Shown one piece after another: positions 1-64,000 of a stretch of DNA of 64,000 nucleotides (position 1 is the first letter of the stretch; the number at the start of each line of letters is the position of its first letter). The DNA is from Haladaptatus sp. R4 (GTDB taxonomy: Archaea > Halobacteriota > Halobacteria > Halobacteriales > Haladaptataceae), in assembly GCF_001625445.1 (NCBI RefSeq), contig NZ_LWHG01000021.1:496001-560000 (forward strand), in the 5' to 3' direction. The notes below the pieces were generated by a model. That model was given only the letters and a program-made list of their open reading frames with translations. It ran no database searches and was not told the DNA's origin. Position numbers and translations under genes: made by a program.

Positions 1-1
1 G

Positions 2-547
2 CCCGCCAGCGAACTGGACCTGGTGGCGCGAACGCTCGACTGGTTCGCCCGACGGGACGGAACCGAAGTCGTCACCTACGGCGGGGAGACGTTCGACGTG
101 CCGCAGTTGGTGGGACGGGCGAAGGCCGCGGAATCGGCGGACGCGGGGAGAGCAGAAACGGGGGCGGCCGAGCGGTTGCGTTCCCTACTCGAATCCGAAC
201 TGACGCACGTCGACCTGCGCCGCCCGGCGTGGGACGCCTTCGGCGACTACACGCGACTCGAAGACGCCTGTCGGAACGTCGACGTGGAACCTGACGACAC
301 GTACTGGCAGGAGTACGACCACGGGGTAGACCTCGACGAACTGCGACCCGAGAAGTTCCGGGGCTTCGGGAAAGTCATCAACAAGGACGTCCCGGTGTTC
401 GGCGAGCGGTATCTCGCGCTCGCGGAGGTCGGCGCGACGGAGACCCTGACGTTCCGCTCGCTCCACGAACTGCTGGACCACTACAGTCGGGAGGACGTAC
501 TGCACCTGTTCGACCTCGCCGACGCCCGTCCGTTTCGGGACGTGTGA
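2..547 (+). CDS. PolB-like 3'-5' exonuclease, C-terminal part (5' end outside window)
   Basis: The reading frame is open from the first complete codon, so the gene begins upstream; a GTG at 23 is only an internal candidate start. The visible part looks like the RNase H-fold DEDDy exonuclease domain related to the proofreading domain of family B polymerases. YGGETFDVPQL resembles the Exo II motif and HYSREDVLHL fits the YxxxD pattern of Exo III near the C-terminus. The N-terminal Exo I DxE motif would lie outside the window. It ends at TGA 545-547 and converges on the 2H phosphoesterase gene. A role in DNA or RNA 3'-end processing is inferred from family only. Confidence 0.6.
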   Translation, partial: PASELDLVARTLDWFARRDGTEVVTYGGETFDVPQLVGRAKAAESADAGRAETGAAERLRSLLESELTHVDLRRPAWDAFGDYTRLEDACRNVDVEPDDTYWQEYDHGVDLDELRPEKFRGFGKVINKDVPVFGERYLALAEVGATETLTFRSLHELLDHYSREDVLHLFDLADARPFRDV

Positions 548-572
548 TTCTACCGGCGGCCGTCCACGGTTC

Positions 573-1103
573 TCAAAGGTCGACGGACGCCACTACCTCG
601 TGTTCTTCCCCCGCGGCCGGTGGCCGAGTAATCGTGATATCGTCAACCGTGAAATCCCACTCGAAGTCGTAGTCCAGCAGGAATCCGACGACGTCACGAG
701 TTCGTTCGTCGTCGAGACCGAGTGCAAAGCCCACGTGCGGGAACCATCTCTGTGGTTCGTAAAACGGCACCGGTGCGGTTCCCAAATCCTCGACCGCCCG
801 AACGACGTCGGCGTGGAGTGCCGTGATCTGGGGGGATTTCGCGACCGGGAGCCAGACGTGATTCCCGGGAAAGATGCCGATACCGTCCGTGTGAACCGAT
901 AACGGGGAATATTCCTCCGAGGCCTCCGCAACGGCGGCCTCGACGGTCGCGATATCGACCTCGTCGCCCAGGGCGTACAAGGTAAAGTGCGGAAACGGGT
1001 TGGGATACCTGTCGATACCGAATTCGGCCACTAACTCGTCCCAAATCGATTCGACGGTGCTGAAATACGGGTCAGGGAGCGTGGGTCCGATTATTGTAGC
1101 CAC
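573..1103 (-). CDS. 2'-5' RNA ligase family (2H phosphoesterase) protein
   Basis: A 176-residue protein with the two H-x-T/S-type motifs that define the 2H phosphoesterase superfamily: HFTLY near residue 39 and HVGFAL near residue 123 (second residue V, third G). Members hydrolyse or ligate 2',3'-cyclic phosphate or 2'-5' RNA ends in the cytoplasm; the true substrate here cannot be read from sequence. The start is GTG at 1103. On the same strand a TATA-like CTTATAGCT lies at 1122-1130, at the spacing expected for a leaderless haloarchaeal transcript, which supports this start. The second motif has G instead of T/S, so activity is uncertain. Confidence 0.72.
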   Translation of the reverse strand: MATIIGPTLPDPYFSTVESIWDELVAEFGIDRYPNPFPHFTLYALGDEVDIATVEAAVAEASEEYSPLSVHTDGIGIFPGNHVWLPVAKSPQITALHADVVRAVEDLGTAPVPFYEPQRWFPHVGFALGLDDERTRDVVGFLLDYDFEWDFTVDDITITRPPAAGEEHEVVASVDL

Positions 1104-1291
1104 GATTCGTACTTTTCAGATAGCTATAAGAATATTTCCACGATAGTCCGAGCGACAACTCACGCAGCGATCATAGCTCGCACCAATGGGGGGGTTCCGT
1201 CCCCTCGTTTCCCGTTCGAACTCGAACGTTCCACCTACCGAGCCGTATAGGATAGTGGGACAACGCGACGGAAACCCTCGATTGAGCGTCG

Positions 1292-3162
1292 TTATCCGCC
1301 TTCCATTCCGACCGTCTTCGGGTGGGGTTCGTTTTCGTCCTCGGCCATGCCGAGGTACAGCGCGGAGTTGACCAGTCCGACGTGGCTGAACGCCTGTGGG
1401 TAGTTGCCCAACTGCCGACCCGTCTCGGGGTCGATTTCCTCCGCGAGCAGGCCGAGCGGACTCGCGTACGAGCAGACCGACTCGAACACCTCGCTGGCCT
1501 CCTCGACGCGTCCCGACTGTGCCAGCGCGGACACCAACCAGAACGAACAGATGACGAACGCGCCTTCCTCACCCGGGAGGCCGTCCTCGGCATCGTAGCG
1601 CTTCACGAGGCCGTCGGTTTCGAGGCGGTCGCGGATGGCGTCGATGGTGTTCTGTACTTTCTCGTCGTCGAACGGGAGAAACCCGACGACGGGAATCAGC
1701 AACGCCGTCGCGTCGAGCGCGTCCGTGTCGTAAGCTTGGGTGAAGCTCCCGACCTCGTCGTCGTAGCCGTGTTCGAGCACGTCGCCACGGATCATATCGC
1801 GCGTCTCCTGCCACTTTTCGGCGGGCGCGTCGAACCCCCACTCGTCGGCGATTCGCAGGCCGCGGTCGAGCGCGACCCAGCACATCACCTTGGAGTGGAC
1901 GAACTGGTCCGGACCGCCACGAACCTCCCAGATACCGGCGTCCGGTTTGTCCCACACGTCACAGACGTGCTCGACGATACGGCGAATCGCCTCCCAGTCG
2001 TCCGAGTCGAAATCATCGCCGTCTGAGGTTTCGAATATCGCCAGGAGGAGTTCACCGAAGACGTCGAGTTGTCGCTGGTCCTTGGCCCCGTTACCGACGC
2101 GAACCGGCGTCGAACCACGATACCCCGCGAGATAATCGAGCGTCTTCTCCGATAGGTCTGGGTCGCCGTGGAGTCCGTACAGTGGTTGTATTTTGGTCGG
2201 ATGCTCGGACTGACTGAGGCCGAGGAACCAATCGAAGTACGCTTCGGCCTCGTCGGTGTGTCCGAGGTTGGCCAGCGCCTGAATCGTGAACGCCGCATCG
2301 CGGATCCAGTTGTAGCGATAATCCCAGTTTCGGACGCCGCCGACGTTCTCGGGAAGCGAGGTCGTCGGCGCGGCACAAATCGCTCCCGTCTCGCGGTGGG
2401 TGAGCAGTTTGAGTACCAATCCGGACCGGACGCGAGGTCGTGGGAGCCCTCGCCGAACACACAGCCATCCGGGCAGTCGTGTGCCCAGTCGCGCCAGAAG
2501 TCGGACGTGCGGTTCAGTTCCGCGTTACAGTCCTCGGCGTCCGCAACGCTCTTCTCGTTGAACGCCAGGACGAACCACGTCGATTCGTCCTCGCCGACGG
2601 ACCAGACCGCGCTACCGCTTCCGCCATCCAGTTCGACGTCGACCTCTCCGCTGAGGAACGCGAAGTGGTCGTCGTCGTGCCCGGGAATATCCGCATCGTC
2701 CCCATCGTCGTCGGTCCCACCGTCGTCCCCGCTCGTGATCCGTATGCCGTCATCCTCGGACGTCAGCACCGTCTCGCCGTGCGCGTAGTCGAGTTGGGGG
2801 CTGAACGTCAGTTCGAGTTCGACATCACCCTCGATGCCTTCGACTTTCCGGTACACCGCCCGCTCCATACCGTCGTTTCGGACGGGCATGAAGTCCGTGA
2901 CCCGAACCCGGCCGGATTTCGTCTCGAACGTCGTCCGTAACACGTTCGTCGAATCGAGATACGACTGCTCCGACTCGAACGCGAGCATGGGCTGGATTCG
3001 CCAGTGTCCGCCTTTCTGGGCGTCGAGTATGCTGGCGAACACGCTCGGGGATTCGACGTGCGGCATGGGAAGCCACTCGATACCTCCTTCGTCGTTGACC
3101 AGCGCGCAGGTTTCCAGATTGCCGATAATTCCGTACCTCTCGATGGGAAAATATCCTGTCAT
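1292..3162 (-). CDS. Glycoside hydrolase family 15 (glucoamylase-type), one frameshift
   Basis: Reads as a ~623-residue GH15 protein in two frames. The N-terminal half (start ATG 3162, MTGYFPIERYG, then ETCALVNDEGGIEWLPMP) is the beta-sandwich domain. The C-terminal half carries the (alpha/alpha)6 catalytic region with NWDYRYNWIRDAAF, ICSFWLVSAL and LLAEEIDPETG, the last around the second catalytic Glu. The frames meet near 2433, where one missing base would restore DLAVRSGLVLKLL. Family members release glucose from alpha-glucans or hydrolyse trehalose; haloarchaeal examples are usually annotated as glucoamylase. A longer start at 3306 exists, but the family N-terminus begins at MTGYF. The product lacks an obvious signal peptide, so an intracellular substrate is likely. 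Confidence 0.85.
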
Positions 3163-3297
3163 GGCCACCACCCTGCGGAAAACCGCTTCATATCTATAAC
3201 TCTCCGTAGAAGGGAATTGAACCTTTGGGCAGGGTGACATCGATTCGACCGGAGAGCGACGTAGATTTTTATGCGATAACGGGACCACACCGGCCCA

Positions 3298-3831
3298 GTG
3301 GGACACCGAGCACTCGTCGCCTACGAGCGACCGGACGGCCGCTACGACCGGGGGTACGCACAGTGGGGCGCAACGGACCTCTCGCTACGGCATCGAATCA
3401 CCGCCGAAACGCCATTCGCGGGCGGTGGACGAAACGGACGCGCGAAGGGAACGAATGAGCGAGACGAACGATGGAGGCCAGCCGTCGATCCGACGCCGCA
3501 AGCGACTGCGCTGACGTTCGAGGACGCCGTTCTATTCGACTATCGAACCTTCGAGGCGTTCTTCGTCGTCTCGCTCTCGTGGGACGTCACCGCCTACCTG
3601 CCGCTGTGGTTCGGCACGACCATCGACGCGAATTCCGACGCGGGCGCGCTCGTGGAAGTCTACGACGAAGCCGACACGAGAGACGCTCGCCGATGGTTTC
3701 GCGCGACCCGAGCCGTCGTCCGTGACATGGTCGGTGAGGAGGTGCTCGACGCCGCCGACGCCATCGACTACCTCGATTCGCGCGTCACCGAATGGGCGGG
3801 TGACCGTCGGGAGGTGGTTTTCACGCGTTGA
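3298..3831 (+). CDS. Conserved haloarchaeal protein (DUF6735-like)
   Basis: A 177-residue protein beginning MGHRALVAYERPDGRYD, a pattern I recall from a haloarchaea-restricted family (DUF6735). No catalytic motif was seen. The C-terminal half is acidic and tryptophan-rich (EDAVLFDYRTFEAFFVVSLSWDV), without membrane segments. The start is GTG at 3298. The stop TGA at 3829-3831 lies 41 nt before the GTG start of nucS, so the two may be transcribed together, although a TATA-like element at 3841-3850 suggests nucS also has its own promoter. Function unknown; family name from memory. Confidence 0.6.
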   Translation: MGHRALVAYERPDGRYDRGYAQWGATDLSLRHRITAETPFAGGGRNGRAKGTNERDERWRPAVDPTPQATALTFEDAVLFDYRTFEAFFVVSLSWDVTAYLPLWFGTTIDANSDAGALVEVYDEADTRDARRWFRATRAVVRDMVGEEVLDAADAIDYLDSRVTEWAGDRREVVFTR

Positions 3832-3840
3832 TGGCAATCG

Positions 3841-3850
3841 GTTTTTATCC
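3841..3850 (+). promoter_or_regulatory. TATA-like element of nucS
   Basis: GTTTTTATCC is centred about 27 nt upstream of GTG 3873, the normal spacing of an archaeal TATA box to the start of a leaderless transcript. It sits inside the longer open frame that begins at ATG 3828, so it argues that translation starts at 3873. Confidence 0.5.
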
Positions 3851-3872
3851 GCCTACCGTCTACCATCGGTCA

Positions 3873-4606
3873 GTGACGCAGACGAACGAGGAGAACGCAC
3901 CCGACACGCTCCTGACACCGACGCACGAAGCGGCGTTGGCCCGCATCGAAGCGGCCATCGGGAACGGGGACCTCCTCACCCTGTTCGGCCGCTGTACCGT
4001 GGAGTACGACGGTCGGGCCGAGAGCTATCTCGGACCCGGCGACCGCCTCGTCGTGCTCAAACCCGACGGGACAACGCTGGTTCACACCGAGGAAGGCCAG
4101 AAACCCGTCAACTGGCAACCGCCGGGCGGAACCGTCTCCGCCGAACTCGCGGATGGCCGCCTCCGCGTCGCAGTCGCAGGGACAGCCCTTCCGAATCGCT
4201 GGACGTCCATTTCGAGGAGCTAAGGCAGGTTTCGTCGTTCGACGTTACCGACGCCAAGGAACTCTCGCTCGCCGGAACCGAGGAAGACCTCCGACAGCGG
4301 ATTCTGGACGACCCGGACCTCGTGGAGAAGGGGTTCACCCCGCTGGCGACCGAGCGCCAGACTGCGGCGGGAGCCATCGACATCTACGGCAAGGACGCGG
4401 ACGGAATCACGATGGTGGTCGAACTCAAGCGCAAGCGCGTCGGTCCGGACGCGGTCGGCCAATTGCGGCGGTACGTGGACGCACTCCATCGGGACCTCCA
4501 CGCCGGAGCGGAGGTTCGCGGCGTGCTGGTCGCCCCCTCGGTCACCGAACGCGCCCGTAGCATGCTCGCCGAGAGCGGACTCGAATTCGTCTCGTTGGCA
4601 CCCTGA
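3873..4606 (+). CDS. nucS: Endonuclease NucS (EndoMS), one frameshift
   Basis: A 244-residue NucS in two frames that join near 4179; one missing base after GTCGC restores the SPSESLDVHFEEL region. The N-terminal domain has LFGRCTVEYDGRAES and VLKPDGTTLVHT, then QKPVNWQPPGG. The C-terminal RecB-like nuclease domain has GAIDIYGKDADG followed by VVELKRKR, supplying the D and ExK metal ligands. NucS/EndoMS cleaves both strands at mismatches and acts on branched DNA with the sliding clamp in archaea and actinobacteria. The GTG 3873 start is preferred over ATG 3828 because the TATA element lies between them. It is convergent with mutS, with 3 nt between the stop codons. Confidence 0.88.
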
Positions 4607-4609
4607 AAA

Positions 4610-7220
4610 TCAGTCCAACTGCGATTTCAGCCTGTCGAGCAGTTGCAACGCTTCGAGCGGCGTCGTCGCCGCAACGTTGGTTCGTCGGAGTTCGTCCACT
4701 ACGTCGTCCGAATTGGACGGCATGGACTCGGCGGTGGTCGTGTCCTCCGTCATCGGGTCTTCCGCCTCGCCGTTCCCCTCCGCCAGCAGTTCCTTCGACC
4801 GCTGGATGACCGACTCCGGAACGCCCGCAAGTCCGGCGACTTCGACACCATACGAAGCCATCGTCGCGCCCTCAGAGATGTGGTGTTCGAAGACCACCTC
4901 GCCGTCGCGTTCCGTCGCGGCAAAGTGGAGATTGATGGCGTTCGGCAGGTCGTCGGCGACGTGGGTGAGGTCGTGGTGGTGCGTGGCGAACAGCGTCTTC
5001 GCGCCGATTTCGTCGTGAACGTGTTCGGTCACCGAGCGGGCGATGGCGAAGCCGTCAGTTGTGCTGGTTCCCCGACCGACTTCGTCCAGCAGGATCAGCG
5101 AGCGGTCGGTGGCGTTCTGAAGGATGTCGGCGAGTTCGGTCATCTCGACCATGAACGTCGAGCGACGCCCGCGATGTCGTCGCTCGCGCCGACGCGGGTG
5201 AACACGCGGTCCACCAGTTCGACCCGTGCCTCGTCGGCGGGGACGAAACTCCCGACCTGCGCCAGAATCGAGATGAGCGCGACCTGCCGCATGTAGGTGG
5301 ATTTTCCGGCCATATTCGGGCCGTGATGACCGCCAGCGTGTCGCCCTCGAAGCGGGTGTCGTTCGGCACGAACGAGGACTGGGTTCGCTCCACGACGGGG
5401 TGGCGACCGTTTCGAATCTCGATGCCGTCCGAAACGATTTCGGGGCGCGAGTAGCCGTGCTTGGCGGCGACTTCGGCCAACCCGACGAGCACGTCGAGTT
5501 CGGCCAACGTCTCAGCGAGCGACTGCACCCGCTCGGACTCCTCGGCGACGGCGTCGCGCACCTCGCGGAACAGGTCGTACTCCAACTCGTCGGCACGTTG
5601 TTCGGCGCGGACGATTTCGTCCTCGCGTTCCTTGAGTTCCGGCGTGTAGAACCGCTCGGAGTTCTTCAGGGTCTGTCGCCGGGTGTAGTCATCGGGTACC
5701 TTGTCGAGGTTCGGGTCGGTGACCTCGATGTAGTAGCCGTGGACCTGGTTGTAGCCGACCTTCAGGGAGCCGATGCCCGTTCGCTCGCGTTCGCTCGCTT
5801 CGAGGTCGTCGATCCACGCCTTTCCGGAGCGTTCGGTCTCGCGGAGGTCGTCCAGTTCGCCGTCGTAACCCGACTTGATGACGCCGCCTTCCGTGATTTC
5901 GATGGGCGGTTCCTCGGGAATCGCGCGGCCGATCCGGTCGCGCACGTCGGCCATCTCGTCCAGATTCCTGTGGAGAGTACGGAGTTTCGCGGATTCGACG
6001 CCCTCCATCGCCGCCGCGATGTCGGGCACCACGTCGAGCGTGGCCTTCAGCGAGCGCAGGTCGCGGGCGTTGGCTCGGCCGCGCGAGACGCGGGAAATGA
6101 GCCGTTCGATGTCGTAGACGTTCCGGAGGAGTTCGTGGACTTCCTCGCGCGCCTGCACCGTCGTGGTCCACTCCTCGACCGCGTCGAGTCGATCCTCGAT
6201 TCGGTCGCGTTCCAGCAAGGGTCTCCGGAGCCAGTCGGTGAGCTTTCGGCTGCCGAGCGCACACGCGGTTTCGTCCAGCACACCGACGAGCGTGGCTTCG
6301 TCCTGTCCGTGAACGGCACGGGGCGAGAACAGTTCGAGGCTCGTGAGCGCAACCGCGTCGAGGAGCATGTACGACCGCGGGTCGTAGCGCGTGAGGTGAT
6401 TGAGGTAGTCGAGTCGGGACGATCCGTCGTCCGCGTCATCGCCCATTCCCTCGCCGCCGCGGACGTACTCGGCGTACGAGAGCAGCGCGCCGCAGGCGCG
6501 GATTTCGGCGTCGGTGGCGAGGAGTCGTTCCGGCGGGCCGAAGTAGTCGGCCACGAGGTCCGTCGCGCCGTCGATGTCGAACGTGGCCTCCTCGTAGGTC
6601 GTGACCATGCATTCGGCGTCGAAGACGTCGGATTCGGTAGTTTCGTCCGTGATCGAGGGGGCGACGATTGCCTCCGTCGGGGCGAACCGCTCCACCTCGC
6701 TTCGGACCTCGCTCTCGGTTTCGACGGTCGTCGCGTAGAAGTCACCCGTCGAAACGTCGAGGATGGCGAGCCCGTAGCCCTCGTCGTGGGAAAGACAGGC
6801 GACGAAGTTGTTGTCGTCGCCGTGGAGCAGTTCGTCCTCGGTCAGCGTTCCGGGTGTGACGACCCGGGTGACGGCGCGTTCGACCACGCCGGAGGCGTCC
6901 GCCGGGTCCTGTACTTGGTCCGCGACTGCCACGCGATACCCCGCGTCGAGGAGGGCTTCGATGTACGATTCGGCGTTGTCGATGGGAATCCCGGCCATCG
7001 GGTACGTCCCCGTGTTGTCCTCGCGTTGCGTGAGCGTGATTTCCAGAATCCTCGAACACTGCTCGGCCGCCTCGCAGAACGTCTCGTAGAAGTCACCGAC
7101 CTGAAACAGTACCATCGAATCGTCGTACTGCCGACACAACTCGAAGTACTGACGCATCATCGGCGTCAACTCGTCGCTGTGTTCGGCCATCTTCTCGGGT
7201 GCCCCCAGCGCCGCGTCCAT
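4610..7220 (-). CDS. mutS: DNA mismatch repair protein MutS (first copy), two frameshifts
   Basis: Would encode 870 residues of a MutS1-type protein. The mismatch-reading motif is VGDFYETF (F44, Y45, E46), followed by connector, lever and clamp domains. The Walker A region ([11 protein letters not shown] when repaired) is broken near 5327 by a missing G. A second break near 5170 loses one G before [15 protein letters not shown], after which [11 protein letters not shown] (Walker B) and [10 protein letters not shown] read normally. Both breaks hit the ATPase core and both are one-base deletions in G/C words, so I suspect consensus error. The start ATG 7220 ([14 protein letters not shown]) matches haloarchaeal MutS better than the longer frame at 7247. 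It is paired with nucS tail-to-tail; a second, intact MutS lies at 34296. Confidence 0.9.
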
Positions 7221-7277
7221 GCGAGAAAACCAGTGCCCGCGCGGCAATAAGCTGCCGGAATCTCGGTAAAGCTTGGG

Positions 7278-7598
7278 CTATCGCTCGTCCACGAACGCCA
7301 CGTCGTACAGGTGGTAGTCCGCCGTGGCGAGTTCGAGCGCCCCGTCCATGTGTTCGCGCACGTCGGGGCGCTCGAAGATGGCTTCGTAGTCGGCTTCGCT
7401 CTCCCACTGGGCGTAGTTGACGACGCGCTCGCCGTCGCGACTCCGGTGGAGGTTCGCGGAGACGAATCCGGGGAGGTGACGCATGGTCTCATCCGTCGCA
7501 TCCGCGAGGAGTTCCACGAGTTCGTCCTGCCTTTCGGGAGCCACGGTGAACACGTTGATGAGCGTCGTCAAGTCCGTCGTTTCGTCGATGGTCGTCAT
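7278..7598 (-). CDS. Antibiotic biosynthesis monooxygenase (ABM) family protein
   Basis: A 106-residue ferredoxin-like-fold ABM domain: INVFTVAPERQDELVELL, then GFVSANLHRSRDGERVVNYAQW and DVREHMDGAL. Family members are cofactor-free oxygenases, haem oxygenases or quinol oxidases that act as dimers. The start at ATG 7598 is preferred over 7619 because a TATA-like run (7624-7634) lies at the correct distance only from 7598. The TetR-family gene lies directly upstream on the same strand, with a perfect palindrome in the promoter, suggesting control of this gene by that regulator. Substrate unknown. Confidence 0.75.
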   Translation of the reverse strand: MTTIDETTDLTTLINVFTVAPERQDELVELLADATDETMRHLPGFVSANLHRSRDGERVVNYAQWESEADYEAIFERPDVREHMDGALELATADYHLYDVAFVDER

Positions 7599-7623
7599 GT
7601 CGCTGTCCGCTACGCTCACCGGC

Positions 7624-7649
7624 TATTTAAATATTGGCCGAGTGGCCAA
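7624..7649 (-). promoter_or_regulatory. TATA box plus palindromic operator candidate for the ABM gene
   Basis: On the minus strand an AT-rich TATA element (7624-7634) is flanked upstream by the perfect palindrome TTGGCC-GAGT-GGCCAA (7634-7649). A protein bound there would cover the BRE/TATA entry site. The neighbouring TetR gene makes it the likely binding protein; this is inference. Confidence 0.5.
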
Positions 7650-7690
7650 CAGCGCGTTCGACGGAGTTCGAGTATCGCTACGGACAGAAA

Positions 7691-8272
7691 TCACTCGTCC
7701 GGCAGGAGGAGGACGGCGACCGCGTCCAGCGTCCGGTCGAGCATGTCGTCGGTGCCGAGCACGTAGTCGGTGGTTCGCGCGCTGTCGATAGCGGTGAGGA
7801 CGAGGATGGCGGTCCGTTCCGGGTCCCGTGGCGGCAACGTTCCGTTCGCTACCGCGTCCGTGATCGCCGTTTCGAGCGCGCTCCGAATCCCTCGGACGTT
7901 CGCCTCCAACCGCGTCGCGAACTCGGGGTTGTGCGGGGCCTGTGCGCGGAGTTCGAACAGGACACGGTGATACTCCGGTCGCGCTTCCGGCCCGTAAGCG
8001 ATCCAGTCGATGAGCGCATCGAGGCGCTCTCGGGGCGATGCGTCGTCTTCGATCGTGCCCTCGAACTCGTCGAGGAGGGAGTCGAGGAACGCCGCGAGCA
8101 GATCGTCTTTCGACTCGTAGTAATAGTGGATGAGGGACCGACTCCCGTCGAACTCCGCGGCGATGCTTCGGAGCGTGAGATCGGCGTACCCGTCCTTGGC
8201 CAGTGCACGATACGTGGCATCCATCAGGCTCTCGTACGTGTCGCGTGGCGGCGTCCTGTCCGTCGCTGGCAT
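7691..8272 (-). CDS. TetR/AcrR family transcriptional regulator
   Basis: A 193-residue protein with an N-terminal TetR DNA-binding domain: TYESLMDATYRALAKDGYADLTLRSIAAEF, then the recognition helix around SRSLIHYYYESKDDLLAAFL. The remainder is an alpha-helical ligand-binding and dimerisation domain ending in DEMLDRTLDAVAVLLLPDE-like residues. TetR proteins usually repress nearby genes and release DNA on binding a small hydrophobic ligand. It lies 92 nt upstream of the ABM monooxygenase on the same strand, and the palindrome at 7634-7649 between them is a plausible operator. The start is ATG 8272. Confidence 0.85.
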   Translation of the reverse strand: MPATDRTPPRDTYESLMDATYRALAKDGYADLTLRSIAAEFDGSRSLIHYYYESKDDLLAAFLDSLLDEFEGTIEDDASPRERLDALIDWIAYGPEARPEYHRVLFELRAQAPHNPEFATRLEANVRGIRSALETAITDAVANGTLPPRDPERTAILVLTAIDSARTTDYVLGTDDMLDRTLDAVAVLLLPDE

Positions 8273-8391
8273 CGGAGTCGAGTTCTCGTTCCGTCGGAAA
8301 TACCCTTCCGGTCGATGTCGTCCATCGTCCGTCGTTCGCGTCGTTGCAGAGGAGTTAAGTGGAGTCGGCGACTCGGGAGTGAAGGTTACCG

Positions 8392-9462
8392 ATGAACGTT
8401 CGGACAGGTCTTTCGTATGGTGACGTACTGCTGGTGCCGCAACGCTCCCCGGTCGATAGCCGGAGCGACGTCTCGCTGACGACGAATCTCACTGCGAACC
8501 TCGAACTCGACACGCCGCTGTTGAGCGCGCCGATGGACACCGTCACCGAGACGGACGCTGCAATCGCACTCTCGGAGATGGGCGGTTTCGGCACGATTCA
8601 CCGATTTTTGAGCATCGAGGAACAGGCCGAGCAGGTTCGGGACGTGAAGAATGCGGGCGGCCTCGTCGGTGCCGCCGTCGGCATCAACGAGGAGTTCCTC
8701 GAAAGGACGGAAGCGACGCTGGAGGCGGGCGCGGACTGCATCATGGTCGACGTCGCACACGGCCACATGGAACGCTGTCTCGACGCCGTGGCGGAGATCG
8801 ACGCCGAATTCCCGGACGCGGAACTCGTCGCCGGGAACGTCGTGACGCCCGAGGCCGTCTCGGACCTCTACTCCGCGGGCGCGGACGGCGTGAAAGTCGG
8901 CGTCGGTCCCGGTTCCCACTGCACGACCCGAAAGGTCGCCGGAGCGGGCGTCCCGCAACTCACCGCCGTGGACGACTGTTCGGAGCGAGCCGAAGCGTTG
9001 GGAATCCCGATCGTCGCGGACGGCGGCATCCGAACGTCCGGCGATGCCGTGAAGGCGCTCATGGCCGGAGCGGACACCGTCATGATGGGGAGCTTCTTCG
9101 CCGGAACCGACGAGGCACCCGGCGAGACGGTCACCGTCGAGGGGAAGACGTTCAAGCGCTCGCGCGGGATGGCCTCCACCGCCGCGAACGAGAATCGCAC
9201 CGACAAGAACCTCACCCCTGACGCCGACGAGGGCATCGCGGGGCTGACCGAGTACAAAGGCCCGCTCGCCGACGAAACCGAAACCTTCCTCGCCGGAATC
9301 CGGTCGGGGTTGAGCTACTGCGGCGGCCACGACATCCCCGCCGCCCGCGAGAACGCCGAGTTCATTCAGGTCGCTCCGAGTGCCCGAGAGCGGGAGGGTT
9401 CCCACTCCGTCTTCGCGAACGTGGAACCAGAGATGGAGAAGGAACTCGCGCCGCTACAGTAA
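8392..9462 (+). CDS. IMP dehydrogenase/GMP reductase catalytic-domain protein lacking CBS domains
   Basis: A 356-residue (beta/alpha)8 enzyme. [21 protein letters not shown] at the N-terminus and [11 protein letters not shown] around the catalytic Cys near residue 184 identify the IMPDH/GMPR family. [16 protein letters not shown] and GMASTAA follow, and [14 protein letters not shown] is near the C-terminus. The CBS pair that normally interrupts IMPDH is absent, so length and layout resemble GMP reductase (GMP to IMP, NADPH). Sequence alone does not separate the two reactions. The start ATG 8392 is divergent from the TetR gene, with 119 nt between them. Confidence 0.8.
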
Positions 9463-9538
9463 TCGGGATCGTGAATTTTCGCGTCTCCGAGACCGCCCTC
9501 GAAAAAATAGCGCTCCCGTTTCCCGTCTCGTTTCCAGT

Positions 9539-11191
9539 CTATATCGCGCCACCCATGCCGCCCATTCCTCCCATACCGCCCGGCTCCGGAGCTTCCGCTT
9601 CGTCGCTTCCGCCGAGGTCGCCCGCGGAAATCACGTCGTCGATGCGGAGGAGAAGTTCGGCCACGTCGGTCGCGCTCCCGATGGCCCGGGATTTGACGCG
9701 GCGGGGTTCGACCACGCCAACGTCGAGCATGTCCACGACCTCGCCGGTTTCGGCGTCGAGACCGACGTTTTCCTCGCCCGCGTCGTGACGGCTTCGGAGG
9801 TCGGTCACGCCGTCGATGGGACTGATTCCCGCGTTCTCCGCGAGGGTCCTCGGCACCGTCTCCATCGCGTCGGCGAACGCCTCGACGGCGAGTTGCTCCC
9901 GACCGCCGACGCCGTCGGCGTACTCCCGCAATCCGAGTGCGAGCGTCGTTTCCGGTGCACCCCCGCCGGGGAGAACCTGCCCGTCCAGCAGGGTGACCCG
10001 CACGACGCCCAGACTGTCGTGGACCGCCCGCTCGACCTCCTCGACGACGTGTTCGGTCCCGCCGCGCAGCAGGAGGGTGACGCTTCGCGGGTTGTCACAC
10101 CCCTCCACGAAGATTCGGGTGTCGCCCGCGACGTTGCGTTCCTCGACGATTCCGGCGTGGCCGAGGTCGTCGGAGTCGATGTCGCCGAGGCTTGAGACGA
10201 CGCGTGCCCCCGTCGCCCGCGCGAGGTGTTGCACGTCGCTCTTCTTGGCCCGGCGGACGGCGAGAACCCCTTCCTGTGCTAACAGGTGCTGGGCCATGTC
10301 GTCGATTCCCTTCTGGCAGAAGACGACGTTCGCGCCGCTGTCGGTGATGCGTTCGACCATCTCCCGCAGTTGGGCTTCCTCGCGGTCCAAAAAGCCCTGT
10401 AACTGGTCGGGGTCGGTGATGCTGACCGCCGTGTCCGTCTCGGTCTCCTGCACCTCGATGGGCGTGTCCACGAGTGCGATGGTGGCGTCCTCGACGCGCC
10501 ACGGCATGTCGTCGTTGACGCGCTCTTTGTCCACGACGACGCCCTCCACGAGTTCCGAATCTGAGATGCCGCCCCCGACGACCGTCTCCACGGTGACGTT
10601 CGAGAGGTCGATGTCCCCGCCGTCACCGTCCTCGTCGTAGACGGCCCGAACCGCCCGCACGACGAGTTCCGAGAGCGCCTCTTTGGCCGCCTCCGCACCC
10701 TTCCCGGTCATCGCGGTCTGTGCTATCTCCGTGAGGAGGTCCCGTTCCTCGACCGGATGGGACGCCGCTTCGAGCAGCCGATACGCCTCCTCGCTGGCGA
10801 GGCGGTAGCCGCGTGCGACCGTCGTCGGATGGACGCCCTGTTCGAGTAAGTCCTCCGCCCGTCGGAGGAGGTCTCCGGCGAGGATGACCGCCGTCGTCGT
10901 CCCGTCGCCGGTCTCGTCCTCCTGTGTTTCGGCGACTTCGACCATCATCGTCGCCGCCGGATGCTCGATGTCCATCTCCGTGAGGATGGTCACCCCGTCG
11001 TTCGTCACGACCACGTCACCCATCGAATCGACGAGCATCTTGTCCATCCCGCGCGGGCCGAGCGTGGTTCGTACCGCCTCGGCGACCGCCCGCCCGGCGG
11101 TGACGTTCATCTCGCGGGCGTCCCGCCCGCTGGTTCGCTGTGCCTCCTCCCCCAGTATCAGAATCGGTCCGGTCTGCATTCTGTCTGCCAT
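9539..11191 (-). CDS. Thermosome subunit (group II chaperonin)
   Basis: A 550-residue chaperonin of the CCT/thermosome family; it forms double-ring ATPase complexes that fold cytosolic proteins. The equatorial domain motifs are visible: [28 protein letters not shown], then [15 protein letters not shown] for ATP binding. The apical segment runs about 200-360 and the glycine-methionine tail is [11 protein letters not shown]. The start ATG 11191 ([19 protein letters not shown]) fits family length; the open frame extends 64 codons further upstream but that part is not chaperonin-like. The gene is divergent from the AIR-synthase-like gene, and the shared upstream region carries a 16-bp tandem repeat next to a T-rich TATA candidate. 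Confidence 0.95.
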
Positions 11192-11234
11192 GATACCCCC
11201 GAACAGGGTACGACGGCATCCGGCAAAAAAGACT

Positions 11235-11292
11235 GGTGCGGAACGGAACCGGTGCGGAATGGAATCGGTACGAAGCGGGACCGGTGCGGACG
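11235..11292. repeat. 16-bp tandem repeat, about 3.6 copies, in a divergent promoter region
   Basis: Units begin at 11235, 11251, 11267 and 11283 (the last one partial, 10 nt). The consensus is close to GGTGCGGAANGGAACC, and units differ at one to five positions. The array lies between the thermosome start (11191, minus) and the AIR-synthase-like start (11334, plus), immediately upstream of the thermosome T-run at 11225-11230. It could be a multi-site operator or simple slippage. Confidence 0.7.
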
Positions 11293-11333
11293 ACGACGAA
11301 ACGCACATTGGGGCTCCCTCGAAAGTTCGTGCC

Positions 11334-12330
11334 ATGATCGGCAAACTCGACCCGGACGACCTCGCGCTCGTCGTCTCGCGCACGGGTGCGCGGGACGACG
11401 ATGTGCTGGTCGTCCCGGCTACGGTGAGGACGCCGCCGCCATCGAAATCGGCGACGAGACCCTCGTCGTTAGCTCCGACCCCCTTTCGCTGGCCCGCGAA
11501 CGACTCGGCACGCTGGCCGTCAACGTCGCCTGCAACGACGTGGCCTGCTCCGGTGCGACCCGCGCTGGCTGACGAACGTGGTGTTTCTCCCCGACGACGA
11601 CCGGGAGACGCTGGATATCGTGACCGAACAGATAGACGAAGCGGCGAAGAATCTCGATGTCGCCATCGTCGGCGGTCACTCCGAGTACGCCCCCGACCTG
11701 CCGCGGCCGACGGTGACGATGACAGCGATGGGACTGGCGGACGAGTACATCCCGACCGGCGGGGTGGAACCCGGCGACCGACTCGTGTTGACGAAAGGGG
11801 CCGGAATCGAGGGGACGGCTATCCTCGCCACGGATTTCCGCGACGAAGTCGGGACGGATACGACGGTGGATGGGGAATCTGCGGCGGTAGACGGGAAATC
11901 GGCGGTGGAAGCGGGTGAATCGTTCTTCGAGGAGATCAGCGTGGCCGAGGACGCCCGCGTCCTCCGGGAGTACGCCCACGCCATGCACGACCCCACGGAA
12001 GGCGGCGTGATTACCGGCTTACTGGAGATGGCGGAGGCGTCCGAAATCCGGTTGGAAGTCGCGCGCGACGACGTTCCGGTTCGGGACGTGACGAGGACGC
12101 TTTGTGACACGATGTCCGTGGACCCGCTCCGAATTTTCGGCTCGGGCGCGCTCCTCGCGGCGATTCCCGAAGAAGGGGTCGAGGATGCACTCGACGCGAT
12201 TCGGGACGCCGGAATTTCGGCCGCCGTCATCGGTCACGCCGTCGAAGGGGATGGGGACGGCGAACTCGTACTGGACGACGAGACCATCGTCGACCCGCCG
12301 CGCGACGATCTGTATCAGCTCTGGGAGTAG
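11334..12330 (+). CDS. AIR synthase-like protein (HypE/ThiL superfamily), two frameshifts
   Basis: Reads as ~332 residues in three frame segments. [19 protein letters not shown] starts at 11334. [26 protein letters not shown] is in a second frame after a missing base near 11420. From 11578 the third frame ([40 protein letters not shown]) follows another missing C near 11563. The fold is the PurM/ThiL/HypE/SelD dimer that binds [10 protein letters not shown] corresponds to its metal/ATP-binding N-terminal segment and DPTEGG to the conserved glycine-rich motif. The reaction is not predictable. It is a paralogue of the tandem pair at 41.5-43.7 kb. Both defects are single-base deletions in G/C-rich words. 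Confidence 0.8.
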
Positions 12331-12365
12331 CCAGGTTAGTATCAGCGCCGAGAATCGCCGTTTGG

Positions 12366-13312
12366 CTACGAACGGGACCGCTCGATGACGTTCAACTCGT
12401 CATCGACGACGAGTTCGAGGGTGTCGCCGTCGAACGTGAGCCCAAACGCGACTTCCCATGGGTCGGTCGAGCGGGCGGTCACGTTGCGGTCTGTGATGGC
12501 GAATTCGAGTCGCCAGATCGGCGTCGTCGTCGCGTCGAGGCCGTGCTCGTGGCAGAACGAGAGTAAGCCGGGGTCGGCGAGGAGCGCCTCGCGACCCGCA
12601 GGATGTCGATGCGGCCACAGTGATCGCACGAACGGTTGATACAGGCTTCGCGCCTGTCCGGCCGCGGGTATCCCGTTTCCGAAGGGGCGACGAACGTCGT
12701 CCCGACGCCGTTTCCACAGAGCGGACAGACGCCGCGCGCGAACGCGAGGCGAACGGCCCGGTTGTACTCGCTGGCGTTCGAGATGGCGGTTTCCGCGTCC
12801 CCGTTCAGGATTCCGGGTGGCGTGAGGTCGTACTCGTAGAGATACTCGCAGTCGGCACACTGTATCTTGAACAGCGCGTTCTCGTAGGTCGCCTCGACCG
12901 TCCCGTCACAGAAGTAGCAGTCCAGATCGAGCGCGGTAGGGGGAAGCGTCGCTTCACCGGTTGCCGTTTCGGCGCGAATCGTCCGGGTCAGCATCGTTCC
13001 TTCGGGGCGCAATGCGTACCCTCCGTCGTCGGGATCGACGACGGAATCCACGAGTTGCGAGTGACCGTCCTCCCGGCGCTCGACGAACCGGCCGACGAGT
13101 TGCTGGAGGTGGTAGTTGAACCGACTGCTGTCCACCTCGCTGTCAACGCGCGAGCGCAGTTCCGAGAAGGAGAGCGTCGGTGGGGTTCCATCACCGCCCC
13201 GTTCGTCGCTGAGCGCCCGGAGGATTTCCGCTCGTACGTCGTTCCCGATGAGGCTGAACGCCTCGTCCGGCGTCACCGCGCCGTACGTCGTCGGTTCGGG
13301 ATCGTCCTGCAT
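12366..13312 (-). CDS. Winged-helix transcriptional regulator with zinc-ribbon segments, one frameshift
   Basis: About 315 residues. The N-terminal ArsR-like domain has DEAFSLIGNDVRAEILRAL and LSFSELRSRVDSEVDSSRFNYHLQQLVGRFV. Two CxxC zinc-ribbon-like parts follow: CYFCDG with CADCEYLY, and CPLCGNG with CDHCGR. The last ~90 residues (REALLADPGLLSFCHEHGLD, WRLEFAITD) are in another frame because of one missing base near 12600. This is a haloarchaeal regulator layout I recognise in outline but cannot name further; ligand and targets are unknown. The start is ATG 13312, divergent from the FMN reductase gene. Confidence 0.75.
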
Positions 13313-13394
13313 TCGTCGGTACTCCTCGGGCGAGCGGGTAATCCCTTCCGATCATCCCGGAAGTGAAAAAATTCCAACTGAATCGCACTTCAGC

Positions 13395-13413
13395 GAGTGC
13401 TTTAGTGGCACTC
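13395..13413 (+). promoter_or_regulatory. Inverted repeat overlapping the TATA position of the FMN reductase gene
   Basis: GAGTGC-TTTAGTG-GCACTC is a perfect 6-bp inverted repeat with a 7-nt AT-richer centre lying 16-34 nt upstream of ATG 13429. The centre is where a TATA box would be for a leaderless start, so a dimeric repressor bound here would exclude TBP. The divergent winged-helix gene is a candidate ligand-sensing partner. Confidence 0.5.
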
Positions 13414-13428
13414 TCCGGTATCTGTCGT

Positions 13429-14010
13429 ATGGAACTCGATATTCACGTCGTTGGATTGTGTGGGTGCCTACGCGACGGGAGCGAAACACGAGTTGCCCTC
13501 CGAACCGCGCTCGACGCGACGGAGTCGATGGGCGCGACGACGACGCTCGTCGACCTGCGAACGTACGACCTCCCGTTGCTCGATGGGGACGAGGCGACAC
13601 CGCCCGACGCCGAAGCGCTCCGGGAGACGGTTCGGGACGCCGACGCGGTGCTCCTCGCCACGCCGATGTACCACGGTTCGTACTCCTCGCCGCTGAAAAC
13701 GGCCCTCGACTACTGCGGATTCGAGGAGTTCGAGGGGAAGACGGTCGGCCTGCTCGCGGTTTCGGGGTGCGGGTTCCCGACTCCCGCGCTCGAACACCTG
13801 CGGTCGGTCTGCCGGGCGCTGAACGCGTGGACGCTCCCCGTGGAAGTCGGGATTCCCGACGCCCGCTCGAACATCGAGGATGGGGAAATCACGGACGAAG
13901 ATACCGCGGACCGCGTCCAGCGACTCGGCGAGCGACTCGTCCTGTTCGCCGGGGTCGATGAGTATCCCGAAGTCGCCAGCACGACGCTCGAATCCGTCAC
14001 CGGGTTCTGA
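13429..14010 (+). CDS. NADPH-dependent FMN reductase family (flavodoxin fold)
   Basis: A 193-residue flavodoxin-like protein: IHVVGLCGCLRDGSETRVALRTAL at the phosphate-binding loop, DAVLLATPMYHGSYSSPLKTALDYC for the flavin/second loop, and GLLAVSGCGFP. Members reduce FMN or azo/quinone compounds using NAD(P)H in the cytoplasm. The start ATG 13429 is preferred over 13363 because family homology begins here and the palindrome/TATA lies just upstream. The first loop has CGCLRDGS where many relatives have GSxRxxS, so it is somewhat divergent. Confidence 0.85.
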   Translation: MELDIHVVGLCGCLRDGSETRVALRTALDATESMGATTTLVDLRTYDLPLLDGDEATPPDAEALRETVRDADAVLLATPMYHGSYSSPLKTALDYCGFEEFEGKTVGLLAVSGCGFPTPALEHLRSVCRALNAWTLPVEVGIPDARSNIEDGEITDEDTADRVQRLGERLVLFAGVDEYPEVASTTLESVTGF

Positions 14011-14661
14011 GAGTGAATCACGTCGATACTCCGAACAGAGACAATTTTCTGGAATTGCGAGTGCAGCACCGACGATGACGAGTTAAGAACGCCCCCGCCC
14101 GTTCGCTACGTAGAGAAGAGTTTGATTGATGTGTGGTTGCAGTTACTGAGAAGTAGACTTCGAAAGCCCCCGCCACGCTCGTGGTCGTTGCACGGGATAT
14201 TTTGGCCTCCCCGCACCGCACGGCCAAAATACTGGCCCGTGCAAGCGACCAGACGAGCGCGAGCGGACGGCCCCTTTCAATCCACCCACACCACCGCAAC
14301 GGTCCACACGCCTCCCCAACCGATTCCCTCAGTTCGTTTCACTCACTTCGGTCATCCCTCACGCGGGCGCACCACGGGTGCGCCTTCGCGTGCCGTGTGG
14401 TCGATTAGTATCACCCATCCCATTCAGCCAAGCGGCGCGCGCGAAGGAATATGGTTGGGGAGACACGTGGGAGGTTGCGGCGGTACTCATGCGGTTCGGC
14501 CGTTGTAATCACGGCCTTACCAGAAACAACGTTGAGAGAGCTGGCGGGGGCTTTCGAAGAAGTATTCCCGGTGATTCCACTCACAAATCCACCAAACACG
14601 TCTCCTTGGCGTCGCCCGTAAGCCCAAAACGCTAACCAACTCACGGTCGTCCCGTTCCAAA
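14011..14661. other. 650-nt gene-free region holding a structured inverted-repeat element
   Basis: No convincing reading frame. The middle (14158-14559) is an element with terminal inverted repeats and several internal stems, described separately. The last ~100 nt before ATG 14662 should contain the promoter of the xylose dehydrogenase gene. Confidence 0.7.
14158..14559. repeat. 402-bp element with 18-bp terminal inverted repeats and nested hairpins
   Basis: Left arm CTTCGAAAGCCCCCGCCA (14158-14175) is repeated exactly in inverted orientation at 14542-14559. Inside are: a long imperfect hairpin at about 14176-14256 (arms TTGCACGGG / CCCGTGCAA); an outer stem CTCCCCAACC (14312-14321) / GGTTGGGGAG (14453-14462), with pairing extending into flanking CCGCAAC / GTTGCGG; and a GGCGCACC / GGTGCGCC stem-loop within. 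There is no transposase. This could be a MITE-like non-autonomous element or a large structured RNA. A short AAGTA occurs near both ends but does not abut the left arm, so target-site duplication is unproven. Confidence 0.75.
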
Positions 14662-15739
14662 ATGGAACTCGCAGAGCACCTCGATACGATCACTCGACGA
14701 GATTGGCAGACGATAACTGAACCGGAGGAAACGGTTCGCTTCGCGCTGATCGGTCTTGGCTGGTTCACGACGGAGGCGGTCGTTCCCGCCCTGCGCGAGA
14801 GTACGCTTTGTGAGGTGGGTGCGGTCGTCAGCGGATCACCCGAAAAGGCCGCTCGACTCCGCGACGAAACGGGTGCCGACCGAGCGCTGAGCTACGAGGA
14901 ATTCCACGACGGGGAGGGGACCGACAGTTACGACGCGGTGTACGTCGCCACGCCGAACGCCACCCATCTGGCGTTCGTGGAGACGGCCGCGGACCTCGGT
15001 AAGGCCGTCCTCTGTGAGAAACCGATGGAGGCCTCGGCGGCGCGCGCCGAACGACTGGTCGAGGTCGCCGAGACGGCGGGTATTCCGCTGATGGTCGGCT
15101 ATCGAATGCACACGAATCCGGCCGTCCGACGGATGCGCGAACTCGTGCGGGACGGGTTCATCGGCACGCCCGCACTGGTCGAGGGATCGATGTGCCAGAA
15201 CGTCTTCGAGATGATTTCGCCGGACCCGAACCTAGTGGCGACTCGACGCCGACCTCGCGGGCGGGTCGGCGCTCATCGACCTCGGTATCTACCCGCTGAA
15301 CACGGCCAGATTCGTCCTCGATTCCGACCCGGTGAGCGCACAGGGGACGACGAAGAGTCCACACGAACATTTTTCCGAGGTGGACCAGCACGTCTCGTTC
15401 GAAGTCGAGTTCGGAAACGGCGTCACGGCGGCGTGCGTCGCCAGCCAGTACGCCCAGCGGGAGAGTCGGTTCAGCGTGATCGGAACGGAAGGGGGACTCA
15501 CGCTCTCCCCGGCGTTCTTCGGCGAGTCCCAGTTGACGGTCGAGCGGGGCGATACGAAAGCCGCGCTGTCCGTCGAACCCGTGAACGAGGAAGTCGAGGA
15601 GTTCGACTACTTCGCCGACCGCTTGCTCTCGGGCCGCGACCCGGAACCCGACGGACGACACGGACTGGTCGATATGCGGGCCATCGAAGCGATTTACGAG
15701 TCTGCGGAAACGGGAAAACGAGTGCGCGTCGAAGACTGA
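14662..15739 (+). CDS. gfo6: D-xylose 1-dehydrogenase-like Gfo/Idh/MocA oxidoreductase, one frameshift
   Basis: About 358 residues. The N-terminal Rossmann fold has VRFALIGLGWFTTEAVVPAL, YVATPNATHLAFVE and CEKPME with the active-site Lys. The C-terminal domain has GGSALIDLGIYPLNTARFVL and VIGTEGGLTL. MELAEHLDTITRRDWQ is the N-terminus typical of the haloarchaeal NADP-dependent xylose dehydrogenase (Gfo6/XacA) that oxidises D-xylose to xylonolactone. The two frames meet near 15235. Removing one T from AACCTAGTGG restores NQWRLDADL, so this is an apparent insertion, unlike most other breaks here. The match is from memory of the family; glucose-fructose-type relatives are an alternative. Confidence 0.78.
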
Positions 15740-15750
15740 CGGGCGAGTGC

Positions 15751-16791
15751 TCAGGGAACGATGACGGCCCGCCCCTCGATTTCCCCGTGCTCCAGTTTTG
15801 CCGCGACGTCGTTGATGTCCTCCAGCGCGTACCGCGAGGTTCGCAGGCTCACCTCGCCGCGCGCGACGAGCGACAACAGTTCTTGGAGTTCGGGGTAGGT
15901 TCCGACGAGCGTCCCGCGGTAGGCGAAATCGCCGTCCACGAGCGCTTGGGCAGGTTCGTGAATGTGGCCGCCGTAGCCGACGACGTGGTGGTCCCCGCCG
16001 CCCGCGAGCACGTCCGGCGCGTAGTCCAAGGTCTCGTCGGCACCGACGAAGTCGATGACCTGCTGGACGCCCGCTCCGTCGGTGAGGGCGTCCAATCGCT
16101 CGGCCACGTCCTCCGTTCGTGAATTCACGGTGTGGTGCGCACCGAGGTCGGTCGCGAGCGTTAGCGCTTCCTCTTTCACGTCGATGGCCGTTATCTCGGC
16201 GGCGCTCATCGCCCGGAGCGCTTGGAGACCGATGTGGCCGAGTCCCCCGACGCCGACGACGACAGCGGGTTCGCCGGGGTTCAGTTCCCTAACCGCCTTT
16301 TTCACCGCGTGGTACGCCGTGATTCCGGCGTCCGCGTGGGGGGCGATTTGCTTCGGATCGACCCCTTCCGGGAGCGGAATCACCGCACGCTCGTTCGTCA
16401 GGAGATACTCCGCGAACCCGCCGTCCGTCGAGAGGCCGGGGAAGGCGAGGTTCTCACAGTGCATGTCCTGTCCCAGACGGCAGGCCCGACAGATACCGCA
16501 GGTCATCGCCGGATGGCAGATGACGGTATCCCCCTCCGACACCAACGTCACGTCGTCGCCCGTTTCCGCGACGGTTCCGGCGTTTTCGTGCCCGAGCGTC
16601 ATCGGGAGGGTTTGATCCATCCGTTCCTCCCACATCCCTTCGATGGCGTGATTGTCCGTTTGACACCAGCCCGCTCCCTCGATTTCCACGACGACGTGGT
16701 TCGGTTCGGTCGCCGACGGTCGGTCGACGTCCTCGATAGTGAGCGCGTCGTCCATCTCGTCGGTGTACTCGTGGAGTCGTGCAGCACGCAT
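15751..16791 (-). CDS. Zinc-dependent alcohol dehydrogenase (MDR family)
   Basis: A 346-residue medium-chain dehydrogenase. GWCQTDNHAIEG and LGHENAGTV supply the catalytic zinc Cys and His-Glu. CGICRACRLGQDMHC is the structural zinc loop with four Cys. VVVGVGGLGHIGLQAL is the NAD(P)-binding glycine motif. It probably oxidises a primary alcohol or reduces an aldehyde in the cytoplasm; substrate unknown. The start ATG 16791 (MRAARLHEY) is preferred over 16797. It is convergent with the xylose dehydrogenase (11 nt apart) and divergent from gdh. Confidence 0.88.
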   Translation of the reverse strand: MRAARLHEYTDEMDDALTIEDVDRPSATEPNHVVVEIEGAGWCQTDNHAIEGMWEERMDQTLPMTLGHENAGTVAETGDDVTLVSEGDTVICHPAMTCGICRACRLGQDMHCENLAFPGLSTDGGFAEYLLTNERAVIPLPEGVDPKQIAPHADAGITAYHAVKKAVRELNPGEPAVVVGVGGLGHIGLQALRAMSAAEITAIDVKEEALTLATDLGAHHTVNSRTEDVAERLDALTDGAGVQQVIDFVGADETLDYAPDVLAGGGDHHVVGYGGHIHEPAQALVDGDFAYRGTLVGTYPELQELLSLVARGEVSLRTSRYALEDINDVAAKLEHGEIEGRAVIVP

Positions 16792-16992
16792 GCTCACGAA
16801 TCATGACACGCAGAGGGACAGGTGTTGTGGCACTTCGTCGGGTCGAAAAACGGGACGACCGAAAGCGACGTGTCGGACAGGTGTTCAGGTTCGATGTGAT
16901 CGGAATCGTACGCTCGCGGCCGTCTGACTGCACTCGAACTTTTTACTCGATAAAGAATAAATGTTTTGAACACCTAGTGGATAGGGAGCAGT

Positions 16993-18066
16993 ATGCATGC
17001 AATCGCACTCAGGCGCGGGGCACGCGCGCCGAAAGTAATCGAAACACCCCGACCGGAACCCGACACGGACGAGGTTCTGGTGCGGACGCTTCAGGTCGGC
17101 GTCGACGGGACGGACCACGAAGTCATCGCCGGGCATCACGGTGGCTTTCCCGCGGGCGACGACCACCTCGTTCTCGGCCACGAAGCCGTCGGCGTCGTGG
17201 AGGATCCGAACGGCACGGCGTTCAAGCAGGGTGATATCGTCGTCCCGACCGTCCGCCGTCCGCTTCCCGACGGCCCGACCGAGTATTTCGAACGCGGTGA
17301 ACCCGACATGTCCCCTCCGGAGGACGTCATCGAACGGGGCATCACCGGCGGTCACGGCTTCATGAGCGAGTACTTCACCAGTCCCGCCGAGTTCCTGCTT
17401 CCTATCCCGGACGAACTCGCGAAGTGGGGATTTCTGGTCGAACCCATCAGCATCGCCGAGAAGGCCATCGAACTCGCCCGCGCATCGCGCTCGGCGTTCG
17501 ACTGGCAACCGGAGAGTGCGCTCGTTCTCGGAAACGGGTCGCTCGGGTTGCTCACGACGGCGATGCTCACAGAGTCGTTCGACCGAGTGTACTGTCTGGG
17601 CCGCCGCGACCGACCCGACCCGACCATCGACATCATCGAGGAACTCGGCGCGACGTACGTCGATTCCCGGGAGACGCCCGTCTCCGAGATTCCCGGCGTG
17701 TACGAACCGATGGACTTCATCTTCGAGGCGACCGGGTACCCGAAACACGCCTTCGAGAGCATCGACGCGCTCGCGCCGAACGGCGTCGCCGCCCTGCTCG
17801 GCGTCCCGGACGAATGGACGTTCGAGGTGGACGGCGGCGCTCTTCACCGGGAACTCGTGATGCACAACAAGGCGCTCGTCGGGAGCGTCAACTCCGGTTA
17901 TCGGCATTTCGAGGCGGCGATAGAGACGCTCTCGGGGCTTCCGGAGTGGTTGTTGGACGATCTGGTGACGGGGATTTTCGATTCGTCGAACGTCGAAGAG
18001 GCTTTTGCGGACGACGAAACGACAATAAAGACGGCGGTGAAATTCTACGACAATGAAGAACGTTGA
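16993..18066 (+). CDS. gdh: Glucose 1-dehydrogenase (haloarchaeal MDR type)
   Basis: A 357-residue protein that closely follows haloarchaeal glucose dehydrogenase. VGVDGTDHEVIAGHHGGFP and LVLGHEAVG hold the catalytic-zinc Asp and His-Glu. PTVRRPLPDGPTEYFERGEPDM, ALVLGNGSLGLL for NADP binding, and YCLGRRDRPDPTIDIIEELGATYVDS follow. It oxidises D-glucose to gluconolactone, the entry step of the semi-phosphorylative Entner-Doudoroff route. The start is ATG 16993. The stop overlaps the gfcR start by 14 nt, so the two genes are translationally linked. An AT-rich promoter region lies at about 16941-16968. Confidence 0.95.
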   Translation: MHAIALRRGARAPKVIETPRPEPDTDEVLVRTLQVGVDGTDHEVIAGHHGGFPAGDDHLVLGHEAVGVVEDPNGTAFKQGDIVVPTVRRPLPDGPTEYFERGEPDMSPPEDVIERGITGGHGFMSEYFTSPAEFLLPIPDELAKWGFLVEPISIAEKAIELARASRSAFDWQPESALVLGNGSLGLLTTAMLTESFDRVYCLGRRDRPDPTIDIIEELGATYVDSRETPVSEIPGVYEPMDFIFEATGYPKHAFESIDALAPNGVAALLGVPDEWTFEVDGGALHRELVMHNKALVGSVNSGYRHFEAAIETLSGLPEWLLDDLVTGIFDSSNVEEAFADDETTIKTAVKFYDNEER

Positions 18067-18679
18067 CGACCTCATCGAAAGTGCGGCCGAACTCGCGGAA
18101 CGCGGCCTCTCGAAGGGAGAGATCGCTGACGAACTGAACGTGTCGCGCGAGACAGCCAGTTGGCTGGTCGAGCGTAGCGGCAGTACGCCGAGTCACGAAC
18201 CGACGGGCGGGCCGCAGGACATCCACGTCGATTGGAGCGCCATCGGCCGCGACAGCAGTCGCCTCTCCCACGTGGGAGCGGCGATGGCCGACATGCTCTC
18301 GAAACACGGCGAGGAGGTCGATCTGACCATCGGTATCGAGAAGGCAGGTGCCCCGCTCGCGACCACCGTGGCCCGCGAACTCGACACCGACCTCGGGACC
18401 TACGCGCCGCGCAAGCACCAGTGGGACGAGGGGGACATCAACGAGTACGGCGGCAGTTTCTCGCGTAACTTCGCACAGATTCGGAACCGCGAATGCTACG
18501 TCGTGGACGACACCATCACCAGCGGGACGACGATGACCGAGACCATCGAGGCCATCCAGGACCGCGGCGGCGAACCGGTCGCGTGTATCGTCCTCGCCGA
18601 CAAGAGCGGTATCGAGGAACTGAACGGCGTGCCCGTCTACTCGCTGGTGCAAGTCATCGGCGTCGGCAGCGAGGAATAG
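18053..18679 (+). CDS. gfcR: GfcR-type regulator of sugar catabolism (HTH + PRTase-like domain)
   Basis: A 208-residue protein. N-terminal HTH: AELAERGLSKGEIADELNVSRETASWLVERS. It is followed by a type I phosphoribosyltransferase fold with the PRPP-loop-like CYVVDDTITSGTTMTETIEAI. This architecture is the haloarchaeal GfcR, which was characterised in Haloferax volcanii as an activator of glucose and fructose degradation genes and is encoded beside gdh there, as here. Older annotations call it orotate phosphoribosyltransferase-like. It overlaps the gdh 3' end by 14 nt. A T-rich stretch at about 18710-18715 after the stop may end the transcript. Confidence 0.93.
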   Translation: MKNVDDLIESAAELAERGLSKGEIADELNVSRETASWLVERSGSTPSHEPTGGPQDIHVDWSAIGRDSSRLSHVGAAMADMLSKHGEEVDLTIGIEKAGAPLATTVARELDTDLGTYAPRKHQWDEGDINEYGGSFSRNFAQIRNRECYVVDDTITSGTTMTETIEAIQDRGGEPVACIVLADKSGIEELNGVPVYSLVQVIGVGSEE

Positions 18680-18839
18680 GGCGGAACCCGTAGACGATCG
18701 ACGTACTCCTTTTTCGAACGGCCGAGCGAGGCGACGACCATCGAGAACCCCGAGTCATCCATGGCTCGCTACCGTCCTATCAACGGCACGTCGTGACGCG
18801 GGCGCAACTTCTTTGCGGCGTGGGTGCCTACGCAAGCGT

Positions 18840-19187
18840 ATGACCTTCACACCCGGCGAAGCGCTATCCGCCGAGGAAGTCGAGGAACGGGTCGATTCGG
18901 CAATCGAGGAAAACGAAGTGGTGCTCTTCATGAAGGGGACGCGTCTCATGCCGCAGTGTGGGTTCTCCATGCGCGCGGTCGAACTCCTGGACCAACATCG
19001 TGGTGAGGAGTTCGAGACGGTGAACGTGCTCGACAACCTGGACGCCTACCGAGAGGCGCTCTCGGAGTACAGCGGATGGGAAACGATCCCACAAACGTAC
19101 GTCGACGGCGAATTCATCGGCGGCAGCGACATCCTCGCCGAAATGGAAGAACGAGATGAACTCGAATCGACACTCCGAACGGACTGA
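18840..19187 (+). CDS. Monothiol glutaredoxin (CGFS type)
   Basis: A 115-residue thioredoxin-fold protein with MKGTRLMPQCGFSMRAVELL: the CGFS active site of monothiol glutaredoxins, which bind glutathione-type thiols and Fe-S clusters. WETIPQTYVDGEFIGGSDIL carries the cis-proline and the GG ligand-binding loop. Haloarchaea use gamma-glutamylcysteine in place of glutathione, so the bound thiol probably differs from bacteria. The start ATG 18840 is chosen over 18813 because the extra residues are Arg-rich and unlike the family. It is a single-gene unit. Confidence 0.9.
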   Translation: MTFTPGEALSAEEVEERVDSAIEENEVVLFMKGTRLMPQCGFSMRAVELLDQHRGEEFETVNVLDNLDAYREALSEYSGWETIPQTYVDGEFIGGSDILAEMEERDELESTLRTD

Positions 19188-19292
19188 TGTCATTGCGGAG
19201 GTTGCACTTGCAACCGAAAGAGTAGACCCTATAAGCACGGGGCGCGTAGACAAATACGTACCGCCGACGGGAGACGGAACCCACGACTACAA

Positions 19293-19868
19293 ATGAGCCA
19301 GGTATACCGACTACATTCGACGCTCGAATTGCCGCTTGAAACCGTTTACGACCACTTCGAAAGCGACCCCGACCTACCGGACGGAATCGACAGCGTCGAT
19401 ATCACCCGCCGGAACAACACACTCATCATCAGTGCGGTCTCGACGGACGAAAGCATCAGCAAGTACACCCCGACCGCGCAACTGAAAGCCAGCGTCTCGG
19501 AAACGCGCGTCTTCACCGAGGAGGAGGAAGCGCGACGCAACGCACCACGATGGGGCACGCCGGAGGAGGAGGAAGAGGAGGAACCGACCGGTGAACTCAT
19601 CGAGATGGCCGCGTTCAAAGGCGACCGCGAGACGGTGCTCCAGAACACCGCGGTGCAGTACCCGATGTTCGAAGTGCTGTGCACCATCGCGCGCAAGGCC
19701 GAGAAAGGCACGCTGACCGCCATCGCCGAAGTCGGTGGCGAACTCGAAGCCACCCGCATTGTCGACGGCGACGACCGACCGGCGTCCATCGAAGTCGTCG
19801 AGGGGCCGCGCAAGGAGAACTCGTCGTCCAGCGGCGTGAACTGGCGCGACAACAAGTTCATCAGCTAA
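19293..19868 (+). CDS. Conserved haloarchaeal protein, DUF7110-like
   Basis: A 191-residue acidic cytosolic protein starting MSQVYRLHSTLELPLETVYDHF, with ITRRNNTLIISAV and SISKYTPTAQLKASVSETRV in the first half. A Glu-rich linker (about residues 90-100) and MAAFKGDRETVLQNTAVQYPMFEVLCTIARKAEKGTLTAI follow. I remember this pattern as a family confined to haloarchaea but know no function. The start ATG 19293 gives the full conserved N-terminus. CTATAAGC at about 19229-19236 is a possible TATA element with a longer leader. Family name from memory. Confidence 0.65.
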   Translation: MSQVYRLHSTLELPLETVYDHFESDPDLPDGIDSVDITRRNNTLIISAVSTDESISKYTPTAQLKASVSETRVFTEEEEARRNAPRWGTPEEEEEEEPTGELIEMAAFKGDRETVLQNTAVQYPMFEVLCTIARKAEKGTLTAIAEVGGELEATRIVDGDDRPASIEVVEGPRKENSSSSGVNWRDNKFIS

Positions 19869-20215
19869 TCGGATACCGCGCGGCCTTCGCAGGGTGTAGA
19901 GTGTAGCTATTTCTTCGATTTGCTTGTTAGAAACGCGGTATCGACGATGTGGACTTCGACGCATCCGATACTTCGCCGTTCGTGAACCGAACTGAGAGCG
20001 ATTCACGATTGAGAACTGTTCACAAAAACGTATTTATGCATGTATACGCTCTTCAGAGATGATCCAAGGGCCGAATTCGCTATTTGTTTTCCGGGAACCC
20101 GAACTCTGTCGAACGATGGTCCGAAAATTCGAGTTCGACCCCTCACTAACCCAAACGGTTCTTCACGACGAGCCGAAAAGCACTTTAGCCATCTAATTAT
20201 ATGTAATTACACGCC
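19869..20215. other. 347-nt intergenic region upstream of the PAPS-reductase-family gene
   Basis: No supported gene. It is AT-richer than its surroundings (for example GTATTTATGCATGTATAC around 20030-20046). It ends in a TATA-like CTTTAG (20183-20188) and a TAATTA palindrome pair just before ATG 20216. An abandoned short open frame from 20040 overlaps the promoter and is not convincing. Confidence 0.6.
20194..20209 (+). promoter_or_regulatory. TAATTA-TATG-TAATTA symmetric site before the PAPS-reductase-family gene
   Basis: Two self-complementary TAATTA hexamers separated by TATG lie between the TATA-like CTTTAG and the start codon, ending 7 nt before ATG 20216. AT-rich symmetry of this kind is rare in the window, so it is a candidate operator or transcription-start element. 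Confidence 0.4.
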
Positions 20216-21187
20216 ATGCCAAACGACTTCCCCGACTATCTCGACGTGGACTACACGGACGGCGAAGGCGAGAATCCCGAAGATTACCCTTCGCTCGAAG
20301 ATAAAATCGAGAAAGCCATCGACGTGACCCGCAAGGGTCTCGAAGAGTACGAAAACCCCGCCGTCATGTGGACGGGTGGGAAGGACTCGACGCTCACGCT
20401 GTACTTCATCAAGGAAGTCGCGGAGCGCTACGATTTGGAAGTCCCCCCGGCAGTGTTCATCGACCACTACCAGCACTTCCAGGAGATCCACGACTTCGTG
20501 GAACACTGGGCCGACGAGTGGGACCTCGACGTCATCTACGCCCGTAACGAGGACGTGGGTGGCTACGTGGACGAGCACGGTCTCGAACCGGGCGACGACA
20601 TCGAAATCGGCGCCCTCTCGGAGCACAACCAGCACCACGTTCGTGACCTCCTCGAATACGAGGACGACACGTTCCCGTTCCTGCTCGACACCTACGTCGG
20701 CAACCACCTGCTGAAGACCGTCGCGCTCAACGACGCGCTCGAAGAGTACGACGTGGACGGCGTCATCTCCGGCGTCCGCTGGGACGAACAGGAAGCGCGC
20801 GCCGACGAGACGTTCTTCAGCCCGCGTCACGACCCCGAAATCTACCCGCCGCACGACCGCATTCAACCCATCCTCCACTTCGACGAACCCGCCGTCTGGG
20901 ACGCCTTCTGGTACTTCGTCGTCCCGGACACCGTCGAGGACTACCCGGACGACGGCCACGTGCCGCAGGGATTCGACGACCTGCCGAACGGACTCGGACA
21001 GGACGACATCCCCGTCTCGCCCAAGTACTTCGAGGGATTCCGTTCCCTCGGCAGCGAAGTCAGCACGCAAAAGAGCGACCAGGAACCGGCTTGGTTGCAG
21101 GACATGGAGAACACCACCGAGCGCGCAGGCCGCGCACAGGACAAAGAGGACCTGATGGAACGCCTGCGTGACCTCGGTTACATGTAG
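20216..21187 (+). CDS. Phosphoadenosine phosphosulfate reductase family protein
   Basis: A 323-residue protein with the adenine-nucleotide alpha-hydrolase motif MWTGGKDSTLTLYFIKEV (SGGKDS variant) near residue 53. ISGVRWDEQEARADE and FFSPRHDPEIYPPHDRIQPIL match the PAPS/APS reductase-like substrate loop. The family includes sulfate-activating and sulfonucleotide-reducing enzymes (CysH/CysD) and nucleotide-modifying enzymes; the specific reaction is open. The C-terminus lacks an obvious CxxC redox pair, which argues against a classical assimilatory reductase. The start is ATG 20216. A T-run (21195-21200) just after the stop and a long palindrome at 21213 probably terminate transcription. Confidence 0.8.
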   Translation: MPNDFPDYLDVDYTDGEGENPEDYPSLEDKIEKAIDVTRKGLEEYENPAVMWTGGKDSTLTLYFIKEVAERYDLEVPPAVFIDHYQHFQEIHDFVEHWADEWDLDVIYARNEDVGGYVDEHGLEPGDDIEIGALSEHNQHHVRDLLEYEDDTFPFLLDTYVGNHLLKTVALNDALEEYDVDGVISGVRWDEQEARADETFFSPRHDPEIYPPHDRIQPILHFDEPAVWDAFWYFVVPDTVEDYPDDGHVPQGFDDLPNGLGQDDIPVSPKYFEGFRSLGSEVSTQKSDQEPAWLQDMENTTERAGRAQDKEDLMERLRDLGYM

Positions 21188-21212
21188 AAACCACCTTTTT
21201 CTGCGGTCAGGA

Positions 21213-21247
21213 GCCGAATCCCGCGTCACGGTGACGCGGGATTCGGC
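21213..21247. terminator. Perfect 35-nt palindrome, probable bidirectional terminator
   Basis: GCCGAATCCCGCGTCAC is followed after a single G by its exact reverse complement. It lies 26 nt after the PAPS-reductase-family stop codon. A 17-bp uninterrupted stem with a 1-nt centre would also extrude as a DNA cruciform, so a recombination or protein-binding role is possible. Confidence 0.55.
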
Positions 21248-21309
21248 CTACTTCCCTGGAAAAAGCTGGACCAAAAGCATTGCACTCCTCCCGTTGGTCG
21301 TCGTTTAGC

Positions 21310-21332
21310 CCGGAAAATCGGAGATTTTCCGG
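21310..21332. repeat. Hairpin CCGGAAAATC-GGA-GATTTTCCGG
   Basis: A perfect 10-bp stem with a 3-nt loop in the convergent intergenic region. There is no coding context; it could be part of the terminator for the minus-strand regulator gene or of a dispersed intergenic repeat. Confidence 0.5.
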
Positions 21333-21512
21333 TGGGAGCGCTGATGACTAGCGGCTGTGGAGATTGCCGATTTTTGTCGGCTCTACGGAACGCTGCTTTT
21401 GACGTTTATGTCGATCGTGACTTCTGCGAGTGCGGTCTGCGGATACCCGATCATCCCATTTACGGCCGACTTCCAGCGGTTGTGTCCTCGGCGTAATTCA
21501 CGTACATTCGCC

Positions 21513-21800
21513 CTACGTATCCAGACCGTCGATGAGTGCTTCGAGCGTCTCGACGTGTTCCTCGAACAGTTCGCGGCCCTCGTCGGTCAGTCGATAGGTC
21601 GTTCGAGGCTTCTTGTCCACGAACTCCTTTTTCACTTCGACCGCGCCCGCGTCCTCCATTCGGCCGAGGTGGCTGCTGAGGTTTCCCTCGGTCACGTCCA
21701 AGGCTTCTCGGAGGTCGTTGAAACTCACTTCGCCGTGTGCGTAGAGGTGTGCGAACAACTGCAACCGCGTCGGTTGGTGGACGAGTTTGTCGAAGTTCAT
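21513..21800 (-). CDS. Winged-helix transcriptional regulator (HTH_34-like)
   Basis: A 95-residue single-domain DNA-binding protein. MNFDKLVHQPTRLQLFAHL is followed by SFNDLREALDVTEGNLSSHLGRMEDAGAVEV as helix-turn-helix, with a wing around FVDKKPRTTYRLTDEGRELF and a C-terminal helix for dimerisation. The start ATG 21800 (the far upstream frame is unrelated) overlaps the end of the membrane-protein gene by 4 nt. The two are therefore probably one operon, and the regulator may control it. Ligand unknown. Confidence 0.85.
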   Translation of the reverse strand: MNFDKLVHQPTRLQLFAHLYAHGEVSFNDLREALDVTEGNLSSHLGRMEDAGAVEVKKEFVDKKPRTTYRLTDEGRELFEEHVETLEALIDGLDT

Positions 21801-22170
21801 GCCCCGCGTAGGATTCCGTAAGAAGCGACGGCATAAATGAGGTACGAGATTCCGAAGACGACGTACGCCAACGGACGGAGCGGTTCCCAGTAGGTGAGCA
21901 ACACGACGTAGCCGATCATCAGCACGCCGCCCAGCGAGAGCGCAAGCCGGTCCTTGCGCCGAATCCGATAGGCACGAAGGCTGTTGGCGGAGATGTGGTA
22001 GCCGATACCCGTCAACGTCACCCAGATGCTGAACACGTACCACGTCCATCGACGTAGCCGAGCGCTCCCAAGGGGTTCGTGACGAGTTGCACCACGATTC
22101 CCGAGAGAAAGACGAGGCCAAACTTGGGTCTGATCCGATTCTTACTTCGATGACATTTCTCGCTGAACAT
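21797..22170 (-). CDS. Small multi-pass membrane protein, one frameshift
   Basis: About 124 residues when repaired. The N-terminal frame from ATG 22170 gives MFSEKCHRSKNRIRPKFG, then a hydrophobic segment VFLSGIVVQLVTNPLGALGYV. The downstream frame continues with YVFSIWVTLTGIGYHIS, LALSLGGVLMIGYVVLLTYW and PLAYVVFGISYLIYAVASYGI. That makes four predicted membrane helices. One missing base near 22050 breaks it; with the base restored, VDWTWYVFSIW reads through. It is translationally coupled (ATGA) to the downstream winged-helix gene. Pairs of a small membrane protein and a cognate regulator are common in haloarchaea; function unknown. Confidence 0.65.
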
Positions 22171-22391
22171 TGATTCTGTAACACATATAGGTTTGCAATA
22201 GAATTTACTTTGTGGAGCAAAGTTATCTCATATATCCATCTAGCGCCGTTTTAGAACGTCGGAGGGGCAAATTAGGAGAGTTCCTGTCACTCGTACTTGA
22301 CAATTCATCATTTCAAGAAAGTATCTATTTCATGACACTATGTCACACTTTACCCCAGTGAGCTTTTGAATTTGTACAGTTTCGTGCTAGT

Positions 22392-23525
22392 ATGCACTCT
22401 TCAGTGAACGGGAGTCGCCGTCGTTTTCTCCGAAGCGCCGGCGTTACTGGCGTTGCACTCACCGCTCCCGTGTCGCTCGCTTCTCGCGCTGCCGCAAAAT
22501 CGTCTTCCGGAAAACTCGTCTTCATCTACGACGACAGCGTGGCGGAGGATTACACGAAAACGTTCCCGGTCCATCAGGACGAAGGCGTTCCCGCCTGTTC
22601 CGCCGCGATTTCCGGCCAACTCGGGGAGAAGGACCGACTGACGGTAAAACAGTTGCAAGAGATGAACAACGCGGGGTGGGAAGTCATGTCTCACACGGTT
22701 CACCACCGAGCGATGGGGCCACTCCAACTCGCCGAGGACGCGTCGAAGGGAGATACGAAAGTCTACGAACGCTCCAACCGCCACGGCGACCATCCCGGCG
22801 ACGAGGTCATCATCTCGAACGGGACGAAAGAGGAAACCGTCACCATCGCGGGCGAGGGGTCGGACGATACGGGCGAGTACGTCACCCTCAAGAATCCCCT
22901 CGAAAAATCGTTCATCGCGGATAACTCGACGATGCGGTACACCGACGAGATACTACATTCCGAGATTTTCGACTCGAAGAAACAGCTTGAGAAGGACGGA
23001 TTCGACGTCACGAGCATGGTACTCCCGTACGGTATCAACGGACAGCGTGCGGAGGCGATGATACAGAAGGAGTACGACGCACTCGCGAACGCGAAGATCG
23101 CGGACGGCCTGAATCCGATCACCGGCTTCGACCCGTACCACCTCAGCCGAGCGTATTTCAAGCCCGACTCCGAGACGAAGAAGAAACTCGGTACGTATCT
23201 CGACACCGTCGCGAAGGGTGACTTCCTCGGTATCCTCGCGGGCCACAGTTCGTACGAAGACTTCGACCCGAAGCGCGTTCGAACCGCGATTCGGATGGCG
23301 AAGGACCGCGACATCGAGATACTCACGCTCCGCGACGCGATGGTCGATATGGGCATCATAGAACGGCAAACGACTACGACGACCACGACGACTTCGTCCG
23401 AGAAAACGACGACGTCGAACGACGAATCGACGAGCACGACGAAATCGAGCGGACAACCCGGCTTCGGCGTCGCAACGGCACTGACCGGACTCGGCGCGCT
23501 CGCGTGGCGTCAGTCGCGTCGCTAA
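22392..23525 (+). CDS. Secreted polysaccharide deacetylase-like protein, Tat substrate, PGF-CTERM anchored
   Basis: A 377-residue protein. The twin-arginine signal SRRRFLRSAGVTGVAL is near the N-terminus. LVFIYDDSVAEDYTKTFPVHQ and WEVMSHTVHH resemble the first Asp and the H-x3-H-type motif of NodB-fold deacetylases; SMVLPYGI and GILAGHSSYEDF correspond to later family motifs. A Thr/Ser-rich stretch (about 330-355) precedes GQPGFGVATALTGLGALAW and a basic tail. That is the PGF-CTERM signal processed by archaeosortase A, so the protein should be lipid-anchored at the cell surface. Probable action on N-acetylated glycans; substrate unknown. Confidence 0.82.
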   Translation: MHSSVNGSRRRFLRSAGVTGVALTAPVSLASRAAAKSSSGKLVFIYDDSVAEDYTKTFPVHQDEGVPACSAAISGQLGEKDRLTVKQLQEMNNAGWEVMSHTVHHRAMGPLQLAEDASKGDTKVYERSNRHGDHPGDEVIISNGTKEETVTIAGEGSDDTGEYVTLKNPLEKSFIADNSTMRYTDEILHSEIFDSKKQLEKDGFDVTSMVLPYGINGQRAEAMIQKEYDALANAKIADGLNPITGFDPYHLSRAYFKPDSETKKKLGTYLDTVAKGDFLGILAGHSSYEDFDPKRVRTAIRMAKDRDIEILTLRDAMVDMGIIERQTTTTTTTTSSEKTTTSNDESTSTTKSSGQPGFGVATALTGLGALAWRQSRR

Positions 23526-23601
23526 CCCGACGAAAGCCGTGCTGCGTGCTGACAGTACACAATAACCGTTTTGCGTTCGTTTTCTGTCTGTAGAGACACG
23601 C

Positions 23602-24492
23602 ATGACCGGCGATCCGGAGGAACGAATCGATCCCTCGAACTACTACGACCGCCTCGGCGAGGGCGAGTGGGAACGCCTCGACGAGTCGTTCAAAAACGGC
23701 TTGGAGTTCGAGAACACCACGGAGTATCTCGACCGATACCTCCCCGAGTCGGGACAATACCTTCCCGAGTCGAGACAGTACCTCCCAGAATCGGGACACG
23801 TCCTCGACGCTGGTGGGGCCGCGGGAAGGTACGCGATTTGGTTGGCCGAGCGTGGATACGACGTGACCCTTCTCGATCTGTCGGCCGAGCAAGTCGCCAT
23901 CGCGAGGCAGCGCGTCGCGGAGCGTGACCTCGGCGAACGAGTCACGGTACAACAGGGGGACATTCGTCGGCTTCCCTTCCCGGACGACGAGTTCGACGCG
24001 ACGCTCTGTCTCGGCGGGCCGCTTTCGCACGTTATCGATGCCGACGAACGGGATACAGCGGTTCGGGAACTCCGTCGTGTTTCCCGCCCCGGCGCGCCCG
24101 TATTCGCTTCCGTGATGGGGTACGTCGCCGTCGTCCAGAACCTCATCAAGTGTGCCCCACAGTTCGAGGCGGGCGTTCGGCAACTCCCCGAAATGATCGA
24201 GACGGCGACCTACTCGCCCGAACTCGCCGAGAAGTACGAGGGCGAGAATCCGTCGTTCGTGGAGTGTCATTTCTTCCGCGCGGACGAACTCCGCCGACTG
24301 CTGGAACGACACGAAATCGCCGTCGAAACCGTCGCCGGACTCGAAGGTCCGGCCTCGAACTTCGGGGCGAACATCGAAGATATCGACGCGGATGCACAGG
24401 AAAACGTGGCGCAGGCTGTTCGGACGCTTCGGGAGGACCCGACTATCGCGGATTTGTCGAACCACATCCTCGCGGTCGGGCGGGTCGAATAA
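23602..24492 (+). CDS. Class I SAM-dependent methyltransferase with internal heptad repeat
   Basis: A 296-residue protein with a Rossmann methyltransferase core: HVLDAGGAAGRYAIWLAERGYDVTLLDLS (motifs I-II), QQGDIRRLPFPDDEFDATLCLGGPLSHV (motif III-IV) and a C-terminal helical cap. It is a soluble enzyme; the substrate is not predictable. Just before motif I the heptad YLPESxQ occurs three times in tandem (about residues 46-66) as a 21-nt DNA repeat. This is unusual for the family and could vary in copy number. The start ATG 23602 gives a full-length domain. Confidence 0.85.
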   Translation: MTGDPEERIDPSNYYDRLGEGEWERLDESFKNGLEFENTTEYLDRYLPESGQYLPESRQYLPESGHVLDAGGAAGRYAIWLAERGYDVTLLDLSAEQVAIARQRVAERDLGERVTVQQGDIRRLPFPDDEFDATLCLGGPLSHVIDADERDTAVRELRRVSRPGAPVFASVMGYVAVVQNLIKCAPQFEAGVRQLPEMIETATYSPELAEKYEGENPSFVECHFFRADELRRLLERHEIAVETVAGLEGPASNFGANIEDIDADAQENVAQAVRTLREDPTIADLSNHILAVGRVE

Positions 24493-24526
24493 GTCCCGGG
24501 GAGGTTTTGAAAAACGAGCGGCGGAG

Positions 24527-24712
24527 CTACCGTGTCGCGCGATACTCGCCGTGTTTCACGCCGAGTGCGAGCGTCAGAAGGCCGAAGACGGCCAAGCCGC
24601 CGAGAACCATGGTAACCGTGCTGGTCGACATGGGACTCATGAACGTCCCGACTGCGATGATGAGGAACAGGACGATGAATCCGATTGCTGTCGTCGTTGT
24701 ATTGAACTCCAT
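24527..24712 (-). CDS. Small two-helix membrane protein
   Basis: A 61-residue protein. MEFNTTTTAIGFIVLFLIIAVGTFM forms one membrane segment and TVTMVLGGLAVFGLLTLALGV the second, followed by the short tail KHGEYRATR. It resembles the small haloarchaeal membrane proteins annotated only as DUFs. It lies 31 nt downstream of the larger membrane protein gene on the same strand, so the two may be cotranscribed. Function unknown. Confidence 0.65.
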   Translation of the reverse strand: MEFNTTTTAIGFIVLFLIIAVGTFMSPMSTSTVTMVLGGLAVFGLLTLALGVKHGEYRATR

Positions 24713-24743
24713 ACGGAAGCGTTCGGTGAACAGAGGAAAAGCG

Positions 24744-25487
24744 TTATGCCGATTTCGGGCGCATGAGATTCGCCAGCGTAACTAAGAACCCGAGAACCCA
24801 ACCGACCGGCACGGCGATGCCGAACCACATGCCGACGTAGGCGAGTCCTTCGAGGTTGAACCGTGCCCGTAGAACCTCGTCGATGTTGCGGTAGGTGAGC
24901 ACGTTGTCCAGCAACCACACCGCGAGGTTCGTGCTGTTCGGGAAAATCACGTTCGAGAGCGTCGGCGAGTACAGCGCGGCGACGACCGGCGGTAGGAAGA
25001 TGGCCGTCATGCCGAACGGATACGCGAACAGCACCGTCGTTATCCGACCGCCGTATCGGCTAGTGAGATAGGCCAGCGCTGCTGCGACGGTTGCGACGCC
25101 ACCGGCGGCGGCGACGGCGTAGAACCCTTCCGTCGAGAAGCGATACCTCGCCAGCGCCGCCAGCCCGCCCCAGACGACGACCGAGAGCAGGATGACGCCC
25201 AGCACGCCGAGGCTCGCCGCCGTGCGGTCGATGCGACTCGTGTAGTAGCGCGTGGCGAAGCCGAACAGGACGAACGGATACAACAGCGCGACGATGAAGC
25301 TCCCGACGATGCTCCACCCGCTGTAGGCTACCTTGCCCGACGTGCTCTGTGGTCGCCACTTTCCGAGAACCGAGTGGGATTGCTGTCTCTGTCGCGGGAA
25401 GAACAATGCCATCCAACCGGTGTGTAACTGTGCGATATCGTATCGTATTGCGTCGATGAGTCCTCCCTGACTCGTCCCGCGTGACAT
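24744..25487 (-). CDS. Conserved multi-pass membrane protein
   Basis: A 247-residue protein with about 60 soluble N-terminal residues (MSRGTSQGGLIDAIRYDIAQLHTGW). Roughly six hydrophobic segments follow, including GSFIVALLYPFVLFGFAT, LGVLGVILLSVVVWGGLAAL, GGVATVAAALAYL and FGIAVPVGWVLGFLVTLANLM. No transporter or enzyme motif was recognised. The alternating pattern suggests an inner-membrane protein of unknown role conserved in haloarchaea. It is divergent from nothing close: the mutL gene upstream is on the same strand but 72 nt away. Confidence 0.7.
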   Translation of the reverse strand: MSRGTSQGGLIDAIRYDIAQLHTGWMALFFPRQRQQSHSVLGKWRPQSTSGKVAYSGWSIVGSFIVALLYPFVLFGFATRYYTSRIDRTAASLGVLGVILLSVVVWGGLAALARYRFSTEGFYAVAAAGGVATVAAALAYLTSRYGGRITTVLFAYPFGMTAIFLPPVVAALYSPTLSNVIFPNSTNLAVWLLDNVLTYRNIDEVLRARFNLEGLAYVGMWFGIAVPVGWVLGFLVTLANLMRPKSA

Positions 25488-25559
25488 ATCGTGATTCCAT
25501 TCAGCCCGTCGATATGAAGGTTCTCCTTACGGGTCCGAAAACGTACCAATCAGAAAAGA

Positions 25560-27787
25560 TTACTCTGCCCGTCGTCCGGTGTGACCCGGATAGTCGCGCT
25601 CGAACCGGTCCTCGATCTCCTCGCGGTTCAACTCGATGACGACGGGGCGACCGTGCGGGCAGGCGTAGGGGTTATCACAGTCGTCCAGCGCGGCGAGCAG
25701 GTTCACCACGTCCCCCTCCCGAAGCGACGTGTTGCCGGTGATGGAGGGATAGCAGGCCAAATCGGAGATGAGTTCGTCGGCGACCGCCTCCGCCGAGTTC
25801 CCCTCCCGCTCGTCGGACTCAGTCGAGATGAACTCGTTCAGCACGTCCCGGAGCAACTCGGGCGAGAGCGTCTTCTCGAAGACGGCCGGAACCGTCGTCA
25901 CCTCGACCGTCCTGTCGTCCACGAGCGCGGCGTGAAAGCCCAGTCGCGCCAAGGCTTCCTGGTACTCCTCGAACAGCGCCGCCTCCGCCGCCGTGAGTTC
26001 GAGTTCGACCGACGAAGCGAGAACTTGGGAAGTCGTCTCCCCTGCGAACTCCCGACAGAGCCGTTCGTAGTTCACGCGTTCGTCCGCCGCGTGCTGATCG
26101 ATGAGCACCAGTCCATCACCGGTTTCGGCGACGACGTAGGTGTCGTGTAACTGCCCGAGAATTCGCATGCTCGGCAGTCGCTCGAACTCCCGCTGCGTCT
26201 CCCCACCCGTCCCGAAAAGCGTCGTCGCCGCCGTCGGCGCGCCGAACTTCCGTTCCGGTTCGGATGTCGATGCCGAACCCGCGGCGTTCGCTCGGTGGGC
26301 AGAATCGTCCGCGTCGTCGGTGGCCGTACCCTCCGCGGTTGCGGTTCGGTTGCTGGCCGACGGCGTGCTCCCGCTCGCTTCCGAACCGTTGCGTTCGCCG
26401 TTCGATACCGACCCCGCGTCGGATGCGGAGCGAGCGCGTCCGCCGGGGCGGACGCCGCTCGCCCTGCTCGTCCCGCTTGTTCGGTTCGTCCCGTTCGCTC
26501 CGTTCGTTCATCTCGCTCCGTTCGTCCTGTCCTCTCCGTTTGCCCAGTCTGCTCCGTCCGTCCCGTCCCGGTCGGCGGCGAGTCCCTCGCCGCCGACCGA
26601 CCGTCCGTCGGGTCGGACGTCGTCCGGGAGGGTTCCGAAGCGGTTGTCGTCCGTTCGTCCTCCGACGAGGAACCGGCGTCCGCCGGTTCCTCGTCTTCGC
26701 CCTCTAAGTTCGACTGCACGGATTCGGGTGCGACGTCCGCCTCGTCGGGCGCGGAGCGCCCGCGCGGAGCGGACGAACGGATCAGTCCGTTATCGAGCAG
26801 AGCGTTCTCGACCGCCTCACGGACCGCCGTTTTGACGCGTCCTTCGTCGCCGAACCGGACTTCCATCTTTCGCGGGTGGACGTTCACGTCCACGGCGTCG
26901 CCCGGCACGTCGAGGAAGAGGACGGCGAAAGGGTAGCGGTCGGGCGCGAGTTGGTTGCCGTAGGCGTCGAGGATGGCCTCCCGAATCACCGCGGAGCGAA
27001 CGTAGCGCCCGTTGACGTAGGTTGCGACGTACTCGCGCGTGCTTCGGGTGGTTTCGGGGTGGCTGACGTGCCCCGACACGCCGACCTCGGCGTCTCCCTC
27101 GACCGGAATCATCGCGGTGGCGACCTCCCGCCCGTACACCGAAAGAATCGTGGACTGGAGGTTGCCCTGTCCGGTCGTCGAGAACACCTCGCGGTCGTCG
27201 TGTTCCAGCGAGAACGCCACGTCCGGGTTCGCCAACGCGTACTGCGTGACGACGCGGTTGACGTGCGCGAACTCGGTGGAATCGGTCTTCAGGTACTTCC
27301 GGCGCGCCGGGGTGTTGAAGAAGAGATCAGTGACTTCGATGGTCGTCCCCTCGGGACAGCCCGCGGGACCGACGGCTTCAACCTCGCCGCCGACGAGGCG
27401 GAGTTCGGTGCCCGTGTCGCCACCCCTCGCTTTCGTCCTGATTTTGGTCCGCGATACGGCACCGATGGTGTACAGCGCCTCGCCGCGAAAACCGAGGGTG
27501 GAGACGCCCGCTTCGAGGTCGTCGATGTCCCGAATTTTGCTCGTCGTGTGCTCTTCGACGGCGACCTGCACGTCCGCTTTGCTCATCCCGGTTCCGTCGT
27601 CCGTGACGGCGATACGCCCCGTCCCGCCGCCATCGATCTGCACGGAAATCCGCGAAGCATCGGCGTCGAGGCTGTTCTCGACCAGTTCCTTCACCACCGA
27701 GGCCGGTCGCTCGACCACTTCCCCCGCCGCGATGCGCTGGATCGTCGTCTCGGACAGCGCCCGGATGTCCGTCTCCCCGTCGCTCAT
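25560..27787 (-). CDS. mutL: DNA mismatch repair protein MutL with endonuclease motifs, one frameshift
   Basis: About 742 residues when repaired. The N-terminal GHKL ATPase has motifs KELVENSLDADA, DDGTGM and GFRGEAL, then NVHPRKMEVRF. A long low-complexity linker rich in GRTE/TERT repeats (about 26430-26570) follows. The C-terminal domain holds LIDQHAADERVNYE, matching the DQHA(x)2E(x)4E metal-binding endonuclease motif, and ACPHGRP, the partner motif. A frame break lies in the linker near 26450, where the acidic frame (SVSNGERNGSEAS) takes over. MutL couples MutS mismatch recognition to strand nicking; possession of the motif suggests methyl-independent nicking. The start is ATG 27787. Confidence 0.93.
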
Positions 27788-27905
27788 TTCTCGAACCCTT
27801 TCGTCCCGACGTAATCAAGGTTGGTGTGTCGCCCGCAATAATATAATGAATAATAGGGATAAAATCGCAACGTTTACTCCCGTCCGTGGCATGTACGCGC
27901 TTGCT

Positions 27906-28193
27906 ATGGAATCGTTCACCGAAACACTGGAACTCGTGAGGCTGGGTAATCACGTTCGAATCGAACTCGAAGACGGGGAGGCGTTCGAAGGCCCGGCAAG
28001 CCCGATCGATTACATGCCCGGCGACCGGTTCCGACTCGAAATCGAACCGAAACACGAGCGGATTCGGCGATGTGAAGTGAGCGCGGTCTACGTCGATGGG
28101 TCGTGGACGCCGCCCGAAGTCCGCCACTACAGCCTCGGCGACGAGGATTGGATCGTCGCCGGGGAAGCACGAGAGATGGAGATCACGCGATAA
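27906..28193 (+). CDS. Conserved small acidic protein, function unknown
   Basis: A 95-residue protein starting MESFTETLELVRLGNHVRIELEDGEAFEG, with DRFRLEIEPKHERIRRCEVSAVYVDGSW. The pattern of short beta strands around GPASPIDYMPGDRF recalls a small beta-barrel (SH3/Sm-like) module, but this is only a visual impression. The start ATG 27906 is preferred over ATG 27891, which adds MYALA. It is divergent from mutL (118 nt between starts) and convergent with the RNA ligase gene. Confidence 0.6.
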   Translation: MESFTETLELVRLGNHVRIELEDGEAFEGPASPIDYMPGDRFRLEIEPKHERIRRCEVSAVYVDGSWTPPEVRHYSLGDEDWIVAGEAREMEITR

Positions 28194-28247
28194 AGGCGTG
28201 TACCGCGTCAGATTAGCCATTTTGTTTTAGACCAGAAAACGAAACGA

Positions 28248-29087
28248 CTACTTCGGACGGTCTGCCACGAACTCACTGGTGAGAGCTGCGAGTTCCGAAC
28301 GGAACGCCCCGACGTCGAAATAGCCGCGCCCCTGAAACAGCCGGTCGTTCTCCTCCCGCGCGATGTCCTCGAAGACGCGGTCGTAGAGGCTATCGACGGT
28401 GACCGGTCTGTCTCGGGCTTCGAGCCGAGTTGCGACCCGTCGGAACCTGCGGTCGGTTCCGAGTTCGTCGGCCAGTACATCGGCGGGTTGCCTGGCGGGG
28501 GACGGCCCGTCTTCCGTCTCGAAGTTCCTGCTCAGTTGCGCCCTGTCGCCGGTTTTGTTCCGAAGGACGACGCCAGCCGCCGGGCCGTCGTACCAGTTCG
28601 AGTCCGGGATTTCGTAGGATTGCGGGTCGAAATCGACCGCTCGAACTTCCTTCTGGAAGGTGTTTACCGAGCGCAAGCCGAGGCTCGCGTACACCTTCTC
28701 GACGGCGTCCGGCGGGAGGAATCGTTCTTCGTCGGCGAACCACACGTCGTACCCGAGAAACGACGGGGTTCGTTCCCAGTCGTAGTCGATGGTCCGTTTC
28801 ACCGTCGCGTCCCCGAAGAAGACGACGGATTCGACGTCCTCGACGGCGGCGTGCAACGCCTCTCGGTCGAGGTTCTCCCGGAGGTGGCGCAGTAGGTGGT
28901 GGTAGGACGGCGGAACGTCGTCGGCTTTGTAAACCCGTTCTCGGTCGCCGAGCCGGATCATGCCCGAATCTCGCAGTTGGAATCTGACGCCCGCTCCGTC
29001 GATTTTCTCTTGAATCCAGAGGTGGCCGCGTTCGAGCAGGGATTCGGGTGCCGCGTCTACGGTCGGAATGGACGGATACTGTTTCAT
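28248..29087 (-). CDS. RNA ligase family protein (nucleotidyltransferase)
   Basis: A 279-residue protein with the covalent nucleotidyltransferase lysine motif WIQEKIDGAGVRFQL (KxDG, Lys near residue 28). VVFFGDATVKRTIDYDW probably supplies motif III, and AAGVVLRNKTGDRAQL fits motif IV-V with its Lys. It belongs to the RNA/DNA ligase superfamily (PF09414-like) and would join or adenylylate RNA ends using ATP. In the accessory block between mutL and mutS it could repair cleaved RNA, but no partner nuclease is evident. The start is ATG 29087. Confidence 0.8.
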   Translation of the reverse strand: MKQYPSIPTVDAAPESLLERGHLWIQEKIDGAGVRFQLRDSGMIRLGDRERVYKADDVPPSYHHLLRHLRENLDREALHAAVEDVESVVFFGDATVKRTIDYDWERTPSFLGYDVWFADEERFLPPDAVEKVYASLGLRSVNTFQKEVRAVDFDPQSYEIPDSNWYDGPAAGVVLRNKTGDRAQLSRNFETEDGPSPARQPADVLADELGTDRRFRRVATRLEARDRPVTVDSLYDRVFEDIAREENDRLFQGRGYFDVGAFRSELAALTSEFVADRPK

Positions 29088-29256
29088 CGTTGTGGGGGGA
29101 GGGAAGTCTTCGGACGGCGGGGTGTCATCGAACGATACCCGGTCGCGTTACTCGTAGCTTTTCATGTGGTGGTCAGAACGGGGGAAGCGTCCAACGGAAC
29201 CGCCATCGAGAGGACGACGACGCATATCTTTCCGGTCGACTATTTGGCAACAACCC

Positions 29257-29265
29257 CTTTATAAA
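29257..29265 (+). promoter_or_regulatory. TATA box upstream of the HTH gene at 29314
   Basis: CTTTATAAA is a near-consensus archaeal TATA box. The gene's ATG lies about 49 nt downstream, which implies a leader of roughly 20-25 nt. Confidence 0.55.
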
Positions 29266-29313
29266 CATGAGCGAGGTGTTTATTGCAATCAACAGCCCAG
29301 TACCATACAACCG

Positions 29314-29667
29314 ATGTGTGCAGATCAATTCAGTCCGGGGTTGTCACGGGTACTCGGCTCGGAGGCGCGGTGTGACCTCCTCGCTATCCTCGCCGAGAAT
29401 CCCGACGAGTGGCTCACTGCCGCCGAACTGTGCGAACGGGCGGGAGTTTCCCGGTCGGGCTTCCACCGCGATCACAAATCCCTCCTCCTCGGCTTCGACA
29501 TCCTGGCCCGACGTGACGAAAGCGCCGACGGCCACACGTTCCCCACCTACCGACTCGCCGATACGGAACAGGTCAACCTGCTCGTCGAACTCCACGACGT
29601 ACTGGAGACCAAACTCGAAAACACGGACTCGCTGCTCGCCGACGCGCTCACCGGATTCGTCCAGTAG
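29314..29667 (+). CDS. Winged-helix regulator
   Basis: A 117-residue protein. LSRVLGSEARCDLLAILAENPDEWLTAAELCERAGVSRSGFHRDHKSLLL is a complete winged HTH with the recognition helix at SRSGFHRDHKSL. FPTYRLADTEQVNLLVELHDVLETKL forms the wing and dimerisation helix. This is a common haloarchaeal layout for local regulators. It faces the CHAT-protease locus and could control DUF7503 or the RNA ligase, but no operator was identified. The start ATG 29314 gives MCADQF; the open frame extends upstream but overlaps the TATA box. Confidence 0.78.
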   Translation: MCADQFSPGLSRVLGSEARCDLLAILAENPDEWLTAAELCERAGVSRSGFHRDHKSLLLGFDILARRDESADGHTFPTYRLADTEQVNLLVELHDVLETKLENTDSLLADALTGFVQ

Positions 29668-29881
29668 TTCGAGCGGAACGGGAAAACAGACTCCCACAGC
29701 GAACGCCCTCGAAAAGATCGAGACAACAAATTCGTTTTCCACCGACGCCTGCTGTGTGTTTGCTCGATAGACCATCCCGGGATCACGGATCTCGTCGTGT
29801 CCTTTTGCGTTTATTTATATATTACAACAGTTGGTAGTCTTAAGAAAAGTATTCCTCCAAGTGTGTAATGTATTTTAATGC

Positions 29882-30016
29882 ATGTCAGAGAACGACCTGA
29901 AAGCGTACTTGGCGGAGAATCCACGAATGATCGGCGTACTGTTCGCAATCTGTCTGTTGTTATCACAGGCGGGGAATGCGATGGGGGCAGTCACACTGAC
30001 TACAAACGGACCGTGA
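29882..30016 (+). CDS. Small single-pass membrane peptide, DUF7503-like
   Basis: A 44-residue product translated directly from the sequence. It starts MSENDLKAYLAENPRM, continues with a hydrophobic run IGVLFAICLLLSQAG, and ends in a short polar tail. The form 'LKxYLAENPR followed by one hydrophobic helix ending QAG' is what I recall as the haloarchaeal DUF7503 family, often found near CHAT-domain and DUF7504 genes. A strong AT-rich promoter (TTTATTTATATATT, 29810-29823) lies upstream. The stop is 4 nt from the CHAT gene's stop on the opposite strand. It could be a membrane-active effector, a protease substrate or a signal peptide-like protein. Confidence 0.65.
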   Translation: MSENDLKAYLAENPRMIGVLFAICLLLSQAGNAMGAVTLTTNGP

Positions 30017-30020
30017 TAAA

Positions 30021-32099
30021 TTAAATATCGAGATCGGTAATCTCGTCGCTCCAACGGAGATTCCCATCAACGATAACTGGAAGCAGTTCCATCTTTAATG
30101 AATCTCTGAATTCTTGTTCTGACAATCGAAATTTTGCGAACAGATCTGAGGCCAGATAGCGTGTGACTGATTTTTCTATGTTTGATGCTGCCATCGTACC
30201 CAAACTATAAGTCGAAGTTGGGAAGCAACAATGAGTCACAACGAACTCGGTACCCTCCCGATCAACTCGAAACATAGCAGGCGTCCCGCTCTCGCTCTGA
30301 CACAACGTCACCCCACCGTCACCGATCGTCACGTACTCCACGCCGACGACCAGTTCCTCCTTTGCGATACTGAGCGCGGCACGAAGCGAAAAGCCACAGT
30401 TCAGCAGACGGGCGAGTGACCGACCGATCTTCGTCGCCGAGGAGTTGACGACTTCGGCGAGGGTGACGACACCGCCCTTGCTTCCCTTCTCGACCAGCAT
30501 CTCGCCCTGCCGGTAGGACCGACAGGCGTTCAACAGGAAGGCATCGACGTTGACGGTTGTGAGCGAGTTCGCGTCGAGGAAGCCGTCCGCACAGCGGAAC
30601 CCGCCGTCGTCGACGTGACCGATGTAGTGCAAAAAGTCGGCATCGGATTTGAACAGCGCCGCGAGTTCGTCCGTCGTGATCTCCTCGTGAATCGAGACGT
30701 CGAACGCCACGAAGTCACGCAGGCCGTAGAAGCGCTCCACGACGTTCTCCTCGTCCATCGCCACGTCGTTGCAAACGACGTGGACCTTCAGCGCCGAATC
30801 GTCCGGTTCGGTGTAATCGACGGTCTGGCGCAGGGACTCGATGGGGACCTTGTTCGCCCCGATGGGGTAGCCGTTGCCGACCCACGCGTGTTCGGTGGTG
30901 TCCGCTGATTCGACTTGGAACAGTTCGTCGTCGCCCCAGTCCCACGCCTCGTCGGTGCTCCGCGTGAAGTCGCCCGCCGGAACTGCGGTCCGCGTGAAAT
31001 CGTCCAACATCTTTGGCTTCGGCGCGACTGTGTGTGACTCCGGGTTGTGCGGCGTCCGGAGCAACGACAGTTCCTTCGCGAAGTACGGGAGCGCGGGAAT
31101 CGTCTCCGCCGTCGGCACCACGTCGGTCGTGAGATGCCAATCGAGGAGGTGCGGTTCCAGCGTTTCGAACGGAATCGAGAGGTACTCCGGAAGCTGTTCG
31201 GCGAGCGGACGGTCGTACAGTTCGGCGAAATCGAGGTCCACGAGCGGCTCGACCTGCGTGCGCTCGTGCAGTTCGACTTGGTAGTACCCCTCCGTCCGCG
31301 TGAGACAGTCGAGGAAGAACGCCTGTCTGAGGACGCGATTGACTGTCGCTTCGTATCCGCCTGCTCCCGCGAGCGGATACTCGAACGAATCCGCAACCAA
31401 CCGTGGCGCGCTTCCCGGCACGACGTCAGCGCCGAGATAGTACGCCAGCGACGCGGCGGGATACACGTAGCGCCGTTCGGACGGTAACACGAGTCGAACG
31501 CCGGTCTCCGGGCGCTCGATACCGTTCGGAACGTCGAACGCTTCACCGCGTTCGATGAGCGGCGGATGACCCCGAAGCGTCGGAAACGACCGCTCACAAG
31601 TGGTGGTCTTCAGCGCCGACCCGAGATACGAGACGGCGGCCATCGCGTCGTCCACATCGTTGGTGACGGTGATCGTCCCCGCCGGACGCTCGTGAAACGA
31701 GCGTGCACCGACGCGGGCCCGACGACATCCGTCGAATTCGATCATTGCGGATGTCGTCCCGTGGTTCAACGTCAGCGCGCTTTCGACGGCGATGTAGAGT
31801 TTCATCGGCGTGCTCTGCACTTCCAGCAGGTAGCTATCGAAGTCGAGCGACAGATCGTCGAACGTCGTGGCGTCGGTGGTGATCTCGCCGTCTTGCGTTC
31901 GCACGACGACCGACAGGTGGTTCGGAATCTCGATGGCGGTGGACTCGAAGCTCACTGCCGCGTCGATGGGGAAGTAAAATCCCGTCGTGTCGATGGGTTC
32001 GGTAGTGAGCGGTTCGGTAGTGTAGAGTTCGAATCGGACGTTCTCGACCGGATCGAAAATAGCGAGACCGGAACGCCTGTCGAGTGTATCGAACTCCAT
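30021..32099 (-). CDS. CHAT-domain (caspase-like) protease
   Basis: A 692-residue protein. The first ~250 residues are predicted beta-rich and unrecognised (VRLVLPSERRYVYPAASLAYYLGADVVPG). The C-terminal third contains the CHAT caspase-fold signature: LHYIGHVDDGGF with the likely catalytic His495, then VDAFLLNACRSY with Cys526, and GGVVTLAEVVNSSA. CHAT peptidases cut after a specific residue and in bacteria activate gasdermins or other effectors. It lies downstream of a 40-aa ORF and DUF7504 gene (34-nt gap) in one apparent operon and converges on the DUF7503-like peptide. The start is ATG 32099. No TPR repeats are seen. Confidence 0.78.
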   Translation of the reverse strand: MEFDTLDRRSGLAIFDPVENVRFELYTTEPLTTEPIDTTGFYFPIDAAVSFESTAIEIPNHLSVVVRTQDGEITTDATTFDDLSLDFDSYLLEVQSTPMKLYIAVESALTLNHGTTSAMIEFDGCRRARVGARSFHERPAGTITVTNDVDDAMAAVSYLGSALKTTTCERSFPTLRGHPPLIERGEAFDVPNGIERPETGVRLVLPSERRYVYPAASLAYYLGADVVPGSAPRLVADSFEYPLAGAGGYEATVNRVLRQAFFLDCLTRTEGYYQVELHERTQVEPLVDLDFAELYDRPLAEQLPEYLSIPFETLEPHLLDWHLTTDVVPTAETIPALPYFAKELSLLRTPHNPESHTVAPKPKMLDDFTRTAVPAGDFTRSTDEAWDWGDDELFQVESADTTEHAWVGNGYPIGANKVPIESLRQTVDYTEPDDSALKVHVVCNDVAMDEENVVERFYGLRDFVAFDVSIHEEITTDELAALFKSDADFLHYIGHVDDGGFRCADGFLDANSLTTVNVDAFLLNACRSYRQGEMLVEKGSKGGVVTLAEVVNSSATKIGRSLARLLNCGFSLRAALSIAKEELVVGVEYVTIGDGGVTLCQSESGTPAMFRVDREGTEFVVTHCCFPTSTYSLGTMAASNIEKSVTRYLASDLFAKFRLSEQEFRDSLKMELLPVIVDGNLRWSDEITDLDI

Positions 32100-32133
32100 G
32101 CGTACTAATTGTGAACGGTATGTCTCGGGACGA

Positions 32134-32256
32134 TTATAGTTCTACCCACACCGTCGTCTTGTCGAGTTCCGGCACGTGCCAGCGCTGTTCGGCCTTCATC
32201 CCCGGTTTCCGTCGAAGCTCGATGCGCGCATCGAACAGCGGCGTCAACTCGCTCAC
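32134..32256 (-). CDS. 40-residue protein coupled to the DUF7504-like gene
   Basis: A short ORF read from the sequence: GTG start at 32256, ending TAA at 32134. The product starts MSELTPLFDARIELRRK and ends in HVPELDKTTVWVEL (motif-sized excerpts). The GTG overlaps the upstream stop codon in GTGA, a classic coupling arrangement, and the CHAT gene begins 34 nt later. Small basic/acidic character, no membrane segment. Function unknown; a regulatory or adaptor peptide in this operon is possible. Confidence 0.6.
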   Translation of the reverse strand: MSELTPLFDARIELRRKPGMKAEQRWHVPELDKTTVWVEL

Positions 32257-32822
32257 GATGTCTCCTCATCGTGGACGCGCAGATGATACTGGCCAATCCC
32301 GTGAACGCCACGAATCGTCGCGGTGAGGGTCCGTAGCGATTGTTTGGTCGCCCGTCCGTCCCGTTGGAGCAGGGGAAAGAGCGAGTCGATACCGACACGG
32401 AGTTCCGCAGGGAGAAGCCCTTCGGAACGCTCCTCGTAGAAACTGATGGCGGTCTGGATTTCGTCGCGGAGTTGCCGAACGTTGTCCTTTTCCGGCGGGC
32501 GAAGATAGGACGCCGCCGACGTCGCGTCGACCGGAATCGAGCGCTCACCGTTTCGCTGATCGATTATCCACGTCGTCGGATCGGTGGGTGAGACCGATTC
32601 CGGCAGTCGGGATTCGGGACTGTCGATGGTTCGATCGACGAGCGCGAGGATTCGATACCGTCGCTGACCGTGGCCGAACAGGACACGGGCCGCCTTCGCC
32701 GACAGCCAATCCGGCACGTTACCGGTGATGAGGATGTTGCTTCCACGCTTCTTCAACAGCTCTAACCACGTTTGGAAGTTCGCGTCGTCACCACCACCGC
32801 GAAATCTGAGCACCGAGGCCAT
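32253..32822 (-). CDS. DUF7504-like RecA-fold protein
   Basis: A 189-residue protein. FQTWLELLKKRGSNILITGNVPDW resembles the N-terminal strand and loop of haloarchaeal DUF7504 (transducer-like) proteins, with YRILALVDRTIDSPESRL following. The core looks like a degenerate P-loop/RecA-like domain without a clear Walker A lysine motif. SFYEERSEGLLPAELRVGIDSLFPLL forms a helical C-terminal half. The start ATG 32822 has the AT-rich promoter TATTTAATATA (about 32842-32852, minus strand). First gene of the CHAT operon; a sensory or scaffold role is inferred only from context. Confidence 0.6.
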   Translation of the reverse strand: MASVLRFRGGGDDANFQTWLELLKKRGSNILITGNVPDWLSAKAARVLFGHGQRRYRILALVDRTIDSPESRLPESVSPTDPTTWIIDQRNGERSIPVDATSAASYLRPPEKDNVRQLRDEIQTAISFYEERSEGLLPAELRVGIDSLFPLLQRDGRATKQSLRTLTATIRGVHGIGQYHLRVHDEETS

Positions 32823-33395
32823 ATATTACCTACTGAACATATATTAAATAAATATACTGGATTGAACAACGTTTGTCAGGACTCGGCGGACGGGGAGTCA
32901 CGGCACGTCGTATCGGACGGTCTTCGGTGACGGCGCGACCGACACCGGTTGGTGGAACGCCCACCGCCACGATTCGGCGGGCATCGACACCGTAACGCTG
33001 ACTGCCACGGACGGCACCGATCGTTCGACAGCGTTCGACGTGACGATCAGCGTCGTGTAAATTCCTGACACGGCAGAAGGAGAACGGAATTTTTGTCACA
33101 TGGATAGATATGTCTGAGTTTTATTCATTCGCCGTTCCCATCCCTGTCACACAAATACTAACATGATTCCAGAAAAGAGATAATACGCCTATATATCAGA
33201 TCCCATCGTCCAGTATACCTCTCCTTAATACATACATAACATCACGATATCAGCGAACTGAGGAGCGGACGCGTTCCAATCATCAAATCGAAGCCCCCTT
33301 CCGGTTTATCTACATGTATTCCATTCTTAAATCCGTAGAACTAACGAAACAGTGTTACAAAGTTATGCGGCGTTGCGTGAATTTCCGAGACGAGG
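32823..33395. other. 573-nt AT-rich region with a coding remnant
   Basis: Contains the DUF7504 promoter, a ~200-nt C-terminal fragment of a surface-type domain (32863-33060), and about 330 nt of AT-richer sequence with no gene. The upstream end has the nonamer CATATATTA twice (from 32820 and from 32838). Confidence 0.6.
32863..33060 (+). pseudogene. C-terminal remnant of a secreted Ig/PKD-like domain protein
   Basis: A 65-codon open stretch with no start codon, ending TAA at 33058-33060. It translates to SYRTVFGDGATDTGWWNAH followed by AGIDTVTLTATDGTDRSTAF and a terminal VTISVV. The alternating hydrophobic pattern and T-D-G-T motif are typical of the last strands of Ig-like/PKD domains in haloarchaeal surface proteins. 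In-frame stops lie just upstream, so it is a degraded or truncated gene end. Confidence 0.45.
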
Positions 33396-33407
33396 ATGTC
33401 TAAATAC

Positions 33408-34166
33408 ATGAAGCGAACGAGTATCACACTTGTACTGGTTCTCGCGCTGATGGTCGCCGGGTGTTCGTCCCTCGGCGGCAATTCGGCGAGTACGACTAGC
33501 AAGACGTCGGTCAGCCAAACCTCCACGAAGGCGGCCGACTCGACCACCACCACGAGCAGCGCGGACGGCGGTGGATCGGAATCCACGTCGACAACGACGG
33601 GCGAGGCGACGGGAACCACGACGACTGGGGCAGCGACTACTACAACCACCACGGCTACCACGACCACAACGACCACAACGACCACGACGACGTCCGCTGA
33701 CTCGTGGACGAAGCCGAAGCCCCCGAACACGCCGCTCCAGAACAAGATGGACGAGAACGACGGGAGCCGAATCTCGAACGTCGAGGTCATCCACAAGGAG
33801 GAGGCGAGTGACGGCGGCTACTCCAACTTCGACGTGGCATTCTCCGCCAACACCTCGATGAAGCGCGTGGACCCCGCCGAGCACGGTACCGTGCGGGGCG
33901 AGCCATACTTCCTCGTCTACGCCAACGGTGACCTCGACAACGGGTCACGCTTCACCGATACCAGCGGGACGCTCATCGAGCGAACGCCGGTCGTCAGCCA
34001 GGAGAAGAACGGCGACTTCGCCATCGAAATCCACCCCGAAGCGCTGGACAAGGCGGGTGCGGACGGCAAAGTCAAGCTCATGATCCTCCTGATGGACCGT
34101 GACTCCGACTGGGACGACATCTACGGCGTCGCGTGGGTGACGGTCGATTACTCGTCCAGCGAGTAA
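33408..34166 (+). CDS. Lipoprotein with threonine-rich linker
   Basis: A 252-residue protein. Basic N-terminus MKRTS, hydrophobic ITLVLVLALMVAG and lipobox AGCSS place the lipidated Cys at about residue 18. A long Thr/Ser-rich spacer (about 25-100), presumably glycosylated, precedes a folded domain with ISNVEVIHKEEASDGGYSNFDVAF and DWDDIYGVAWVTVDYSS. The domain is beta-rich with no family recognised; DUF-type extracellular domains of haloarchaea look like this. The start ATG 33408 fits the lipoprotein signal better than 33396. A T-run at 34195-34200 may terminate transcription. Confidence 0.7.
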   Translation: MKRTSITLVLVLALMVAGCSSLGGNSASTTSKTSVSQTSTKAADSTTTTSSADGGGSESTSTTTGEATGTTTTGAATTTTTTATTTTTTTTTTTTSADSWTKPKPPNTPLQNKMDENDGSRISNVEVIHKEEASDGGYSNFDVAFSANTSMKRVDPAEHGTVRGEPYFLVYANGDLDNGSRFTDTSGTLIERTPVVSQEKNGDFAIEIHPEALDKAGADGKVKLMILLMDRDSDWDDIYGVAWVTVDYSSSE

Positions 34167-34295
34167 CACCCGAAGACGACCATCGATTTTGGACTTTTTT
34201 CGAACGCGGTAGTGAGAAAGCCGATAGCGACGAGTTACAGAGCGACGTGACGGGAGCGAGTAGCTGTTCTCTCGTCGAGTAAAACGGTCGAACCC

Positions 34296-36959
34296 CTATC
34301 GCTTGCCGACTTTCCCCTGCCACTCCTGTACCTTCGACATCAATTCGATGGGCGAGATGTCGGCGACTTCGACCCCGGCGAGTTCGGAGAGGACGGCCTC
34401 CGTCTCGGGGTCGAGCGCATCCCCTTCGTCCTTCGATTCTTCATCATCCGACTCGCTTTCCCCCGAACCGTTCGCCTGGAACTGACCCGCCCCAAGGTCG
34501 AAGACGGCCTGTACCGTCTCGTTCGACCCCGAACCGCGCGCCTCGATGGCCTTCTCCTGTCTGAGTTTGTCGAGCACGTCGCGCGAGCGTTCGACGACGG
34601 GCATCGGAACGCCCGCCAAGTCCGCGACGTGAATCCCGTACGAGCGGTTCGTCGGCCCGTCGCGCACGGTCCTGAGGAAGGTGACGTCGCCGTCCCGTTC
34701 GTCGGCGGCCACGTGGACGTTCTCCACGCGGTCCAGATGGTCGGCGAGCGTCGTCAGTTCGTGGTAGTGGGTCGCGAACAGCGTCTTCGCCCGAACCTCG
34801 TTGTGCAGGTACTCCGTCGCGGCCCACGCGATGGAAATGCCGTCGTAGGTCGCGGTTCCGCGCCCCACCTCGTCCAGAATCACCAAGGAGTCCTCGCTCG
34901 CGGAGTGGAGGATGTTGCTCAACTCCTGCATCTCGACCATGAACGTCGAGCGACCCTGCGCCAACTCGTCCAGCGCCCCGACGCGGGTGAAGATGCCGTC
35001 CACCAATCCGATGCGGGCCTCCCGCGCCGGAACGAAACTTCCGACCTGCGCGAGCAGGGTGATGAGCGCGACCTGCCGCATGTACGTCGATTTCCCGCTC
35101 ATGTTCGGCCCGGTGACGATGAGAAACTCGCGGTCGTCGTCCATCCGCACGTCGTTCGGGACGAATTCGGTCGTTCGCTCCACGACGGGGTGGCGACCCT
35201 GCTCGATGTCGAGCCCCGACTCGGCGAGTTCCGGACGCACCCAGCCGTTTTCGACGGCGTGGACGGCCAGACTCGCCAGCACGTCGAGTTCGGCCAGCGT
35301 CCGGCCGACGTCCTGTAGCAGTTCGGCGTGTTCCGCGACTCGATTTCTGAGTTCCTTGAACAGGTCGTACTCCAGTTCGCCGCGCCGTTCCTCCAGTCGA
35401 AGAATCTCGCGCTCGCGCTCGCGGAGTTCGTCGGTGACGTACCGTTCGGAGTTTTTCAGGGTTTTGACGGCCTCGTACTCCTCCGGGACCTTGCCGGTGT
35501 CAGACTTTCCGACCTGCAGGTAGTAGCCGTCCGTCTTGTTGCGGTCCACCTGCAGGTGCGAGATGCCGGTTCGGGACTTCTCCCTGTCTGCCAGCGTGTC
35601 GAACCACTCCAAGTTCTCCTCGTGCTTGTCGATGATCCCGTCCAATTCCTCGTCGTAGCCGCGACACAGCAAGCCGCCCTGCGTGACCGTGTTCGGCGGG
35701 TCCTCGGCGAGCGCCTCGGCCAGTTCCTCGCGCAGCATTTCCGCCTGCGCACGGTCGGGGCGCGAGACGAGTTCGGACAGCGGCGAACTCGACAGGCCGG
35801 GTGCGTTGGCGATAGCGTCGGCGACCGACGGGAGAACCGAAAGGCTGTCGCGCACCCGCAGGAGGTCGTGCGCGTCGGCGCTTCCGGACACCGCCTTGCT
35901 CGCCAAGCGTTCGAGATCGTAGGCGTCGGCGAGCGTCTCGCGAATCTCCGCGCGGGCCAACGCCGATTCGGCGAACGACCCGACGCTCGATTGACGTTCC
36001 CGAAGCACGGCTTGGGACCGGCGGGGACGCTGGAGCCACTCCTTCAACAAGCGTCGTCCGGCGCTCGTCTTCGTGTGATCCACCGTCTCGAACAGCGACC
36101 CCTTGCGGTCCCCGTGCATGGTCTCGGTGAGTTCGAGGTTGCGCTGGGTCGTCGCGTCGAGTTCGACGTGGTCGTCCGCGTGGTACGACTGCAGGCGCGT
36201 CATGGACCCGAGGACGCCCGCGCCGGTCTCCTCGACGTACGAGAGCACCGCACCCGCCGCCCGGACCTCCGCTTCGTCGTCGGAATCCAATCCGAGACTG
36301 GACAGCGTCTCCTCTCCGAACTGCTCGCGGGTGACGTGGGTGGCCTTGCCGGGTGCGAACGCGTTCGCGTCGTGAACGGAGACGGACGCATCGGTGCGGT
36401 CGCGCACCCGTTCGAGGAACGAATCGTCGTTCCGAATCTCCGGACCGGGAAGCACCTCGGCGGGCGCGAACCGGTACAACTCCGTCAGCGCCTTCGAGTC
36501 CGCGTCGGAACCGGAGACGGCCGTGACGAGGAACTTGCCCGTCGTGATGTCCGCGAACGCCAACCCGTAGCCGTCGTCCACGCGGACGATTCCGGCGAGA
36601 TACTGGGCGTCCGCCGAGGACGTTTCGAGGAGCGTGCCGGGCGTCACGACCCGCGTTATCTTCCGGGCGTGACCACTGTCCGTCTCGTACTGGTCGGCCA
36701 CGGCCACGCGGTAGCCCCGCTCCACCAACTGCTTCATGTACGGCGTGAGTTCCGAGAGCGGAACGCCAGCCATCGGATAGCTACTGCCGTGGCTCGATTT
36801 CCGCGAGATGTTCAGGTCGAGCACGTCGCCGACCAACTCCGCGTCGTCAGCGAAGAACTCGTAGAAGTCGCCGACCTGCATCGTCAGCACGTCCGCGTCC
36901 GTCTCGTCTTTGAGCGAGAGGAACTCCCCGACGATGCCGCCGTCACTCACGGCGGACAC
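34296..36959 (-). CDS. mutS: DNA mismatch repair protein MutS (second, intact copy)
   Basis: An 887-residue MutS1-family protein. The mismatch-binding motif is VGDFYEFF (F32, E34). Connector, core, clamp and lever domains follow, with SHLQVDRNKTDGYYLQV in the core. The ATPase has [24 protein letters not shown] (Walker A), STFMVEMQELSNIL and [15 protein letters not shown] (Walker B and signature), and FATHYHELT. The C-terminus has an acidic linker and a small helical tail (ELAGVEVADISPIELMSKVQEW), typical of the MutS dimer/tetramer region. It is clearly divergent from the first MutS and has no frame breaks. It lies 6.5 kb from mutL. Confidence 0.95.
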   Translation of the reverse strand: MSAVSDGGIVGEFLSLKDETDADVLTMQVGDFYEFFADDAELVGDVLDLNISRKSSHGSSYPMAGVPLSELTPYMKQLVERGYRVAVADQYETDSGHARKITRVVTPGTLLETSSADAQYLAGIVRVDDGYGLAFADITTGKFLVTAVSGSDADSKALTELYRFAPAEVLPGPEIRNDDSFLERVRDRTDASVSVHDANAFAPGKATHVTREQFGEETLSSLGLDSDDEAEVRAAGAVLSYVEETGAGVLGSMTRLQSYHADDHVELDATTQRNLELTETMHGDRKGSLFETVDHTKTSAGRRLLKEWLQRPRRSQAVLRERQSSVGSFAESALARAEIRETLADAYDLERLASKAVSGSADAHDLLRVRDSLSVLPSVADAIANAPGLSSSPLSELVSRPDRAQAEMLREELAEALAEDPPNTVTQGGLLCRGYDEELDGIIDKHEENLEWFDTLADREKSRTGISHLQVDRNKTDGYYLQVGKSDTGKVPEEYEAVKTLKNSERYVTDELREREREILRLEERRGELEYDLFKELRNRVAEHAELLQDVGRTLAELDVLASLAVHAVENGWVRPELAESGLDIEQGRHPVVERTTEFVPNDVRMDDDREFLIVTGPNMSGKSTYMRQVALITLLAQVGSFVPAREARIGLVDGIFTRVGALDELAQGRSTFMVEMQELSNILHSASEDSLVILDEVGRGTATYDGISIAWAATEYLHNEVRAKTLFATHYHELTTLADHLDRVENVHVAADERDGDVTFLRTVRDGPTNRSYGIHVADLAGVPMPVVERSRDVLDKLRQEKAIEARGSGSNETVQAVFDLGAGQFQANGSGESESDDEESKDEGDALDPETEAVLSELAGVEVADISPIELMSKVQEWQGKVGKR

Positions 36960-37083
36960 CTCCGGAAGCGAGAACCGAAATCATGTGCGAACGTGGGCGG
37001 GACGGCGACTAAAACGGTGTGGATTCGGTCCCTACAAAACGTCGGTACGATTTTGTCGCTTCGGGTCGTCGTCCCTTCCTCAC

Positions 37084-38316
37084 GTGGTCTCCGCCGTTTC
37101 CGCACGTCGACTCGGCGCGACGCTGATGGGGGTCGCCGTCGTCGGGTTCGTCCTCACGCTCGTCGTCAGCGCCGCCGTCGCGCCGCCGATTTCGAACGCT
37201 CCGTCGTCCGATTTGTCCGGCCGAACCGTCGTCGGTGTCCAATCGACCTCGACCGACGGGAAGGTCGTGATGCTCGATTCGGATGGCAAAGAGGTGTGGC
37301 AGTACGGCCACGCGAACGGCTATCACGACGTGTCGTGGCTTCCGAACGGAACGGTCCTCGCGTCGTTCATCGACGACGGGTATCGGCGCTGCGGACCCTA
37401 CGAATCACCCTGCGCTCGGACCGGCGTGCGGGTCATCGACCCGAACCCGTCGCCGCACGTCGTCTACCAGTGGACGTTTCCGGTCCGCTCGGGATTGAAC
37501 AGCGAGGTTCACGACGCCGAGTTGCTTCCGTCGGGCGAACTGCTGGTCGCGGACATGGACAAGGAACGGGTGTTCACGGTCGCGCCGAACGGAACGGTCA
37601 CGTGGCAGTGGAACGCGAGCGAGCGGTACGACCCGCCGTCCGACCCCACGCGAACCGACTGGCTCCACATCAACGACGTGGACCGTATCGGGCCGGGACG
37701 GTATCTCGTCAGCGTGCGGAACGCGAACGAACTCGTCGTCCTCCAGCGCGGGAAGGGCGTCGTGAACGTGATCAACGAGAACGGGGATTGGCGACTGCTG
37801 AACAAACAGCACAATCCCCAATACCTCTCGAAAAACGCCGTCCTCGTCGCGGACAGCGAGAACGACCGGGTGGTCGAACTCCACCGCCGAAACGGAACGT
37901 GGGGAGTCGCATGGCAGGTGCACGGCGCGGGCGGCCTCGGCTTCGACTGGCCGCGCGATGCGGACCGTTTGCCGAACGGCCACACGCTCATCACCGACAG
38001 CCGAAACAACCGCGTCGTCGAGTTGAATCGGTCCGGAAAACTGGTGTGGAGCGCGCGCATCAACTCGCTTCCGTACGAGGCCGACCGTTACCCCGGCGAA
38101 TATCCCGCCGGGCCGCCCGTGAATTCGAGCGCCGACATCGGTCCGTCGGCGACGAAGCTTCCCGTCTTCGGCTACCTGCTCGACAGCGCCCGGCACGTCG
38201 TTTCGCTTCCCTACTGGGTCGCCGGGTGGCACGTCGCCGTCGGCGGCGTCGCGCTCGTGACGTTCCTCGTCGGACTCTGGCTGTTCGTCCGCGGGTCGAA
38301 AAAGTCCGTTGCGTGA
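37084..38316 (+). CDS. Membrane-anchored arylsulfotransferase-like beta-propeller protein
   Basis: A 410-residue protein starting GTG 37084. The N-terminal membrane helix is MGVAVVGFVLTLVVSAAVA. An extracytoplasmic propeller follows, with repeated elements such as GHANGYHDVSWLPNGTVLASF, VHDAELLPSGELLVADMD, INDVDRIGPGRYLVSVRN and WPRDADRLPNGHTLITDSRNNRVVE. The C-terminal helix is GGVALVTFLVGLWLF with a basic tail. The repeats match the arylsulfotransferase (ASST)/NHL-like family of haloarchaea; I see no clear catalytic His assignment. It is divergent from mutS. Confidence 0.75.
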   Translation: MVSAVSARRLGATLMGVAVVGFVLTLVVSAAVAPPISNAPSSDLSGRTVVGVQSTSTDGKVVMLDSDGKEVWQYGHANGYHDVSWLPNGTVLASFIDDGYRRCGPYESPCARTGVRVIDPNPSPHVVYQWTFPVRSGLNSEVHDAELLPSGELLVADMDKERVFTVAPNGTVTWQWNASERYDPPSDPTRTDWLHINDVDRIGPGRYLVSVRNANELVVLQRGKGVVNVINENGDWRLLNKQHNPQYLSKNAVLVADSENDRVVELHRRNGTWGVAWQVHGAGGLGFDWPRDADRLPNGHTLITDSRNNRVVELNRSGKLVWSARINSLPYEADRYPGEYPAGPPVNSSADIGPSATKLPVFGYLLDSARHVVSLPYWVAGWHVAVGGVALVTFLVGLWLFVRGSKKSVA

Positions 38317-38359
38317 GCAACCAGAATTACCACCGACGATTCCCTCGTCGGTTTCCACC

Positions 38360-38704
38360 ATGGCGCTCACCCAGATAGACCACCTCGACGCCGAGAAGGA
38401 CGAGTGTATCGACGACTGTTTCGCCGCCGCACAGGCCTGCGAGTGGTGTGCCGATCAGTGTGCGGAAAAAGGCGAAGGCATGGCCAAATGCATCCGGCTC
38501 TGTCGTGACGTGGCCGACCTGGCGACCATGCACGCCCGGTTCATGGCCCGCGATTCGAACTTCGACAGCGAACTCGCGGAAGCCTGCGCGGGTGCCTGCG
38601 AGGAGTGTGCCGAGGAGTGCTCGCGGCACGACCACGACCACTGTCAGCTCTGTGCCGACGTGCTGGAGGACTGTGCGGAGAGCTGTCGGAACATGATGGC
38701 GTAA
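38360..38704 (+). CDS. Cysteine-rich four-helix copper-binding protein (Csp/DUF326 type)
   Basis: A 114-residue protein with about 18 Cys, mostly in CxxxC pairs along helices: CIDDCFAAAQACEWCADQC, KCIRLCRDVADL, and CAGACEECAEEC continuing to CQLCADVLEDC. This is the layout of cytosolic Csp copper-storage proteins, in which Cys-lined helical bundles hold many Cu(I) ions. The HDHDH segment adds metal ligands. No signal peptide, so a cytoplasmic role in copper storage or detoxification is expected. The start ATG 38360 is chosen over GTG 38309, whose extra residues are not family-like. Confidence 0.88.
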   Translation: MALTQIDHLDAEKDECIDDCFAAAQACEWCADQCAEKGEGMAKCIRLCRDVADLATMHARFMARDSNFDSELAEACAGACEECAEECSRHDHDHCQLCADVLEDCAESCRNMMA

Positions 38705-38783
38705 CGAACGGCTGATTTCCCTTCGAACTGCCCAATTTATATCGAACAGAAGACATTTACATAAGTTTGATTATTTGTTTCGT

Positions 38784-39176
38784 ATGCCTTCCCTCGACGG
38801 TTCTCGCAACTATGTTATCGTTCTCTTAGTGCTAACTGCTCCTGTATTGGCCGGATGTACGTTGTTCGAAAACGGCACGCCGAACCACCATATTGTGATG
38901 ACAAACGAGGATACCGTTCCTCACGACGCCGTGTTGGTAGTCATGTCGGGGGGTAAGCGGGTGTCCACGAACACCGTTCGTGTCGCACCGAATTCATCAC
39001 GAACCGTCTCGGTCATCAACCACAGTGGTCGGTATTCGTTCCGGCTGAAGACGAACGGCGAGCGCGCCAACACGACCGTCAAATTACCGGTTGTCGAGGG
39101 AGACCGCCGCTCGTTCACCAGATACACGATCACGAAAACAGGGAAGATAACGACGATGAACTACCACGAAGATTGA
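38784..39176 (+). CDS. Small lipoprotein of unknown function
   Basis: A 130-residue protein. Signal: MPSLDGSRNYVIVLLVLTAPVLAGC, with the lipobox Cys at about residue 25. The mature part is a single beta-sandwich-like domain with VPHDAVLVVMSGGKRV, TNTVRVAPNSSRTVSVINHSG and YSFRLKTNGERANTTVKLP. It resembles the C2/Ig-type domains found in small haloarchaeal lipoproteins. The start ATG 38784 is preferred over 38775. The gene ends in a perfect 13-bp hairpin shared with the convergent LLM oxidoreductase gene. Confidence 0.68.
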   Translation: MPSLDGSRNYVIVLLVLTAPVLAGCTLFENGTPNHHIVMTNEDTVPHDAVLVVMSGGKRVSTNTVRVAPNSSRTVSVINHSGRYSFRLKTNGERANTTVKLPVVEGDRRSFTRYTITKTGKITTMNYHED

Positions 39177-39204
39177 CTGAACCGACGGATTTCCGTCGGT
39201 TCAG
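39177..39204. terminator. Perfect 13-bp-stem hairpin between convergent genes
   Basis: Left arm CTGAACCGACGGA (39177-39189), loop TT, right arm TCCGTCGGTTCAG (39192-39204). It begins at the lipoprotein stop and covers the stop codon of the LLM gene (39201-39203), consistent with a bidirectional terminator. Confidence 0.7.
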
Positions 39205-40151
39205 TCACGCACGTCGGCGAGCAGTTCCAAACTATCGTCTTCCGGGGCATCCGGCACGCTCAGCATGAACGTCTCGATACCCACGTCCTCGTAGCGCTCC
39301 AGTTCCGCTCGAACCTCGTTCGGCGTCCCGACCAGCGCCGTCTCCAGATAGCCCGCGAGGAAGAACTCCCGCGGTTCGCTCGGGTCACCGTTCAAATGGC
39401 GCTCGGCGAAACACTCGCGCTTCGCCTCGGCCTCTTCTCGCGAGTCGGCGACGAACGCGAACAGTTCCGCGGATTTCGTGATGTCCTCGTACCGTTCCTC
39501 GGACTCGCAGTGCTCCCGCAGCACGGCCAGCTTTTCCGCGAATCCCTCGGGGTCGAGGGTGCCGTAGTTCCATCCGTCGGCGAGTTCGGCCGTGTACCGG
39601 AGCGTGAACTGCTCCCCAGCACCACCGATCCAGATGGGAGGGTGGGGCTCCTGCACCGGTTCCGGGCGGCAGAACGCCTCCTCCAGATCGAACTGCTCGC
39701 CGTGGTGGGAGAACCGCTCGTTCGTCCAGAGGCCGTGGAGAACCTCGACAGTCTCGCGCAGTCGCTCGATGCGGGCCGCGGGCGGTTCGCGGAACTCGTA
39801 GCCGAAGCGCTCGAACTCGTCCCGGAACCAGCCCGCGCCCAAACCGAGGTCGAGGCGGCCGTCGCTCACGCGGTCCACGGTCGCCGCCATCTTCGCAAGC
39901 AGCGACGGGTGGCGGTAGGCCTGACAGTCCACCAGCGTTCCGAGTCGAATGTCGTCGGTCGCCTCCGCGAGCGCCGCGAGCGTCGTCCACGGTTCGTAGG
40001 TGTCCTGCTCGATGTCGCCGATCCACGACTGGAAGTGGTCTTCGAGCCACAGGCCATCGAACCCGCACTCCTCGGCGTCGTGAGCCACGTCCCGAATCGT
40101 CCCGTACTCGTGGCCGTACTGGGGCAGGATGATGCCGACGTCGGTGTTCAT
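39201..40151 (-). CDS. LLM-class (F420-dependent) oxidoreductase
   Basis: A 316-residue (beta/alpha)8 luciferase-like protein. VGIILPQYGHEYGTIRDVA opens strand 1; DGLWLEDHFQSW, IRLGTLVDCQAYRHPSLLAKMAATVDRVSDGRLDLGLGAGWFRDEF and PPIWIGGAGEQFTLRYTAELADGW are the classic family segments. Haloarchaeal members generally use coenzyme F420 or FMN; the substrate is unknown. The start ATG 40151 overlaps the thiDN stop by 4 nt, so it is the last gene of the thiamine operon. Linkage is positional, not functional proof. Confidence 0.85.
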   Translation of the reverse strand: MNTDVGIILPQYGHEYGTIRDVAHDAEECGFDGLWLEDHFQSWIGDIEQDTYEPWTTLAALAEATDDIRLGTLVDCQAYRHPSLLAKMAATVDRVSDGRLDLGLGAGWFRDEFERFGYEFREPPAARIERLRETVEVLHGLWTNERFSHHGEQFDLEEAFCRPEPVQEPHPPIWIGGAGEQFTLRYTAELADGWNYGTLDPEGFAEKLAVLREHCESEERYEDITKSAELFAFVADSREEAEAKRECFAERHLNGDPSEPREFFLAGYLETALVGTPNEVRAELERYEDVGIETFMLSVPDAPEDDSLELLADVRD

Positions 40152-41551
40152 GGTGATGCCCCCTCCTCGTCTTCCTCGTCCGGTTCCCGCGCCTCCAGCG
40201 CGGAGAGGAGTGCCAGCGTCCGTCGCTGGAGTTCCTCGGCGTCCGCCGCGAGCAGTTTCACGATGGCTTCCTTGCCGACCTCCCCGCGGTCGATTATCGC
40301 GACGGGCGTTCCGCTCGCCGACTCGAACGCCTGTCGAGCACCCCAACCCATCGTGCTCCCCTCCTCGGTCTTCACGTCCTCCGGTTCCGCCGCGCGGTCG
40401 AACTCCGCGACCTCGCCGCTGAGCGTCGAGAGCGCCGCCCCGACATCGCCATCGAATCGACAATTGACCGCAAACCGCAGGCTGGGGTCGTTCTCCCGCG
40501 CCGAGAGCAGGAACCGGGCGACGTGGCTCGACGCGCAAAATCGCACGCCGCGGTTCGGTTTCACGCCGGTCATGGTTCGTGTGATTCGCCCCTCGACGGC
40601 GGCGGTTTCGTCCACCGCCTCGGCGTACGGCGTCGCCCCGACGACGTTCATCCCGACCTCCGGGACGAGGGCGCTCACGTCCCGTTCGACGAACGACTGA
40701 ACGACGCCTTCGACCGCCTCGGCCGTGTCGTTCCGCGCCGCCCGGTTCCGGAGTTCGACGAGGTGGTGAACGGCACCCGGTCCCTCGCCGACGTCGACGG
40801 CGTAGCGGACTGCGCGCTCCATGAACGCCGTCGCGCCGCCGACCGCCGTTCGAAGGTCGTCCCCCAGCGCGAGTCGGGCGGTGATGGCGCTGGCGAGCGT
40901 GCATCCCGACCCGTGAGTCGCGTTTGTGTCGATGCGCGGATGTTCGAAGACTTCGATGCCGTCGGCCGTGACGAGCACGTCCCGAACCGTCTCGCCGGGG
41001 ACGTGACCGCCCTTCACGAGCGCGGCGTCCGCACCCATCTCGCGGAGCGCGGTTCCTGCGGACTCGGCGCTCTCGTCGTCCGTTAGCTCGATGCCCGTCA
41101 GGACTTCGGCCTCGTCCGTGTTGGGCGTGACGAGGGTCGCGTGGGTGAACAGGTCCTCGTAGGCTTCTTCGCCCGCCGGGTCGAGCAGTCGGTCGCCCGA
41201 CGCCGCGACCATCACGGGGTCCACGACGACCGGGATTTCCAGGTCCGCGACCTGCTCCGCGACGCTCCGAATGACCGGGGCTTCCGCGAGCATACCGGTC
41301 TTGACCGCCCGAACGTCAAAATCCGAGAGGACGGCCTCACACTGGGCTTCGACATCCTCGACCGGGAGCGTGGTAAAGCCCTCGACGCCGCGGGTGTTCT
41401 GTGCCGTAACGCTCGCGATGGCGCTGGTGCCGAACACGCCGTGCGCTTCCATCGTCTTCAGGTCGGCCTGAATCCCCGCGCCGCCGCCGGAGTCGCTTCC
41501 GGCGATGGTCAGCGCGACGGGGAGAGAGACCGGTGCTGGTTCTCTACTCAT
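40148..41551 (-). CDS. thiDN: Bifunctional hydroxymethylpyrimidine kinase / thiamine-phosphate synthase (ThiD-ThiN)
   Basis: A 467-residue fusion. Residues 1-265 are the ribokinase-fold ThiD: ALTIAGSDSGGGAGIQADLKTMEAHGVFG, TGMLAEAPVIRSV and DTNATHGSGCTLASAITA at the anion hole. The rest is ThiN, with EVGMNVVGATPYAEAVDETAAVEGRI and MGWGARQAFESASGTPVAIIDRGEVGKEA. It phosphorylates HMP and HMP-P, then couples HMP-PP with thiazole phosphate to thiamine phosphate, replacing ThiE. The start ATG 41551 overlaps the upstream AIR-synthase-like gene's stop by 8 nt, supporting one operon. Confidence 0.93.
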   Translation of the reverse strand: MSREPAPVSLPVALTIAGSDSGGGAGIQADLKTMEAHGVFGTSAIASVTAQNTRGVEGFTTLPVEDVEAQCEAVLSDFDVRAVKTGMLAEAPVIRSVAEQVADLEIPVVVDPVMVAASGDRLLDPAGEEAYEDLFTHATLVTPNTDEAEVLTGIELTDDESAESAGTALREMGADAALVKGGHVPGETVRDVLVTADGIEVFEHPRIDTNATHGSGCTLASAITARLALGDDLRTAVGGATAFMERAVRYAVDVGEGPGAVHHLVELRNRAARNDTAEAVEGVVQSFVERDVSALVPEVGMNVVGATPYAEAVDETAAVEGRITRTMTGVKPNRGVRFCASSHVARFLLSARENDPSLRFAVNCRFDGDVGAALSTLSGEVAEFDRAAEPEDVKTEEGSTMGWGARQAFESASGTPVAIIDRGEVGKEAIVKLLAADAEELQRRTLALLSALEAREPDEEDEEGASP

Positions 41552-42599
41552 GTTCCATGAACTCCTCGAAGGCACCCCAGAACGGGTCTACCTCCGGATG
41601 CTCGATTTCCTCACCGTCCACCGTGACGCCGGTGCCGTCCCGAACCTCGCCGATGTCGCCCGCCGGAATCCCGGCGTCGGAGAGTGCGCCGAGGACGCCG
41701 TCGGCGTCCTCCGGCGCGACGGCCAGCAACAGCGTCCCCTCGCTGATGGACGCCCACGGGTCGATGTCGAAGAACTCGCAGGCTTCCAGCACGCCCGGCA
41801 GAACCGGCACGTCGTCGTGGCGTACGTCGAGGTGGACCCCGCTCGCGGCCGCCATCTCGGTCAACGCGCCGTGCACGCCGCCCTCCGTCGCGTCGTGCAT
41901 GGCCGACACGTCGCCCGCTTCCGCAGCGATCCGTGCGTCCTCGACCGGACTCATGTCGTAGAACCGGTCTTTCGCCTGCTCGACGGTCTCCTCCGGAAGG
42001 TCCATCAGGTCCTCGAACTGGTTGCTCAGGAGGCCGGTCGCCTCGACCGCCGGACCTTTCGTGAGTAGGACGCGGTCGCCGGGACGCGCGCCGTTCGGTC
42101 GGACCACGTCGTCCGGGTCGCCGACGGCCATCGCGGTGGCCCCGCCGACCATCGGGTAGTTACAACCCGCGTATCTGGCAGTGTGACCCGTGACGACGCT
42201 GACGTCCAGCTTTTTCGCCTCCCGGTCGAACGTCCGCCAAATCGTGGCGAACTCCTCGTCCGTGATCTCCGGCGGGAGATTGAAATCCACCGCGAGATGG
42301 GTGGGTTGCAGGCCGCTCACCGCCACGTCGCTCATCAGGATGTGGAACGCGAACCACGCCGCCCGCTCGAAGCCGAGCGAGGGCATGATGTAGATGGGGT
42401 CGGTCGCGGTGGCGATTGCTACGTCGCCGACCTCCATAACAGAGTCAGACTCCGTCTGACTGGCCATCGAGCCAAGCTCGATGACACCGAAATCGACGCC
42501 GTGCTGTGGCCCCAGCGTCACGTCGTCGCGCTCCGCACCGAGGTGCGGGAAGATGTACTCCTCGAAGAACTCGCTGTCTACTTTGCCGAGATCGGTCAT
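41544..42599 (-). CDS. AIR synthase-like protein, second paralogue
   Basis: A 351-residue PurM/ThiL/HypE/SelD-fold protein. GFERAAWFAFHILMSDVAVSGLQPTHLAVDFNLPPEI, TGHTARYAGCNYPMVGGATAMAVG, RPGDRVLLTKGPAVEATGLL and MHDATEGGVHGALTEMA are landmark segments (ATP-binding loop and DATEGG motif). It carries a short Ser-rich insertion after GVIELG (about 43-58) not seen in its neighbour. The start ATG 42599 is preferred over 42602. Adjacent to thiDN, so a thiamine-phosphate kinase-like (ThiL) role is conceivable, but residues specific for thiamine were not identified. Confidence 0.85.
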   Translation of the reverse strand: MTDLGKVDSEFFEEYIFPHLGAERDDVTLGPQHGVDFGVIELGSMASQTESDSVMEVGDVAIATATDPIYIMPSLGFERAAWFAFHILMSDVAVSGLQPTHLAVDFNLPPEITDEEFATIWRTFDREAKKLDVSVVTGHTARYAGCNYPMVGGATAMAVGDPDDVVRPNGARPGDRVLLTKGPAVEATGLLSNQFEDLMDLPEETVEQAKDRFYDMSPVEDARIAAEAGDVSAMHDATEGGVHGALTEMAAASGVHLDVRHDDVPVLPGVLEACEFFDIDPWASISEGTLLLAVAPEDADGVLGALSDAGIPAGDIGEVRDGTGVTVDGEEIEHPEVDPFWGAFEEFMEHE

Positions 42600-42638
42600 C
42601 ACGTCGGGGTATTACTTGGTTGTATTTAGCGGTGGTGT

Positions 42639-43652
42639 TCACTCCCGGTCGGCCGACAACTCGGCGAACACCTGCAACGAGGGGTCTACATCGGGATGCT
42701 CGATTCGGTCGCCATCAACGTAGACGCCATCGCCCTCGCTCACCTTCCCCATTTCGGCCGCCGGAATATCCGCGTCGTCGAACGCGGCGAGGACGGTTTC
42801 GGCGGCGTCGGCTTCGACCGTCAGGACGAGCGTCCCCTCGGTCGTGGACGCCCACGGGTCGATGTCGAAAAACTCGCAGGCTTCCAGCACGCCCGGCAGA
42901 ACCGGCACGTCGTCGTGGCGCACGTCGAAGCGGACGCCCGCCGAGCGCGCCATCTCGACCAGCGCACCGTGAATCCCGCACTCCGTCGCGTCGTGCATGG
43001 CCGTCACGCCGCCCGCATCGGCCGCGACCAGCGCGTCCTCGACCGGACTCATGTCGTAGAACCGGTCCTTGGCGTCCTCGATATCGTCTGCCGGCAGGTC
43101 GATCCGGTCCTCGAACAGCGTCACCAGAAAGCCCGCCGTCTCCACGCCCGGTCCCTTCGTCACCAACACGCGGTCGCCCGGTCTCGCGCCGTCCGGGCGG
43201 ACGAGGTTTTCCTTCTTTCCGACGGCCAACGTCGTCGCGCCGCCGACCCACGGATACTGACACCCCGAATAGCGGGCGGTGTGGCCCGTGACGATGCTGA
43301 CGTCCAGCTTTTTCGCCTCGCGGTCGAAGGTCTTCCAGACCGCAGCGAACTCCTCGTCCGTGATCTCCGGCGGGAGGTTGAACTCCACCGCGAGGTGGCT
43401 CGGTTGCAGGCCGCTCACCGCCACGTCGCTCATCACGACGTGGAACGCGAACCATCCGGCCTTCTCGAAGCCGAGTTCCGGGAGCAGCGAGAGCGGGTCC
43501 GTGGCGAGCGCGACGACGTGGTCGCCGATATCGATGACGCCAAAGTCCACGCCGTGTTTCGGCCCGAGGAGTTCGTCCTCGCGCTCCGCGCCGAGATAGG
43601 GGTAGACGTGTTCGTCGAAGAAATCGCGGTCGATCTTCCCGATGTCGGTCAT
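42639..43652 (-). CDS. AIR synthase-like protein, third paralogue
   Basis: A 337-residue protein about as long as its downstream neighbour and clearly a tandem duplicate: GFEKAGWFAFHVVMSDVAVSGLQPSHLAVEFNLPPEI, TGHTARYSGCQYPWVGGATTLAVG, MHDATECGIHGALVEMA, then VPVLPGVLEACEFFDIDPWAS. The DATEGG motif of the family is DATECG here, a Gly-to-Cys change in the glycine-rich loop. The start is ATG 43652; the upstream open frame to 44783 is antisense to the NmrA gene. It is 39 nt from the next gene on the same strand. Confidence 0.85.
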   Translation of the reverse strand: MTDIGKIDRDFFDEHVYPYLGAEREDELLGPKHGVDFGVIDIGDHVVALATDPLSLLPELGFEKAGWFAFHVVMSDVAVSGLQPSHLAVEFNLPPEITDEEFAAVWKTFDREAKKLDVSIVTGHTARYSGCQYPWVGGATTLAVGKKENLVRPDGARPGDRVLVTKGPGVETAGFLVTLFEDRIDLPADDIEDAKDRFYDMSPVEDALVAADAGGVTAMHDATECGIHGALVEMARSAGVRFDVRHDDVPVLPGVLEACEFFDIDPWASTTEGTLVLTVEADAAETVLAAFDDADIPAAEMGKVSEGDGVYVDGDRIEHPDVDPSLQVFAELSADRE

Positions 43653-43823
43653 ACGATGAGTCGTTTCGCCGCGCACAAATCCGTGCTGATTCGTGGGATC
43701 AGGGATTACGGGATTTGCCGCGAGCGGAGGATTTCGAGGTTGCTGTAGCAGTCGGGGAATCAGAGCGAGGGTACCCGCGACGGCGACAACGACTAAGCAA
43801 ATTCGTGGCGTTTTCCGTCCGTT

Positions 43824-44684
43824 ATGCCACCGGAACGCGTACTCGTGGCGGGAGCGACTGGGCGACAGGGTGGGGCCGTCGCGCGCCACCTCCTGGAACG
43901 CGGCGTCGAAGTCCACGCCCTGACCAGGGACGGGGGAAGCGACGCTGCCCGAGAACTCGACGAACGGGGTGCGGTCGTCGTGGAGGGAGACCTCGGGGAG
44001 AAGGAGTCGCTCGTGGACGCCGTGCACGATGTGGACGGCGTGTACGGCGTCACCACGTCGGTCGCCGGATTGGACGCCGAAGTCGAACAGGGGACGAACC
44101 TCGGGGAAGTCGCCGCCGACCACGGCGTCGATCACTTCGTGTTCAGTTCGGTGTGGGGTGCGAACGAGGGGTCGGGCGTTCCGTTCTTCGACACGAAAGC
44201 GACCATCGAGCGCCGACTGTCGGATCTCGATCTGCCGTTGACGGTCGTCCGGCCCGTGTTCTTCATGCAGAACTTGGAAGGCATGCGCGACGACATCATG
44301 AACGAGACGCTTTCGATGGCACTCGAACCGCGCACGCCGTTGTACATGGTGGACGTGGACGACATCGGCGCAGTCGTCGCGGAGGCCTTCGAGAAGCGAA
44401 CGAACTACGTCGAGCGGGAAATCGACCTCGCGGGTGACGAACTCACGTTGTCGGCGATGGCGGTTCGGCTGTCGAAGAGTATCGGAATCGACGTGACCGC
44501 CGATCACGTTCCGATCGACGCCTTCGAAAAGCGGGCGGGAGAGGACTATGCGGCCATGTACCGCTGGTTCAACCGCGGGGATGCACCCATCGACCTCGCC
44601 GAGTTGCGGTCGTCTCACGACGGACGGTTCACGCTGTTCGAGGAGTATCTGGACGAACACGAGTGGAGCGGATCGGAAGGCTAG
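43824..44684 (+). CDS. NmrA-family NAD(P)-binding protein
   Basis: A 286-residue atypical short-chain dehydrogenase. RVLVAGATGRQGGAVARHLLERG is the GxxGxxG Rossmann motif, ARELDERGAVVVEGDLGEKESLVDAV follows, and FVFSSVWGANEGSGVPFFDTKATIERRL lacks the catalytic Tyr-x3-Lys of true SDRs, as is usual in NmrA/HSCARG proteins. These sense the NADP(H) ratio or regulate transcription factors; some are reductases. It is divergent from the AIR-synthase paralogue and followed closely by the carbonic-anhydrase-like gene (42 nt). Confidence 0.86.
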   Translation: MPPERVLVAGATGRQGGAVARHLLERGVEVHALTRDGGSDAARELDERGAVVVEGDLGEKESLVDAVHDVDGVYGVTTSVAGLDAEVEQGTNLGEVAADHGVDHFVFSSVWGANEGSGVPFFDTKATIERRLSDLDLPLTVVRPVFFMQNLEGMRDDIMNETLSMALEPRTPLYMVDVDDIGAVVAEAFEKRTNYVEREIDLAGDELTLSAMAVRLSKSIGIDVTADHVPIDAFEKRAGEDYAAMYRWFNRGDAPIDLAELRSSHDGRFTLFEEYLDEHEWSGSEG

Positions 44685-44726
44685 TCTCCCCGCCAGAGCT
44701 TTGGGGTCGAACGTCGTGTCAGGTGT

Positions 44727-45239
44727 ATGGTTCGAACGTACGAGTTCGAAGGGGGTGAGCCGTCGATACACGAGGAGGCCCACGTTTGCCGGGAGGCAAC
44801 GTTGGTCGGGGACGTGACGGTCGGTGCCGACGCCAGCGTCTGGCCCGGTGCGGTGCTACGCGGTGATGCGGCACCGGTTCGAATCGGCCGGGAGTCGCAC
44901 ATCGGGGACAACGCGGTGCTCCACGCGTCGACCGTCGGTGACCGAGTGATGGTCGGTCACGGCGCGGTGCTGAACGAAGCGACGATCGGCGACGGGTCCC
45001 TCGTCGGATTTAACGCGACGATAAACACGGACGTCCACGTCGGCGAGCGGAGCATCGTCGCCGCAGGGACCGTCACGCTCGAAGAGGCGGACATCCCGCC
45101 GGAATCGTTCGTTCGGGGGGTTCCCGCGCAGGTGACGCCGCTCTCGGAGACGACCATCGACGCGGCGGACATCTTCGAATCGTACTCGTCGGGCGAGTAT
45201 ACGGGACTCGCCGAGCGCCACGAAGGACTGTTCGAGTAG
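44727..45239 (+). CDS. Gamma-carbonic-anhydrase-like left-handed beta-helix protein (one zinc His replaced)
   Basis: A 170-residue trimeric LbH-fold protein with hexapeptide repeats (ATLVGDVTVGADASVWPGAVLRGD). Family zinc ligands are expected at three His; I find H66 (NAVLHAS) and H78 (MVGHGAVL), but the third, five residues later, is Asn83 (VLNEATIG). Unless a neighbouring residue substitutes, the active site is incomplete, so this may be a ferripyochelin-binding or acyltransferase-like member rather than a hydratase. The start ATG 44727 has an upstream AT-poor promoter. The preceding gene is NmrA-like. Confidence 0.82.
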   Translation: MVRTYEFEGGEPSIHEEAHVCREATLVGDVTVGADASVWPGAVLRGDAAPVRIGRESHIGDNAVLHASTVGDRVMVGHGAVLNEATIGDGSLVGFNATINTDVHVGERSIVAAGTVTLEEADIPPESFVRGVPAQVTPLSETTIDAADIFESYSSGEYTGLAERHEGLFE

Positions 45240-45359
45240 GATCGATACGGGGTGAATCGGGTCGATACGGGGGGTCAGAGCCTAATAAAGAAACTTGCAA
45301 ACGCAACCCGTGCAGTGATTGGTTCGACACCCGAATATGCGTGATGAGCGACAAAACTA

Positions 45360-46921
45360 ATGAACGAGACTGCTGAAGGATTTGCCGCCGACGCAGGGAG
45401 GGAAGACACGATGTCTGATACCGCTCTTCAGTTCGGAAACCGCGAATTGGTCCTGGTGTCGAACAGGGAACCGTACGTCCACGAGCGGGTGGACGGAGAA
45501 ATTCGAGTCGTTCGACCGACCGGCGGCCTCACGTCCGCGCTCGATCCCATGATGGCGAACACCGGGGGAACGTGGGTCGCGTGGGGGAGCGGCGACGGCG
45601 ACGACGAGATGAGCGACGAGAACGGCTGTGTCCGGGTTCCGCCGGAGTCTCCCTCGTACGACCTGAAGCGGGTCTCGCTCACGGACGAACAGGTACAGAA
45701 CTACTACTACGGTTACAGCAATCAGGTACTCTGGCCGTTGTGTCACTCCGATACGGCCAAGATGACGCCGAAGCCGGAGTTCTGGGAGCACTATCGGGAC
45801 ACCAACGAACGCTTCGCGGACGCGATACGGGAGCAGGTGGACCGTCGGAGGCGGTGATCTGGTTTCAGGATTATCACTTCGCGCTCGCCCCACGACGGAT
45901 TCGGGAGGAGTGTCCCGACGCGTTCTGCATGCAGTTCTGGCACATCCCGTGGCCGTCGTGGGACGTGTTTCGAAGCTGTCCGGAGTACGAGGAACTGCTC
46001 GACGGACTGCTGGCGAACGACCTGCTCGGCTTCCACACCGACCGCTACTGCGAGCACTTCCTCGACTGCGTCGAACGGACGTTCGACGCCGAGGTGGATC
46101 ACGAAACGGGGTGGGTTCGCTACGAAGGGAGAACGATTCAGGTCGCATCCTTCCCGCTCGGTATCGACGCCGCGGAACGGCGACAACTCGCGGAGTCGTC
46201 GGAGGCCGACGACGCGTGGGAATCGCTCCGCGAAACGTACGCGCTCGACGCCGACCGGTTGGCCGTCGGGGTTGACCGACTCGACTACACGAAGGGAATC
46301 GAGCAACGCCTCGCCGCACTCGAACGGCTCTGGGAGAAGTATCCCGAGCGGCGCGAGACGTTCACGTACGTCCAGAAGGCGAGCGAGAGTCGAAGTCAGA
46401 TCGACGACTATCAGCGCGTCAAGGAGAACGTGACGAGCGAAGTCGAACGGATCAACGACCGCTTCGGGACGGCGACGTGGCAACCGATCGTCTACATCGA
46501 CGACCACCTCTCACCGGCCGCGCTGGCCGCGCTCTATCGGGAATCGGACATGGTTCTCGTGAGTTCGCTCCGCGACGGGATGAACCTCGTCGCGAAGGAG
46601 TTCGTCGCCTCACAGGTCGACGACCCGGGAGTGTTGGTCCTCAGCGAACTCGTCGGCGCACACGAGGCGCTCGGCGAGTGGGCGATAACCGTCCACCCGA
46701 ACGACACCGAAGCGTTCGCGGATAGCATCGAGGAAGCCTTGGAGATGGACGAATCGGAGCGAGCGAACCGAATGGCGCCGCTACGAGCGTCGGTGGAGGA
46801 AAACGACATCGAAGCGTGGAAGAACAGCGTGCTGCAGAGTGCGAGCGAGGTTTTGAGTCGAAAGCAGACGACGGGTCAGCGCGATAAAACTGGATCGGGA
46901 ACGGACTACACGGACGAATGA
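45360..46921 (+). CDS. otsA: Trehalose-6-phosphate synthase (GT20), one frameshift
   Basis: About 520 residues when repaired. LVLVSNREPYVHERVDGEIRVVRPTGGLTSAL is the N-terminal UDP/GDP-glucose enzyme motif. VIWFQDYHFALAPRRIRE, FWHIPWPSWDVFRSCPEYEELL, VGVDRLDYTKGIEQRLAALE and VSSLRDGMNLVAKEFVA are catalytic and nucleotide-binding segments. The frame break lies near 45843; one extra C restores DPSEAVIWF. It makes trehalose 6-phosphate from nucleotide-glucose and glucose-6-phosphate, a compatible-solute and stress step in haloarchaea. No phosphatase (otsB) gene is adjacent; the HAD protein at 50315 is unproven for that role. Confidence 0.9.
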
Positions 46922-47042
46922 GCGGAGGCGGGTCGGCGTCCGCGTATCGGCGTCCTCCGTATTTCGATTTCGTGGCGGTCCGCTTCCGCCGCACTCCGTA
47001 GCGGTCTGCTCGGATGCCGCTACGAGTTCGACGTCGCATATC

Positions 47043-48422
47043 TCATCGGTCCAGCAGGTCGGCCCGGCAATCCTCGGTTAGCTGACGGAGGCCGTCGCTG
47101 ATTTCGACGGGGTAGGAACCCGGCGCACGGAGGTCGCGACAGTCGTCCGGGAGGCATCGCCGTCGTCTTCCCGCTCGTTCGGCTATCGCGCCGAGTTCGG
47201 AGGAGTCGGCGGCGCGCTCCCCGTCCTCGTAGACGAACACCAGTTGGTCCTCGCCGGGCGCGTCCTCGCCACGGAGTGCGAGCACGTCCTTTTCGTAGGT
47301 ACCGTCGTCGTCCTCCTCGACTCTGCGGACGCTCTTTGCTCCGGGGTAGGTGACTTTCCCCGACGACAACTTCATGCTCGGGTGCATCTCGCCGTCGCGT
47401 TCGATTTCGGTGAGTTTGTAGACGAGGTCGAGCGACGGGGCATCCCCGCTCGTCGTCAGTGCGGTACCGGGACCGAACCCGGTCGCCACGCCGCCCTCGC
47501 GCAGGAAGTCGGCGATCTTGTACTCGTCCATGCTGGAGGAGACGAAAATCGGTCGGTCGCCGACGATTTCGGCGACCTCCTTCGAGAGGGAAACGAGGTC
47601 GCCGGAGTCGAGTCGCACGCCGACCTCGGCGTCGTGCTCGTCGGTCAGTTCCATCGCCAACTTCGCCCCTTCGACGGTGTCGTAGGTATCCACCAACAGA
47701 ATCGTGTCCTCGTGATACTGATCGAGGAACGTCTCGAAGGCGTCGCGCTCGCTCTCGAAACTCTGGACCCACGAGTGGGCCATCGTCCCGTACACCGGGA
47801 GGGAAAACGCCTCCCCTGCGGAGACGAGCGAGGTTCCGTCGAAGCCGCCGATTGCCGCGGCGCGGGCGGCTTTCATCCCGGCGTCGGTGCCGTGGGCGCG
47901 TCGGGCACCGAAATCCACGAGCGATTGGCCGTCACCGTGCCGTTCGACCGCTTCGCGCATCCGGGCGGCTTTGGTCGCCACGAGGCTCTGAAAGCCGACC
48001 TGATTCAACAGCAGGGTCTCGAACAGTTGGGCTTCGAAGATGGGCGCGGTCACCTCCACGATGGGTTCGTTCGGGAACACGGGCGTCCCCTCCGGGAGCG
48101 CCCGCACGGTGCCGGTGAACTCGAACTCCGCGAGTCGGGAGAGGAAGTCATCGTCGAACCCGCGACCGGCGAGATACGAGATTGCTCGCTCCCCGAACGA
48201 GATGGAGTCGATGTAGGCCATCGCCTGTTCGAGTCCGGCCGCGAGGACGTACCCCCTATCCGATGGCAGTTTGCGGAAGAAGAGGCTGAACGTCGCCCGC
48301 GGGTTGTGGCCCGCGGCGTGATACCCCTGCAACATCGTCAACTCGTAGAGGTCGGTGAACAGCCCCAAATTTTCGGGCGTGATGTAGCCGAACCGCTTCG
48401 CTGGTTGGTTCCCCCCAGTCAT
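47043..48422 (-). CDS. pncB: Nicotinate phosphoribosyltransferase
   Basis: A 459-residue type II PRTase. LGLFTDLYELTMLQGYHAAGH opens the family core; VDFGARRAHGTDAGMKAARAAAIGGFDGTSLVSAG and DTILLVDTYDTVEGAKLAMEL follow, with VGVRLDSGDLVSLSKEV and GFGPGTALTTSGDAPSLDLVYKL. It converts nicotinate and PRPP to nicotinate mononucleotide in NAD salvage, coupled to ATP hydrolysis. The C-terminus has the usual ~50-residue tail. The start is ATG 48422. It faces the zinc-ribbon gene across a 146-nt promoter region. Confidence 0.93.
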   Translation of the reverse strand: MTGGNQPAKRFGYITPENLGLFTDLYELTMLQGYHAAGHNPRATFSLFFRKLPSDRGYVLAAGLEQAMAYIDSISFGERAISYLAGRGFDDDFLSRLAEFEFTGTVRALPEGTPVFPNEPIVEVTAPIFEAQLFETLLLNQVGFQSLVATKAARMREAVERHGDGQSLVDFGARRAHGTDAGMKAARAAAIGGFDGTSLVSAGEAFSLPVYGTMAHSWVQSFESERDAFETFLDQYHEDTILLVDTYDTVEGAKLAMELTDEHDAEVGVRLDSGDLVSLSKEVAEIVGDRPIFVSSSMDEYKIADFLREGGVATGFGPGTALTTSGDAPSLDLVYKLTEIERDGEMHPSMKLSSGKVTYPGAKSVRRVEEDDDGTYEKDVLALRGEDAPGEDQLVFVYEDGERAADSSELGAIAERAGRRRRCLPDDCRDLRAPGSYPVEISDGLRQLTEDCRADLLDR

Positions 48423-48537
48423 AGACGCCGAGACGACGCCGCCACAGTAATAGTTGGGGGACGGTTCGGGTTCGAATCGGAAAACGGCACGAACTCGAAT
48501 CGAGGGACAGTTCGGGTTCGAGGGACCCCGGCGAGAC

Positions 48538-48546
48538 GCGTTTATT
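48538..48546 (+). promoter_or_regulatory. TATA box of the zinc-ribbon gene
   Basis: GCGTTTATT is centred about 27 nt upstream of ATG 48569, standard for a leaderless archaeal transcript; it also lies in the divergent promoter region shared with pncB. Confidence 0.5.
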
Positions 48547-48568
48547 CGTCGGGACCCTACTTCGTCCC

Positions 48569-48700
48569 ATGAACCTGGAATCGCTCAAACCCGATTTCCT
48601 CACGCCGAACTGGAAATGCCACTCGTGCGGGAAGAAGTACTGGCGCAACCCTCGACAGTGCGGCCGCTGTCAGAGCACGGTCTTCGACAAGATTCGATAG
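48569..48700 (+). CDS. 43-residue zinc-ribbon protein
   Basis: Read directly from the sequence. Starts MNLESLKPDFLTPNWK, then CHSCGKKYWRN and CGRCQSTVFDK: two CxxC knuckles 14 residues apart, a complete zinc ribbon. Basic, cytosolic. Haloarchaea encode many such one-domain zinc fingers, some shown to affect transcription or biofilm formation; this one's role is unknown. The leaderless TATA at 48538 supports ATG 48569 as the start. Confidence 0.72.
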   Translation: MNLESLKPDFLTPNWKCHSCGKKYWRNPRQCGRCQSTVFDKIR

Positions 48701-48783
48701 CCGATAGTTGGACGGGATACGGGGGAGAAATATTAGCGAAAGAGCAATAACTGTTTTGCAATACGTTAGCGAATGGCAAACTG

Positions 48784-50123
48784 ATGCCGGGAGAAAAAGC
48801 AGTGTCAGTGGGAGTACTCAGTCTCCACAACAGCAAGGAGACGAAGGCTATTTTGAACGCCGTCGAAGCGTTGGGCCACGATCCGGTCTGGCTCCGGCGG
48901 GAGAACACGTCCATCGAGATACGGGACGGTCGTATCGTGCTCGAACCGGACGTGGACGTCATCGCGAATCGGTTGTTGTTGTCGAAGACGGAGAACCCCG
49001 AGGAACTCCTCGGGCTTGCGAACCTGTACGAAAGCCTCGTGCCGATGCTGAACCCGCCGATGTCGGTCCTACAGGCCACTCACAAGTTCTCGGCGGCCGT
49101 TCGGTTGGCGGACAAGGGGATTTCGGTTCCCGACGCTATCTTCGCGCTCTCCACGGATCGGCTCAACGAGATCGGCAAGACGTACGGGACCGAGGCGGTG
49201 TACAAAACCGCCATCGGGACCCACGGCGGTGGAACGTGGAAGGTGAATTTGAACACGCCCATCAGTTCACGGGTCGGGAAGCGACAGGCGTTCATCCAAC
49301 AGCTCATCGAACAGGACGGCGACGGCCCGCACAGCGACCTGCGCGTCTACGTGGTCGGGGATTCCGTCCTCGGCGGGATGATCCGGTCGGCCCCGGACGA
49401 GGAGTGGCGGACGAACGTCGCGCTCGGCGGCGACGTGACGGCGGCAGGGGACGTCCTCACGGACGAAATCGTCCAAATCGCCCTCGATTCGGCCCACGCC
49501 CTCGGGCTGGACTACGCTGGGGTAGACCTCATCCGGGACGAGGACGAGTGGTACGTGCTCGAAGTCAACCCGACGGCGGGGTTCAAAGGGTTCTTCCGAG
49601 CCACGGGCCACAGTCCGGCACCGCACATCGCACGCGCGCCATCGAAGCGGGCGGCGGGGGCGTCGAGGAGGGCCGCGTTACGGAACTGACGACGACGCTC
49701 GACGATTCGGTTCCCGACTGCAAACCGGCGACGGGTAGCCAACGACTGTCGGACCAGCCCACCATCGGCTACACCACCGAGGTCGTCGTCAGCGGGACGA
49801 CGGGGTCGCGCACCGTCGTCGCCAAGTCCGACACGGGCGCGAGCCGAACCAGTATCGACACCGGAATCGCGGCCGACGTGGGCGCGGGACCGATTCGGCG
49901 AATCTCGCGGGTGCGCTCCGGAAGCTCGAAATCGAGCCGAACCCGACCGGTCGTGGACGTGGTCGTCGGCATCGCCGGAAACCACTACACGGTTTCCGCG
50001 AACGTCGAGGACAGGAGCCACATGAACAACCCCGTCCTGCTGGGCCGCGACATCCTCGAACACTACCAAGTGGACATCAGCAAGCGAGTGGACGAGACGG
50101 AGGGCGGTACCGTCGAGGAGTGA
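48784..50123 (+). CDS. RimK-type ATP-grasp ligase fused to a RimK-associated protease-like domain, one frameshift
   Basis: About 446 residues when repaired. Residues 1-290 are RimK/ATP-grasp: GVLSLHNSKETKAILNAVEALGHDPVWLR, KTYGTEAVYKTAIGTHGGGTWKVNL and GVDLIRDEDEWYVLEVNPTAGFKGF at the ATP and metal sites. The C-terminal ~120 residues (VVAKSDTGASRTSIDTGIAADVG through VLLGRDILEHYQVD) have a D-T-G-A aspartyl-protease-like signature, the RimK/LysX-associated protease domain. The frame break lies near 49640 (one missing G). RimK enzymes add glutamate to proteins or peptides; the fused protease domain may trim the product. Confidence 0.83.
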
Positions 50124-50283
50124 GCGACGCGAGCACCGGTGCGGAGATGCTATCGATTTTTATCGGCGTGGGGGAACGGGAGAGCGATATTCGAAGTTAC
50201 CATCTCGTAGGCCGAATTCTACCGTATCGGAACCGTGGTTGCGGTCGAATACTCGATCCGACACTATCTGCCACCTGCCCCGA

Positions 50284-50292
50284 CCTTTATCC
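50284..50292 (+). promoter_or_regulatory. TATA box of the HAD hydrolase gene
   Basis: CCTTTATCC lies about 27 nt before ATG 50315, supporting that start rather than ATG 50297, which would fall only 9 nt from the box. Confidence 0.5.
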
Positions 50293-50314
50293 CGGAATGA
50301 GACCCACATCCAGT

Positions 50315-51547
50315 ATGGAACGGTACGATGCTCTCTATCGGCTCTACGACGAATTCGACGCGAAGACCCTTCGAGCGTATCAGGACTTCGTGGATGTGTT
50401 CCCGCCGGTCGACTCCCGCGTCGCGCTGGAGCACTGGCAGTCGGCGAGCGACGAACTGGAACGGCGAAAGGACGAGGTTCGGGACGGGTTCGACGCGGGC
50501 GAAACCTACGCGGACGTGGCGGCCCACGCGACCCGCGACCAGGCGTTCACCGCGCTCGACCTCTACTCCAAGTACGGCCGGTCGGTGAACGCGCTCGTGT
50601 TGGACGTGGACGAGACGCTGCGGTCGGCGGGCGGGACGGACAACGAGATTCCGCGCGAAACCCTGAATCTGCTCACCGAATTCCACGAGAAGGGCGTTCC
50701 CATCGTCGTCTGTACGGGCCAGACGCTGGAGAACGTGAAGGGGTTCGCCATACAGGGACTCGGCAACGAAATCGTTCACTCTGGAACTCTGAGCATCGTC
50801 TACGAGGCGGGAACTGGCGTGTTTACACCCGGCCACGGCGCGGAGACGAAGCGACTGCTGTTCGAGGAGTTGGACGACGAGATTCGAACCGTCTTCGACA
50901 CGGTACGCTCGGAGGTGCTCTCCTCGGCACCCGACGAACTCCGGCGGTGCACCCACCTGCAGGGCAACGAGTTCAACATCACGATGAAGCCGAACTTCGA
51001 GACGGGGAGTTCGCGGGCGGTCGAAGTCATCGACCGCGCGCTCGTCTATCAAATCGACTTGCTCGGCGAGACGGTGGTCGGGGATGGTGAAGACGGCAGC
51101 GAGTGGGCGCGAGCGTACTACGCCGACAGCGACCCCGAAATCCGCGGTGTCCTCGAAGCGGCGAACGGGATGCCCGAGGCGGACGTTTCGGAGATTCCGG
51201 CGGACGTGCGGGACACCTTCGACAGAATCGACGTGGCGTACTACGAGGGTGACGCCGCCGAAATCGGCAGTCGGGAGTTGAACAAGGTGGTCGGCGTGGA
51301 GGCCGCGTTGGACGTCCTCGGCGTGGACGAACCGTTCACCCTCGTGATGGGCGACAGCAAGAGCGACCTCCGCGTGATGCAGTGGGTCGACGAGAACGAC
51401 TGCGGCATCGGTGCCGCGCCGGAACACGCCTCGCGCGACGTGTTGAACCACGTCATTCAGACGGACGAACTCGTCTTCGACCGCGGGAAGGCGGGCGACG
51501 TGCTCCGGACGGTGTACGCGTTGAACCGTCTGGCGAGACTGGGATAG
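50315..51547 (+). CDS. HAD-superfamily hydrolase (Cof-like)
   Basis: A 410-residue protein. The HAD nucleophile motif VLDVDETLRSAGG (DxDxT with the conserved Thr) is near residue 90, followed by VVCTGQTLENVKGFAI (motif II) and MGDSKSDLRVMQWV (motif IV). A large cap segment (residues 150-330) suggests a Cof/type II subclass acting on a phosphorylated sugar or nucleotide. The N-terminal 90 residues are helical and unrecognised. Position downstream of the trehalose and NAD genes does not define the substrate; trehalose-phosphate phosphatase activity would need testing. Confidence 0.75.
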   Translation: MERYDALYRLYDEFDAKTLRAYQDFVDVFPPVDSRVALEHWQSASDELERRKDEVRDGFDAGETYADVAAHATRDQAFTALDLYSKYGRSVNALVLDVDETLRSAGGTDNEIPRETLNLLTEFHEKGVPIVVCTGQTLENVKGFAIQGLGNEIVHSGTLSIVYEAGTGVFTPGHGAETKRLLFEELDDEIRTVFDTVRSEVLSSAPDELRRCTHLQGNEFNITMKPNFETGSSRAVEVIDRALVYQIDLLGETVVGDGEDGSEWARAYYADSDPEIRGVLEAANGMPEADVSEIPADVRDTFDRIDVAYYEGDAAEIGSRELNKVVGVEAALDVLGVDEPFTLVMGDSKSDLRVMQWVDENDCGIGAAPEHASRDVLNHVIQTDELVFDRGKAGDVLRTVYALNRLARLG

Positions 51548-51604
51548 CCGACGCTTGCGGGTGCAAGCACAGCGCGTTTTCGGTAGGCGTTCGAAGTACC
51601 GAAC

Positions 51605-51748
51605 ATGGAAGAATGCCCAGTGTGTGGTACGGAACTATACGTTGATCGGGAGACGGAGTTCGTGGCGCGCCATCTCGGCCGACAGTATCGGTTCTGCTCG
51701 GCCGACCATCGAACGCAGTTCGAGGAAGCGCCAGGCGGATACGTCTGA
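51605..51748 (+). CDS. 47-residue YHS/TRASH-type metal-binding protein
   Basis: Read directly from the sequence: CPVCGTELYVDRETEFVARH, then YRFCSADHRTQFEEAPGGYV. The CPxC...FCSxxH...F...P pattern is the YHS/TRASH knuckle, usually binding a metal ion and often found in metal-homeostasis regulators. It is free-standing here, without a DNA-binding domain. The start ATG 51605 and stop TGA 51746-51748 enclose only this domain. Function unknown. Confidence 0.7.
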   Translation: MEECPVCGTELYVDRETEFVARHLGRQYRFCSADHRTQFEEAPGGYV

Positions 51749-51876
51749 TATCGCGCACTATTTCGTCACGAAGAAGCGAGGGAAGTAGAGCGTAGCGACT
51801 GAAGGGTGTGAAAATCGAGGGAAAGGTCCGTTCGTTCGAACGGAAGGAACCGAGGTAGAGGTCGTGGGAACCGTCG

Positions 51877-52143
51877 TCAGGCGTGAACCTGTACGCGGAC
51901 GGTTTCGCCCGGTTCGACGGGACTGCGGACCGAGAGCGGTTCGTGGTCGGACTCCCGGAAGAGGCAGGTGTCCGAGCGGAGGCCGAGTCCGTCCATGATT
52001 CCGGCGCGGACCTGCGGGCCGTAACGCTCGCCGAGTTTGTCGACGACGTCCGCGACGGTTGCCTCGTCGGGGACTGCCACACGTGCGTCACGAGTCCCGG
52101 TGCGCGCCACCATCGGTCCGGTAAGCTTAACTGTGACGTTCAT
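51877..52143 (-). CDS. MoaD/ThiS-like beta-grasp protein lacking a C-terminal diglycine
   Basis: An 88-residue beta-grasp protein: MNVTVKLTGPMVARTG, then TVADVVDKLGERYGPQVRAG and SVRSPVEPGETVRVQVHA. Fold and length match MoaD, ThiS and archaeal SAMP modifiers, but the C-terminus is VHA rather than GG, so it should not be activated or conjugated in the usual way. It may be a degenerate copy, an adaptor that binds the E1-like enzyme, or lack a modified tail by mutation. The start ATG 52143 is preferred over 52170. Confidence 0.68.
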   Translation of the reverse strand: MNVTVKLTGPMVARTGTRDARVAVPDEATVADVVDKLGERYGPQVRAGIMDGLGLRSDTCLFRESDHEPLSVRSPVEPGETVRVQVHA

Positions 52144-52280
52144 ACTCACACATTGTCCCCCCTGCAACAAAAAGTTTACTCAGTCTCGAAAAACAGCTCT
52201 CGGGTGAATTTTACTCGTTTCCGGAAAAGAACCCTGCCGAGACGAAATCGCTTATCAGGTCGGAGGACAAGCGTCCGAGT

Positions 52281-53194
52281 ATGTCGCACGCACCAGAACC
52301 GGGGACGGACGACCCGCTTTCGCTGCACGGCGTCGTTCCGCCCACGATTACGGCGTTTCACGAGGACGAGTCGGTGAACTACGAAGCCACGGCGGCCCAC
52401 GCTCAATACGTCGTCGAGGGCGGCGCACACGGCGTCTTCCCGCTCGGGACGAACGGCGAGTTCCCGCTCCTGACCGGCGAGGAAAAGCGCGGCGTCGTCG
52501 AAGCGGTCGTCGATGCGGTGGACGACGTTCCCGTCATCGCGGGCGTCGGTGCGCCGAGCACGTACGAAACCATCCAGAACGCGGAACACGCCGAGTCGGT
52601 CGGCGCGGACGGACTCGTCGTCATCACGCCGTACTACTACCCGCTCGACCACGACGGCGCACTCGAACACTACCGCCGCGTCTGCGAGGCCGTGGACCTG
52701 CCGGTGTACATCTACCACATCCCGAGCAAGACCGGCAACTCGCTGTCGCTCGACACGCTCGCGGACCTCGCCGAGATTCCGAACCTCGCCGGACTCAAGG
52801 ATTCGAGCAAGGACGTTCCGTGGCTCGGACAGGCCATCGACGACAACCCGGACCTCACGTTCCTCTCGGGGTCGGACTCCCTGATTCTGCCCGGACTCCA
52901 ACTCGGCTGTACCGGAACGGTGAGCGCAGTGGCGAACGCCTTCCCCGAACTGATCGTTTCCCTCTACGACGCCTACGACGAGGGCGACGAGGAACGCGCC
53001 CGCGAACTCCAAAGCGAGGTGTACGCGATTCGGAGCGCGCTGAAGGGCGGGTCGTACATGGCCGGTGTGAAGACGACGCTCGACCTGCTCGACGTGGACT
53101 TCTCCCCCGGCCGCTCCGGAGCCCGCTTCGGAAGATGAACGACGCCGACCGCGCGACGCTCGAATCGGACCTTCGCGCGCTCGGCGTGCTCTGA
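52281..53194 (+). CDS. kdgA: 2-keto-3-deoxygluconate aldolase, DapA family, one frameshift near the end
   Basis: About 304 residues when repaired. The DapA-family TIM barrel is visible: VVPPTITAFHEDESVN, VFPLGTNGEFPLLTGEEKR at the G-T-N-G phosphate/carboxylate site, YYYPLDHDGALEHYRRVCEAV, and AGLKDSSKDVPWL with the Schiff-base Lys. The frame break near 53110 (one missing C) changes only the last ~30 residues (SPLRKMNDADRATLESDL in the repaired frame). With gdh at 17.0 kb and gnaD at 55.8 kb it fits the KDG/KDPG aldolase of the semi-phosphorylative Entner-Doudoroff route; dihydrodipicolinate synthase is the alternative. Confidence 0.82.
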
Positions 53195-53279
53195 TTTCCC
53201 CCTTTTAAACACTGATTTCCACGAGTAGGCCGCCCTTACCGGGAGAGCGTATAACAGGGGGGCCGTCGTGCGTGGAATC

Positions 53280-54119
53280 ATGCCTCAGTCGCGCGTTCTC
53301 GCCGTCGGGTTGGTTCTCCTCTGCATCGTCAGTGCCAGCTACGGCGGACTGCCTGCCGCATCCACTGCGTCCGCCGCATCCACGCCGACACCGCAAACGG
53401 CCACGACCGTCGATTCCTGTACGAAGATCACGAAACCGGGAACCTACGTGCTGACGCGCGACGTCCACAACGGGAAGACCGCCATCTCGACCGGCTGTAT
53501 CGAAATCCGCGCGAACGACGTGGTTCTCGACGGCGAGGGACACACCCTCGACGGATACGGTGTCAGCGACACCAGCGGCGTCCACGTCGATGGGGCGTCG
53601 AACGTGACGGTTCGAAATCTCCGAACGCAGGATTGGAATCGCGGGATGTACGTGGAGGACGCCTCGGACGTGAGGATGCGCGACCTCGTCGCCGTGAACA
53701 ACGCCATCGGAATCGGCGTGACGGGGTCAGACACTCGATTGGTGAACAACACCGTGAGGGGCGACCTCCGCGGCGTCACGCTCGACGATTCGTGGGACGA
53801 TAGGCTGCTCGACAACCGGATTCATCACAATCGCGCCATCGACATCTACGCGCCGGTGGTACTGGTGCACGGATTCGGGTATCAACTGAACGTCGGCCCG
53901 CCGCTCGACCCCGACAAGGACGGACGATACGAGGACCTGACCGGAAACGGAAAGACGGGCGTCTCGGACGCGGTTGCGTTCCCGATCATCGCCGCCGCGG
54001 AGACGAGTGGCCTCGCACACGTGCCAGCACGACAGCGGTCGGCCCTGGATTTTGACGGCGACGGTAACTTCGACCAAGCGGACGTGTTGGCCTACGCCGG
54101 ACTCACGCCCTCCGGATGA
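53280..54119 (+). CDS. Secreted right-handed beta-helix protein with dockerin-like C-terminus
   Basis: A 279-residue protein. Signal peptide MPQSRVLAVGLVLLCIVSASYG. Parallel beta-helix repeats around VVLDGEGHTLDGYG, VHVDGASNVTVRNLRT, VEDASDVRMRDLVAVNNAIGIGV and VNNTVRGDLRGVTLDD, as in NosD-like and pectate-lyase folds. The last ~60 residues (YEDLTGNGKTGVSDAVAFP and DFDGDGNFDQADVLAYAG) are two calcium-binding F-hand-type motifs of a dockerin domain. It may act on or bind extracellular polysaccharide next to GH5. It is convergent with the GH5 gene, overlapping by 17 nt. Confidence 0.75.
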   Translation: MPQSRVLAVGLVLLCIVSASYGGLPAASTASAASTPTPQTATTVDSCTKITKPGTYVLTRDVHNGKTAISTGCIEIRANDVVLDGEGHTLDGYGVSDTSGVHVDGASNVTVRNLRTQDWNRGMYVEDASDVRMRDLVAVNNAIGIGVTGSDTRLVNNTVRGDLRGVTLDDSWDDRLLDNRIHHNRAIDIYAPVVLVHGFGYQLNVGPPLDPDKDGRYEDLTGNGKTGVSDAVAFPIIAAAETSGLAHVPARQRSALDFDGDGNFDQADVLAYAGLTPSG

Positions 54120-55203
54120 CTTCCTTCGCCCAATCCGGCCACTCCTTGCGTTCGGTTCCGTGAAACGTGCCGTCGCCAGACATCGATTTGAGCGCGCTCG
54201 CGTCCTCCGTGCTCCAGACCGCGCCGTCCTCGTGGAAGACGCCGTTGAGGATGCCACGTTTGCGCTGGCTCAGCATGTAGGCGGGTTTGAGCATGAGCGA
54301 CCAGAAGAAGTTGCCGACGCCCGAGTTCCGGATGACGGGGGCGAGCGAGGCGTAATCCGGGCCGCGCTGGGCCACGGAGACCTCCTTTTGACCCCAGCCG
54401 AAATTCGCGATGCGTTGCCACTCGGTCAGCCAGACGGGCATGTTGATGCTGTTGCGGAGTTCGTTCGCCTGTCGGAGGACGCCACGATAGATGTCCGTCG
54501 TGTTCGGGTAGTTGTAGTGAAACTGGATCACGTCGATCCCCCAGTCGTAGTAATCGGTGGCGTTCGCAAAGCTCGTCGCGCCGATCGTCAGCGGGACGTC
54601 GCCACGTCGCTCGCGGACGTAGTCGAACATGGCGCGCGCGAACCGCTTCTTCCACGGCCGCCAGCCGGGTTCGTTCATCACCTCGATGGCGAGCAGTCGC
54701 TCGTCGTCGCGGTAGCGGTTCGTCACCCACTCTGCGAAGCGCTTCGGTTCGTCCCACTGGCCGGGATTTCGCATGACGTGCTTTCCGGGCGACCAAACCG
54801 ACGTGCCCGTCCACGGGTCGGTGTCGTAGAGGTTCTTCGGGACCGGCGGACGCCCGACACCTTCGAAGACGCCGAGGAGAACTCGGATACCGTGGTCGTC
54901 AGCGGTCGCCAGAAAGTGGTCGAGCGCTCGGCCGAACGAGTCGGGGTCGCGTTTCCACGCCTCGTAACTCAACCACGTTCGAATCGCGTTCAGGTTCAAG
55001 CGGTCGGCAAACCCCATGTCTCGCTCCGTGACCCCACGGTCGTACGTGTTCCACATCTGAAAAGAATTCATCGCGCGTGAGGGGAGATACATCGCGCCCC
55101 GAACGTCCACAGGAGGGGTCCCGATGTCTGCGACGCATCCGGAAAGCGACACCGCGGACGCGACACCGGCGAGAAACCCCCGTCTCGTACACCGACGTGT
55201 CAT
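54103..55203 (-). CDS. Secreted GH5-type glycoside hydrolase, Tat lipoprotein
   Basis: A 366-residue protein. Signal MTRRCTRRGFLAGVASAVSLSGC: twin Arg plus lipobox Cys near residue 23. The catalytic (beta/alpha)8 barrel shows LLAIEVMNEPGW, with the acid/base Glu of the NEP motif, and MPVWLTEWQR, with the nucleophile Glu. FHYNYPNTTDIYRGV matches the substrate-side strand. Family 5 enzymes cleave beta-glucans, mannan or related chains; specificity unknown. The start ATG 55203 is chosen because the upstream 96 residues have no signal and the Tat motif begins here. It overlaps the convergent beta-helix gene. Confidence 0.78.
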   Translation of the reverse strand: MTRRCTRRGFLAGVASAVSLSGCVADIGTPPVDVRGAMYLPSRAMNSFQMWNTYDRGVTERDMGFADRLNLNAIRTWLSYEAWKRDPDSFGRALDHFLATADDHGIRVLLGVFEGVGRPPVPKNLYDTDPWTGTSVWSPGKHVMRNPGQWDEPKRFAEWVTNRYRDDERLLAIEVMNEPGWRPWKKRFARAMFDYVRERRGDVPLTIGATSFANATDYYDWGIDVIQFHYNYPNTTDIYRGVLRQANELRNSINMPVWLTEWQRIANFGWGQKEVSVAQRGPDYASLAPVIRNSGVGNFFWSLMLKPAYMLSQRKRGILNGVFHEDGAVWSTEDASALKSMSGDGTFHGTERKEWPDWAKEVIRRA

Positions 55204-55576
55204 GAAATCGCCGACAACGGCCGCACACCTGAAAGTAGTAACCTTTCGTCTGACATTTTCCGTCGTTGGCCGTTTGATGGGACGGAAAACCGCTTCCGAG
55301 TATCGAGTGTCGGAACGCCGCGCGAGCCACGTCGTCGAAAACGTCGTGTCGATATCGGGGATCGGAGTACGTCCCTTCGATAGGGTCACCTCACTGAGTG
55401 TTTCCCCCGCTACTCCCGGATTAACCCCTGTATAACCGCATGCAGACGGTGGGGGTTTGGGAACGAGAGTGGACCGACATTGGTATCTCAACGGACAGGA
55501 ACGGTGGGACTATCAGGGGACGAAATCGGTTAACTGGTCAATAGTAAGGGTGAGGAGGGTCGAAGGTATACACGAG
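55204..55576. other. 373-nt divergent promoter region
   Basis: Between the GH5 gene (minus) and the 41-aa ORF (plus). The notable structure is AACCCC (55423-55428) and GGGGTT (55452-55457), an inverted repeat bracketing a TATA-like GTATAACC (about 55430-55437). No gene was seen. Confidence 0.5.
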
Positions 55577-55702
55577 ATGCCCAATCAGCAGACCGATTCG
55601 CTGGTCGTCGGCTACTATCGACGCGGGAGATACGAACTTCGCGCAGAGGATTCGATCCACGCGTGGATCAGTGCGGAGACCCCCGTAGATGTGCTCCAGT
55701 AA
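55577..55702 (+). CDS. 41-residue acidic haloarchaeal protein
   Basis: Read from the sequence; starts MPNQQTDSLVVGYYRRGRY and ends HAWISAETPVDVLQ. The short form with 'GY..(R/D)GRxxLxAxDxxxAWI' resembles the tiny acidic haloarchaeal DUF7331-type proteins I remember, though I am not certain. The gene ends 50 nt before gnaD and could be cotranscribed with it. Function unknown. Confidence 0.55.
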   Translation: MPNQQTDSLVVGYYRRGRYELRAEDSIHAWISAETPVDVLQ

Positions 55703-55723
55703 TTACGGACGATACCACGTAAA

Positions 55724-55753
55724 CTTTTACTACCGAAGAAGTACCCGCGGGTA
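55724..55753 (+). promoter_or_regulatory. gnaD TATA box and start-site palindrome
   Basis: CTTTTACTA (55724-55732) is at TATA distance from ATG 55753. The 12-bp perfect palindrome TACCCGCGGGTA (55742-55753) covers the transcription start and the first base of the start codon, a good place for a regulator of sugar genes. Confidence 0.45.
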
Positions 55754-56991
55754 TGGGACGCGACTATGCGACACTGCACGACCCCAACGCAGAGTACACG
55801 ATGCGCAATCTCTCCAGCGAGACGATGGGAACGAAGGCCTCGCGGGGCGATAAGCGCGACATCGAGATAACGGACGTCCAGACGACGATGATCGACGGGA
55901 ACTTCCCGTGGACACTCGTCCGCCTGTACACCGACGCGGGAATCGTCGGCACGGGCGAAGCCTACTGGGGTGCGGGTGTCCCCGAACTCATCGAGCGCAT
56001 GAAGCCGTTCGTCATCGGCGAGAACCCGCTCGACATCGACCGACTGTTCGAACACCTCGTCCAGAAGATGTCCGGCGAGGGTTCCATCGAAGGCGTGACC
56101 ATCACCGCCATCTCCGGCATCGAGATCGCGCTGCACGACCTCGCGGGCAAGATTCTCGACGTTCCCGCCTACCAACTGCTCGGCGGCAAGTACCGCGACA
56201 AGGTTCGCGTCTACTGTGACTGCCACACCGCGGACGAGGCCGACCCCGAGGCGTGTGCCGACGAGGCCGAGCGCGTCGTCGAGGAACTGGGCTACGACGC
56301 GCTCAAGTTCGACCTCGACGTGCCGTCCGGATTCGAAAAGGACCGCGCGAACCGTCACCTGCGACCCGGCGAAATCCGTCACAAAGCCGAAATCGTGGAG
56401 ACGGTCACCGAGCGCGTGAAGGACCGCGCCGACGTCGCCTTCGACTGTCACTGGACCTTCTCGGCCGGGAGCGCGAAACGACTCGCCAAAGCCATCGAGG
56501 ACTACGACGTGTGGTGGCTCGAAGACCCCGTTCCGCCGGAGAACCTCAAGGTACAGGAAGAGGTCACGAAGTCCACCTCGACGCCCATCACGGTCGGTGA
56601 GAACCGCTACCGCGTCACCGAGGAGCGCCGCCTCATCGAGAACCTCGCCGTGGACATCATCGCGCCCGACCTGCCCAAGGTCGGCGGCATGCGCGAAACC
56701 CGCAAAATCGCGGACGTCGCCAACCAGTACTACGTCCCCGTCGCCATGCACAACGTCTCCTCGCCCATCGCGACGATGGCGAGCGCGCACGTCGGCACGG
56801 CCATCCCGAACTCGCTGGCGGTCGAATACCACTCCTACCAGCTCGGCTGGTGGGAAGACCTCGTGGAGGAGGACGTCATCGAGGACGGCTACATCACGAT
56901 CCCCGAGAAGCCCGGTCTCGGCCTGACGCTCGACATCGACGCCGTCGAGGAGCACATGGTCGAGGGCGAGGAATTGTTCGACGAAGCGTGA
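55753..56991 (+). CDS. gnaD: D-gluconate (or xylonate) dehydratase, enolase superfamily
   Basis: A 412-residue mandelate-racemase/muconate-lactonising fold protein. TMRNLSSETMGTKASRGDKRDIEITDVQTTMIDGNFPWTLVRLYTDAGIVGTGEAYWG is the conserved haloarchaeal N-terminus (excerpts at about residues 16-75). ALKFDLDVPSGFEKDRANRHLRPGE, FDCHWTFSAGSAKRLAKAI, WWLEDPVPPENL and GENRYRVTEERRLI supply metal and acid/base residues; VAMHNVSSPIATMASAH is the last strand. It dehydrates gluconate to 2-keto-3-deoxygluconate. Close relatives (XacD) act on xylonate, so substrate preference needs testing. The 3' end is duplicated in the downstream 100 nt. Confidence 0.9.
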   Translation: MGRDYATLHDPNAEYTMRNLSSETMGTKASRGDKRDIEITDVQTTMIDGNFPWTLVRLYTDAGIVGTGEAYWGAGVPELIERMKPFVIGENPLDIDRLFEHLVQKMSGEGSIEGVTITAISGIEIALHDLAGKILDVPAYQLLGGKYRDKVRVYCDCHTADEADPEACADEAERVVEELGYDALKFDLDVPSGFEKDRANRHLRPGEIRHKAEIVETVTERVKDRADVAFDCHWTFSAGSAKRLAKAIEDYDVWWLEDPVPPENLKVQEEVTKSTSTPITVGENRYRVTEERRLIENLAVDIIAPDLPKVGGMRETRKIADVANQYYVPVAMHNVSSPIATMASAHVGTAIPNSLAVEYHSYQLGWWEDLVEEDVIEDGYITIPEKPGLGLTLDIDAVEEHMVEGEELFDEA

Positions 56992-57073
56992 GCTTCGTCG
57001 AGCCAGTGAGCCTCCGACTCACGTTGTTTGACGAGGCGTGAGTCTCGTCGAGCCAGCAAATCTCTGATTTGCG
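56974..57073 (+). repeat. Two tandem 50-nt copies of the gnaD 3' end with conserved hairpins
   Basis: Copy 1 (56974-57023) includes the last codons of gnaD and its TGA; copy 2 (57024-57073) repeats it with changes. Each copy has GACGAAGC/GCTTCGTC (copy 2: GACGAGGC/GTCTCGTC, one G:U pair) as a stem around GTGA, then a second stem (GTGAG/CTCAC in copy 1, GCAAAT/ATTTGC in copy 2). Sequence of the second stem has changed while pairing is kept. Likely a duplicated 3'-end or terminator structure. Confidence 0.65.
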
Positions 57074-57360
57074 TGTTCGACAGGACTGAAAAAGAATAGT
57101 AGTAAAGGCGATAATTCTACCTTTTCAATGCGTTTGCATTGGGTCACATTCGACGGCTTGCACGTCGACGATTGAAAGCTATTTTTCCGTCATGAGATAC
57201 TTCCCGAAGGAAGGATATCACACGCCGAAGCCGATTCGACTCGAAGCGGGACGGTCTCGAACAAACTTAGAGACATATCCCAGAATTGCCAACATTCGAA
57301 ACCATTTTCACACGAAATTGGTCGAAAACTATATCCAAACGCCATACTTTCGAATATTCC
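56992..57360. other. 369-nt intergenic region after gnaD
   Basis: Begins with the 50-nt repeat pair, then a T-poor stretch and a short hairpin CAATGC-GTTT-GCATTG near 57126-57141. The promoter of the PQQ-propeller gene should lie near 57320-57350 (AAAACTATATCC). No gene seen; the small plus frame at 57192 ends inside this region and is not convincing. Confidence 0.5.
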
Positions 57361-59050
57361 ATGCGCGCAACGAATCGGCGTGATTTCCTCAAGGCGACGA
57401 CCGTTATCGGCGCGACCCTCGCGGTCGGCGCGGATTTCGCGGTACAGGCGAAAGAGACCGGTGTCTCGGCCGGTTCGTGGACGACGTTTCGGGGGAACGC
57501 GGGGCGAACCGGAGCGACGACCGATAGCGGACCGAACTCGAACGTGGACACGGAGTGGACGTTCGATTTGGACGGCGGGATGGTCACCGTCGAACCGCTC
57601 GTCGCGGACGGGACGATATATCTGGCCGTGACGACGACGAACTCCCCGTCGGGCAGCGAGGGATACGTCGCCGCCTACGACCAACGGGAGGGAGCGACGG
57701 TGTGGAAGAAGGACGACATCTCGCGCCCGGGGACGCCGACGCTTGCCGACGGGACCATCTACTTCGAAACGTACGGTTCCGAGGACGCGGAAGCGACCGG
57801 GTTCTTCGCCCTCGACAGCAACAACGGCGAGACGAAGTGGCACAAGGAGGACTCCCTCGGATTCTCGAATCCGATGGTGGTGGACGGGACACTGTTCGCC
57901 GAGGTGGCGAACGGCATGGCCCAACTCGACCCCGGAACTGGTGACCCGATCTGGAAGACCGACAGCGCGAACGGGAGCGCGTGCTACGCCGATGGAACGC
58001 TGTTCTCCGAGACGGGAGTCGCGCTCGACACGGGTGACGGGTCCGTTCTGTGGGACGCGTCGGGCGACGACGACGAACTGCAAGCGGTGGCCAATGGAGT
58101 GGTGTACGGAGTCGTCAACGATGGCAAGACGAATCACGCCGTCACGGCGCGGTCGGTGGACGACGGGACGGTTCGGTGGACGACGTCGATCGACTATTCG
58201 GACTACTGGTCTCACGATCGACTCACGGTCGCGGACGGACGTGTCTACTTCCACGCAGGGGATACGCTGCTGGCGCTCGACGCGAAGAGCGGGGAGACGG
58301 TGTGGACACGCGAGGCAAACGCCACGCTCGCCGGGGCGGTGACGGTCGCCGACGGGACCCTTTACGCCGGTGGACGGGTCGGCGGCGACGGGGGGAACGC
58401 GGTGCTCCTCGCCATCGACGCGGCGGTCGGGCGAACAGGATTGGCAGTACGAGTTCGGAGGGTGGGATACCGCGGACACCGGCCCCGCGGCCAACTCGCC
58501 CGTCGTCGCCGACGGGAAGGTGTACACCGCGACGTACCCGATGAAGTCGACCATCGACTACGAATACACGAAGTACGGCGATTTCTACGTCCTCGGAAGC
58601 GACGGCGAACCGACGACCACGACGACGGAGGAAACGACCACGGATACCACGACCACCGACGAGACGACCACGGAGACGACTACGACGCCCGAGGAAACGA
58701 CTTCGGATACCACGACCACCGACGAGACGACGACCAAAACCACGGGAACCACCACGGATACGGCGACTACGACGACTGGGGATTCGACGACCGACACGAC
58801 GACATCCACGACTGGAACAACGACCACGACTGGAACAACGACCACGACCGGAACGGGGACGACCACGGAGGGAAGCCCCGGAACGGGGATGACGAACACG
58901 ACTGACGCCGCTGGCAGCGGGACGAATACCAGCACGGCGACGAGTACGACCAGTTCGGACGGACAACCCGGATTCGGCATCCTCGCCGGAGTCGGCGGCA
59001 TCGCCGGTCTGGGTGCGGCGCTCCGTGCCAAGTTCGGCGACGAGGAGTGA
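57361..59050 (+). CDS. Secreted PQQ-like beta-propeller protein with Thr-rich stalk and PGF-CTERM, one frameshift
   Basis: About 562 residues. Tat signal MRATNRRDFLKATTVIGATLAVG. The eight-bladed PQQ/WD-like propeller repeats follow (SWTTFRGNAGRTGAT, LVADGTIYLAV, VAAYDQREGATVWKK, TLADGTIYFET, ALDSNNGETKWHKED, VADGTLYAGGRV, SPVVADGKVYTATYP). A long T-rich region (about 430-520) leads to GQPGFGILAGVGGIAGLGAAL and a basic tail, the archaeosortase signal. A net one-base insertion near 58435 shifts the frame between DAA and SGEQDWQYEF. Probable surface protein binding quinone or serving as scaffold; no dehydrogenase motif seen. Confidence 0.8.
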
Positions 59051-59093
59051 TTTCTCCCGACCGATTTTTGTCGGGGAGTACGAATCGACGGGC

Positions 59094-59585
59094 ATGTCCG
59101 ACGAAATCGCGCGCGGCGCACCGCGTGAACGACAGACGCTCCACCTTCCGGAGTCGAAACTGGAGTCGCTTCGGGAGTGGGCGCTCGACGGGACGGGGGT
59201 GACCGCCGCCGCGCGGGTGCGGGACGCCGACGGACGAATCGCCCTCGTGAAGAACGGGTGGTCGGACGGATGGATCCTTCCCGGCGGCGGTGTCGAAAGT
59301 GGGGAAACGACGGTCGAGGCGGCGAGACGGGAAGTTCGTGAGGAGACGGAATTGAACGCGACCATCGACGCCCCGCTGGTCGTTTTGAAACAGTCGTACG
59401 TCGCGGCGGAAGACGGCGAGGAGTGGTTCACGGCGGAGTACGTCGTGTACGCGGCACGTGCGGACGGTGAGATTCCGGATGCATCCCGGTTGGGCGTGGC
59501 GGGTGAGGGGATTTCCGCGGCGCGATGGTTCGATAGGGTTCCCGAGAACCTGCACGACGGGGAGTTGCTTCGAGGGTATCTGTGA
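59094..59585 (+). CDS. Nudix hydrolase
   Basis: A 163-residue protein with a complete Nudix box GGGVESGETTVEAARREVREETEL (about residues 64-87; the REUxEE core is intact), plus ALVKNGWSDGWILPGG before it. It should cleave a nucleoside diphosphate linked to another moiety; substrate unknown. The start ATG 59094 is preferred over 59013, whose extra residues are out of character. It follows the PQQ protein on the same strand after 43 nt. Confidence 0.88.
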   Translation: MSDEIARGAPRERQTLHLPESKLESLREWALDGTGVTAAARVRDADGRIALVKNGWSDGWILPGGGVESGETTVEAARREVREETELNATIDAPLVVLKQSYVAAEDGEEWFTAEYVVYAARADGEIPDASRLGVAGEGISAARWFDRVPENLHDGELLRGYL

Positions 59586-59674
59586 ATCCGAGTCGGGAGA
59601 GGGACGGATTTCTACCATTCCGAGAATATACAAATAATCTATATTCTGACGAGGAGTTATCTCTCCTGTTTCTC

Positions 59675-60094
59675 ATGACGCCCTCCCTTCGGCAGTTGGA
59701 CGACGCGTGGAAGTACGCCATCCTTGGAGGGGTGGCCTCGCTCCCGTTTACCGCGGCTAGCTACTGGCAGACCGGGTCGAGGGTATCACTCGTGTCAGTG
59801 TTCGGCGGCGGCCTTCTCGCCGGTTACTTCCAAGCCCGGGATACGGGAACGCGTGATCACGTCGGAGCGCGCGCCGGACTGATCGGCGGGCTTCCGATAC
59901 TGGTGATGCTGTTCGATATGCTACGATTCACGTTCGAATCGTCCAACCCGCTGTGGTTCTCGGTCGCCGCCGTACTGATGACACTTGCGTTCGCCGTGCT
60001 CTCCTTCGGTCTGGCCGCGCTGACCGGCGAGTTGGGCGCGATAGTCGGGAACAAGTTGGCGAAGCGGAAGGGTCCACGTCATCGGCCCGCGTAG
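59675..60094 (+). CDS. DUF5518-like membrane protein
   Basis: A 139-residue protein with three to four hydrophobic segments: YAILGGVASLPFTAASYW, GGGLLAGYFQARDTGTRDHVGARAGLIGGLPILVMLF and FSVAAVLMTLAFAVLSFGLAALT. The GGG-LLAGY...GARAGLIGG pattern resembles haloarchaeal DUF5518 membrane proteins. Function unknown. The start ATG 59675 follows an AT-rich promoter-like stretch (59630-59660). Confidence 0.65.
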   Translation: MTPSLRQLDDAWKYAILGGVASLPFTAASYWQTGSRVSLVSVFGGGLLAGYFQARDTGTRDHVGARAGLIGGLPILVMLFDMLRFTFESSNPLWFSVAAVLMTLAFAVLSFGLAALTGELGAIVGNKLAKRKGPRHRPA

Positions 60095-60122
60095 GGAGTC
60101 AATCCGGGGAGGAAGGGCAATT

Positions 60123-60488
60123 TTACACTCGCAACTGCTCGATGACGGTCGTTTTGAACGCGACGGCGACCACACCGGCCGAAAACAGCCATACCAACAC
60201 GATTTCCGTCGCCGTGGCGTTCCCGTCCGTCAGTCCCGTTCCGAGCAGGAAGTGAACCCCGATGGAGAGCAGGAAGACGAGAAAAGCGAAGTGCCAGACG
60301 CCATCGACGTACAGGTCGGGGTTGTACGAGAGCGCGGCGTAGGCGACGACGAGCGCGATGCCCAGCACGCCAACCACCCAAAACTGCTGGGTTCCGAAGC
60401 CGAGCGCGGTCGCCAACGGACCGGCGAGCGTCACCAACGCCAAGCTCAGCGCGAGCGTGGTGCTGAGGATTCGGGAGCCATCGACCAT
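60123..60488 (-). CDS. Four-helix membrane protein
   Basis: A 121-residue hydrophobic protein: ILSTTLALSLALVTLAGPLATAL, FWVVGVLGIALVVAYAAL, FLVFLLSIGVHFLLG and IVLVWLFSAGVVAVAF are four predicted transmembrane helices with short loops. No family motif recognised. The start is ATG 60488; the longer open frame upstream is antisense to the ferritin-like gene. Convergent with the DUF5518-like gene. Confidence 0.65.
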   Translation of the reverse strand: MVDGSRILSTTLALSLALVTLAGPLATALGFGTQQFWVVGVLGIALVVAYAALSYNPDLYVDGVWHFAFLVFLLSIGVHFLLGTGLTDGNATATEIVLVWLFSAGVVAVAFKTTVIEQLRV

Positions 60489-60538
60489 GCCGCGTGTTGC
60501 CGGAGGCGTGTGATAAGTGTAGCTACATCGACGGAATC

Positions 60539-61168
60539 TCAACAGATGGGTTTCGGGTCGAGACCCATTCCGGTGAGGGCGTCGGCGTAGTCGTCGTAGG
60601 CAATCTGGACGGTTTCGGTCGCGACATCGAACGCTCGGTTCCAATCGTCGTCGTCCGCACAGCACTCGGCGAGGACGGCACGGCCGTCCTCGACGTTTTC
60701 CCGCGTATCGGCGCGCAAGTCGCGGAAGAGGTTCGCACGACGCTTGTCGGCCTCGTTGACGAAGAAGTTCACGACCTGCAGCAGGGTTCGATTTCCGACG
60801 AGCGACCGGCCGACCAGTCCACCTGCCCGCGAGATATCGTCGTCCAATCCACGGAGATACGCCTGCATCGAGTCGATGGAATCCAGCGGTTCGAACTCGT
60901 CCAACTCCGCGACGACGCGCTCGTAGTGCTCCCGTTCCTGATCGGCCAACCGCTCGAACGTCTCCCGGGCATCGTCGCTCCCGTCGGCCCATTCGGCGAA
61001 CGTCTCGGCGGCGCTGTGCTCACTGTTCGCGGACGCCGTGAGGACCACCTCGGGTTCGAGGTCGGCACCCGTCAGTGCGACCAGCAGTTGTTGTGACCCG
61101 AGGCGGTCGAGTTCGGTCGATTTCTCCGCACCCACCCTGTCGGCGAAGTCGTCCGGGTTCATAGCCAT
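60539..61168 (-). CDS. Ferritin-like (rubrerythrin-type) helical protein
   Basis: A 209-residue, almost wholly helical, acidic protein. TASANSEHSAAETFAEWADGS and FERLADQEREHYERVVAELDEF carry Glu/His spaced as in the E-x-x-H carboxylate-bridged diiron motifs of ferritin-like proteins; the second half (NRTLLQVVNFFVNEADKRRANLFRDL) completes a four-helix bundle. Not all ligands can be confirmed, so it may be a diiron or non-metal member. The start ATG 61168 follows the haloarchaeal pattern MAMNPDDF. Opposite strand to the APH-like gene. Confidence 0.68.
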   Translation of the reverse strand: MAMNPDDFADRVGAEKSTELDRLGSQQLLVALTGADLEPEVVLTASANSEHSAAETFAEWADGSDDARETFERLADQEREHYERVVAELDEFEPLDSIDSMQAYLRGLDDDISRAGGLVGRSLVGNRTLLQVVNFFVNEADKRRANLFRDLRADTRENVEDGRAVLAECCADDDDWNRAFDVATETVQIAYDDYADALTGMGLDPKPIC

Positions 61169-61240
61169 CACACGACGACGCCGAGTATAACGTTTGGGCG
61201 AGATGCGAGCAACGCCGTGACCCCGGTGGGCGAGAACCAG

Positions 61241-61249
61241 ATATTTATA
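61241..61249 (+). promoter_or_regulatory. TATA box of the APH-like gene
   Basis: ATATTTATA is centred about 27 nt upstream of GTG 61272; it supports that start and a leaderless transcript. Confidence 0.55.
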
Positions 61250-61271
61250 CCTATCAGACATCTAACTGATC

Positions 61272-62309
61272 GTGACGAGGAAACTCTCGGACGAGATGGT
61301 ACAGCGGATGATTCGGTCGATTCGGCCGGGGTGGACAGTTCGCGAGAACACCCCCATCACATCCGGTACCGACGCCGTCTCGTTTCTCACTGTGGAAACC
61401 GAGACCGGAGACAGAGAATTCGTTCTGAAGGTATGCACGGCGGTACCTTCGGAGGATTTCCGACCAGAGCCCTACGTGTTGTCGTTGCTCGAAGCCGGGA
61501 CATCGGTACCGGTTCCCCACGTTATCGACGCGGTGGACACCCACGCCGACCTCCCCGCACCGTTCTTCCTGATGGAGCGGTGTGAGGGCGTCCTCGCGGA
61601 CGACGCCGACCTCACGCCGGAGATGCACGAACGGATGGCGAGAGATGCGGGCCGATTCGCCGGTTCGTACCATGCCCTCAGTGATTTCGAGCGGTTCGGC
61701 TACGTTCGTCTCGACTGCGACCGCTCCAACTCACGTGGCGACGTGGTTGTCGATGGCCGCACGCTCGCCGTCGCCGACGACGCCGCACGGTCGTGGCGAG
61801 CATTCCTCGAAGACCTGTACGAAGGACGGATCGACGACCTCGACGACGAGTTCGCCGACCTCCGTTCCGATCTGGAAGCGTTCGTCGAAACGCGTCTCGA
61901 TACGCTCGACCGGTCGTTCGACCCGGTGCTCGGCCATATCGACTACAAGCCGTGGAACGTCCTGATACGGCCCGAAACGGGGGAGACGGCGGCGGTTCTC
62001 GACTGGGCTCACGCGAGTACGATGGCTCCCTACTACGATCTCATCTTGGCCGAGGAACACCTCGGTCGCTGGGCACCGCTCGACGCCGACCGCAGAAAAC
62101 GGGTTCGAACGGCTCTCGCAGAAGGGTATGCGGAGACGAACGAGTTGGAACGTGATTCCCGGTTCGAAGAGCGGCGAGAACTCTATCTCGCCGTGGCGCG
62201 TCTTCAGCCGCTCGTTTGGTTCTCCGAATGGACCGAGGGCGTTCCCACCGGTGAGCGACGGCGGCAGGCGGCGGAACACCGGAAATTCGTCGAGGATTTG
62301 CTGGCGTAG
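61272..62309 (+). CDS. Aminoglycoside phosphotransferase-like kinase
   Basis: A 345-residue APH-fold protein. VLGHIDYKPWNVLI is the catalytic loop (HxDxKxxN, Brenner motif) and AAVLDWAHASTMAPYYDL the metal-binding DxxxA/D motif. The N-terminal lobe has FLTVETETGDREFVLKV with the ATP-side Lys. In haloarchaea such proteins are probably small-molecule kinases (homoserine, sugar or nucleoside) rather than antibiotic resistance enzymes. The start GTG 61272 is set by the TATA spacing. Confidence 0.82.
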   Translation: MTRKLSDEMVQRMIRSIRPGWTVRENTPITSGTDAVSFLTVETETGDREFVLKVCTAVPSEDFRPEPYVLSLLEAGTSVPVPHVIDAVDTHADLPAPFFLMERCEGVLADDADLTPEMHERMARDAGRFAGSYHALSDFERFGYVRLDCDRSNSRGDVVVDGRTLAVADDAARSWRAFLEDLYEGRIDDLDDEFADLRSDLEAFVETRLDTLDRSFDPVLGHIDYKPWNVLIRPETGETAAVLDWAHASTMAPYYDLILAEEHLGRWAPLDADRRKRVRTALAEGYAETNELERDSRFEERRELYLAVARLQPLVWFSEWTEGVPTGERRRQAAEHRKFVEDLLA

Positions 62310-62374
62310 TTGTTCGTCACCGGTTCCCCCGACTACGGCCGTTCTCTTTTGGAGTTGCACGGCGTACGTCCTCC

Positions 62375-63524
62375 ATGGCCGACGCCCTCTCACCGACCGA
62401 ACTGTACGACCGACTCCAGCGGGGTGAGTCGCTCTCGATACTCGACGTTCGCAACCGCGACGAGTTCGAGGCGTGGCACATCGACGCACCACGCACCGTA
62501 CAGCGACCGTACGTCGATTTTATGGGTGCGAAGGTGCGCGGCGAAATCCCGGAACTCGTCGAATCGCTCGGCCTCGATTCGGCCGACGAAGACGGACCGA
62601 TCGTCGCGGTATGCCGTAGGGCGACGCGAGCGAACGCGTCGCCGAACTGCTCCGCGACGAGGGGTTGGACGTGTTGAACCTCGAATCGGGGATGGACGGA
62701 TGGGCAACGGTGTACGTCGCCCGCGAAATCGACGCCCACCCGGAAACCGTCGTGCAGTACGAGCGCCCGTCCAGCGGTTGTCTGTCCTACCTCGTGATTT
62801 CGGGCGACGAAGCCGCCGTCATCGACCCGTTGCGCGAATTCGCCGACCGATACGTCGCGGACGCGGCCGAGCGGGGTGCGGATCTCCGCTACGCCATCGA
62901 CACGCACGTCCACGCCGACCACATCAGCGGGATTCGAGCGGTTGCGGAGCGGAGCGAAGCGACGCCGGTGCTCCCGACGGGAGCGGAAGAACGGGGATTG
63001 GCGTTCGACGCCACGAACGTCACGTTCGTCGCGGACGGCGACGAACTCGAACTCGGGGACGGAACGCTGACCGTGCTCCACGCGCCGGGGCACACCAGCG
63101 AGATGACCCTGTTCAGGTTCGACGGCGTTCTCTTCAGCGCCGACACGCTGTTTCTGGACGGCATCGGTCGCCCCGACTTGGAGGCGGGGAGCGACGGCGC
63201 GCGCTCGCTCGCCGACTCGCTCTACGCGACGCTCCACGACCGCATCCGTGCGCTGCCGGGAGAGACGCTCGTCGCGCCCGGGCACGTTCGCTCGGGGACG
63301 CCCCGAGCGAAGACGGGACGTTCACCGCACCCCTGTCAGCGGTCCGCGATTCGGTTTCGCTCCTCTCGCTCGACAGGGACGCGTTCGTCGCACGCGTCGC
63401 GGACGATTTGCCGCCGCGACCGGCCAACTACGAGGAAATCGTGTCGGTGAATCTCGGAGAAGAAGCGGTCGATTCGGAGACCGCATTCGAACTCGAACTC
63501 GGTCCGAACAACTGTGCGGTGTAG
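62375..63524 (+). CDS. Rhodanese-metallo-beta-lactamase fusion (persulfide dioxygenase-like), two frameshifts
   Basis: About 383 residues when repaired. N-terminal rhodanese domain: LSILDVRNRDEFEAWHIDAPRT with the Cys loop IVAVC, then, in a second frame, MDVLNLESGMDGWATVY. The MBL-fold domain has THVHADHISGIRAVAE (HxHxDH), VLHAPGHTSEMTLFRF and LFSADTLFLDGIGRPDLE. The C-terminal segment (GTFTAPLSAVRDSVSLLSLD) is in the third frame. Breaks near 62620 and 63298 are both one missing base. It resembles ETHE1-type persulfide dioxygenases with a rhodanese partner. The start ATG 62375 lies after the APH-like gene. Confidence 0.8.
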
Positions 63525-63527
63525 CGG

Positions 63528-63689
63528 TTATGCGCGGTCGACTTCCTCGTTCACCTCGACCTGTGGCTCGTCGAGGTCGGAATCGAGACGCTCGTCGCCG
63601 TCCTCGTCCACGCGGTCGACTTCCTCCTCGATCTCTCGTTTTCGCTCGCGCTGCATCTCTCGCTCTCGGTCGCGGTTGTCTTCAGCCAT
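63528..63689 (-). CDS. Small charged haloarchaeal protein
   Basis: A 53-residue frame starting MAEDNRDREREMQRERKREIEEEVDRV, almost entirely Arg, Glu and Asp in helical repeats, ending EPQVEVNEEVDRA. It could be a genuine small coiled-coil protein of the kind common in haloarchaea, or chance in a charge-rich region. It is convergent with the rhodanese-MBL gene and follows the BrkB gene on the same strand. Confidence 0.45.
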   Translation of the reverse strand: MAEDNRDREREMQRERKREIEEEVDRVDEDGDERLDSDLDEPQVEVNEEVDRA

Positions 63690-63744
63690 CGCGACGCTGA
63701 CTACATCGATACGGTATTTCCGTGTGATGGCCGTGGAGCGACGG

Positions 63745-64000
63745 TCAGATGGCCGCCGCACTGCGGTCCGCGACGACGAGGTTGACGGCGGCACCGGCCA
63801 GTATGATGATACCCGCGAAGTAGAGCCACGTGAGGAAGACGATAATCGCCCCGAGGATTCCGGTGAGTCCGTACTTGCCCGCCCCACCGAGGAACAGTTG
63901 GAATCCGGCTTGAAGGACCAACCAGCCGAGTGCGGCGAAAATCGTCCCCGGTAGCGCCTCCCGAAACGACATGTCCACCGGCGGAAGGACGTAGTACAGC
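63745..64000 (-). CDS. YihY/BrkB-family membrane protein, C-terminal part (5' end outside window)
   Basis: At least 85 residues are visible, in frame to the window end. The segment LPGTIFAALGWLVLQAGFQLFL, then GAGKYGLTGILGAIIVFLTWLYFAGIIILAGAAVNLVV, is the last part of the YihY/virulence-factor BrkB (ribonuclease BN-like) fold of six membrane helices. A longer N-terminal part lies beyond 64000. Function of the family is unsettled. Confidence 0.8.
   Translation of the reverse strand, partial: LYYVLPPVDMSFREALPGTIFAALGWLVLQAGFQLFLGGAGKYGLTGILGAIIVFLTWLYFAGIIILAGAAVNLVVADRSAAAI

Follow-up and report, generated by a model that had tools for sequence, protein, structure and literature searches.

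The window analysed here, a stretch of 64,000 nucleotides of Haladaptatus sp. R4 (contig NZ_LWHG01000021.1, positions 496,001 to 560,000), contains a gene-free interval of approximately 650 nt in which no transposase gene is found, as the original prediction for this locus had stated. The exact 18-bp inverted repeat described there is present, with CTTCGAAAGCCCCCGCCA on the plus strand at 14158-14175 and its perfect reverse complement at 14542-14559, and the nested stems proposed between the two copies are confirmed by a hairpin at 14198-14231 (arms 14198-14207 and 14222-14231) and by additional stems within the interval. The minimum free energy of the interval is -204.7 kcal/mol on the plus strand and -230.5 kcal/mol on the minus strand, with z-scores of -8.3 and -8.8, respectively, against dinucleotide shuffles, none of which (0/100) folded equally well. 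Rfam 15 gave no match in the window at either gathering or relaxed thresholds, the hits being of chance level (E 0.6-2.5), in agreement with the earlier remark that signatures of RNase P RNA and SRP RNA were not recognised.

What could not be maintained is the view of a lone 402-bp element bounded at 14158 and 14559 by these repeats. The search for further copies suggested at the time returned 97 BLAST matches in the same genome, grouped into approximately 40 sites, with identities of 67-98% in the matched parts, and when the window is set side by side with the orthologous intergenic regions of the relatives G003 and G004, the differing interval proves wider, at ~14041-14615. The 18-bp repeats are not the termini of the element: read directly from the sequence, the left one forms, on the minus strand, the 3′ terminus of the hairpin called here module A, and the right one belongs to an inverted tail unit, with inverted similarity running past both repeats (14113-14175 with 14542-14604; 63 nt, 73%).

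From left to right, the copy begins with an outer tail unit of ~75 bp on the minus strand (14087-14161), with one copy of a GGCGGGGGC(G/T)TTC motif that occurs as GAACGCCCCCGCC at 14087-14099 and as GAAAGCCCCCGCC at 14162-14174, i.e., 75 bp apart, the spacing in many family copies being 68-78 bp. Module A, a hairpin of 126 nt, follows on the minus strand (14160-14285), supported by covariation and by a score of 127.1 bits (E 4.8e-31) with the covariance model R1, of whose seed the window copy is itself a member; its apical stem P5 and loop (TATTTTGGCC/GGCCAAAATA) lie at 14198-14231, on the same strand. Module B, a block also present in other genera, consists of two inverted arms on the plus strand (14290-14321 and 14453-14484, 78%), of which the 5′ arm (14290-14325) includes CCTCCCCAACCGATT at 14311-14325 and the 3′ arm (14453-14484) carries GGTTGGGGAG. 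These arms enclose module C, a central branched region (14352-14450) with TCATCCCTC at 14352-14360, a hairpin at 14365-14384 and an inner stem reaching ~14450, which is shortened relative to the fuller copies L003, L006, and L007. Comparison by eye indicates that a second module A is absent from the next segment, on the plus strand (14485-14541), an A-less type of end that recurs, again by eye, in L003, L049, L053/L077, and L379, and the copy closes with the inverted tail unit on the plus strand (14542-14604), which includes the right 18-bp repeat.

The fuller form found in Haladaptatus (L006, L007, L050) has the inverted symmetry of tail units, A, B, C, B′, A′, and tail units, and the window copy is a reduced and worn member of this dispersed repeat family. 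Adjoining the element, a GFO/IDH/MocA oxidoreductase (14662-15739) is split across two reading frames, with its N-terminal domain extending to ~15243 and its C-terminal domain at 15380-15739, which may reflect either a broken gene or an assembly error.

The hairpin of module A and its strand

An alignment of 43 copies of module A, of which the 23 from the own genome have a mean identity of 74%, shows stem P1 (GAAAG/CTTTC) separated from P2 by an internal loop of GGG/GGG, then an asymmetric loop, itself conserved, leading to P3-P4, and, after a C-TAT/ATAT loop, the stem P5 with the apical loop. The stems P2, P4, and P5 are variable and the loops conserved, the GGG/GGG and C-TAT/ATAT loops being nearly invariant despite being unpaired. 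The covariance modelling proposed with the original prediction found the fold to be kept: 97.1% of the paired cells stay paired across the 43 copies, and double changes occur at 20 of the 37 base pairs, in 173 cells, as against 55.3 +/- 6.2 in shuffled alignments (0/500) and 10-29 in slid controls. Similar changes that preserve pairing are found between orthologous loci, with eight for L056/L062, eight for L056/L068, five for L059/L063, and four for L053/L077, comparisons in which wobbles are few, and just 0-2 for each of the more similar orthologous pairs of G188 and G297. Compensatory changes in module A therefore exceed the controls, as fits either an RNA or a single-stranded DNA, and the alternative foreseen at the outset, of a single unconserved copy lacking compensatory changes, is contradicted by these changes and by the number of copies.

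Wobble pairs bear on the strand involved, the G-rich strand of module A corresponding to the minus strand of the window. In 108 copies aligned without the use of structure, 120 G.U cells are found on the G-rich strand against 33 A.C cells, and when each column is counted once per group, 47 are found against 23 (p = 0.006), nominal p-values overstating the evidence because the copies are related. When P2 was counted in 221 distinct hairpins without any alignment, the totals were 122 against 47, made up of 77 against 31 in one rough type and 45 against 16 in the other. Halorussus alone has no such asymmetry (13 against 10), and G.U accounts for 3.7% of all cells. Given this bias, the G-rich strand, whether RNA or single-stranded DNA, probably represents the functional form, and the sequence comparisons lend moderate support to a folded single strand of this polarity. 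The suggestion of a large structured RNA thus survives in part: covariation and the strand bias of the wobbles speak for a folded single strand, and the closing stem that the 18-bp repeats were thought to form is a by-product of the tail units that is not conserved.

A number of other arrangements were observed around this hairpin. A second hairpin type (L184, L185, L189, L201, L204, L235) has the same ends and GGG/GGG loop with a different core, and is frequently found in inverted pairs, 30-45 bp apart. L010, L020, L035, and L042 share a junction, GAACGTCTTCCGGAGGACCGCGAG, within module A, as if a small insert broke the hairpin. Three tail units of ~70-76 bp lie 3′ of module A in L168/L169, near-identical within a species and differing between species, a pattern that resembles concerted evolution. 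In Halorussus (L117-L119), tandem repeats of ~30 bp (CGGTGACRCAGACCACC-like) are located upstream of module A, and several repeats similar to tRNA 3′ ends (GGGAGTTCAAATCTCCCTCTCGGCG) adjoin a copy in L351 (~1520-1860), perhaps as old integration scars.

Breadth, context and turnover of the copies

At E ≤ 1e-4, and with no more than 12 candidates scored in any genome, the model R1 matches 145 of the 292 Halobacteria genomes sampled and 55 of 77 genera; the weakest of these matches may be partial copies, hairpins of the second type, or chance. Where more candidates were scored, at least 75 copies were found in G297 and at least 32 in G188, and two Halorussus genomes yielded at least 97 apiece. 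A phylum-wide sample at 1e-8 returned 6 of 197, all of the same order, and nearly all the named hits among the matches listed in a pattern scan are Halobacteria, from at least about two dozen genera. One hit of that scan in SAR202 (L245) has no model match, and is likely due to chance. Copies are also carried by megaplasmids, where they are mostly unannotated, and four queries of phage records gave no match. It is thus well supported that a structured, non-coding repeat family exists in high copy number across the class. Searches of the literature by sequence and topic did not find the family, which appears undescribed, an earlier description being possible given that subscription papers and preprints lay outside their scope.

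None of the 84 copies examined for context overlaps a predicted gene, and the flanking genes, called with a simple codon model, are tandem-forward in 27 cases, convergent in 21, tandem-reverse in 19, and divergent in 17, which is close to random and presents no orientation bias. No Pfam family occurs in more than two of the 103 flanking proteins among the matches listed, and no recurrent transposase family is found beside the copies on the same basis. The genes enclosed between two outward-facing copies of A (L190), considered as a candidate autonomous element, are ordinary-looking.

Which sites are occupied varies from one species to another. G003 and G004 lack the element at the site of the window copy, where they have a gene for an arylamine N-acetyltransferase (PF00797), and in G000 the element is immediately preceded by a short sequence resembling the start of this gene, which looks like a remnant of it. 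In Halorussus, copy 2 of G018, with ~200 bp around it, is missing from four other species (G316, G016, G315, G019), and copy 1 from G316; three copies of G018, each in a different intergenic region, have the same sequence over A with differing flanks and tails, and this identity could be due to gene conversion rather than transposition, because the tails differ. The copy L341 of G003 has no trace in G004, and at L347/L379 G004 lacks just A. Ten copies of G297 were compared with G188, L158 being judged from one side only and L174 being left out: four (L148, L152, L161, L167) have flanks lying 138-328 kb apart in G188 and represent synteny breakpoints, and G188 lacks the element at the sites of L160, L154, and L171, with an apparent collapsed hairpin at L160. 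G297 also shares four other copies with G188.

The non-shared sites would be insertions rather than losses, as we infer from these comparisons, and at the G018 sites the four species without the copy, considered without a tree, favour this polarity. Elsewhere loss is possible, given the remnant at L160, and both L160 and L379 resemble losses. Several copies are found at corresponding loci of different species, so many copies are old, and the fact that they still pair points towards either a function at the locus or gene conversion. The family is likely mobile. As regards the MITE-like element originally proposed, mobility is supported by the many dispersed copies and by their presence or absence between relatives, and of the hallmarks of MITEs neither target duplications nor transposase-matching ends were found at the sites and neighbours compared; no duplication was recognised at L341/L378, the G018 copies, or L160, sites where the flanks have diverged.

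Explanations for the family

The explanation that we hold to be somewhat probable takes the window copy as a decayed member of a mobile repeat family, non-coding and non-autonomous, whose folded single strand would be recognised by a factor acting in trans. The spreading unit would be built on module A and its short flanking sequences, in many cases with C and B before them and at least one tail unit of ~75 bp after them, and in Haladaptatus it would often be an inverted double. Once exposed as RNA or single-stranded DNA, the G-rich strand of A may fold into the hairpin, presumably the recognised form, whose conserved loops would be bound by a putative protein supplied in trans. This protein, on which mobility would depend, may insert further copies between genes, leaving no recognisable duplication of the target, and the copies could afterwards lose arms, exchange among themselves, and seed rearrangements. 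This account draws support from copy number, breadth, fold conservation, strand bias, presence and absence, turnover, and intergenic placement, and it is weakened given that no target duplication, partner enzyme, or recurrent neighbour family was found, that Halorussus lacks the wobble asymmetry, and that some non-shared sites appear loss-like.

It is a tentative possibility that the copies work at the RNA level, whether by supplying the template or guide to an RNA-mediated mobile system or by acting in trans together with a dedicated binding protein. A multi-copy family of structured RNA genes, in which the G-rich strand of A is transcribed and bound by protein and dispersal is a by-product, seems unlikely: invariant loops with covarying stems form a mosaic typical of structured RNAs, and both the wobble asymmetry and the pairing kept by double changes at orthologous loci (eight for L056/L062) favour it, whereas the inconsistent position relative to genes (27/21/19/17), the great differences in copy number among relatives, the mere 3.7% of G.U cells, and the absence of any conserved promoter noticed by eye speak against it. 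A narrower form of the preferred explanation, in which the family is a non-autonomous element of the IS200/IS605 type (PATE-like), moved as single-stranded DNA by an HUH transposase, would account for strand-specific hairpins, high copy number, and the lack of a recognised target duplication, and PATEs are abundant in Haloquadratum (PMC3119063); yet the PATE region of HRTV-DL1 (OP630574, gap between ORF2 and ORF3), where one PATE was compared, gave no BLAST or model match, and no recurrent transposase family stands beside the copies among the matches listed, so we regard it as quite unlikely.

Template switching at DNA hairpins combined with gene conversion, without any selected single-strand function, could explain why double changes greatly exceed wobble intermediates at orthologous loci and why tail units are similar within a copy and different between species. 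Such a process is strand-symmetric, yet the wobbles are asymmetric, and the GGG/GGG and C-TAT/ATAT loops are nearly invariant though unpaired, which makes it improbable. It is highly improbable that the hairpins are transcription terminators or mRNA-stabilising repeats of the REP/BIME type, which are likewise intergenic and of high copy number, given that convergent genes are not in excess (21 convergent, 17 divergent, 46 tandem) and that the module far exceeds the 20-40 bp of REPs (PMC3733652). The exact inverted repeats of the window copy might still recall a classical MITE, belonging to a cut-and-paste transposon and ending in terminal repeats of 18 bp, an already disfavoured reading to which we give the least credence, since these repeats are hairpin and tail-unit sequence rather than ends, no target duplication was recognised at the compared sites, and no transposase with matching ends was seen.

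With up to ~100 copies per genome across the class and a compensatory fold absent from Rfam, the family would rank among the more abundant unannotated structured elements of archaea. As copies lie at differences in gene content and at synteny breakpoints, they bear on the rearrangement of haloarchaeal genomes, and the partner enzyme or binding protein is a testable question that the family raises.

Comparison with known repeat systems

In contrast to MITEs, which have terminal inverted repeats at their ends, the 18-bp repeats are internal and the similarity runs beyond them. The REPs associated with RAYT transposases are intergenic palindromes, as are the present copies, built from units of 20-40 bp with a GTAG or CGTC tag, and their mobilisation has been proposed to occur via a transposase that recognises single-stranded DNA (PMC3733652); the size of the present family does not fit, and no RAYT family is found among the listed neighbour matches. 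Compared by description, the bcr1-type repeats of the Bacillus cereus group (PMC6542083), which measure 100-400 bp and reach 130 copies, are likewise dispersed and have features of mobile elements, but they occur in a single group of bacteria and are associated with a TTTAT motif.

Within the haloarchaea, the SMR-A elements of Haloquadratum resemble the family in size (~110 bp), in their prominent inverted ends, and in occurring in tens of copies (PMC3119063); they lack a target duplication, none having been recognised at the compared sites of the present family, and their mobilisation is likewise unexplained. Their copies are commonly >95% alike and target the palindromes of PATE/IS605 elements (PMC3119063), whereas, comparing by description, the copies of the present family average 74% in the own genome and sit between ordinary genes. 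The PATEs of Haloquadratum and Halorubrum are transposase-free, non-coding elements without target duplications that reach nearly two hundred per genome and have near-terminal palindromes without terminal inverted repeats (PMC3119063, PMC10544981). The family resembles them in being non-coding and palindromic, in its high copy number, and in that neither a transposase nor a target duplication was found, and it departs from the PATE structure in its 126-nt hairpin with covarying stems, often arranged in inverted doubles.
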